In this document: in pieces, positions 1 through 34,442 of the stretch | Position numbering within the stretch: position 1 is the first letter of the stretch | Layout of the letters: each line of letters opens with the position of its first letter | Source of the DNA: Hutsoniella sourekii ATCC 700629 | GTDB taxonomy: Bacteria; Bacillota; Bacilli; Lactobacillales; Aerococcaceae | Direction: 5' to 3' | Assembly: GCF_000518205.1 (NCBI RefSeq) | Contig: NZ_JADD01000024.1 | Location: forward strand, 1 to 34,442 | DNA: 34,442 nt | Notes under the pieces: generated by a model | What the model was told of the DNA's origin: nothing | Databases searched by the model: none | The model's input: the letters and a program-made list of their open reading frames with translations, nothing else | Program-made: the position numbers and the translations under genes

Positions 1-303
1 CTTAGGAAGGTAACCATCAATCCGGAGTGGGAGTACTACAAAGCCAAGCAACGAGAGCTCTTGTCAGATCCAGAATACAGCTTAATATACAGCCTTCGAA
101 AAACGGATGTGGAACCCGCATTCGGACATTTGAAGGCGAATTTAGGGTTCAACCGATTCCATGTAAGAGGAATTGATAAGGTTCATAATGAGATTGGACT
201 GGCGTTAATGGCCACGAACATGAGAAAATTGGCTCTGATCTTTAGAACAAATCAAAAGACCCAGCATTTTTATTCTTGTCGAATAAAAATCTGGGTTTTT
301 TGA
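1..303 (+). CDS. IS1182-type transposase, C-terminal end (cut by window edge)
   Basis: The reading frame is open from the first base, so the visible 100 residues are the C-terminal end of a longer protein; the TTG at 61 is not a real start. The stretch DVEPAFGHLKANLGF, followed by RFHVRG and an NEIGLALMATNMRKL helix, is the typical end of IS1182/IS5-superfamily DDE transposases, in which the Glu of VEPAFG is the third catalytic acid. The enzyme would cut and join the ends of its own element. The last codons overlap a terminator hairpin. The next gene (pucG) ends 49 bp further on and points towards it. Family assignment is by motif memory; IS1182 is most likely. Confidence 0.85.
   Translation, partial: LRKVTINPEWEYYKAKQRELLSDPEYSLIYSLRKTDVEPAFGHLKANLGFNRFHVRGIDKVHNEIGLALMATNMRKLALIFRTNQKTQHFYSCRIKIWVF
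254..301. terminator. Terminator overlapping the transposase 3' end, probably bidirectional
   Basis: A long stem pairs 260-264 plus 266-275 with 281-295 around the loop TTGTC, with one bulged C at 265. Six T follow on the plus strand and AAAA precedes the stem, so it can also end minus-strand pucG transcripts. It lies inside the last codons of the transposase, as is common at IS ends. Confidence 0.75.
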
Positions 304-351
304 GGACTTACCTTACAGCCTCTTTTAAGATTAGTCAATGAGTGGATCCGT

Positions 352-1578
352 TTAAGCTTGGGCGTCCAAATAGACTTGCAAGGCAGCTGGGACAGCTTTA
401 CCTGGAGTAATATCAGCCCCGTGGTGGATAAGCGCTGCTTCAAAGGCACCTAGAACTTGCAAAACGTTCTCACGGCGACTAGAGTAACCCATGTTACCAA
501 TCCGCCAGATTTTACCAATTAATGGACCAAATGAGCCTGCGATTTCAACACCGAATTGTTCCAATAAGGTATTCTTAACCGCATCCCCATCTACTCCTTC
601 TGGAATAAGAACAGGTGTAACTGTCACCATGTTGGATTCTAATTCACCAAATAATCCTAAGCCCATAGCATCAATACCGGCCTTAATCGCACGGTCATTT
701 AAGGCGTGACGTTCATAGACATTGTCTAAACCCTCTTCGAGAATTAGGCGTAGACCAGTGTGAGCACCATAGACTTGTGAAGTTGCTTCTGTGTGGTGGT
801 TGATTGGATTAGGGCTCCAGTAATGAAGAAGCTGACTTAAATCTAAATAGTTAGACTGGATATAATCGTCGTTAGGCTGGTCGCTTTCTTTGCGAATTCC
901 TAGTTCAACTTGTTCCCGGCTTCGAATATAGTCAACCGCACGTTGGCTCATAGCAACAAATGACATTCCTGCGGGCACACTGATACATTTTTGTGTTCCG
1001 GCAACTGCAATATCAACTCCCCAATCATCCATGCGGGTTGGCATCCCACCAAAAGTAGCGACCATATCAACCAAGAAGAAAATATCATTTTCTTGGCAGT
1101 ATTGACCAATTTGGTCTAGCTCTTGGAATTGACCATTGGCCGTTTCCCCGTGGATCATCGCTAGAACATCTGGCTGTTCAGCAACCAAGCGATCAATAAT
1201 TTCTTGTTGGTCAAAAGGACTATCCCAGTCTTTCTCCATTAAGGTTACGTCACCGCCGGCACGTTCGGCAATCTCAGCTAATAAATAGGCGAAACGACCA
1301 TAAGCAGGAACTAGAACCTTATCACCTGGTTTAATCAAGGCAAACAAACCAGCCTCAAGCCCTGAACGAGAAGATCCATCCACACCGAGAGTATAGCCAT
1401 CGGTTGCAAAAACTTCTTTAAGCATCTCTTGAATCTCAGCCATTAAAGATACAAAGGCTGGATCGAATTGACCTAAGATTCGGTTGCTCATAGCTTGAAG
1501 CACCTGAGGGTGAGCTTCAACTGGGCCAGGTGTCATAATGGTTCGTTGCGGAATTTGTAATGGTTGATACATAGTCAT
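352..1578 (-). CDS. pucG: (S)-ureidoglycine-glyoxylate aminotransferase (PucG-like)
   Basis: A 408-residue class V (fold type I) PLP aminotransferase. It should transfer the amino group of (S)-ureidoglycine to glyoxylate, giving oxalurate (N-carbamoyl-2-oxoglycine) and glycine in the cytoplasm. The N-terminal MTPGPVEAHPQVLQAM is characteristic of the alanine/serine-glyoxylate aminotransferase group. D171 in LVDMVATFGG should hold the pyridine nitrogen, and K197 in GTQKCIS is the Schiff-base lysine. Q37 (in ILGQFDP) and N260 (in NPINHHTE) appear to match the Gln/Asn pair that I recall as marking ureidoglycine-specific members; this needs an alignment. The ribosome binding site is GGAGGG just before ATG. 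The gene is divergent from a PucR regulator and close to allE/allD, which favours PucG over a plain alanine-glyoxylate aminotransferase. Confidence 0.88.
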   Translation of the reverse strand: MTMYQPLQIPQRTIMTPGPVEAHPQVLQAMSNRILGQFDPAFVSLMAEIQEMLKEVFATDGYTLGVDGSSRSGLEAGLFALIKPGDKVLVPAYGRFAYLLAEIAERAGGDVTLMEKDWDSPFDQQEIIDRLVAEQPDVLAMIHGETANGQFQELDQIGQYCQENDIFFLVDMVATFGGMPTRMDDWGVDIAVAGTQKCISVPAGMSFVAMSQRAVDYIRSREQVELGIRKESDQPNDDYIQSNYLDLSQLLHYWSPNPINHHTEATSQVYGAHTGLRLILEEGLDNVYERHALNDRAIKAGIDAMGLGLFGELESNMVTVTPVLIPEGVDGDAVKNTLLEQFGVEIAGSFGPLIGKIWRIGNMGYSSRRENVLQVLGAFEAALIHHGADITPGKAVPAALQVYLDAQA

Positions 1579-1615
1579 CCCTCCAAGATTTTAATTACTT
1601 TCATTTTACTGGTCA

Positions 1616-1651
1616 ATTATCCTCTTTTTTATCTATGAAATCAAGGTTTCA
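1616..1651 (-). promoter_or_regulatory. pucG promoter with overlapping palindrome
   Basis: On the minus strand, a -35 TTGATT (1639-1644) and -10 GATAAT (1616-1621) are exactly 17 bp apart. The palindrome TGAAATCAAGGTTTCA (1636-1651) covers the -35. Read on the minus strand, AAACCTTGATTTC resembles the B. subtilis PucR box as I remember it (WWWCNTTGGTTAA), matching 10 of 13 positions. It is a good candidate operator for the divergent PucR. Confidence 0.65.
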
Positions 1652-1682
1652 TCCTACTGAGTCTTGCGGTTTTTTGTTCAGA

Positions 1683-1710
1683 TTGCACAAAAAAATTATT
1701 GCGGTATAAT
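1683..1710 (+). promoter_or_regulatory. pucR promoter
   Basis: TTGCAC (1683-1688), a 16-bp spacer and a perfect TATAAT (1705-1710) sit 67 bp upstream of the chosen start. Transcription should begin near 1717, so the TTG codon at 1699 is inside the promoter and cannot be the translation start. Confidence 0.7.
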
Positions 1711-1776
1711 TCCTTTAACATTCCACCACCCTATCTAACTTCTAGGGTTCGGGAAAATATGAAATTGAGGTGCGCC

Positions 1777-3411
1777 ATGACAACTATTTATGAATTACTT
1801 TCAGAGCCCCGTTTCAGTGACATTAAACTCTTAACCTCTCCAGACATTCCAGGACTGGAAATTCAGTCGGTCGAAGTCAGCGAGACGCCTGATGTTGCCT
1901 ATTATATCCCCGAACAAGCGATTATCTTAACGACAGCGATGATTTTCCAAGATGATCAATCTGGCTTGATTGACTATTTAAATTCTATTGACAAAGTCAG
2001 GGTTGCTGGATTAGGGATCAAGACTGGGAGATTCATTGGTGAATTAGATCCAACAGTAATCAACCATGCCAATCAACTGAAAATACCAATTTTTGAAATT
2101 CCAGATACCTACCCTATCGGCTCCTTGTTGCACCAATTCTCCAATGTTATTTGGCAGACCCAACAAGAAGAGATCAACTTTGCTCTAGATATTCAAAAGA
2201 AGTTCTCAAGTCTTCTAATCAATGATGCCCACTATGATGTGGTTATTGATGAATTCAGTCGAACCGTTAATAGTCCTGCCATCTTGGTTAGTCCCTTCCA
2301 CCAAACCATCGTGGCTTCCAAGCACTTTGGTTCAAGCTATCATTCTTGCGACCACTTGGTGGATCAGACCTTCTCTCAGGCCAGTCAGGTTAACAAGAAG
2401 GAAGGCACTTTTCTCATCACCAATAACCAAGGAGAAAAGATTCAGGTGGCTTTGGTTCCTATTTATGTCTACCGGAACTTCCCTCATTACCTAATTATTT
2501 TGCATTCAGAAAAGATTCCTTATCCTTTCTCATCCTTTGCTATCGAGCAAGTGGCGATGGTCTTGAGCTTTATTCTCTTTAAGGATGATAAGATTAGACA
2601 ATCCAAGCAAAATATGGAGACGGATTACTTCAAAGAATTAATTGATACTCAATTATCAGACCGGTCCGAGCACCCGGGTCAACGCTCAATCTTGGATTCT
2701 AAGATGGGCTATATTAAGAGTGACTACTACCAAGCCATCTTGGTCCATGAGGAATCAACTGTGGGGGCTCATTCTCTAACGGTCTTCCAACAAGAAGCTG
2801 TGGATGTGATTACTCTTTGGTTGAAGTATGTCGACCATCCAAGTCTTCCTAGTAATACCCTGGTCATGCCGGAGCCTAATGGTCAAGGAAGTTTGTTGAT
2901 TCTACAACGGAGTCCTCATTTACTGGAGGAAGTGCTCTTTGACTTGGCTAGCGACTTGAGACGGATTCTAGATATCCAGATTGTCTTCAGCGTCGGTAAT
3001 GCTTATGTTCACGAATCACAAATTGCGGAATCCTATTCCCAAGCCCGCCTTGCCTATAATGAACGCAGTCGAACCAATAACCGTCAGGGGTCTATTAGTT
3101 ATTATGAGAATAAGGGAATGTATCAACTCTTCAACCAATTAAACCATAATGAAGTCCAATACTATTGCCGTTCCATTCTCAAGAGCTTCGCCTATCCTGA
3201 AGATACTGGTAGCCAGGACCTCAGAGATACCTTGAAGGCTTACTTAGACAACCAATGCGAGATTGCTCAAACCGCGGCAGACCTATATGTCCACCGCAAT
3301 ACTGTCAAGTACCGGATCCAACGTTGCGAAGAAATCCTCGGTTATTCCGTATCTTCTCCGGATAACTCCTTGAACTTAAGAATAGCCCTGGAGTTAAGCG
3401 AAGAAGGCTAA
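1777..3411 (+). CDS. pucR: PucR-family transcriptional regulator of purine/ureide catabolism
   Basis: A 544-residue cytoplasmic DNA-binding regulator. The N-terminal ~125 residues (MTTIYELLSEP to FEIPDTYPIGSLL) form the purine-catabolism-regulator domain PF07905. The middle has the weakly conserved GGDEF-like sensory region (GNAYVHESQIAESYSQARLAY). The C-terminus carries the PucR-type helix-turn-helix (IAQTAADLYVHRNTVKYRI) after a DLRDTLKAYLDNQ helix. I chose the ATG at 1777 because GAGGTG lies 6-10 bases ahead of it; an ATG at 1759 lacks a ribosome binding site, and the longer TTG frame from 1699 overlaps the promoter. In B. subtilis PucR responds to pathway intermediates such as allantoin or allantoate and activates puc genes. 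Here it probably controls pucG and allE-allD. The effector is not visible from sequence. Confidence 0.88.
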   Translation: MTTIYELLSEPRFSDIKLLTSPDIPGLEIQSVEVSETPDVAYYIPEQAIILTTAMIFQDDQSGLIDYLNSIDKVRVAGLGIKTGRFIGELDPTVINHANQLKIPIFEIPDTYPIGSLLHQFSNVIWQTQQEEINFALDIQKKFSSLLINDAHYDVVIDEFSRTVNSPAILVSPFHQTIVASKHFGSSYHSCDHLVDQTFSQASQVNKKEGTFLITNNQGEKIQVALVPIYVYRNFPHYLIILHSEKIPYPFSSFAIEQVAMVLSFILFKDDKIRQSKQNMETDYFKELIDTQLSDRSEHPGQRSILDSKMGYIKSDYYQAILVHEESTVGAHSLTVFQQEAVDVITLWLKYVDHPSLPSNTLVMPEPNGQGSLLILQRSPHLLEEVLFDLASDLRRILDIQIVFSVGNAYVHESQIAESYSQARLAYNERSRTNNRQGSISYYENKGMYQLFNQLNHNEVQYYCRSILKSFAYPEDTGSQDLRDTLKAYLDNQCEIAQTAADLYVHRNTVKYRIQRCEEILGYSVSSPDNSLNLRIALELSEEG

Positions 3412-3479
3412 TAAACAACCGATTAATCATTCTAAAAATGAAATTATAAGATGAGTCAAAATCGATCAATTAAAAGCTT

Positions 3480-3639
3480 CGAAAAACAAACTTTCCCTCA
3501 GCTGTAGTGGACCGCCTTCAGAGCGCGAACGCTCTTTCCGGCTAAATTGACTGTGCTCTCCCTAAGCGCCATAGGCGTAAGGGAGAGCTATGCGTCAATT
3601 GTCCTAAAACTACTGCTGAGGGAATGTTTGTTTTCTTCG
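3480..3639. repeat. 160-bp cruciform (three-way junction) palindromic element
   Basis: The outer arms 3481-3508 and 3609-3639 pair over nearly their full length, sharing TTCCCTCAGC/GCTGAGGGAA and AACAAAC/GTTTGTT. GGAC (3509-3512) then pairs with GTCC (3601-3604). Inside are two more hairpins. One is AGAGCG-CGAA-CGCTCT (3520-3535), extended by GCC/GGC. The other is AATTGAC (3545-3551) with GTCAATT (3594-3600), enclosing GCTCTCCCT/AGGGAGAGC-type pairing and CGCC-ATA-GGCG. There is no open frame and no strong T-run. It fills most of the 338-bp gap between pucR and allD. It may be a non-autonomous palindromic repeat, a structured RNA, or a barrier between converging transcripts. No second copy was seen in this window. 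Confidence 0.75.
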
Positions 3640-3749
3640 CTATTATCAATTTTCTTTTTTTACTAATAAAGGTTACAAATCTGAACGATTTGTTTTGATT
3701 AAACATGGTGTGAATAACTTATCTCACATTCTTGTTTATGTTTATTGGA

Positions 3750-4817
3750 TTAGTTAGCAAAAGCACTTAGGCCTTCGTATGCGTCATTATGTACCACATC
3801 AGATTCAAGGTATTCCATAATTGATTCAGGGATTTCAGTTCCTTCTTCAAGCGCTTTGTCGTAACGTAAGTTAGAACCTTCGCCTGGGTAACGAACAGAG
3901 CTGAATCCTCCTGCCGGTTTAATGGCATTCAATTCTTCTTGAGTTTGTTGGATGCTTTGTTTGAACTTCTCAGCTCCTACGAATTTCTCTGGATCAATTA
4001 AGATATAGATCTGACCTAAGTAACGACCATCATGGAGATCATGGTACATACTGGTTACATTCTTACCAAATGGAAGTCCCATTAAGACAGCTGCAAGAAC
4101 GTCAACCATCATCATTAAGCCGTATCCTTTAGGCCCTGCAATTGGTACAAGACCAGCTACTGCTTGAGGGTCCGTGGTTGGATTACCATCAGCATCTACT
4201 GCCCAAGTATCAGGAATAGACTTACCTTTAGAGCGAGCATCTAATACTTTACCCCAAGCTTGAACGGTTGTCGCCATATCAAAGATAATTGGGTGAGAAC
4301 CAGCACTTGGTGCACCAAAACCGATTGGGTTCGTTCCATAGTAAGGTTCAGCCCCTCCATAAGGAACAACCATTGGGTCTGATTGAGTCATAGCAATCCC
4401 GATCATATCATACTCAACAATCTTACGTAAGTAATAAGATAGCGTGCCGGTATGGCCACAGTTTCTAACACCGATAACGGCTGCTCCTTGTTCCTTGGCT
4501 AGCTTGATTCCTGGTTCAATGGCTTCATTAGCAACATATTGCCCTTGACCGTTGTCACCATCTAAGATAGCAGTAGCAGGACCTGTTTGTTCCCACTTTA
4601 ATTGTGGATCATGAGTGATCCCACCTTTGGCAATACGCTCAGCATAGTATTCGACACGAACCGCACCATGTGAGTGAACGCCAGATAAGTCTGCATATGT
4701 TAAGTGAGCAGCTGTCTCTTCTGCAGAAGCTTCGTTTAATCCTGCAGCCATTAATTTCTTCTTAATTAAATCATGGAGACGTTGTGCGCTAACTTTTACT
4801 GTTTTTTCTTCAGACAT
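3750..4817 (-). CDS. allD: Ureidoglycolate dehydrogenase (AllD-like)
   Basis: A 355-residue member of the Ldh_2 (malate/lactate/ureidoglycolate dehydrogenase) family, close to E. coli AllD in length. It should oxidise (S)-ureidoglycolate with NAD(P)+ to oxalurate. S49-H50 in SGVHSHG and H122 in RNCGHTGTLSYY correspond to the family's conserved substrate/catalytic residues. The GTNPIGFGAP and PKGYGLMMMVDVLAAVLMG blocks are also typical. The start has AAAGGAGG eight bases upstream. It follows allE by 35 bp and must be co-transcribed with it. The fold alone would allow malate or lactate dehydrogenase; pairing with allE and proximity to pucR and pucG decide the call. Confidence 0.87.
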   Translation of the reverse strand: MSEEKTVKVSAQRLHDLIKKKLMAAGLNEASAEETAAHLTYADLSGVHSHGAVRVEYYAERIAKGGITHDPQLKWEQTGPATAILDGDNGQGQYVANEAIEPGIKLAKEQGAAVIGVRNCGHTGTLSYYLRKIVEYDMIGIAMTQSDPMVVPYGGAEPYYGTNPIGFGAPSAGSHPIIFDMATTVQAWGKVLDARSKGKSIPDTWAVDADGNPTTDPQAVAGLVPIAGPKGYGLMMMVDVLAAVLMGLPFGKNVTSMYHDLHDGRYLGQIYILIDPEKFVGAEKFKQSIQQTQEELNAIKPAGGFSSVRYPGEGSNLRYDKALEEGTEIPESIMEYLESDVVHNDAYEGLSAFAN

Positions 4818-4852
4818 TAAATTTCCTCCTTTAATTGATTCCTCTTGAATGA

Positions 4853-5653
4853 CTAGTTTAAAGGTGCGACACCTGGATCACGGTTTGCATCTTTTGAATA
4901 AACGTAAGCTAAAGGCTCGTCACGGCCAACTGCATAAGCAGCTTGTTGAGTGTAAGCAGCCATGAAGATGTAGTCGCCTTTTTCGACTGGGAACCATTCG
5001 TTATCCAGGTTATACATACCTTGACCAGACAAGAGATAAGCACCGTGTTCTTGGTAGTGAGTTTCGATGTAACCATGACTAGCTCCTGGTTCAAAGGATA
5101 GAATATGAATGTTCATATCAAATCCAAAGTCATCAGTTGGCAAGAAGTCCCATAATAGTACATCCTTCATGCCTTCGTATTCAATTGGTTCTAGATCGTT
5201 CTTATTCCCAACCACCTTATAGGCTTCATGGCCTTCAATGGCTTCATAAGCACGCTTATACAAGAAGACTTCAGTAACTTCATCTTGCCCATTCTCTAAA
5301 TACATTAACTGTCCTTCTGGGAAGTAAGCATAGCCACCTTCTGTTAACTCATGGCTTTCTTGGTCATCTTTAACGATTAATTTACCTGAGACAACATAGA
5401 CAAACGTTTGCTGACCTGGGCCACCAAAGCCTAATTCATTTTTGCCACCTTTTTCGAATTCTGCGATATAGTCGCTAAATGAAGCGCCTAAGCGTGGGGA
5501 ACCTAGAATAGAGATTTTTACATTTTCAAATCCTGGAATACTATTATTAACTAATCCATCATGTGGAATAATGGCATAGTTATTCTTCTTGATAACTCCT
5601 CGTGATGTTAATAGACCATCACGGTAACCTGTCTGATTGTTCTTGTAACCCAT
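4853..5653 (-). CDS. allE: (S)-ureidoglycine aminohydrolase (AllE, bicupin)
   Basis: A 266-residue double-cupin enzyme that should hydrolyse (S)-ureidoglycine to (S)-ureidoglycolate and ammonia. The C-terminal cupin keeps the Mn2+ ligand set in the known spacing: E197 and H199 in [10 protein letters not shown]203, and Q237 in AAYTQQAA, the same 2-4-34 spacing I recall for the Arabidopsis enzyme. The N-terminal cupin ([13 protein letters not shown]) lacks the metal histidines, as usual. I start at [11 protein letters not shown] because AGGAGGG lies nine bases before that ATG; an upstream ATG 33 bp away lacks a comparable site. It is the first gene of the allE-allD operon. AllE removes the unstable ureidoglycine that PucG also uses. 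Confidence 0.9.
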
Positions 5654-5683
5654 TAACAAATCCCTCCTGATTATTAGACTGAT

Positions 5684-5760
5684 CATTGGCCATCTACCAC
5701 CAATGTTCTTATACTGCTATTGTATAGGTTTTCATAAGCTAATACCACCAAAAATACCAC
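5684..5760 (-). promoter_or_regulatory. allE-allD control region
   Basis: On the minus strand a -10 TACAAT (5719-5724) lacks a good -35. Instead, GTGGTATT occurs twice, at 5741-5748 and 5753-5760, twelve bases apart and over the expected -35 position, which suggests an activator-dependent promoter. Between the transcription start and the ribosome binding site is an inverted repeat CATTGG-N10-CCAATG (5684-5705), whose halves resemble the CNTTGG core of PucR boxes. The protein that binds is inferred, not shown. Confidence 0.5.
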
Positions 5761-5844
5761 AAATTATTAAGGTATTTTGTCTTCTTTGCACAATCTTCTT
5801 GACAGTTTCAAGCTGATCCACTCGACTCGTTGGAGTTTTGTAAC

Positions 5845-5879
5845 AAAAAATCCCCAGCTACTAGAAGACAGCTGGGGAA
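5845..5879 (-). terminator. Terminator after ecsB
   Basis: CCCCAGCT (5852-5859) pairs with AGCTGGGG (5870-5877) around a 10-base loop. Six T follow on the minus strand (A-run 5845-5850). It lies just beyond the ecsB stop codon. Confidence 0.9.
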
Positions 5880-5897
5880 TCTAACATTTCGCATCGT

Positions 5898-7238
5898 TTA
5901 TTGAACTGGCTTTTGCTTGGATCGGCTAGCCCAAGGAAGATAGAAGCGTATGAGTAGTTCCAAGACAATAATCCAAAGCATGAAGATAACGAGCGTAGAT
6001 AGGATTTGTCTTTGACCGATAACCAATCCAAGAGCCATAATTATTAATTGAATCCAGGTAACCAGGCGAATGGCTTGAGCATAAGCCTTGGTTTGTCCCA
6101 TGGCTTGATTAGGATAGATCCGGAAGAAGGGGTGGCGGTCATATCGCTTAGCTAAAGGAATTAATTGAACTAAACTCATCAGCAAGGACAGACAACCTAA
6201 GACTCCTGCCAGTAGCGAGCTTTGGATAAAGCAATGAAGAAAAGCTGTAAAAATAGCCAGTCGCAACCAAATGGCACTATCTGTTTGATTACGAAACAGA
6301 CTTCTTAGGTAAATATAATAATAGGGATTAGGATGTCTAGTTGATAAAACTTTTAACAGGGAATCCAGGTAAGAACGTCGCTTAACCCGAACTTCCTTGC
6401 TTGGAACATCAGCAAAGATAGAAATCCACTTATATAGCTTGGATTGGCGGGCTTGTTCTTGGTCAATTACCCAAGTAAATGCTAAGCGATCCCGCTTGAA
6501 TTTACTATAAAGGTAAAGATTCATTAGAAGAACAGCCACTAAGGGGATCAGATAACCCCACAAATAATAAGCAGAGGGAAGATAGACCGTTAAGATCAAG
6601 CCGAGACCGTAAGCTAAGGTATTTAGCCAAATAATCAACCAACGGTTACCTGCTGACCGCTCTGGAACAAAAGCCCCCAAATACTCAGAAACACTACGAT
6701 TCAAGCGATAGACTAGCCCCACACCTATAAATAACATCAGCTGGCCTTGATCCCAGGCACTCACCAGGGCCATCAAGGGGAAGATTAAGGCCTGTAAAGC
6801 TGCTAGAACAAGAGCACCCGGCACAAAACCTAAAAGCAAACCCTTAGCCCAATAGGATCGCCATTGGTCTCCCCTAGCAAACAAGTAACTTTGGTCAGGG
6901 ATCTGAGTCAACCAGACATGTCGTCCCACAGACATCCCAGCTACTAAGACTAAGACCACAAATAGGGTCACCGGTAATTGAACCTGCTTCAAAGGCTGAT
7001 CTTGCAAGCGACCTAACAAGTCACGGTAAAATAGAGCACCAAGAGCCATCAAAGCCAACAATATAATCGAAAAATGATCATTAAAAATTAAACGAGCATA
7101 TTTACCTAAGTCTTGAAGTTGCTGATTAAGCCGCACTTGGAATAAGTGCGGCAGATCCCTAACCCGGCCACTGCTACTTGGTCGGCTTTGACGCCGCTCA
7201 ACTTTAACTCCAGGACCTTGCTTATTGTTATTAGTCAA
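5898..7238 (-). CDS. ecsB: ABC transporter permease EcsB
   Basis: Membrane subunit of the EcsAB exporter, about 446 residues. Many hydrophobic segments are visible, for example around DHFSIILLALMALGALFY, PVTLFVVLVLVAGM, LVLAALQALIFPLMALVSA and the C-terminal ILSTLVIFMLWIIVLELLI. EcsAB is linked in Bacillus and related bacteria to secretion, regulated intramembrane proteolysis and possibly peptide export. The gene overlaps ecsA by 8 bp if it starts at TTG 7238, which has AGGTGG five bases upstream; a GTG at 7247 in the same frame has no spaced site but is the alternative. The N-terminus carries a hydrophilic basic extension (VERRQSRPSSSGRVRD) that makes it longer than the ~400-residue Bacillus protein. 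A terminator follows. Confidence 0.85.
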   Translation of the reverse strand: MTNNNKQGPGVKVERRQSRPSSSGRVRDLPHLFQVRLNQQLQDLGKYARLIFNDHFSIILLALMALGALFYRDLLGRLQDQPLKQVQLPVTLFVVLVLVAGMSVGRHVWLTQIPDQSYLFARGDQWRSYWAKGLLLGFVPGALVLAALQALIFPLMALVSAWDQGQLMLFIGVGLVYRLNRSVSEYLGAFVPERSAGNRWLIIWLNTLAYGLGLILTVYLPSAYYLWGYLIPLVAVLLMNLYLYSKFKRDRLAFTWVIDQEQARQSKLYKWISIFADVPSKEVRVKRRSYLDSLLKVLSTRHPNPYYYIYLRSLFRNQTDSAIWLRLAIFTAFLHCFIQSSLLAGVLGCLSLLMSLVQLIPLAKRYDRHPFFRIYPNQAMGQTKAYAQAIRLVTWIQLIIMALGLVIGQRQILSTLVIFMLWIIVLELLIRFYLPWASRSKQKPVQ

Positions 7239-7983
7239 GGGAACCACCTACTTGTTCTCTACGTGTCATTTCAAAATACAAGTCATCCAGACTAGCCTGC
7301 GGCATTGCAAAGGCTGCTTGCAAATCTTCCAACTGGCCCTCAGCCACCACTTGACCTGACTGAAGAAAGATATAGGAATCACAAAGATCTGCTGCAATCG
7401 TTAAGACATGAGTGGTAAATAGAATGGCCGACCCCTGTCTGGCTCGTTCCTGAAGAAGCTCAGTGAAGTCCTTAATCGCAATCGGATCAAGACCTAAGAA
7501 AGGCTCATCAATAATCAACAACTTCGCATCGGTGACCAGGGCACAAATAATCATAACCTTCTGCTTCATCCCTTTGGAGAAGTGACTGGGGAACCAGTTT
7601 AACTGCTTATCCAAGCGAAAGAGTTTCAATAAAGGTTGTGCCCGCTTCATCACTAAGTCTACATCCAAACCATAACCTAAAGCCGTCATCTCCAAGTGTT
7701 CCTCCAGGGTCAATTCGGGGTAGAGAATCGGTGTTTCAGGAATATAAGCTACCTGACTGGCATAGGCTTGATGGTCTTCCTCAATACTTTGGCCGGCAAT
7801 CCTTATTTGTCCTGATAAGGGGGTTAGAAGACCCAAGATAGTCTTCAAGAGAGTAGACTTCCCTGCACCATTTAAGCCAACTAATCCTACTATTTCTCCA
7901 AAGGGAATTTGTAGATTGATATCTCGTATAACAGCTACTCCTTGATAGCCACTCGTCACCTGCTTCAATTCTAAGCTAGACAT
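7231..7983 (-). CDS. ecsA: ABC transporter ATP-binding protein EcsA
   Basis: A 250-residue ATPase that should power EcsB. The Walker A motif is GLNGAGKST (36-44) and Walker B is LLIIDEP (155-161). The signature is FSKGMKQKV (135-143) rather than LSGGQ, and the Q-loop reads YIPETP, with Glu in place of Gln. Both variants are typical of the Ecs/BcrA-like exporter ATPases. A GAGGCGG-type ribosome binding site precedes the ATG, and an extended -10 lies 32 bp upstream. In many Bacillales ecsA is divergent from the HIT-family gene hit; that neighbour is absent here, replaced by a PepSY protein gene on the same strand with its own terminator. Confidence 0.9.
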   Translation of the reverse strand: MSSLELKQVTSGYQGVAVIRDINLQIPFGEIVGLVGLNGAGKSTLLKTILGLLTPLSGQIRIAGQSIEEDHQAYASQVAYIPETPILYPELTLEEHLEMTALGYGLDVDLVMKRAQPLLKLFRLDKQLNWFPSHFSKGMKQKVMIICALVTDAKLLIIDEPFLGLDPIAIKDFTELLQERARQGSAILFTTHVLTIAADLCDSYIFLQSGQVVAEGQLEDLQAAFAMPQASLDDLYFEMTRREQVGGSLD

Positions 7984-8014
7984 TCAATCACCGCCTCACT
8001 TTCTAATCTGGCTT

Positions 8015-8023
8015 ATTATAGCA
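8015..8023 (-). promoter_or_regulatory. ecsA extended -10 promoter
   Basis: The minus strand reads TGCTATAAT, a TGN-extended perfect -10 box, 32 bp before the ecsA start. The -35 is poor, as is usual for extended -10 promoters. Confidence 0.6.
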
Positions 8024-8076
8024 TACAATCGCCTATCAAGTCGGACCAAGCCATGAATAAAAGATGAAAGATCAAC

Positions 8077-8102
8077 AAAAAAACTCCACCCGAAGGTGGA
8101 GT
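8077..8102 (-). terminator. Terminator after the PepSY protein gene
   Basis: CTCCACC-CGAA-GGTGGAG (8084-8101), with a stable tetraloop, is followed on the minus strand by seven T (A-run 8077-8083). It separates this gene from ecsA. Confidence 0.93.
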
Positions 8103-8121
8103 TCATCGCTTTACTAATTGA

Positions 8122-9174
8122 TTAGTTGCTAGCTGATTCAGAGGCTGATTCGGCTTCTTCTGAAGCTGAGTCTGCTTCTTCTTTAGCTTCTGATGCTTCA
8201 GATTCTGCTTGGGAAGCTTCTTCTGAGGCTGATTCAGCAGCAGATTCAGCTGATGCTTCTTCTGATGAAGCTTGTTCAGTTGCTGTTGTTGCCGCTGGTT
8301 GAACTGGTTTAACAACTTCGCCTTCAGTCTTAATGACTTCACCAGTTACAGCATCGATAGTAATTTCAGCCTTGCGACCCTTGCTTGGATCTGTAATATC
8401 TTCAACTACTTCGATATCTACAGTTGTTTTATCTTCTGGGTTCAAGTCACGTTCAAGATCCCATTCGATCGCTTGACCATAGCCAGCAGTTTCAATCGCA
8501 ATCGCTGTTAACTTATCAAATGATAATAAGTTGTCGAATTCTAGAGCTTCAATCGCTTCTGCTTGGTCTTCTGCATCTAACTCTTCAGTTTCTTCTTCAA
8601 GTACTTCTTGAGTTTCACTGTGGTAAGTTAAGCTGTATTCAGTTGTTTCATCGCGACCTTCAACTTGAATCTTGAAGACATTTTCGTTAACTGAAGTATC
8701 TACTTCTTCCCCTTCAGCAACTTCAGAAATCGCTGTTTCAGCATTTTGAACGGCTTGGTCTAATCCGTCTAATTGTTCAACACTTACTTTTGTGACTGAT
8801 ACATCTGGGTAAGTTTGACGGAAAGTTTCAACTGAAGTTTTAACCGCTTTTTGTAAAGCTGAGGCTTCTTCTTCAGTAGCTACAGCCGGTACAGCTGCTG
8901 ATTCTTGAGCTGCTTCTGCGCTTTCTTCAACAACAGATGCTTCTTCGCTAGCAGATTCAGCTGCTGATTCAGCAGATTCTGCTTCCACTGAGGCTTCGGC
9001 AGCTACTGATGACTCCTCAACATGAGAAGTTTCTTCTGCTGGTGTTTCTGTATTTTCGCTAGTAGCTGCTGCTTCTGAATTGTCTTCAGCTAGGGCAACG
9101 GTATTCACCGCAACTGCACCTAATGTCATGGCGCTCATACTTAGTAAAGCTAATTTTTTTAGAGATTTTTTCAT
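8122..9174 (-). CDS. Secreted PepSY-domain protein with A/S/E-rich arms
   Basis: A 350-residue exported protein of unknown function. Residues 1-29 are a signal peptide (KKSLKKLALL core, cleavage after TVALA). Residues ~30-105 are acidic, rich in Ala, Ser and Glu. Two PepSY-like modules follow. The first runs from LQKAVKTSVETFRQTYPDVS to YHSETQEVLEEE. The second runs from LTAIAIETAGYGQ to EITIDAVTGEVIKTEGE. The last ~55 residues are again A/S/E-rich, and SAESAAESASEEAS occurs once in each arm. There is no LPXTG motif, lipobox or C-terminal membrane anchor, so it should be released or held by charge. I start at the ATG at 9174, which has TTAGGAG upstream; an ATG 18 bp earlier lacks a site. PepSY domains are often linked to protease inhibition or periplasmic regulation; that role here is only a possibility. 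Confidence 0.75.
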   Translation of the reverse strand: MKKSLKKLALLSMSAMTLGAVAVNTVALAEDNSEAAATSENTETPAEETSHVEESSVAAEASVEAESAESAAESASEEASVVEESAEAAQESAAVPAVATEEEASALQKAVKTSVETFRQTYPDVSVTKVSVEQLDGLDQAVQNAETAISEVAEGEEVDTSVNENVFKIQVEGRDETTEYSLTYHSETQEVLEEETEELDAEDQAEAIEALEFDNLLSFDKLTAIAIETAGYGQAIEWDLERDLNPEDKTTVDIEVVEDITDPSKGRKAEITIDAVTGEVIKTEGEVVKPVQPAATTATEQASSEEASAESAAESASEEASQAESEASEAKEEADSASEEAESASESASN

Positions 9175-9197
9175 TATATCACTCCTAATCACTTATT

Positions 9198-9274
9198 AAA
9201 GGGTGCTTCCCTTTCACCTTTATATTAGCACCAAATCATTCGTAAAGCTAACAATAACGCTTATCTTAACGCTT
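9198..9274 (-). promoter_or_regulatory. PepSY gene control region: direct repeats, -10 and leader hairpin
   Basis: TAACGCTT is repeated at 9255-9262 and 9267-9274, a 12-base period that would place two sites on about the same DNA face. These lie roughly 30-45 bp upstream of a minus-strand -10 TAATAT (9222-9227) with a poor -35, as for a response-regulator activator. A 6-bp hairpin AAAGGG-TGCTT-CCCTTT (9198-9214) forms in the leader before the ribosome binding site. Confidence 0.45.
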
Positions 9275-9340
9275 TTTTCATAGTCTGGGCTTGATTTGAC
9301 TCATTTAATTCACATTTTATTCAAACTTCAAGAGTTAGAA

Positions 9341-9727
9341 CTATTTGGCCTTTTTAGCGCGAGCCTTAATGGCTTGAATCTGGGCTTCGTATTCTGGCTC
9401 CACAGTGACAATAATCATATCACGGTCAATTTCATCTTGAAAGTCAGCCACTTCACTATCAACATAGGGATTCGGACCATCTGCTAGTACCAACTTTTCA
9501 TCTTCGCTGAAGAATTCCTTAAAGGACTCCAACCAAGATTTCTGGTTGCTAGGCGCTTCTTGGGCATCCTTCATCGTGATGTCAATATTTTGAAGCTCAA
9601 AGACAACATCTTCATTGGCATATAAAGTGATAGCCTGACGGGGAATTCCATTACCAACCAACAAATCAATGATGGCCTCCGCCTTCTCGCCAGATCCATA
9701 AATTCCATAAATCGTTTCTTCTTCCAT
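9341..9727 (-). CDS. Small YflT-like (general stress) protein
   Basis: A 128-residue soluble acidic protein of unknown function. The N-terminal ~75 residues (YGIYGSGEKAEAIIDLLVGNGIP to LYANED) resemble the YflT/GSP17M-type fold found in Bacillus heat- and general-stress proteins: an alpha-beta unit in which a short strand is followed by GSGEKAEAII and a second strand ITLYA. The C-terminal part ends in a basic helix (IQAIKARAKKAK). There is no signal peptide or membrane segment. AGGAG lies seven bases before the ATG. It is probably monocistronic, and no clear terminator follows. The family assignment is tentative; no catalytic motif is seen. Confidence 0.6.
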   Translation of the reverse strand: MEEETIYGIYGSGEKAEAIIDLLVGNGIPRQAITLYANEDVVFELQNIDITMKDAQEAPSNQKSWLESFKEFFSEDEKLVLADGPNPYVDSEVADFQDEIDRDMIIVTVEPEYEAQIQAIKARAKKAK

Positions 9728-9806
9728 TATTATCTCCTATTCAAATATTTATTTAAAATTCACACCAATTTATTATTTCACTAGAATTCTACCATACTTT
9801 TGAGTA

Positions 9807-9842
9807 AGATGGTTCTATATTGGCTAGATTCTATTACCATCT
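9807..9842 (+). promoter_or_regulatory. Inverted repeat upstream of nicotinamidase gene
   Basis: AGATGGT (9807-9813) and ACCATCT (9836-9842) form a perfect 7-bp inverted repeat with 22 bases between, ending 21 bp before the start codon. It could be an operator or an RNA leader hairpin. No convincing -35/-10 pair is visible nearby. Confidence 0.3.
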
Positions 9843-9863
9843 ACATAGAGAGAGGAATTTATC

Positions 9864-10412
9864 ATGAAACGAGCACTCATTAATATTGACTATACAGTAG
9901 ATTTTGTCGCTGACGATGGCGCCTTAACTGCTGGAGAAACTGGGCAAGCTATCTACCAGGAAATCCTTGATTTAACAAAATCCTTTGTTGAAGCAGGCGA
10001 TTACGTGGTCTTCGCCATTGATACCCATCAATTAAATGATCCTTATCACCCAGAAACGCAACTCTTCCCACCCCATAATATTGAAGGAACGCCTGGACAC
10101 GAACTCTATCAGGATTTAGAGACCTACTACCAAGAAGTCAAGGATGCCAAAAACGTCTACTATATGGAGAAGACTCGCTACTCTGCCTTCGCTGGTACTG
10201 ACCTAGAGATCAAGTTAAGAGAACGGGGCATTGAGGAATTGTATCTAGTTGGTGTTTGTACAGATATTTGCGTGCTTCATACTGCGGTAGATGCTTATAA
10301 CAAAGGCTTCAAAATTGTGATTCCTACCAATTGCGTCGCCACCTTCACCGAATTTGGCGACCAGTGGGCCCTTGACCATTTCAAAAATAGTCTAGGAGCT
10401 AAATTAATTTAA
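9864..10412 (+). CDS. pncA: Nicotinamidase (isochorismatase-like hydrolase)
   Basis: A 182-residue cytoplasmic cysteine hydrolase that should convert nicotinamide to nicotinate and ammonia in NAD salvage. The catalytic triad is visible: D9 in LINIDYTVDF, K103 in YMEKTRYSAF and C136 in VGVCTDICV. D53 and H55 (in AIDTHQ) with H71 (in FPPHNIEG) are the metal ligands. These numbers coincide with those I recall for the Streptococcus pneumoniae enzyme, which makes nicotinamidase more likely than a generic isochorismatase. GAGAGGA precedes the ATG. It stands alone and is followed by a strong bidirectional terminator. Confidence 0.9.
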   Translation: MKRALINIDYTVDFVADDGALTAGETGQAIYQEILDLTKSFVEAGDYVVFAIDTHQLNDPYHPETQLFPPHNIEGTPGHELYQDLETYYQEVKDAKNVYYMEKTRYSAFAGTDLEIKLRERGIEELYLVGVCTDICVLHTAVDAYNKGFKIVIPTNCVATFTEFGDQWALDHFKNSLGAKLI

Positions 10413-10433
10413 GCTACGCTAAAAAATTATAAA

Positions 10434-10462
10434 GACCCCCAACCAAGTTTTGGTTGGGGGTT
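10434..10462. terminator. Bidirectional terminator between pncA and oppF
   Basis: CCCCCAACCA (10436-10445) pairs perfectly with TGGTTGGGGG (10451-10460) around AGTTT. The genes on both sides converge here. Flanking T-runs are modest in each direction. Confidence 0.85.
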
Positions 10463-10488
10463 AAAAACTGCAGTAAAATCAAGTGATC

Positions 10489-11409
10489 TTATGCATGGAA
10501 ATCGATAAGTTCTGCTTGCCAGCGACGGGCTTGTTCATCCGTTCCTAGGACATAGTGACCGGGATGGATTTCATGTTGCTTAACTTCTCCCGTTGCTTGT
10601 TCATGCTGATAAGGGATCCGGGTCCGGTGGCTCTCGCTAATTGGATCCGGTTGAGGAACAGCTGATAGAAGTGAGCGCGTATAAGGATGAATAGGCGCAT
10701 TGTAAATTTCTTCAGCAGGTCCTAATTCAACAATATTCCCCATATACATCACAGCAATTCGATCACTGATATATTTAACCATGGATAAGTCATGAGCAAT
10801 AAAGAGATAAGTAAGATTTTGTTCTTTTTGAAGACGCTTCATCAAGTTAACGACTTGGGCTTGAATCGACACGTCAAGAGCAGAAATCGGCTCATCCGCA
10901 ATGATAAACTTAGGCTCTAAGGCCAATGACCGGGCAATACCAATCCGTTGTCTCTGCCCACCTGAAAACTCATGGGCGTAACGGTTAGTGTGCTCGCGGT
11001 TCAAGCCAACAGCTTCCAATAGGTCAGCGACCCGTTGTTGGCGCTCCTTGCTATCCTTATATAGGCCATGAATATCGAAGGCCTCACCAATAATATCATA
11101 AACTGTCATTCTAGGATCCAAGGAAGCATAAGGGTCTTGGAAGATCATCTGAATCTCTCTTGATAACTCCTTACGTCCCATCTGACGAACGGGTGTACCT
11201 TCATAAGAAATCTCACCAGCTGTCGGTTCATAAAGACCAATGATCGCTCGACCAGTTGTGGACTTACCTGATCCTGATTCGCCTACCAAGCCTAGCACTT
11301 CTCCTTCATAGATATCGAAGCTAATGCCATCGACCGCCTTGACGGGGTTATCAGGATTACCAAAATATTGTTTTAAATTTTTTACTTCTAATATTTTTTT
11401 CTTAGTCAT
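10489..11409 (-). CDS. oppF: Oligopeptide ABC transporter ATP-binding protein OppF
   Basis: A 306-residue ATPase, one of the two that drive peptide import by OppABCDF. The Walker A motif is GESGSGKST (43-51). The signature FSGGQRQRIGIARSLAL and Walker B FIIADEP follow, then the D-loop SALDVSIQAQ. The C-terminal region after APIHPYTRSLLSAVPQPDP is the oligopeptide/dipeptide transporter C-terminal extension. It is the last gene of the operon and overlaps oppD by 8 bp, so translation is probably coupled. It has its own GAAGGAG site. Confidence 0.93.
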   Translation of the reverse strand: MTKKKILEVKNLKQYFGNPDNPVKAVDGISFDIYEGEVLGLVGESGSGKSTTGRAIIGLYEPTAGEISYEGTPVRQMGRKELSREIQMIFQDPYASLDPRMTVYDIIGEAFDIHGLYKDSKERQQRVADLLEAVGLNREHTNRYAHEFSGGQRQRIGIARSLALEPKFIIADEPISALDVSIQAQVVNLMKRLQKEQNLTYLFIAHDLSMVKYISDRIAVMYMGNIVELGPAEEIYNAPIHPYTRSLLSAVPQPDPISESHRTRIPYQHEQATGEVKQHEIHPGHYVLGTDEQARRWQAELIDFHA

Positions 11410-12463
11410 TTAACTTCGCTCCTTCATGGGCTAAATAGCGGTCAATTCGCCGCTGGATGGCTTGAGGAACTTCCACGCTTGGGGCATCTGGATGAAGCAA
11501 CCAAGTCTTGGCGTAATGCTCATCATTCACCTTGAACATAGGAGGTTCTTGTTCATAATCAATCTGCATAGCAAATTGGTTACGCGGAGCAAAGGCGTCG
11601 CCTACCGGTGGATTAATCAAGTTAGGTGGGGCTCCTGGTATTGTATACAATTCTTCACTGGAGTCGCTCTCCAAGTCCGGCATAGATCCTAATAGACCCC
11701 AAGTATAGGGATGCTTAGGATTATAGAAGATTTCATTAACACTGCCATACTCCACTACTTGTCCCGCATACATAACCGCAACTGAATCCGCCACATTGGC
11801 CACCACCCCTAAGTCATGGGTGATAAATATCATGGCACTGTTAATCTTATGTTGAATAGACTTCATTAACTCAAGAATCTGAGCTTGAATGGTCACATCC
11901 AAGGCTGTGGTTGGCTCATCGGCAATCAATAACTTAGGTTCTGCTGCCAAGGCAATAGCAATAACAACCCGTTGGCGCATCCCACCAGAAAATTCATGCG
12001 GATATTGATGGTAGCGTTCTTCTGCTCTTGGAATTTCAACTAATTCTAGCAGTTCAATCGTCCGCTTATAAGCTTCATTGCTCGATACATCTGGATTATG
12101 AAGTGTAATCACTTCACTAATTTGCTTACCAATCTTAATGGTCGGATTCAAGGCAGTCATCGGATTTTGGAAGATCATCGCAATATCGTTACCTCGAATA
12201 TTGCTCATTTGATCATCATCTAAGTTCATCAAGTCTTGACCATCGAAGATAATTTCCCCTGAGTCATACTCACCTGGTGGTTGAGGAATCAAACGCATAA
12301 TGGCATTACTGGTGACTGATTTACCAGAACCTGATTCTCCTACGATCGCCAAGGTTTCTCCGTAGTGAAGACTTAAGTTGACCCCACGAACTGCTCGCAC
12401 ACGTCCGGCAAAGGTCTTGAAGGAAATAGCTAAATCTTTTACTTCTAATAATAATTCTGACAT
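11402..12463 (-). CDS. oppD: Oligopeptide ABC transporter ATP-binding protein OppD
   Basis: A 353-residue ATPase partner of OppF. The Walker A motif is GESGSGKSV (42-50). The signature is [27 protein letters not shown], given here as successive blocks FSGGMRQRV and LLIADEP, followed by [30 protein letters not shown] and the [12 protein letters not shown] segment form the family C-terminal domain. GTAGGAGG precedes the ATG, and the gap to oppC is 10 bp. OppD and OppF form the heterodimer below the OppB/OppC channel. Confidence 0.93.
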
Positions 12464-12473
12464 ATGATTCCTC

Positions 12474-13397
12474 CTACTTCCGTAACTTCGGATCTAATGC
12501 ATCACGCAAGCCGTCACCAACTGCGTTGAAAGCAAAAATCGTCAGAGAAATTAATAAAGCTGGGAACATCAAACGCCATGGAGCGGTCATAATCGATTCT
12601 GCCCCTTCATTAGCCATGGTTCCCCAAGAAGCCATCGGTGGCGTTACACCTAGTCCCAAGAAGCTCAAGTAGGCTTCGGTAAAGATAGCACTAGGAATTG
12701 AAAGCGTCATCTGTACGATAATGATCCCCATCGCATTAGGAATCAAGTGCTTACGAATAATATGACCTAGGCTCGCTCCCAAGGTTCTAGAAGCCAGTAC
12801 ATATTCCTCATTCTTCAAGGACATCACTTCAGTCCGAACAATCCGGGCCATAGAGATCCAACCCGTAATCGACATAGCTAGAATAAGAGGTAGTAATCCT
12901 TGCTCAAGAACGACCAATAGCATAATGACGATCAATAGATAAGGAACGGCATTCAAGACATCGGCAATTCGCATCATTACTTGGTCCACTCGGCCTCCAG
13001 CCATACCGGCAATCGAACCGTAGACCACTCCGATAAATACGCTGACAAAGGCAGAAGCTAACCCAATAAATAAGGAAATTCGAGCTCCAACCCAAACACG
13101 AACAAAAATATCGCGACCTAAATTATCGGTACCAAACCAATACTCTGCACTTGGTGCATGGTTATAGGCCCCTGTTTGTTCACTATATTCAAATGGAGAT
13201 AGGATCGGCACAAAGATAGCCATCAAGGCGATAACAATTAGAATCCCAATCCCAACCATGGCTAACTTATTCTTCTTGAAGGTTTGAAAAACTTCCTGCC
13301 AGAAAGAAACGGGCTTATCGCTTAAAATATCCGTTTGATCTTCACGAATCCCTATTCGCTTAAACTTATCGGCTTGGATTATTGGCATTTCACTCAT
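12474..13397 (-). CDS. oppC: Oligopeptide ABC transporter permease OppC
   Basis: A 307-residue membrane protein. A cytoplasmic N-terminus (~45 residues, with the SFWQEVFQTFKKNKLAMVG block of the OppC N-terminal domain) leads into the first membrane helix, and about five more helices follow. The ATPase-contact EAA loop is ASRTLGASLGHIIRKHLIPNA. The family motif GTDNLGRDIFVRVWVGARISL is present in the external loop (shown as GTDNLGRDI). The start codon lies two bases after the oppB stop, and its AGGAGG sits inside the end of oppB, so the two are translationally linked. Confidence 0.93.
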   Translation of the reverse strand: MSEMPIIQADKFKRIGIREDQTDILSDKPVSFWQEVFQTFKKNKLAMVGIGILIVIALMAIFVPILSPFEYSEQTGAYNHAPSAEYWFGTDNLGRDIFVRVWVGARISLFIGLASAFVSVFIGVVYGSIAGMAGGRVDQVMMRIADVLNAVPYLLIVIMLLVVLEQGLLPLILAMSITGWISMARIVRTEVMSLKNEEYVLASRTLGASLGHIIRKHLIPNAMGIIIVQMTLSIPSAIFTEAYLSFLGLGVTPPMASWGTMANEGAESIMTAPWRLMFPALLISLTIFAFNAVGDGLRDALDPKLRK

Positions 13398-13398
13398 C

Positions 13399-14331
13399 TT
13401 AATCGTTGCCTCCTTCTAAGTCAATTCGAGGGTCTAATAGGGCATTAATCACATCTGCTAGAATAACCATCCCTAACAAGATGATAGAGTAGAAGACAGT
13501 GATACCCATAATAACTGTATAATCCCGGTTATTAATGGAAGTCACGAAGTGACGGCCAAGGCCCGGAATAGCGAAGATCTTCTCGATAACGAAAGATCCT
13601 GTCAGAACCCCTGCTACTAGTGGCCCTAAGTAAGTCACGACTGGTAAGAGGGCATTTCTTAGCGAGTGTTTATAGACTACTTGCCAGCGTCTCAAACCTT
13701 TGGCACGGGCCAACTTAACATATTCTGAGGTGTTCTGTTCTAATAAGCCGGACCGGGTCATCTTAGCAATACTTCCCACATGGACCATTCCCAAGGCTAG
13801 CGTTGGTAGGACTGTGTGAAGTAGACTTTGCCAACCAGAGATTGGGAACCAACCTAACTTCAAACCAAAGAAATACTGAGACAAACCAGCCAAGACAAAG
13901 GATGGCACAGAAATGCCTAGAACAGAAACGGTTGTTGCAAAATAGTCTCCGGATTTATTGTGATTCATTGCAGCAATCACACCCAGTAATACCCCTAGTC
14001 CTAGAGATATCAATAAGGCCTGTAAGCCCAGTTGCACTGAAACTGGGAAACTTTCAGCTATCATTGCGTTAACAGTCCGTCCACGATATTTCATTGATTC
14101 TCCAAAGTCAAAAGTAAAGACATTCTTAACGTAATTGAAATATTGGACATACCATGGGTCATTTAACCCGTAAGTGGCACTCAATTGCTCTTGGATAGCT
14201 GGTGAGATGTTATTTTGTTCAGTGGCAAATGGACTCCCCGGTGCAATTCGCATCAGGAAGAACGTCACTGTAACAATGACCAGTAAGGCTATGAGCGCAT
14301 AAAGTATACGTTTGGCAATATACTTCGCCAT
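13399..14331 (-). CDS. oppB: Oligopeptide ABC transporter permease OppB
   Basis: A 310-residue membrane permease with about six helices. It begins MAKYIAKRILYALIALLVIV, and the EAA loop is LARAKGLRRWQVVYKHSLRNA. The IEKIFAIPGLGRHFVTSI block and the C-terminal DPRIDLEGG are typical of OppB/DppB. I start at 14331 because GAGGAGGAA lies eight bases upstream; the frame stays open 57 bp further but without a spaced site. It is preceded by a 214-bp gap with a hairpin that probably reduces readthrough from oppA. Confidence 0.92.
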   Translation of the reverse strand: MAKYIAKRILYALIALLVIVTVTFFLMRIAPGSPFATEQNNISPAIQEQLSATYGLNDPWYVQYFNYVKNVFTFDFGESMKYRGRTVNAMIAESFPVSVQLGLQALLISLGLGVLLGVIAAMNHNKSGDYFATTVSVLGISVPSFVLAGLSQYFFGLKLGWFPISGWQSLLHTVLPTLALGMVHVGSIAKMTRSGLLEQNTSEYVKLARAKGLRRWQVVYKHSLRNALLPVVTYLGPLVAGVLTGSFVIEKIFAIPGLGRHFVTSINNRDYTVIMGITVFYSIILLGMVILADVINALLDPRIDLEGGND

Positions 14332-14472
14332 GTAAAATTCCTCCTCATTAGTTACAAAAATAATTACAAGACCCATTATAACGAACATTTGATATAATCA
14401 CTAGGACTATTTTTAATTAAAAGCTAATTTGACACAGTTCTAAATTAGCTTACTTATTCTAAAATGCTATAG

Positions 14473-14522
14473 AAACCCGAAGAATAGGGGATCCACCAAG
14501 GACTCTCCTATTTTTCGGGTTT
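14473..14522 (-). terminator. Leaky terminator/attenuating hairpin between oppA and oppB
   Basis: AAACCCGAA (14473-14481) pairs with TTCGGGTTT (14514-14522). An inner helix pairs ATAGG with CCTAT, and the loop is about 12 bases. On the minus strand the stem is followed by TTTCTATAG rather than a full T-run, so partial readthrough into oppB is expected. This would give more OppA than transporter, a common arrangement for binding-protein operons. Confidence 0.6.
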
Positions 14523-14545
14523 GATCTTATTGCTATTTTTTGGGT

Positions 14546-16171
14546 TTATTCTGCGGCTAAAGTCACATGTTTCAAGTAAATGTTACCTAAAGCATTAGGT
14601 TTCATGTCTTGAACGTGAGGTTTTTTAACCGCATTATTAGTGTAGTAGTAAACTGGGATAACTGGCATTTCATCCACTAAGATCGCTTCAGCTTGTTTCA
14701 GCATATCTAAACGCTTAGCTTCATCTGTTTCTGCTCGAGCAGAATCAATTAAGTTCTTGAACTCTTCGTTTTCCCAACCAGTGTCGTTGTTACCTTCATC
14801 AGCTGTACGGTACATATCTAAGAAGGTAATAGGATCGTTGAAGTCAGCAATCCATCCCATACGACCTACTTGATAGTCTAATTGTTGTAAGCGGTCTAGG
14901 TATACTTGCCATTCTGTTGAATCAATCTCAACGTTAATACCAAGGTTTTCTACCCAACCAGCTTGAACGAATTGAGCAATGGCTGAGTGAGCTTCAGAGT
15001 CGTTGATGGATAATTTAACAGTGATCTCTTTTGGATCTTTGATTCCAAGTTCTTCCATCCCTTTTTGAAGCGCTTCTTTAGCCCCTTCCATATCGTTATC
15101 TTGGAAGTAGCCACGGTCTTCCTTGAAGGCTTCCATCGTTGGAGGAATGATTCCTGTTGCAGGTAGTTGTCCACCCTTAGTTACATTGTTAATTAATTCT
15201 TGACGGTTCATTGCTAAAGCGAGAGCTCGACGAATGTTCTTGTTTTGTAGAACTTCATCTGTTGTGTTGACCTTGTACCAGTAGATCGCTGCATATGGGA
15301 ATGATTCCAAGGAATCCTCTTGTCTGTACTTATCCATATAATCAAGCGCTACGGTTCCGTAAGGAGAACCTAAGTAGTCTAAGTTACCCGCTTCAAACTC
15401 ATTGTTAGCGGTTGATTCAGATTCAATGATACGAACATTAACTTCCTTGACAGATACATTGTCTTTGTCCCAATATTGGTCATTTGCAACTAATTGGTAG
15501 TCGGCATTGTGATTCCATTGAGCTAAGTTATAGGCACCGTTGGTTACATAATTTTCACCAGCGTCTGCTGCCCAACCGTCACCACCAGCTTCAACAGCTT
15601 TTTGGTTAACTGGCATATAAGTATAGAAGGCTGTTAACTCAGTAAAGTATGGTGTTGGGTGGGTTAACTTAACTTCTAATGTCTTATCATCGATAGCTTT
15701 AACTGCTACATCATCAGCTGTTCCTTCACCAGAGTTAAATTTCTCAGCTCCTTCAATTGGATACATAATTGAAGCATATTGTGAAGCTGTCTCAGGATCT
15801 AGGACACGCTTCCAAGCATACTCGAAATCTCCGGCTACAACCGGTTCTCCGTTACTCCAAACGGCACCATCTCTTAACTTAAAGGTATAAGTTAATTCAT
15901 CATCACTAACGTCCCACTCTTCAGCAATCCCAGGAACAACCTTACCGTCCTTGTCGAATCCAGTTAGACCTTCGAAGACGTTCTGGATAATAGCTCCTGA
16001 CGTACTATCAGTAGCCAATGCTGGGTCAATCGTAGGCGGTTCTGTTGAAATTGACAGATTCAAGGCCTGATTATCTTGAGCAAAAGCTACTTGTGTACCA
16101 GCGCCTGCTAATGGTGATAAGGCTAAGACCGCAGCACCTAGGGCCACTACACGTTTCAGAAATTTTTTCAT
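14546..16171 (-). CDS. oppA: Oligopeptide-binding protein OppA without lipobox
   Basis: A 541-residue extracellular solute-binding protein of family 5 (SBP_bac_5). It captures peptides for OppBCDF. The mature part starts with LNLSISTEPPTIDPALATDS and contains YTFKLRDGAVWSNGEPVVAGDF, the family's central signature. The N-terminus is a typical signal peptide (KKFLKRVVALGAAVLAL), but where a Gram-positive lipoprotein would have LxxC the sequence reads PLAGA. The likely cut is a signal-peptidase-I site after VAFA. There is therefore no visible lipid anchor. GGGGAGAAACTCAG precedes the ATG, and a strong promoter lies 34 bp upstream of it. Confidence 0.92.
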   Translation of the reverse strand: MKKFLKRVVALGAAVLALSPLAGAGTQVAFAQDNQALNLSISTEPPTIDPALATDSTSGAIIQNVFEGLTGFDKDGKVVPGIAEEWDVSDDELTYTFKLRDGAVWSNGEPVVAGDFEYAWKRVLDPETASQYASIMYPIEGAEKFNSGEGTADDVAVKAIDDKTLEVKLTHPTPYFTELTAFYTYMPVNQKAVEAGGDGWAADAGENYVTNGAYNLAQWNHNADYQLVANDQYWDKDNVSVKEVNVRIIESESTANNEFEAGNLDYLGSPYGTVALDYMDKYRQEDSLESFPYAAIYWYKVNTTDEVLQNKNIRRALALAMNRQELINNVTKGGQLPATGIIPPTMEAFKEDRGYFQDNDMEGAKEALQKGMEELGIKDPKEITVKLSINDSEAHSAIAQFVQAGWVENLGINVEIDSTEWQVYLDRLQQLDYQVGRMGWIADFNDPITFLDMYRTADEGNNDTGWENEEFKNLIDSARAETDEAKRLDMLKQAEAILVDEMPVIPVYYYTNNAVKKPHVQDMKPNALGNIYLKHVTLAAE

Positions 16172-16204
16172 CTGAGTTTCTCCCCTTTATTATTTATTAA
16201 TATT

Positions 16205-16233
16205 AATTTAGCCCATTATGTAAGCATTGTCAA
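16205..16233 (-). promoter_or_regulatory. oppA promoter
   Basis: A consensus -35 TTGACA (16228-16233), a 17-bp spacer and -10 TAAATT (16205-16210) on the minus strand. About 20 bp upstream of the -35, TTTGAAAATT resembles one half of a CodY box, but the other half is poor, so CodY control is only possible. Confidence 0.8.
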
Positions 16234-16285
16234 CTCAGTTTTTCAGTTTCATTTAATTTTCAAAGGTCTTTTCTTATCGAAAACT

Positions 16286-16310
16286 TAAAAAGACCGCCTC
16301 CAAGGCGGTC
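16286..16310 (-). terminator. Terminator after the lactate permease gene
   Basis: GACCGCC (16292-16298) pairs with GGCGGTC (16304-16310) around TCCAA. Five T follow on the minus strand. It isolates the permease gene from oppA. Confidence 0.92.
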
Positions 16311-16317
16311 CAGAAAA

Positions 16318-17952
16318 TTAGTGGGGTAAATAGAGGTGAATCAAGACAGAAACGATGGAGACAACGAGTCCGGTTAACACCATGTAAATACCACTAATGC
16401 GATAAACATCGGTTGGCTTGTGATCGGAATGAACAGTTGATAAACCGAGGATGATATTTGTTGGAGCGATCGAGTTACCCACAGCGGACCCTCCGGACTG
16501 GAAGGCAATCATCTGGTCAAAGCTTAAGGCTGAAGTGGTCTGAGCCACTGATGTTTGCATCGGAATAAACAAGATATTGGATGACGTTGTCGATGAAGTC
16601 ATAAAGGTACCAATCGAGCCTATCCAAGGTGCTAGGAATACATAAAGAATCGGTGGTGCTACCATACCAATTCCTAAGGCTAAGACCGCATTTTGACCAG
16701 AATGACTGAGGACCTGACTCATCATCAAGAAGGCCAGAATCGATAGGGAAGGTCCTTTGGCATCCTTGACCATCCCCTTAACGGAACGTTGCGGAACCGC
16801 TTCAACTCCTTGATAACATCCCTTGGAACGGAAGAAATAATAGGCAAATATAGCGGATATCAATAGATATAAGCTAGCATGTCTTAATAAGGCTAGGGGA
16901 GCATAAGCATCAGTTCCAGTGGTTAAATAATCGTAACCGGTAGTAACAGTTGGAAAGGCAAATGAAATATTAAACTGACCTAAAAACTGAGACACTGCCG
17001 GAATTCCTAATCCTACCAGCGATAGGACACTCAAGACAAAATAAGGAGCCAAGGCTTCATACATGTTCAACTTAGGCTCTTCTTGTTCCTCTTGACTGGA
17101 TTGGATCGATTCATGGTCTAAGACTGGCGTAGTCTCTTGGAGTCGGCTCGCTTTTTGGTTGCTAGGCCACTTGGCCACCCAAGCAATCGCAACCACCAAT
17201 GAAACCACCGATGGAATCACTGTACTCAAGACGGCATTAAATTGTGACACCAGTAGCTCGCCTCCGCCTTGAATAAGAGAGAAGAGCAAGACCATCCAGA
17301 TTCCTTCCTTAATTCCTTCCCACTTGCCGTATAAATAGCAGATAAACAAACCACCAATCAGACAAGGAATAATCAACAATAAAGAAGTATAGAGCAGGGT
17401 CAATGGTAGGTTATCTGGGGTTACCAAGTTCAAAGTAGCCGTCCAAGCTGTACCTAGTGTCCCAAAGATCGTGGCCCAGTTAATCCCAATTAGCGGAATC
17501 ACCACCGCGTAAAGGGGCTTCATGCCTAACCCTAGAAGAATTGGAGCTGCAATTGCAATCGGCGCGCCGAATCCGGCCACCCCTTGCAGGAATGAAGCAA
17601 AGATCCAACCAAACATCAAGATCAAGAACAAGTAATTGTGACTAATCTTCTGTACGCCAATTCGAATGGCAGCAAAGGCATCCGCAAAATAGGTTACTTG
17701 GTAGAGCAAGAGCGCTGTCCAAACAACAAGCAAGATACCAATCGAATCCCAAGCGCCCTTAGCCATCGCCACGCCAATCGTTTGAAGGGGCGCCTGGAAG
17801 AATACAAAGGCCAAGACAGCTGCCACTGCTAGTGAGGTAAAGCCAGCACGAGGCGCCGGCCATTTCATAAAAACTAATAAAGTAAACAATAAGACCATCG
17901 GTAAAAAGGCCAAGAGCCAGTTAACCAAGGTCATGGGTATATTTAAATCCAT
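16318..17952 (-). CDS. lctP: L-lactate permease (LctP/LldP family)
   Basis: A 544-residue polytopic membrane protein with about 12-14 hydrophobic helices. It belongs to the lactate permease family, which moves L-lactate (and in some members glycolate) with protons. The block FLQGVAGFGAPIAIAAPILLG and the segment LIGINWATIFGTLGTAW are characteristic. Near the C-terminus, GSIGTFMTSSTTSSNILF and GGSAVGNSIAPTNIILG are the conserved substrate-region motifs. TTGAGGGAA precedes the ATG. It is divergent from an XRE/winged-helix regulator gene, with two related palindromes between them, so regulation by that protein is likely. No lactate oxidase or dehydrogenase gene is adjacent. Direction of transport is not shown by sequence. 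Confidence 0.9.
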   Translation of the reverse strand: MDLNIPMTLVNWLLAFLPMVLLFTLLVFMKWPAPRAGFTSLAVAAVLAFVFFQAPLQTIGVAMAKGAWDSIGILLVVWTALLLYQVTYFADAFAAIRIGVQKISHNYLFLILMFGWIFASFLQGVAGFGAPIAIAAPILLGLGMKPLYAVVIPLIGINWATIFGTLGTAWTATLNLVTPDNLPLTLLYTSLLLIIPCLIGGLFICYLYGKWEGIKEGIWMVLLFSLIQGGGELLVSQFNAVLSTVIPSVVSLVVAIAWVAKWPSNQKASRLQETTPVLDHESIQSSQEEQEEPKLNMYEALAPYFVLSVLSLVGLGIPAVSQFLGQFNISFAFPTVTTGYDYLTTGTDAYAPLALLRHASLYLLISAIFAYYFFRSKGCYQGVEAVPQRSVKGMVKDAKGPSLSILAFLMMSQVLSHSGQNAVLALGIGMVAPPILYVFLAPWIGSIGTFMTSSTTSSNILFIPMQTSVAQTTSALSFDQMIAFQSGGSAVGNSIAPTNIILGLSTVHSDHKPTDVYRISGIYMVLTGLVVSIVSVLIHLYLPH

Positions 17953-18076
17953 CTATTTCCCTCAATTCTATATTATTTTGTATTAATCATCCTTCTTCAG
18001 CAATGAAGACAACGCTTTTATAGTAACACGAATCCCTTGAGAAACCTAGATGACAACCATAAAAATCGCCAAAAGT

Positions 18077-18172
18077 CTTTGTTTAAAAGAGACAAAGATC
18101 ACCCATCACCAGTAAGCGACTGTCTAGTTATTCAGGTGATATCTCACTTGTTTTGTCCCTTTTAAGGGACAG
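18077..18172. promoter_or_regulatory. Twin palindromic operators in the lctP/regulator intergenic region
   Basis: Two related palindromes lie 75 bp apart. The first, 18077-18097, has arms CTTTGT/ACAAAG; its reverse complement contains TTTGTCTCTTTTAA. The second, 18152-18172, contains the perfect TGTCCCTTTTAAGGGACA (18154-18171) and reads TTTGTCCCTTTTAA on the plus strand. They share TTTGTCYCTTTTAA in opposite orientation, one towards each divergent gene, and neither has a T-run. They fit binding sites for the neighbouring regulator. Promoter boxes on both sides are weak. Outer arms CTTGT/ACAAG extend the second palindrome. Confidence 0.6.
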
Positions 18173-18228
18173 ACAAGCAAAATGGTTTTGATAAACTTTA
18201 AGAGACTATACTTGAAGGAGGGGGATTG

Positions 18229-18996
18229 GTGAGCACGAAGTCATTACAAGAAATGATTGCAGAAGGTTTACTTGAGCTTCGTCGTGCTCATGGACTCTCC
18301 CAGGACTATATTGCCTTGGAAGGTGAACTTGATCGCAAAACTATTTCGCGCATTGAACATCAAAATAAAGGCGTTCGCTTAGACTCCGTTGACCAGATCC
18401 TCCTGGCGATGGACCTAACTGCTGAAGACTTTATTAGCTATCTGAATAGCAAGATCAAGAGTTCCAAGTCGGACTCAGAATTTCAAGTACAAGAATCTGG
18501 ACAAGCTGACTATCAATCTACTTCAAAGAAGAACCATCAGCAATTACTCGCCCTTAAAGCGGGCCAGCAACTAGCAGCCATTAGTGATCTTATCCAAAAC
18601 GCTGTCAACCAAGCCCTGAAAGAACAAAAGATTGACTGCCCTACGCTTACTTTCTTACAAATTATTGTTCTGATCTATTGCTTGGATCACGATAATTTTA
18701 CTAGTCGGCATATTCGAACCGACTTGCACCTCTTCCATCCTAAACGGATTCAAGATCTACTGCGCAACATGGTGAGACGCACTTGGCTACTTGAAGATGA
18801 GGAGCGCAGAGGTCATTACAAGATCTATCAACTATCACCTACCGGACGTGATCTGGCCTTAAAAGTTAAGCAGGCCTATCTTGACACCTGCTCCCGGCTG
18901 AATCAGGATGCTGATGAAGAGATCATCCATTGGACTCGAGGTCTGGTTAGCTATTATTCAAAGGTCTTAGATCAGATTAATTCGGATAAGCTTTAG
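18229..18996 (+). CDS. XRE-type HTH regulator with C-terminal winged-helix domain
   Basis: A 255-residue DNA-binding protein of two parts. Residues ~1-70 are an XRE/Cro helix-turn-helix (IAEGLLELRRAHGLSQDYIA, then LDRKTISRIEH and LDSVDQILLAMDL). A polar linker (~75-105) follows. From ~130 a second domain resembles MarR/PadR-type winged helices (LTFLQIIVLIYCL, ITRHIRTDL-like helix, wing RRGHYKIYQLSPTGRDLAL), ending in a helix. I use the GTG at 18229, seven bases after AAGGAGG; the in-frame TTG at 18226 is only four bases away but possible. It is divergent from lctP and probably controls it and itself. The two-domain combination is uncommon, and the second domain might sense a ligand or dimerise instead of binding DNA. 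Confidence 0.75.
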   Translation: MSTKSLQEMIAEGLLELRRAHGLSQDYIALEGELDRKTISRIEHQNKGVRLDSVDQILLAMDLTAEDFISYLNSKIKSSKSDSEFQVQESGQADYQSTSKKNHQQLLALKAGQQLAAISDLIQNAVNQALKEQKIDCPTLTFLQIIVLIYCLDHDNFTSRHIRTDLHLFHPKRIQDLLRNMVRRTWLLEDEERRGHYKIYQLSPTGRDLALKVKQAYLDTCSRLNQDADEEIIHWTRGLVSYYSKVLDQINSDKL

Positions 18997-19011
18997 TGGT
19001 AACAAAAGCCA

Positions 19012-19056
19012 TAAAAAATCGAGCCGATATCTAAATTGATACCGGCTCGATTTTTC
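19012..19056. terminator. Bidirectional terminator
   Basis: ATCGAGCCGATATC (19018-19031) pairs with GATACCGGCTCGAT (19038-19051) with one mismatch. It is flanked by six A on the left and TTTTT on the right. It serves both the XRE regulator gene and the converging LCP gene. Confidence 0.93.
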
Positions 19057-19068
19057 TGTCCTATAGGA

Positions 19069-19902
19069 TTAGGATATACCTAATTGTTGGTGAATATTCT
19101 GGGTGATTTCTGCTAAAGAATCTTCATCTGGAATATCGTAATAGACGCCGTCAATCATTTGGCCATTACCTGTTAACTGGTACTGTTCAATTTGATCAGA
19201 CATTTGATAGAACTTGCTACCTAAATCCATCACTTCACCCATACCTAAGCTGGTATCAATATTCTTGTTCAAAGCCATCCCTGCCTTACCTAAGGTAATT
19301 ACATCTGTCTTAGGAATGGATTGAACCTTAGTAACAACCGCCTGGATGATATCACGCTGACGTTCTTGACGCGCATAGTCACCACCGGATGTATAACGTT
19401 CTCTAGCATATTGTAGGGCTGCTTCACCGTCAAGGGGTGTTTTTTGACCTTCGATAAACTCATAGCCATCAATGGTGAAGCTAGTTGGTGGAACCACTTC
19501 AACACCATCCACTGCATCAACGATATCTTTTAAGCCGGCCATATTAACAGTTAGATAGTGATCGATGTCAATGTCAAATAATTGGTTGACCGTCTCAACG
19601 GCTAAGTCTGAACCGCCAAAGGCATAGGCATGGTTGATTTTGTCCATACCATAACCTGGAATATCGACATAAGTATCACGAGGAATACTAGTCAAGGCTA
19701 CTGAATTGTCCTTGAGGTTGGCAGTTAAGAGCATCATTACATCTGAACGCCCCTGTTCATCGCGACCTAAATCTCCCGTATCCACTCCCATTAAGAGAAT
19801 AGATAAGGTATCGCCTTGAGCTTGTACACTTGGTTGAGCTAGACCTGTCCCAGCCATAAAGGTTAGGAATATCACTAGCAGGACTTTAATCATCTTCTTC
19901 AT
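19069..19902 (-). CDS. LytR-CpsA-Psr (LCP) family glycopolymer ligase
   Basis: A 277-residue exported protein. Family members move undecaprenyl-linked glycopolymers (teichoic acid or capsule) onto peptidoglycan or protein. The N-terminal KKMIKVLLVIFLTFMAGTGLA is a signal peptide or anchor, with a possible cut after SVQA. The LCP domain spans ~35-200: ILLMGVDTGD, GRSDVMMLLTANL, TSIPRDTYVDIPG, KINHAYAFGG, then YARERYTSGGDYARQERQR with the conserved arginines that hold the polyprenyl pyrophosphate. The ATG at 19902 has AGGAGAG nine bases upstream and lies 10 bp after the stop of the dehydratase gene, so the two are an operon. Whether it is membrane-held or released is unclear. Confidence 0.88.
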   Translation of the reverse strand: MKKMIKVLLVIFLTFMAGTGLAQPSVQAQGDTLSILLMGVDTGDLGRDEQGRSDVMMLLTANLKDNSVALTSIPRDTYVDIPGYGMDKINHAYAFGGSDLAVETVNQLFDIDIDHYLTVNMAGLKDIVDAVDGVEVVPPTSFTIDGYEFIEGQKTPLDGEAALQYARERYTSGGDYARQERQRDIIQAVVTKVQSIPKTDVITLGKAGMALNKNIDTSLGMGEVMDLGSKFYQMSDQIEQYQLTGNGQMIDGVYYDIPDEDSLAEITQNIHQQLGIS

Positions 19903-19912
19903 TATTTCTCTC

Positions 19913-21811
19913 CTATTCACTTACTAACTCGGCTGAAGCTTCTGGCTTATCTTGGGTAGTCGCATTAGCAAAAGCAATAATCTCTTGCTTGAGCTGGTCA
20001 ACAGGAAGACCTTCAATTTGCCCAATAAAGCGGTCCAAATCATTTAGAGACATCGTTTCAACCTTCCCAATAAAGATCTTATCGTCAATTTTTCTGGCGA
20101 CATTTTCTTCACTTGCCAATAGTTCTTCATAGAGCTTCTCACCTGGACGGATACCTGATTCAACAATTTCAATCTCATCTTCGGTATAGCCACTTAACAA
20201 GATCAGCTTCCGGGCCAGATCCACAATTCGTACCGGTTCACCCATATCGAGAATAAAGACCTCCCCATTCTGGGCAAAGGCGCCGGCATATATCACTAAT
20301 TGACTGGCCTCCGGAATCGTCATAAAGTAACGAATCATTCGAAAATCTGTTACGGTTACCGGGCCACCAGCTTTGATTTGCTTTTCAAAGACTGGAATCA
20401 CACTTCCCCGACTACCCAGTACATTACCGAAGCGAACTGAACAATAGGTAGACTCACTCTTCTGGTCAAAGGCCGTTACAATTAATTCAGCTACCCGCTT
20501 ACTTGCTCCCATCACGTTGGTAGAGTTAACCGCCTTGTCCGTCGACACCATTACCATCTTGCCGGTAGCCGTTGCATCAACAGCTTTAGCTACATTATAG
20601 GTTCCCTTGATATTGTTGGTAAAGGTTTCTATCGGGTTCATCTCCATTAGCGGGACATGCTTGTGGGCCGCCGCATGATAGACAATATCAGGCTGATACT
20701 TCTCAAAAACCGCTAGCAAACGACCATAGTCCTTGATATCAGCAATAACGGGTTCATAATTGACCATGTTTGGCACCTTGAGCATTTCGTGGTAAATCTG
20801 ATAGATCGAATTCTCTCCGTGGCCTAATAGGACAACAGTACGTGGATTAAGACGGGTGACTTGACGAACTATTTCTGAACCAATTGATCCACCAGCTCCA
20901 GTGATTAAGATGGTCTTGCCTTCGATCTCAGCTCGTAATTTCTGCTCATCTAATTGAATCTCCTTGCGCCCTAATAAGTCTGCAATATTAACTTGATTGG
21001 CAGTGACCAAGGGACGATAGGATCCTTGGATGACCTCTTCTACCTTAGGCATCTTATAAAGCTGAACCTTGTAAGGATTAGTGATAGCCAATATCTTTTC
21101 ATAGGCTTCTGGTTGAATCGAAGGGATGGCGACTACAATTTCATTGATCGCATAATGGTTGACAAGATCCGGTATTAGATCAATATCACCCAGTACCCGA
21201 GCACCACCAATTACCTTGTTGTGTTTATCTGGATCCTGATCCAAGATACCGACCACTTCAATTTTTTGTGGGTGACGCTTGTAATTATCCATAAATAAAG
21301 AGCCACCATCACCCGCACCAATCACTAGCAGACGACGCTTCTCGTCCGTATTGCCCCCTTGTAGGTCTACCATTCGTTGTCTGGATAGAAACAGGGCCTG
21401 CCATAAAGTTCTAAGCCCAATCACTGAGACCCCCGTTAACAAGGTAGCCAAGAGCAAATAACGGATCGAAATCGGGTGGACCAAGCCATAAACAAGAAAG
21501 CCACCCAATAGGGAGGACGCACAGACTAGAAAGAACAAGCTAGTTAAATCAGCAATCCCGCTATAACGATTCAATCGCTGACTCAAGCCCGTAAATTTGG
21601 ATAATAATAGATAAACCAAGTAACCCAAGCCGATAGCCAAAGCATAAAAAATCAATGGCACAGTGGTTAGTTCCCAAAAGAAACTGTAAGCTAAGAGCCC
21701 GCTCACGATAAAGGAAACTAAATCAGCCAAACGCCAAATTCTGGCCTTAGTGGTTCCTGAAATTTCATTGACCATATCTACGAAATACTGTGTTAAACTA
21801 TGAACTTTCAT
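19913..21811 (-). CDS. Membrane nucleotide-sugar 4,6-dehydratase (FlaA1/CapD/EpsC-type)
   Basis: A 632-residue enzyme probably acting on UDP-GlcNAc to make a 4-keto-6-deoxy sugar for a surface polysaccharide. About four N-terminal membrane helices (30-140) are followed by a first nucleotide-binding region with LLVIGAGDGGSL (161-172). The catalytic short-chain dehydrogenase domain has ILITGAGGSIGSE (301-313). STDKA (423-427) is followed by NVMGASKR, where Met replaces the usual catalytic Tyr, as is normal in the long PglF/CapD-type enzymes. GAGGGG precedes the ATG. It is the first gene of an operon with the LCP gene; the glycosyltransferases and polymerase expected for a polysaccharide locus are absent, so it must feed a pathway encoded elsewhere. 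Confidence 0.88.
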   Translation of the reverse strand: MKVHSLTQYFVDMVNEISGTTKARIWRLADLVSFIVSGLLAYSFFWELTTVPLIFYALAIGLGYLVYLLLSKFTGLSQRLNRYSGIADLTSLFFLVCASSLLGGFLVYGLVHPISIRYLLLATLLTGVSVIGLRTLWQALFLSRQRMVDLQGGNTDEKRRLLVIGAGDGGSLFMDNYKRHPQKIEVVGILDQDPDKHNKVIGGARVLGDIDLIPDLVNHYAINEIVVAIPSIQPEAYEKILAITNPYKVQLYKMPKVEEVIQGSYRPLVTANQVNIADLLGRKEIQLDEQKLRAEIEGKTILITGAGGSIGSEIVRQVTRLNPRTVVLLGHGENSIYQIYHEMLKVPNMVNYEPVIADIKDYGRLLAVFEKYQPDIVYHAAAHKHVPLMEMNPIETFTNNIKGTYNVAKAVDATATGKMVMVSTDKAVNSTNVMGASKRVAELIVTAFDQKSESTYCSVRFGNVLGSRGSVIPVFEKQIKAGGPVTVTDFRMIRYFMTIPEASQLVIYAGAFAQNGEVFILDMGEPVRIVDLARKLILLSGYTEDEIEIVESGIRPGEKLYEELLASEENVARKIDDKIFIGKVETMSLNDLDRFIGQIEGLPVDQLKQEIIAFANATTQDKPEASAELVSE

Positions 21812-21848
21812 CCGCTTACCCCTCGTCTATTGCTTTATTTCTCCTATT

Positions 21849-21876
21849 ATTCTACTACAATTGTCTCTAATTGTAA
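21849..21876 (-). promoter_or_regulatory. Promoter of the dehydratase-LCP operon
   Basis: On the minus strand, TTACAA (21871-21876), 16 bp and TAGAAT (21849-21854), ending 38 bp before the start codon. Confidence 0.5.
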
Positions 21877-21916
21877 CCCGACAAATTAAAATAAAGCAAG
21901 AAACGAAAAGAAAGCG

Positions 21917-21930
21917 CCAGTGGTCACTGG
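21917..21930 (-). terminator. Possible weak terminator after the YccF gene
   Basis: The perfect palindrome CCAGTGGTCACTGG is followed on the minus strand by the T-rich CGCTTTCTTTTCG. It lies 83 bp beyond the YccF stop codon. The loop would be tight, so the call is tentative. Nothing else is seen between 21930 and 22012. Confidence 0.35.
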
Positions 21931-22012
21931 TATAAATGACCCAAACAGAAAAGCACCACCCATCAACTACTTAGCTCATAGCCAAGCACTTTTGATTCGA
22001 TGATGCCAAAAC

Positions 22013-22384
22013 TTAGAATCTGTCACGAATAATGGATGCACCAAAGGGGAATAAGGCCAAGCGAGCCAACTTGACATGCTGTAAACCCCAAGGAATACCA
22101 ATCAATGTAAAGCACAGAGCCAATCCCGTTAATAATTCAGCTGCTGCAATCGGCACCCCACCAAAGATAAGCCAAAGCAAATTCATGGCAAAAGCACCCG
22201 TTGATTCTCGGTGAACCACCTCTCTACCAAACGGCCAGGCGCTCAGTTGAGCCAGCTTGAAGCATTGGAGTCCCACTGGAATACCAACAATTGACAAGCA
22301 CCATAAGACACCAATAGCTAACCAAGCGAAGCCACTGATAAAGCCGCCAAAGATAAACCATAAAATATTTAAAATAATAGTCAT
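22013..22384 (-). CDS. YccF-domain membrane protein
   Basis: A 123-residue membrane protein made of two tandem copies of the YccF (DUF307) unit. Copy one runs ILWFIFGGFISG to GIPVGLQCFKLAQLSAWPFG; copy two runs LLWLIFGGVPIA to GIPWGLQHVKLARLALFPFG. Each has about two hydrophobic helices ending in a GIPxGLQxxKLAxLxxxPFG motif. The molecular role of the family is unknown. The gene is monocistronic. The start is preceded by AAAGAGGTGG. Confidence 0.85.
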   Translation of the reverse strand: MTIILNILWFIFGGFISGFAWLAIGVLWCLSIVGIPVGLQCFKLAQLSAWPFGREVVHRESTGAFAMNLLWLIFGGVPIAAAELLTGLALCFTLIGIPWGLQHVKLARLALFPFGASIIRDRF

Positions 22385-22461
22385 TTTACCACCTCTTTAT
22401 TCTCTATTCTACAACAATAGGCTAGACTTGATATCCTTCTAAGGTCTGATTAAAAATAAGA

Positions 22462-22503
22462 GAAAAACAGCCACTACAAGAAGAGGTATCCCTGTAGTAG
22501 CTG
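22462..22503 (-). terminator. Terminator after the esterase gene
   Basis: CAGCCACTACA (22468-22478) pairs with TGTAGTAGCTG (22493-22503) with one G-T wobble. Five T follow on the minus strand. It ends the ATP-grasp/esterase operon. Confidence 0.85.
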
Positions 22504-22511
22504 CTGACTCT

Positions 22512-23264
22512 TTAAATAATTCCCTGACGGTCTAATTCATTAAAGAAGTAATAGATTTGGTCGCGCCAAGCATCCCAATCGTGAGGAACATCGGGACCCC
22601 AATAGTCAAACCAAGCCGGAATCGACTTGGCGTCAAAGGCCGTTTCTAAGCGGCGAGTATCCAGCACATGTGGCCCTTCCCAAGCGCCTTGACCCACACA
22701 AATAATATAATGGTTCTGGCGGTATTGATCCAAGAACCAAGGATCCTCCATATTCCAAATATAATCAATTGGCGAATTCTCATAGACGCTCATATCCCCA
22801 CCAAATTCATCGGTAAAGAAACGCGCATCATAGACACCACTTAAGGCAATCGCAACCCCAAAAACATCCGGATGTCTCAAGGCAAAATTCATGGTATGGA
22901 AGCCTCCCATGGAAGCCCCTGTTGCAATAACCTTACCCTGCCAACCCGTCAAATGACGAACATGTGGCAAGAATTCTCCAATAATATAACGATCATAAGC
23001 ATTATGAGCTTGACCTTGATCATGAGCTGACTTGTGCTCATTTAGCCAAGACTGACTATCGTAACTTTCAGGTGTAAAAACTTGAATCTTACCTTCTTCA
23101 ATAAAGCGATTCAAGGCATTAATCATACCGAAATCGGCAAATTCATCCTTGCTTCCCCCAGACGAAGGAAACACAATCACGGGAACTCCACTATGACCGT
23201 AGCGATTATAACCCATCTCCTGGCCTAAGTGGCCACTATAATGACTTCCTGTTTCAAAATGCAT
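22512..23264 (-). CDS. Esterase-family alpha/beta hydrolase
   Basis: A 250-residue cytoplasmic hydrolase of the putative-esterase (esterase D/Fes-like) family. The nucleophile S118 sits in TGASMGGFHT. A candidate acid lies in the DEFG or later region, and H in GPDVPHDWDAW near residue 230 is the likely catalytic base. VIVFPSSGGSKDEFADFG near the N-terminus is the oxyanion-side loop. There is no signal peptide. It is second in an operon with an ATP-grasp enzyme 19 bp upstream, so it may hydrolyse an ester or amide made or used by that enzyme. The substrate is unknown; the annotation as a simple esterase should not be trusted far. Confidence 0.75.
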   Translation of the reverse strand: MHFETGSHYSGHLGQEMGYNRYGHSGVPVIVFPSSGGSKDEFADFGMINALNRFIEEGKIQVFTPESYDSQSWLNEHKSAHDQGQAHNAYDRYIIGEFLPHVRHLTGWQGKVIATGASMGGFHTMNFALRHPDVFGVAIALSGVYDARFFTDEFGGDMSVYENSPIDYIWNMEDPWFLDQYRQNHYIICVGQGAWEGPHVLDTRRLETAFDAKSIPAWFDYWGPDVPHDWDAWRDQIYYFFNELDRQGII

Positions 23265-23283
23265 ACCATAATCTCCTTATTTA

Positions 23284-24468
23284 TTAATCAGTCGTTTGAC
23301 GCTCACTGATATAATCTAATATTTCATACAATTTATCTTCACTAGGTGTCTTAAAGACATAGCCAATATTCCCCATTACAGCCGCAAAAACACCTGGGTG
23401 AACAATATCATATAAGATCTCATCACCATAATGACGGTAAATATCATCATGACTGTGCACGTAATCCACCTCATCAATCCGAGAAATATAAGCGACGTGA
23501 TAAGGGCGAGTTAATTCAGCTGTAAATTCATTGTTCTTAACCACCTGGGCATACTGATCAAAAATATCAAAATCATTGCCATAATTCCAAAGGTCAATCG
23601 TCGATCCACCTGGTGGCCGACAATTAATTTCCAGACAGATTAAATCCCCATTATCTAAGCGGAAGAACTCAAAATGGAAAAAGCGTTCTTTAATACCAAA
23701 AGCTTGTACCGCTTTTTGTCCTAGTTCTCTTAAATCTTCCGGAATATCACGCTTGATAAAGAAATACATATCTGTATGGTCAGCAACCACATCTAAGACG
23801 GGCTTATCATGTGTAATCGAAGCGTCAAAGACAATCTTCCCGTCTTGGTCTACCAAACCGTCATAGGTCACAATATTTCCTGGAATATACTCTTCCATAA
23901 TATAGGAAACCTCAGGATTACGCTCTTGAAGAAATCGATCAAGATCCTTCGGTGTCTTAATCTTCCAAGTATCACTTGCTCCAACCCCTGAATCAGGCTT
24001 AGCAATCACAGGGAACTTGAGCTCCTTAGCCAACTTACGGGCATCCTTATCATCTGTAATCACTCGGCCCCTAGCCACCGGCAACTTATGCTTGCGGAAG
24101 ACTTCCTTCATCTTGGACTTATGCTTGATCACTTCCATATCTTCTGACTTAAGTCCCGGAACGTTAAAGTCGGTCCGTAATCTGGCATCCGTTTCTAACC
24201 AGTGTTCATTATTGGATTCAATTCGGTCAATCCGCCCGTACTTGAAGGCAAAATAAGCCACCGCTCGATACATCTGCTCATAATCATTCATATCATCGAC
24301 CCGATAATATTCCGTTAAGGCCTCTCTTAGCTTAGGGCTCAGTCGATCGTAAGCTTCATCAGCAATCCCGAAAACATTAAAACCATTCGCCTTTAAGCGA
24401 ATCGCAAAAGGTTCAAAGTTAGCCGGGAAATGGGGGGAAATTAAAATAAAGTTTTTTGCTCTGTTCAT
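23284..24468 (-). CDS. ATP-grasp enzyme of unknown substrate
   Basis: A 394-residue ATP-grasp ligase, similar to carbamoyl-phosphate-synthase-type ATP-binding folds but without CPS partner domains. An N-terminal pre-ATP domain (ILISPHFPANFEPFAIRLKANGFNV) is followed by the ATP-grasp part: KHKSKMKEVFRKHKLPVARG, FPVIAKPDSGVGASDTWKI with the ATP-binding lysine, and the metal-site segment DLICLEINCRPPGGSTIDL. Such enzymes join a carboxylate to an amine or thiol through an acyl phosphate. I start at the ATG at 24468; an in-frame GTG at 24483 lacks a spaced site. It leads an operon with the esterase. The product is unknown. Annotation as carbamoyl-phosphate synthase would be wrong. Confidence 0.75.
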   Translation of the reverse strand: MNRAKNFILISPHFPANFEPFAIRLKANGFNVFGIADEAYDRLSPKLREALTEYYRVDDMNDYEQMYRAVAYFAFKYGRIDRIESNNEHWLETDARLRTDFNVPGLKSEDMEVIKHKSKMKEVFRKHKLPVARGRVITDDKDARKLAKELKFPVIAKPDSGVGASDTWKIKTPKDLDRFLQERNPEVSYIMEEYIPGNIVTYDGLVDQDGKIVFDASITHDKPVLDVVADHTDMYFFIKRDIPEDLRELGQKAVQAFGIKERFFHFEFFRLDNGDLICLEINCRPPGGSTIDLWNYGNDFDIFDQYAQVVKNNEFTAELTRPYHVAYISRIDEVDYVHSHDDIYRHYGDEILYDIVHPGVFAAVMGNIGYVFKTPSEDKLYEILDYISERQTTD

Positions 24469-24533
24469 ATTTATCCCACTCACCCTTTTCTATTATTTTA
24501 TCTTTACTCCGCACTGGGGCGACAGTTAAAGAT

Positions 24534-24542
24534 AGTATATCA
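24534..24542 (-). promoter_or_regulatory. Extended -10 promoter of the ATP-grasp/esterase operon
   Basis: The minus strand reads TGATATACT, a TGN-extended -10 box about 66 bp before the start codon, with no good -35. Confidence 0.5.
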
Positions 24543-24788
24543 TATTTAATTCTAAATTCTCATTTATTTTTCATTAAGTGAGTGAAATAAGCTGTCTGCT
24601 CATGATTTATTCATTTTATCTCTAGACTTGCGGCTATTTGCTGATCCAAGAAAGCGGATGGGGAGGTGTTTTCTTATTTCGCAAATCTATTTTCCAATTT
24701 CAAAGCGCTGAATTGTATTTTATTTTATCTGCTTATTTTGAAGTGATGCCATATCAGTAGGCTATCCCTACCGATTCAAAGTAGGTAT
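24543..24788. other. Intergenic stretch upstream of metE with no gene
   Basis: This is most of the 398-bp gap between the ATP-grasp gene and metE. I see no T-box (no AGGGTGGNACC block), no SAM-riboswitch core and no convincing small gene; a short frame after GGAGGTG near 24665 has its start overlapping the ribosome-binding-like bases. CCTAC/GTAGG (about 24767-24785) is a small inverted repeat at the right end. Confidence 0.5.
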
Positions 24789-24817
24789 TTCTCCTAGCAA
24801 GGTCGACTTGCTATACT
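24789..24817 (+). promoter_or_regulatory. metE promoter with inverted-repeat operator
   Basis: A -10 TATACT (24812-24817) has a poor -35 at 24789-24794 (17-bp spacer). The spacer is filled by the inverted repeat TAGCAAG-GTCGA-CTTGCTA (24795-24813), a likely regulator site overlapping the promoter. A second hairpin, ATCGAAT-CCC-ATTCGAT (24830-24846), lies in the leader just before the AAGGAG site. Confidence 0.5.
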
Positions 24818-24866
24818 TACCATCATTAAATCGAATCCCATTCGATAAGGACAAGGAGAATCGCCC

Positions 24867-27155
24867 ATGCAAACATCAATCATTGGTTACCCCAGAATTG
24901 GTCACTCACGTCAGCTTAAATTCCAAACCGAAAAATATTTTCGTCAAGAAATTACCGAAGATGAACTTCAAGCCACTGCCAAGGAAATCCGCCACAGCCA
25001 ATGGCAACAACAAGCCAAAAGTGGATTAGACTTTATTCCTTCCAACGACTTCTCTTTCTATGATCTACTCTTAGATACTGCTGTCTCCTTCAACATTGTT
25101 CCTAGACGCTATCAAGACTTAGCTTTAAGCGAATTGGATACTTACTTTGCTCAAGCTCGTGGCTACCAAGGAGACAAGGGGGATGTAAAAGCCCTAGCTA
25201 TGAAGAAATGGTTCAACACCAACTACCATTACATGGTGCCCGAGATTGAAGACGACACTCCAATCAAATTGGCTAACAGCCAAGCACTTGACTACTACTT
25301 GGAAGCCAAGCAATTGGGTATTGAAACTAAGCCAGTGATTATTGGACCTTTTACCCTCTTGAAGAAATTGCGCTATCAAGGCAAGAAGACCGCTTCTGAT
25401 TTCGCTCCTGATTTAGTGCATGCCTATGGTCAATTATTAGAACAATTGGACCAAGCAGGTGTTCAGTGGGTTCAAGTGGATGAACCAGATCTTGTATATG
25501 ACCTGGAAGCAGCCGACCAAGCCTTCTTCCTAGATATTTATCAAGACCTCTTGAAGTATAAAGGGCAGGTCAAGATTCTCTTACAAACATACTTTGGCGA
25601 TGTTCGCGATATTTACCCCCGCCTTATTGAATTAGATCTTGACGGTGTGGGTTTGGATTTTGTTGAAGGGCGCAAGAGCCTTGAGCTCGTCCAAAGCTAT
25701 GGCTTCCCTTCAGATAAATGGCTTTTTGCTGGCTTGATTAATGGAAAGAACATTTGGGCTAACCATTACCAAGAAACGCTAGCAATCCTGCAAGAACTGG
25801 CAACCGATGTGAATCACTTGGTCCTTAGTAGTTCCTGCTCGCTCTTACATGTACCTTACCGCTTAGAAGCAGAAGATCAACTACCGCCACAATACAAGGC
25901 CCATTTCGCCTTTGCAGAAGAAAAATTAAAGGAATTAGCTGAACTGAAGGCTATCTTCAAAGAAACTGATAATAGCCAAAGTCTCTACCAAAGCAATCAA
26001 GACCTCTTCAGCCAAGATCGACCAGACGCTAAGGATCCAGCGGTACAAAAGCGTACTCAAGCAATCACCCAGGAACTCTTCACCCGTCAACCTGCCCTAA
26101 AAGAGCGAGTCACTGCACAAAGAGCAAGCCTTAACTTACCACTCTTACCAACAACGACCATTGGCTCCTTCCCGCAAACTAGAGACGTTAAGAAAAACCG
26201 GGCTGACTATAAAAAAGGACGCATTGATCAAGATCAATATATTGCTTTTAACCAGGAACAAATTAAAGCCTACATCAAACTGCAGGAAGAGATCGGACTA
26301 GATGTCTTGGTTCACGGTGAATTTGAACGAAATGATATGGTGGAATACTTTGGTGAACAACTAAATGGTTACCTCTTCACCCAATATGCCTGGGTTCAAT
26401 CATACGGGACCCGCTGTGTGAAGCCACCCATTATCTGGGGAGATGTCTCCCGTCCCCATGCTATGACTGTTGAATGGTCAACTTACGCCCAAAAGCAGAC
26501 CAACCATTTTGTCAAGGGCATGCTAACCGGACCGGTAACCATCTTGAATTGGTCCTTCCCACGTGAAGATATCTCAATCAAGGAGTCCACCTACCAAATC
26601 GCTCTGGCAATCCGTGATGAGGTCTTGGATCTAGAGGCTAACGGCATCCAGATCATCCAAATTGATGAAGCCGCTCTAAGAGAGAAGCTCCCCCTTCGCC
26701 AAAGTGATTGGTACAGCCAATACTTAGACTGGGCCATCCCAGCCTTCCGGCTCGTTCACAGCGGAGTCCAAGCTAGCACGCAAATTCATACCCATATGTG
26801 CTACAGCGAATTCACTGATATTATTCCAGCAATCGACAATATGGACGCAGATGTGATTACTTTCGAGGCCTCACGGTCCAAGCTGGAAATTCTAGATGCC
26901 CTAAAGGAAAACAACTTCCAAACTCAAGTCGGACCTGGCGTCTACGATATCCACTCGCCACGGGTTCCTTCAGTAGAAGAAATCAAGGCGACCATTTATA
27001 AAATACTAGACAAAGTAGCTATCGAAAAGGTCTGGATTAACCCAGACTGCGGGTTAAAAACACGCCATGTGGAAGAAACAGTGGCCAGCTTGAAGCATCT
27101 GGTTCAAGCTAGAGAGGAAGTGTACCATGAAAACCAAGGAACTATTCAAGGATAA
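24867..27155 (+). CDS. metE: Cobalamin-independent methionine synthase MetE
   Basis: A 762-residue cytoplasmic enzyme that transfers the methyl group of 5-methyltetrahydrofolate-polyglutamate to homocysteine. The two homologous halves are complete: the N-terminal half begins [16 protein letters not shown], and the catalytic half begins near residue 425 with [15 protein letters not shown]. The zinc ligands are visible as H643 and C645 in [11 protein letters not shown]667 in ITFEASR and C728 in NPDCGLKTR, each two higher than in E. coli. ACAAGGAGA precedes the ATG. Its last 29 bp overlap metF, so the two should be transcribed and probably translated together. No cobalamin-dependent synthase is seen here. 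Confidence 0.96.
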
Positions 27156-27981
27156 AACGATCCTGTCTTATGAAGTTTTTCCGCCGAAGAAGGCGACTAA
27201 CCTCTCTTCCATCTACCACACGTTGGATGAATTAAAGGAGCTGTCACCTGACTGTATCAGCGTTACTTATGGTGCCGGGGGTGGGGGTAACCATAGTCAA
27301 AGCCTGGCTATTGCCCAGTCCATTAAAGATAGTGGTATCCCAGCCATCGCCCACTTGCCTTGTATCGGTATGACTCAAAAAGAATTACTTGAAATCTTGC
27401 AGGAATTAGAACAACGAGGGATCGAGAATATTCTCGCCTTAAGAGGAGACCTACCAGACGGTCAATATGCCCCTGGAGACTTTGAATATGCTTCAGATAT
27501 GATCGCCTTTATCAAGGAACATGGCGACTTCAACATTGTCGCTGCTTGTTACCCAGAAGGTCATATCGATACCAAGAATAAGGTTGAAGATATCAAACAC
27601 CTAAAAATTAAAGTCGATGCGGGTGTGGATCATCTGATCACACAACTTTTCTTAGATAACCAGGACTTCTACGCCTTCAAGGAACGCTGTGAATTAGCTG
27701 GTATCGAAGTTCCAATTGAAGCGGGAATTATGCCTGTCGTCAACAAGAGCCAAATCGAGCGGATGACCAGCTTATGTGGTGTCAAGTTACCAAGCAAGTT
27801 CACTAAGATGATGGACCGCTACCAAGATAATCCAGTTGCCATGCGGGATGCTGGCATTGCCTATGCCGTTAATCAAATTGTTGATTTGATTAGTCAAGGC
27901 GTCGATGGCATCCACTTATATACCATGAATAATCCTTATATTGCTAAGCGAATCTACCAAGCTGTGCATAACTTAATTTAA
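27127..27981 (+). CDS. metF: 5,10-methylenetetrahydrofolate reductase MetF
   Basis: A 284-residue FAD enzyme that makes 5-methyltetrahydrofolate, the methyl donor for MetE. The family start [10 protein letters not shown] carries the catalytic Glu (E16). [16 protein letters not shown], the LALRGD block and [13 protein letters not shown] are the other conserved segments, and PIEAGIMPV follows. The length is normal for the bacterial single-domain enzyme. The start, with GAGGAAGTG upstream, lies 29 bp inside the end of metE. It is followed by a bidirectional terminator. The pair makes a self-contained remethylation unit. Confidence 0.95.
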
Positions 27982-27985
27982 GTAC

Positions 27986-28031
27986 AAAAATTCCCAGCCT
28001 TGCCGTCGAGCGAGACTGGGAATTATTTTAT
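27986..28031. terminator. Bidirectional terminator between metF and the M20 gene
   Basis: AATTCCCAG (27989-27997) pairs with CTGGGAATT (28016-28024). ATTTT follows on the right and AAAAA precedes on the left. It serves two converging genes. Confidence 0.85.
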
Positions 28032-29209
28032 TGATGGCTGATATAATTAACCACTAGGCAAGCCATAGCCTGAGCAGCCACAAGCATGGCCTGCTCATTA
28101 AAGTCAAACTTAGGATGGTGGTGCGGATAAGCTATGCCCTCAGCCACTTGAGCACCAATAAAAAAGTAAGTAGACGGACGCTCTTTGGCAAAGTAGGCAA
28201 AGTCTTCGGAAGGAGGAATTGCTCCAATATCATTAACCGATTCCACCAAATCCAAATGGGCCTCTTCAATAGCTTGCATATTCGCTAAGGTAAAGTCAGG
28301 ATCATTATAGAGGGCTGGATACTGGTGCTGGTAGTCAACTTGACAGGTCACGCCAAACATCGCTTCCAAGCCTCGGCAAATAGATTGAATCTCCTCTTCA
28401 ATGGTCGCTAAGGTCTGATCCGTCATCGCACGAACATCCCCTTCCAAGACCACCGAATCCTTAATGACATTAAAGGTCCCCGCCCCATCAAAGGAACCAA
28501 TCGTCACCACGCCCATATCAAATGGATTCAATCTACGGGAGACAATGGTCTGACTGGCCACCACAAAGTGACTGGCTGCAACAATCGCATCATTAGCTTC
28601 ATGCGGACTGGAACCATGTCCTCCTTGTCCCTGCACCTTAATCTTGAAGTAAGACCGGCCGGTCTGGATTTCTTCTAGGCCATAATTCACCTGGCCAAAA
28701 GGCATTTGACTCATCAAATGAAGACCAAGGACATGGTCAACCCCCTCCAAAACACCCTCTTGGATCATAGGCAGGGCGCCACCTGGTGGCTGTTCTTCAG
28801 CAGGTTGGTGAATAATGATGATCCGACCGCTGAGTTGGTCCTTGAACTCGATCAAGGTTTCAGCCAGAATCAGGAGATAGGCTGTATGACCATCATGACC
28901 ACAAGCATGCATCAAGCCCGGATTCTTGGAAGCAAAGGCCAGGCCTGTCTCTTCTTGAATCGGTAGGCCATCAAAGTCGGCGCGAATAGCTAAGGTTCGA
29001 CCAGGCCGTCCGGAATCAATCGTAATCTTCACTCCATGGCCCCCAACATTAGTCTCCACTTGACAAGCTAAATCTTCATAAAAGTCTGCAATATACCGCG
29101 CCGTCTCCACTTCTTCAAAGGATAGCTCTGGATATTGATGGAGATAGCGCCTAATAGCTACCATGCGCGGATACTTGTCTTCTAAGGTCTTGAGAATGGC
29201 TTCAAGCAT
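28028..29209 (-). CDS. M20-family amidohydrolase (N-acyl-amino acid/hippurate hydrolase type)
   Basis: A 393-residue metal-dependent amidohydrolase that should remove acyl groups from N-acyl-amino acids or related amides. RRYLHQYPELSFEEVET opens the M20D subgroup. C103 and H105 in HACGHDGH are metal ligands, E137-E138 in HQPAEEQPPG hold the catalytic water, and a later His is in LGLHLMSQMPFG. The dimerisation domain has GQGGHGSSPHEANDAI. The C-terminal PPSEDFAYFAKERPSTYFFIGA completes the fold. I start at the ATG at 29209 because GAAGGGAAG lies just upstream; an ATG 24 bp earlier has no site. Whether the substrate is hippurate, N-acetyl-amino acids or N-acetyl-diaminopimelate cannot be told. 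Confidence 0.85.
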   Translation of the reverse strand: MLEAILKTLEDKYPRMVAIRRYLHQYPELSFEEVETARYIADFYEDLACQVETNVGGHGVKITIDSGRPGRTLAIRADFDGLPIQEETGLAFASKNPGLMHACGHDGHTAYLLILAETLIEFKDQLSGRIIIIHQPAEEQPPGGALPMIQEGVLEGVDHVLGLHLMSQMPFGQVNYGLEEIQTGRSYFKIKVQGQGGHGSSPHEANDAIVAASHFVVASQTIVSRRLNPFDMGVVTIGSFDGAGTFNVIKDSVVLEGDVRAMTDQTLATIEEEIQSICRGLEAMFGVTCQVDYQHQYPALYNDPDFTLANMQAIEEAHLDLVESVNDIGAIPPSEDFAYFAKERPSTYFFIGAQVAEGIAYPHHHPKFDFNEQAMLVAAQAMACLVVNYISHQ

Positions 29210-29276
29210 GACTTCCCTTCTTTCTTTTATCATTATTCTCTAATGATACCCCTTGGATAGGGTCACTGCAAGTGTT

Positions 29277-30452
29277 TCAATTGGACCGGGTCAACCACTT
29301 ACCCGCAAAGTAATCTGTTAGAATTGCTCCTAAAGGGGCCGTTGTTAAGATTGATAGAACCGATACACTCAGGATCAATTCACCACTGGCTAGTCCGCTA
29401 GCTAAGGGCAAGCTACCGATTGCTGCTTGGACAGTCGCCTTTGGCAAATAGGCAAAGGCTACAAATAAACGCTCCTGCTTACTTAAGGCTGTGTGAACCA
29501 GCGCCAAGGCGACTCCAACCACCCGGAAGACTAGTAAACAAGCAATAAATACAAGGGGGAGCCAACTGCTCTTAAGGGTATAGGACAAGTCAACACTGGC
29601 CCCAACCAGAAAGAACAAGAAGATCTCTGCTCCCCGCCAAAGGTGATTAAAACCTCGCGATAAGGAACTAGCATCCTCAGGCATCTCTCGAAAAATCATC
29701 ATATTCATACTAATAATCGACAGAAGACCCGAATAATAACCCTGACAGTAATCTTCAAGCGTGACCAAGATAAAACTAATAGCCAAAATCAGCAAAATCT
29801 GCATCATCCGATCGATAGAATAGCGTTGGAGAAATTTCACCAGGAAGAAGCCTATCAACCAACCTATTAAGATACCGGACAAGATCGCAACCGGTACCTT
29901 TAATAGATCCAAGGCTTGGAAGTGACCGCTTAGGTTCAAGGACATAAAGGCCGTAAATAAGACCAATACATAAACATCATCCGCCGAAGCCCCCGCTAGA
30001 ATCATTTGGGGAATTTGTTTGTTGACACCATAGCCATCTTCAATGAGGTTTACCATTCTAGGCACAACCACAGCTGGCGAGACAGCTGCCAAGACACTCC
30101 CGATCAAGAGGGATTCCGCTAAGGATAGACCCAAGAGCCAGGGACCGACTAGGAGCGCCCCAAGCATTTCCATGGAAGCCGGCACAAAGCATAAGAGCAA
30201 GGCCGGACGACCGACTTGAGTCAGTTGTCTCATATTCAAGGTTAAACCTGCTCGAACTAATATAATGATTAGGGCTACCCGCCTAATGATCGGCGACAAT
30301 TGGAGAAAGCCGGGATCTAGACTATCAAGCATTGAAGGCCCCAATAAGATGCCAGCCAACAAGTAACCAAGAAGACGTGGCAACTTCAAACAATTAAAAA
30401 TTGCTCCCATCAGACTACCCACAATTATAACTCCAGCAACACTTAATAACAT
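29277..30452 (-). CDS. Cation/proton antiporter (CPA family)
   Basis: A 391-residue membrane protein with about 12 hydrophobic helices, of the Na+/H+ exchanger fold. LPRLLGYLLAGILLGPSML and VALIIILVRAGLTLNM are typical of the N-terminal half. The ASADDVYVLVLF segment contains the paired acidic residues expected at the ion site, and SPAVVVPRM precedes it. There is no cytoplasmic regulatory (RCK) domain. I start at 30452, where AAGGAGGAG lies five bases before the ATG; the longer open frame would run through the terminator at 30478-30513. It probably helps pH or Na+/K+ homeostasis; the transported ion is unknown. Confidence 0.82.
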   Translation of the reverse strand: MLLSVAGVIIVGSLMGAIFNCLKLPRLLGYLLAGILLGPSMLDSLDPGFLQLSPIIRRVALIIILVRAGLTLNMRQLTQVGRPALLLCFVPASMEMLGALLVGPWLLGLSLAESLLIGSVLAAVSPAVVVPRMVNLIEDGYGVNKQIPQMILAGASADDVYVLVLFTAFMSLNLSGHFQALDLLKVPVAILSGILIGWLIGFFLVKFLQRYSIDRMMQILLILAISFILVTLEDYCQGYYSGLLSIISMNMMIFREMPEDASSLSRGFNHLWRGAEIFLFFLVGASVDLSYTLKSSWLPLVFIACLLVFRVVGVALALVHTALSKQERLFVAFAYLPKATVQAAIGSLPLASGLASGELILSVSVLSILTTAPLGAILTDYFAGKWLTRSN

Positions 30453-30477
30453 CCTACTCCTCCTTATCTTAAGACAC

Positions 30478-30513
30478 AAAAAAACTTCTGTATGCCAAAC
30501 AGACATACAGAAG
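30478..30513 (-). terminator. Terminator after metQ
   Basis: CTTCTGTATG (30485-30494) pairs perfectly with CATACAGAAG (30504-30513) around a nine-base loop, with seven T following on the minus strand. It lies about 100 bp after the metQ stop and 26 bp before the antiporter start. The 30514-30615 stretch between holds nothing I recognise. Confidence 0.9.
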
Positions 30514-30615
30514 CCATTAGCTAGAATTCTAGCGGTTCAACGTCCGCACGTTAGGGAGTGCCTCATTCCCATTTTCTTGATTATAACTAATTTCATCACG
30601 CATTTCAATCTAGGT

Positions 30616-31449
30616 CTACCAAGCAGGAATTGCCCCACCCTGGCTCGCTTGATTGATGACCTTAGCGACATCTTCACTTTGGAAGAGTTCGACAATCTTT
30701 TGGAAGAGTGGGTTATCTTGATCACCTTGACGAACCGCAATCACATTACGGTAAGCTTCATCTAACTGGTCCAAGTCTTCGGTATCGACAAACAGGGCTT
30801 CATCAATTGAAATCCCTGCATCAGTAGCTAGACCCGTCCCTAAGACACCAGCATCAACATCAGGCAAGGATTGGGCTACTTGGTGAGCGTCCAATTCTTC
30901 AAACTTCAACTGATGAGGGTTAGCTGTTACATCCTTAGGTGTAGCTAGAATGCCAGCTGCATCATCCACTTCAATCAAACCTGCTAATTCTAAGGCTAGT
31001 AGGGCACGGCCACCATTAGTGGGATCATTAGGGATAGCGATCGTTGCACCTTCTTGAAGGTCTTCTAATTGATCGACCTTATTAGAGAAGATTCCCATTT
31101 CTGTGACAAAGGTATAGCCCAGACTAACTAGATCGCCATCGTTGGCTTCATTCCAATCGTTCAAGAAGGCCACATGTTGAAAGGCATTCATATTCAAGGA
31201 GCCATTCATAACCGCCTCATTGGGTTGGTTGTAGTCCGTTAAGAGGGTCACCTCTACCTTAATGCCGGCTTCTTTTTCTGCCTTATCGGCTACATAGCGC
31301 CAGATCTCATCACCTAGATCTCCTACTACTCCCACTGAAACAGTCTCCCCAGCAAACGATGACTCTTGTGCTAAAGCCTGAGCTGGAATTAAGAAAGCAA
31401 GCGATAAGGCTACTAGCGATAAGCCTAATTTCTTTAATTGTTTAAACAT
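30616..31449 (-). CDS. metQ: MetQ/NlpA-type methionine-binding protein without lipobox
   Basis: A 277-residue substrate-binding protein of the NlpA (Lipoprotein_9) family, which delivers methionine to the MetNI importer. VSVGVVGDLGDEIWRYVADKA, the LNMNAFQHVAFLNDWN segment and TIAIPNDPTNGGRALLALE are characteristic. The signal peptide (QLKKLGLSLVALSLAFLIP) has no LxxC box; cleavage is likely after AQALA by signal peptidase I. metN and metI, normally adjacent, are not in the window, so this protein stands alone and would have to use a transporter elsewhere. AGGAGAGG precedes the ATG. The ligand could be another amino acid, although metE-metF lies in the same window. Confidence 0.85.
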   Translation of the reverse strand: MFKQLKKLGLSLVALSLAFLIPAQALAQESSFAGETVSVGVVGDLGDEIWRYVADKAEKEAGIKVEVTLLTDYNQPNEAVMNGSLNMNAFQHVAFLNDWNEANDGDLVSLGYTFVTEMGIFSNKVDQLEDLQEGATIAIPNDPTNGGRALLALELAGLIEVDDAAGILATPKDVTANPHQLKFEELDAHQVAQSLPDVDAGVLGTGLATDAGISIDEALFVDTEDLDQLDEAYRNVIAVRQGDQDNPLFQKIVELFQSEDVAKVINQASQGGAIPAW

Positions 31450-31479
31450 TTTACCTCTCCTTTTTCAAATAATGCTCTC

Positions 31480-31508
31480 ATTATAGCCTAATAGTCAGGG
31501 AATAGCGA
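31480..31508 (-). promoter_or_regulatory. metQ promoter
   Basis: On the minus strand, TCGCTA (31503-31508), 17 bp and a perfect TATAAT (31480-31485), ending 31 bp before the start. The -35 is weak. The promoter occupies the 64-bp gap after the alpha/beta hydrolase stop, and I see no terminator there, so readthrough is possible. Confidence 0.5.
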
Positions 31509-31513
31509 CACTT

Positions 31514-32491
31514 CTATATATATTTATCGATAAAAGATTCCAAACGTTCATAATAATGAGGCGTGTAAGGCGCTTGAGCATGTTGGCCTTCAGGAATCAA
31601 ATAGATCTCCTTAGGCCCATGTCGCTTGGCCAAGTATAAGTCCTTAGCCATCTCAACAGGCACAAAGGAATCCGGCTCCGTATGGACAAACAAGATCGGC
31701 AAGCGACTCTTACGCACTTCGCGAATGGGTTGAATATCCTTGAGGTCAATGCCGATCCGTAGACGCGCCATTAAGCGTGCCATCTCTAAGAAAGGAAAGG
31801 CCGTTAAGTTAAAGCGTTTCTTTAATTCTAAGGCCATAATATCCCAAGTCTTACTATAGCCACAATCAGAGATAATAGCCTTGACCTGTTTAGGCAAGGG
31901 CTTGCCTGAGGCCATTAAGACCGTAGCGCCGCCCATGGAAGTCCCATGATAGACAATCTTGGCCCGCTTATCCAGACTAATCACATAACGGGTCCACTCC
32001 AACAAGTCAGACTGCTCAAATTGACCCATAGTAATATAAGTCCCTTCACTTAAGCCGTGGGCCCTTTGGTCGTAAATTAAGACATTGTAACCTCTTAGAT
32101 AGAATTGGTGCGCCAAGGCCAATGAAGCCTCTTGGTCTACTTGATAGCCGTGCACGATAATCATCCAGCGGTGACTCTTGCCAACTTGCTTGAAGACTTG
32201 TCCACGCAGATAAAGTCCTGATCGGGATTGAATTTCCACCCGGGGAGCTAATTCTTGTAAATCAGCTCGCCAATCTTGCGCTTCTTTAAAGGCCGCCTCT
32301 TGAGCTTGGTCGATCTTACTTTGAAAGCGCGTAGAGGATCCTTCCTCATCCACGTCCCGATCTTGCCCCCCATTACCTGGAACGAGTGCATAATCAACAA
32401 AGAGATTCCCAATAACAAGGGTACTCATACTAACCAGACCACTAGCCAATAGCAATCCTTTACCCGCTTGGATCCATTTATTTGTTGCCAT
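31514..32491 (-). CDS. Membrane-anchored alpha/beta hydrolase
   Basis: A 325-residue hydrolase whose N-terminal helix (GLLLASGLVSMSTLVIGNLFV) anchors it with the catalytic part outside the cell. The domain follows a YqkD/YfhR-like pattern: WMIIVHGYQVDQEASLALA, VLIYDQRAHGLSEG, the nucleophile elbow VYHGTSMGGATVL, then acid D in HTEPDSFVPV and base H in EGQHAQAPY. No lid signature fixes a substrate. It is divergent from the LPDTG surface-protein gene and lies 64 bp upstream of metQ on the same strand. GGGGGTAG precedes the ATG. It is probably an esterase or peptidase of unknown target. Confidence 0.8.
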   Translation of the reverse strand: MATNKWIQAGKGLLLASGLVSMSTLVIGNLFVDYALVPGNGGQDRDVDEEGSSTRFQSKIDQAQEAAFKEAQDWRADLQELAPRVEIQSRSGLYLRGQVFKQVGKSHRWMIIVHGYQVDQEASLALAHQFYLRGYNVLIYDQRAHGLSEGTYITMGQFEQSDLLEWTRYVISLDKRAKIVYHGTSMGGATVLMASGKPLPKQVKAIISDCGYSKTWDIMALELKKRFNLTAFPFLEMARLMARLRIGIDLKDIQPIREVRKSRLPILFVHTEPDSFVPVEMAKDLYLAKRHGPKEIYLIPEGQHAQAPYTPHYYERLESFIDKYI

Positions 32492-32659
32492 TTGTCTACC
32501 CCCTTTTATTTCTATTATTATCCCATAGATGAGTCATATTTGGAAAATAAATGTCGTTGAGGCATAAATAATGACCGTTCAGGAATTATCCCCCAAAAAT
32601 AAGAGCTAAGCCCTTACAATAAAGTTAAGTTAAAAAGAAAAAGTTAAAGGAGAAGAGCC

Positions 32660-34075
32660 ATGAAAAAATATTTATTGAAATTAAGTAGCCTGACCTTAGT
32701 GGCTAGTCTAGCCCTTGCACCAGTGACAACCCTAGCAGAAGAAATCTTTGGGGAAGATCTCACTGAAGAAGTCTTTGATTGGGATGAAGAAGACTCGAAT
32801 CATGATGTCTATTTTGAAGATATCCCTGAGGAACCAACAGAAGAAGGCACTGATGAAGAGAGTCTAGATATGCATATGGCCCGGGTCGCTCGACCGGAAG
32901 AAGATGACGAGGAAGATGAAGATAATGTACAAGAACGCGTCATAGTTGAAGTACAATTAAACTATGAAGACGGCAGTCCAGTTGGTGAAGGTTTTATACT
33001 TAGACTAAATATAAACGACGTCGAAGCGACTACAGACACTTCAGGCATTGCCAGATTTGAGCTTGACCCTAATAATTATAGTGATTATGATTATTTATAT
33101 TTTATCAAAGGGAACGGACCTAAATTTGATAATAATTATAAACCAGGCTTCCAAGGACTTGAGATAAGAAATATAAGACCTGGGAGTCCTAATTCCGTCA
33201 CCGCATCCATTATCAATCCAGAAGATGAGGGCGAATTCGCATCGATGGAAGTTGAAGTTACTTATCCGGACGGTACGCCAGTTGAGGCAGGTATCACATT
33301 CAGGCTTAAACGTCATAATACTCAAGCCGAAACAGATGAAAATGGTTTTGTGACATTTGATATCGATATGAATAAACTTAAATACGGCAACGAGGCCATT
33401 TATTTTGTGCACGGAAATGATAGCAGATTTACCTCAGACTATAATTCTGGTTTAGGCCTATTGGGCAAAGAAGTTAATGATTTCGTCGCTGGCAAAACAA
33501 AACATGTCAAATTAACCATCAACCATCCGGATGGCATAACTATCCCATTCAAAACAGTAAGACAAGAAGATCCATCATTAGAAGTTGGAGTTGAAAAAGT
33601 AATACAAGAGGGCGTCAATGGACTGAAAGATTTTAGAGGGAACATCATAAAAGAACCTATCGATGAAATTATTGCTGTTGGAACTAAACCAATCCATTCA
33701 GAATCCATTAGCTCTGAACCAGAGTCTGAATCGACACCAAATCCGGATAGTTCGAGCACGGATTCTCAATCATCCTCTCCGAGTAATAATAACGGTGATG
33801 AAACAGATAATACTAATCCAAATGGGAATTCATCTACCAACGATTGCGGTGGCAAAAACAGTGGCAACAAAACTCAACCAAAATGCGGTGGTAGACACAA
33901 TGGAGGAAAAAACACTCCTAAACGTGCGAAACGCAAACCAACTAGCAATGGCAAAGTCGGTGGACTCCTGCCGGACACAGGTGAAGATTCCTCAGTTAGT
34001 CTACTCATTACTGCCTCTCTCACAACTTTAGCTGGATTAGGTCTAGCCTTTTCATCTACTCTTAGACAAGACTAA
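32660..34075 (+). CDS. LPDTG sortase-anchored surface protein with two beta modules
   Basis: A 471-residue cell-wall protein of unknown function. The signal peptide (1-26, cut after TTLA) is followed by a very acidic segment to ~95. Two related modules follow: one beginning VEVQLNYEDGSPVGEGFILRL and the other VEVTYPDGTPVEAGITFRLK. Each has a TDxxGxxxFxxD turn like the SpaA/prealbumin-like folds of pilins and adhesins. A Ser/Asn/Gly-rich linker holds two cysteines, C396 and C409, each followed by GG, inside a basic stretch (397-432). LPDTG is at 437-441, then a membrane helix and a short RQD tail. AAAGGAG precedes the ATG. The middle of the gene is AT-rich with frequent AGA and ATA codons, unlike its neighbours. 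It may bind host or polymer; the ligand is unknown. Confidence 0.85.
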   Translation: MKKYLLKLSSLTLVASLALAPVTTLAEEIFGEDLTEEVFDWDEEDSNHDVYFEDIPEEPTEEGTDEESLDMHMARVARPEEDDEEDEDNVQERVIVEVQLNYEDGSPVGEGFILRLNINDVEATTDTSGIARFELDPNNYSDYDYLYFIKGNGPKFDNNYKPGFQGLEIRNIRPGSPNSVTASIINPEDEGEFASMEVEVTYPDGTPVEAGITFRLKRHNTQAETDENGFVTFDIDMNKLKYGNEAIYFVHGNDSRFTSDYNSGLGLLGKEVNDFVAGKTKHVKLTINHPDGITIPFKTVRQEDPSLEVGVEKVIQEGVNGLKDFRGNIIKEPIDEIIAVGTKPIHSESISSEPESESTPNPDSSSTDSQSSSPSNNNGDETDNTNPNGNSSTNDCGGKNSGNKTQPKCGGRHNGGKNTPKRAKRKPTSNGKVGGLLPDTGEDSSVSLLITASLTTLAGLGLAFSSTLRQD

Positions 34076-34094
34076 TAAGATAAATATTTATTCC

Positions 34095-34131
34095 ATCACC
34101 CAAGCTGATTGTTAAGCTTGGGTGATTTTTT
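34095..34131 (+). terminator. Terminator after the LPDTG gene
   Basis: ATCACCCAAGCT (34095-34106) pairs perfectly with AGCTTGGGTGAT (34115-34126), followed by six T. Confidence 0.93.
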
Positions 34132-34140
34132 CATAAGATA

Positions 34141-34231
34141 GATTGTAAAATTAATTGCGACAAACAAGAAAACCCATAACAGGTTCGTGTAAAATGTTAG
34201 TAACCACAAAAACACACACGGAGGACCTGTT
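34141..34231 (+). mobile_element. Left end of an IS30-family element with sequestering leader hairpin
   Basis: The terminal inverted repeat probably starts around 34141-34175, since the sequence between the LPDTG terminator and the transposase belongs to neither gene. AACAGGT (34178-34184) with GTGT (34187-34190) pairs with ACAC (34216-34219) and ACCTGTT (34225-34231). The GGAGG ribosome binding site (34220-34224) lies in the paired region, directly before the start codon. Only transcripts that begin outside the element carry the left arm, so translation from readthrough RNA would be blocked. The right end is outside the window. Confidence 0.55.
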
Positions 34232-34442
34232 ATGAGCTACAAACATCTTACCATAGAAGACCGTTCAAAAATAGAAGTACTTTATCATGAGGGCTATACA
34301 GCTAGTCAAATTGCTCAAGCCATTGGGCGACACCGCTCAACAATTTATCGTGAACTTAAACGTGTTCAATCAGCTAGTTATGATGCCCAACTGGCTCAAG
34401 ATAACGCCACTGAACATAAATCTCTTAAAGGACGTCGTCCTA
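34232..34442 (+). CDS. IS30-family transposase, N-terminal part (cut by window edge)
   Basis: The first 70 residues of a transposase. MSYKHLTIEDRSKIEVLYH leads into the helix-turn-helix (TASQIAQAIGRHRSTIYREL), which is the classic IS30-family N-terminal domain that recognises the element's ends. The DDE catalytic domain would lie beyond the window. The ATG has GGAGG seven bases upstream, inside a hairpin. The frame is open to the last base, so the gene is cut by the edge rather than broken. Confidence 0.9.
   Translation, partial: MSYKHLTIEDRSKIEVLYHEGYTASQIAQAIGRHRSTIYRELKRVQSASYDAQLAQDNATEHKSLKGRRP

Follow-up and report, generated by a model that had tools for sequence, protein, structure and literature searches.

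Between the gene for a PucR/CdaR-type regulator and allD, in positions 1-34,442 of contig NZ_JADD01000024.1 of Hutsoniella sourekii ATCC 700629 (the whole of which we call the window), lies a stretch of DNA in which nearly every base can pair with another. What kind of sequence is this, and how did it come to lie there? The original prediction placed it at 3480-3639 and offered a non-autonomous repeat family, a structured RNA and a transcription barrier between converging genes as candidates. Comparison of the copies described below leads us to regard it as probably a dispersed, non-autonomous MITE-type element with a BOX-like modular make-up, which would be spread in trans by an IS1182 transposase and may also serve as a two-way transcription stop.

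Fold and limits of the element

The hairpin core at 3480-3639 folds with a minimum free energy of -82.7 kcal/mol on the + strand (z -11.9) and -82.4 kcal/mol on the - strand (z -9.0), and on neither strand did any of 200 shuffled sequences reach so low a value. In the predicted fold, an outer stem, P1, closes a three-way junction with a hairpin, P2, and a longer hairpin, P3. Folding and comparison of copies place the 5' arm of P1 at 3483-3512 (+), with an A-rich foot, and its 3' arm at 3601-3634 (+), with a T-rich foot; the stem is irregular at two mismatches and one 4-base bulge. P2 (3514-3542, +), defined in the same way, has the loop CGAA, and P3 (3545-3600, +) carries an internal loop, UAA / YAA, that is conserved among the copies. 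The outer stem of about 28 bp, the two-hairpin junction and the CGAA cap anticipated from the single sequence are thus all found, and no ORF of at least 80 aa overlaps the window copy, in keeping with the predicted lack of coding potential.

The coordinates 3480-3639, on the other hand, hold for the hairpin core and not for the whole unit. Alignment of copies shows that the repeat extends past the core to terminal inverted repeats (TIRs), AGGCTGTNAGATAAGT, and the best match to the family TIR sets the ends of the window's MITE-like unit at about 3441 and 3732 (+), a length of 292 bp. Its left TIR (3441-3456, +) is degraded, with 11 of 16 matches to AGGCTGTAAGATAAGT; taken alone it is at chance, not above the 95% level of shuffles, and it lies in the same place in the alignment as the TIR of intact copies. 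The right TIR (3717-3732, -) has 13 of 16 matches and departs from the search pattern at 2 of the 15 bases that this specifies. Just inside the right end the sequence reads as a small hairpin, ACAAATC-TGAAC-GATTTGT, followed by TTT (3675-3693, +), which can be seen by eye in 10 of 12 aligned copies and is absent from C45 and C9a.

Dispersed copies and optional modules

The H. sourekii genome contains 16 clear copies, dispersed and with unrelated flanks. BLAST of this genome gave 32 matching pieces, which resolve into 15 clear copies and two weak places; the sixteenth copy, a diverged one on contig 6, was located through its terminal repeats. The two weak places, C6:69903 (an 18-base shared stretch) and C6:85855, are excluded from the 16. 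At the latter (L047), a piece of the repeat lies beside an apparent IS3-type element, as if interrupted by it. BLAST against plasmids gave no match.

Short forms with recognisable ends measure 292-300 bp. The best-kept sister copies, C31, C16 and C11, share 94-96% identity across 302-312 bp; their homology breaks off no more than about 17 bp from the TIR ends, at positions that correspond to the ends of the window unit. With such similar copies at unrelated sites, the element appears, as far as sequence comparison can tell, to have been moved around its own genome. Multiple genomic copies, which had been the first thing to look for, speak for a non-autonomous repeat family, as do the IS-shared TIRs of the better-kept copies and the unrelated flanks, and a single-copy RNA peculiar to the pucR-allD locus is ruled out by the further copies.

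Copies differ in which whole hairpin modules they possess. Each of two sequence subfamilies comprises short forms, of the type of the window copy, as well as long ones. The long ones are C1b, C12, C14 and C5; they have one extra hairpin before P3 and another inside P3, shortened in C5; C14 also contains a run of N and has its right part doubled. In C12 and C9c a further hairpin module sits at the tip of P2, and in the very short forms C1a and C10 most of P2 and of P3 is missing. Apart from the modules, identity between short and long forms is 95-96% in the C31 subfamily and 84-91% in the other (C9b versus C1b). Read by eye, the modules are alike, each running stem, UAA, stem, short loop, stem, YAA, stem. 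Optional internal modules of this sort are a trait of BOX elements.

Terminal repeats shared with a resident IS1182-family element

Seven of the 16 copies match the TIR at 13 or more of 16 positions on both sides, and the other nine, including the window copy (11 and 13), fall below 13 at one or both ends. With one mismatch, the same 16-mer stands behind the C-termini of IS1182 transposases on six contigs, and an IS1182-family element on contig 6 is bounded by it on either side. This contig-6 insertion sequence (L078 2953-4724) is a full-length variant whose ends read TATGATAAGT and whose transposase frame is interrupted; the diverged element copy 1.1 kb away from it carries the same TATGATAAGT variant. 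The window itself begins with the 3' end of an IS1182-family element (1-321, +), made up of the transposase C-terminus (61-303) and a right TIR (306-321), and this element is likely to be of the type of the mobiliser. Each IS1182-family copy that we saw is either cut short at a contig end or broken, and all score below the curated cut-off.

Multi-copy insertion sequences tend to break assemblies. The present assembly seems to break at one IS1182-family element, with presumed left or right ends at the edges of the window (1-321) and of C14, C15, C17, C20, C25, C26, C29, C31, C32 and C36. Exact 16-mers at further contig edges are probably the left ends of this same insertion sequence.

The element is therefore short, non-coding and dispersed in multiple copies, with TIRs that match an insertion sequence of the same genome, as expected of a MITE. 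The target site duplications that had also been expected were not found at any of the 16 copies, where the longest direct match between flanks is 2-5 bp. Because target duplications of IS1182 elements vary widely, we do not treat their absence as decisive. At C1b and C11 (L037, L036) the flanks prolong the inverted repeat by 6-7 bases, and the target there was possibly itself a palindrome or hairpin. Taken together, the shared ends suggest a model in which an IS1182-family transposase would act on them in trans and so spread the element.

Conservation of the fold in relatives

BLAST found no copy in any of 40 relatives, the H. sourekii genome aside, and a 22-letter pattern search in the genome-contig collection gave no match. 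Two named organisms, Facklamia languida CCUG 37842 and Ignavigranum ruoffiae DSM 15695, came up in a pattern scan; PMC13303067 places Facklamia in the Aerococcaceae, which identifies the family concerned. A first covariance model was built from seven sequences, namely six copies and the diverged contig-6 copy, and it recovers all 16 places in its own genome, the diverged copy having been found through its TIRs and not by the model before it joined the building sequences. With this model the same branched fold was matched in 21 of 76 family genomes and 13 of 21 genera, H. sourekii included. The element is thus conserved in relatives, where its absence would have told against it.

A second model, built from the matches of the first, matched 34 of 395 genomes and 18 of 80 genera in a sample of the order, again with H. 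sourekii included. Of these genomes, 23 belong to the same family and 11 to two others (f1, f2 and f6 together), and the matches outside the family are weaker, with best E-values of 9e-10 to 4e-5. A sample of the class, which served as a specificity control, gave matches in 3 of 398 genomes: H. sourekii, one of the family and one of the order. The E-values of both models are rough, and the family, order and class searches were run with stricter filters, with eight candidates scored per genome in the order and class samples. A BOX-like modular repeat can therefore be conserved across genera by its shape and be invisible to BLAST (0 of 40 relatives by BLAST against 21 of 76 genomes by covariance model), so that elements of this kind may be under-counted or mistaken for structured RNAs.

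F. languida has 56 matches at E <=0.1 in 1.7 Mb. Many of the matches form inverted pairs about 450-1000 bp apart and so make up long intergenic palindromes. Three of these paired-copy loci (L204 1121-1321, L147 and L213) hold pieces of one decayed frame (MTAIITEGM...FNKSSAAYYEK...). No family matched it above cut-off, the sole Pfam line being C2 at E 0.2, below cut-off, and a search of the 76 family genomes found it in F. languida alone. Copies from four relatives, compared side by side, have ends other than those in H. sourekii, the genome that the search for IS1182-like ends covered. In another relative (G011; L235-L244, L155), the feet GCTTC-AAAAA / TTTTT-CGC resemble by eye those of the H. 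sourekii copies.

Gene context and transcription

The regulator gene (1699-3411, +), with its stop codon at 3411, lies upstream of the element, and allD, for ureidoglycolate dehydrogenase (3750-4817, -), converges on it from the other side. Since the element occupies 292 of the 338 bp that separate the two genes, a terminator of either must sit inside it or in its short edges. A scan of 3380-3780 for promoters and terminators found none. An intrinsic terminator would have a T run immediately after a short GC stem; here a T-rich foot comes after a branched stem of 134 nt. The position of the other copies does favour a transcription barrier between converging genes: 9 of the 16 lie between convergent ORFs, 6 between tandem and 1 between divergent ones (9 rows without an ORF on one side were left out of the tallies). 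On this sequence evidence we consider such a barrier plausible, although the simple scan detected no terminator.

Across 157 distinct matches from several genomes, the 5'-side gene is oriented towards the element in 98 of 152 cases and the 3'-side gene in 66 of 135; 5 of the 5' sides and 22 of the 3' sides could not be assigned and are omitted. The discordant cases number 45 against 26 (p = 0.03), and the median gap between gene and element is 105 bp on the 5' side versus 288 bp on the 3' side. The bias in gene orientation is modest and only suggestive, as the ORF calls are crude and paired copies are not independent. In 7 of the 12 copies of the relative G011 the model core begins 24-58 bp past a stop codon of the same orientation. 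We suggest that insertion would be tolerated mostly behind genes, where an almost purely Watson-Crick hairpin with A-rich and T-rich feet could stop transcription in both directions and might replace or shield the native terminators.

Rfam has no entry that matches the window core at gathering scores; among 12 related loci searched at E <=0.1, the only match is a T-box elsewhere in locus L163. At the gathering scores, the window's sole Rfam match is a fluoride riboswitch aptamer at 30501-30579 (-), with 36 bits.

Covariation and strand symmetry

Mismatches at loop edges, which had merely looked compensating in the single sequence, turn out on comparison of copies to reflect real covariation. 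In a set of 68 sequences (66 distinct), 93.1% of cells pair, versus 61.7% after shuffling, two-sided changes occur in 49 of 53 pairs, and the covariation score is 0.751, versus 0.192 shuffled and at most 0.113 slid. With 123 sequences (109 distinct) the score is 0.809 versus 0.199; on weaker measures, the 49 two-sided pairs of this set were equalled by 27 of 500 shuffles and the further pair types by 1 of 500. The alignments A2 and A4 were drawn from 46 and 95 loci selected among the best matches, and A2 to A4 were fitted to the structure of the model and hence lean towards it. In A1, which was aligned without structure, 23 of 53 pairs show two-sided change, with 2 one-sided cells and 21 broken or gapped ones.

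A G-U pair on one strand is an A-C mismatch on the other, so equal numbers of the two mean that neither strand is favoured. With one often-U-G column left out of each alignment, the G-U and A-C cells number 62:56 of 3326 in A2, 41:42 of 2619 in A3 and 139:112 of 5503 in A4. As a control, 127 tRNAs of the same six genomes, taken from 30 loci, gave 207 G-U and 0 A-C in 2825 cells, a zero that may be too low because aragorn brackets may hide non-standard pairs. The near equality in the element indicates that its pairing is maintained strand-symmetrically. Such symmetry fits a shape held at the DNA level, a function of both strands (two-way termination, for instance) or template-switch repair of palindromes, and it does not fit well with an RNA made from one strand. 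Comparison of F. languida copies points the same way, with 1410 one-sided changes to G-U, 1441 to A-C and 3129 to other mismatches, as sums over divergence bins in which pairs of copies are not independent events.

Of the alternatives, one supposes that covariation is a mutational by-product, template switching having kept long palindromes perfect in a fold without function. Template switching is a known mechanism that can yield compensatory changes, according to PMC8794818, and the equality of G-U and A-C agrees with it. So does the enrichment of adjacent compensated pairs, 0.277 versus 0.087 at 15-20% divergence and 0.105 versus 0.042 at 10-15%. Below 10% divergence, however, the inner neighbour is unchanged in 61 of 65 compensated pairs, and the abundance of other one-sided mismatches implies that correction is far from complete. 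By-product mutation also leaves unexplained the conserved junction, the internal loops and the unpaired bases GGACCGCC, CUA and the UAA loops, which are conserved across genera. We regard it as doubtful that this process accounts for the fold.

If instead the element were a structured RNA, a 3' UTR or a small RNA, its RNA fold would be what is selected and its dispersal secondary. Strong covariation, together with those conserved unpaired bases, is what one would expect of it, as are the bias towards the sense orientation behind genes and one U-G pair kept by 38 of the 66 distinct rows. Of the three original candidates, the structured RNA is nevertheless weakened: strong as the covariation of the helices is, G-U is scarcely more frequent in them than A-C, whereas in the tRNAs it clearly is, and Rfam offers no match. 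Moreover, compensated changes among F. languida copies below 20% divergence comprise 726 transversions versus 506 transitions, and transversions cannot pass via G-U; at unpaired positions the balance is 1289 transversions versus 1672 transitions. Below 10% divergence, however, transitional compensations lead, 41 to 24. On balance, it seems unlikely to us that an RNA fold is what is selected.

An equally improbable reading, in our judgement, is that selection acts on the DNA, as a cruciform or single-strand hairpin that, once extruded, would be recognised by its shape by a transposase, an HUH-type nuclease or a nucleoid protein. The strand-symmetric pairing, the constancy of shape under changing sequence, the conserved strand-specific unpaired motifs and the outer ends that vary between genomes around a constant core fold would all follow from it. 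Against it, no protein partner was found, and the only frame shared between copies, that of F. languida, is decayed and occurs in 1 of 76 genomes. A broader form of the idea, in which a mobile-element family of 18 genera in one order would have its identity in a covarying three-way-junction DNA shape, kept strand-symmetrically and read by a protein, with host-dependent outer ends, strikes us as a long shot of similar standing. That the sequence is an elaborate but ordinary terminator of pucR and allD and nothing more is extremely improbable: its place between convergent genes and its A- and T-rich feet would suit one, but the scan found no classical terminator, and copies at unrelated loci, several with TIRs, refute it as a full account.

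For the MITE-type, BOX-like element that we favour, two causes could keep the pairing strand-symmetric: selection, whether on the DNA itself or on the two strands alike, and template-switch correction as the hairpin is replicated. Strong covariation commonly passes for proof that an RNA is functional. The near-equality of G-U and A-C and the frequent transversional compensation make the present family, with its 56 matches in one 1.7 Mb genome, suited as a natural test bed for asking whether DNA-level selection or template switching can yield RNA-like covariation.

Comparison with known repeats

A literature search, whose coverage did not extend to subscription papers, found no earlier description of the element among the results listed. 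The bcr1-type repeats of Bacillus cereus and REP/BIME sequences, BIMEs holding REPs in alternating orientation, resemble it as dispersed palindromic DNA and probably differ from it in fold. SPRITE, as described in PMC3049150, is one 18-bp duplex with a U-rich tract after the stem, enriched near the 3' ends of convergent genes; our element shares the enrichment and the U-rich tract, and in place of SPRITE's single duplex it has a branched 134-nt fold. The MITEs RUP, Nezha and QMITE2 are, according to PMC3049150 and PMC10969869, short and strongly folded with TIRs common to a resident insertion sequence, as is the element. Unlike them, it shows no target duplication, its nested hairpin modules vary, and its core is conserved across genera while its ends change.

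The closest likeness is to BOX of the pneumococcus and Streptococcus suis (boxA-boxB-boxC, with boxD/E/F variants), which PMC3049150 describes as interspersed, with variable internal modules, a predicted fold and TIRs similar to those of resident ISSpn2. Both repeats are thus interspersed, modular and folded, with IS-type TIRs. Unlike BOX, the element has ends of IS1182 type and not of ISSpn2 type, its three-way junction is conserved across genera, and all 34 matching genomes in the order sample, at eight candidates scored per genome, fall in families f1, f2 and f6. Compared by description and not by BOX sequence, the element works like a BOX repeat but is not one that we would file as BOX.
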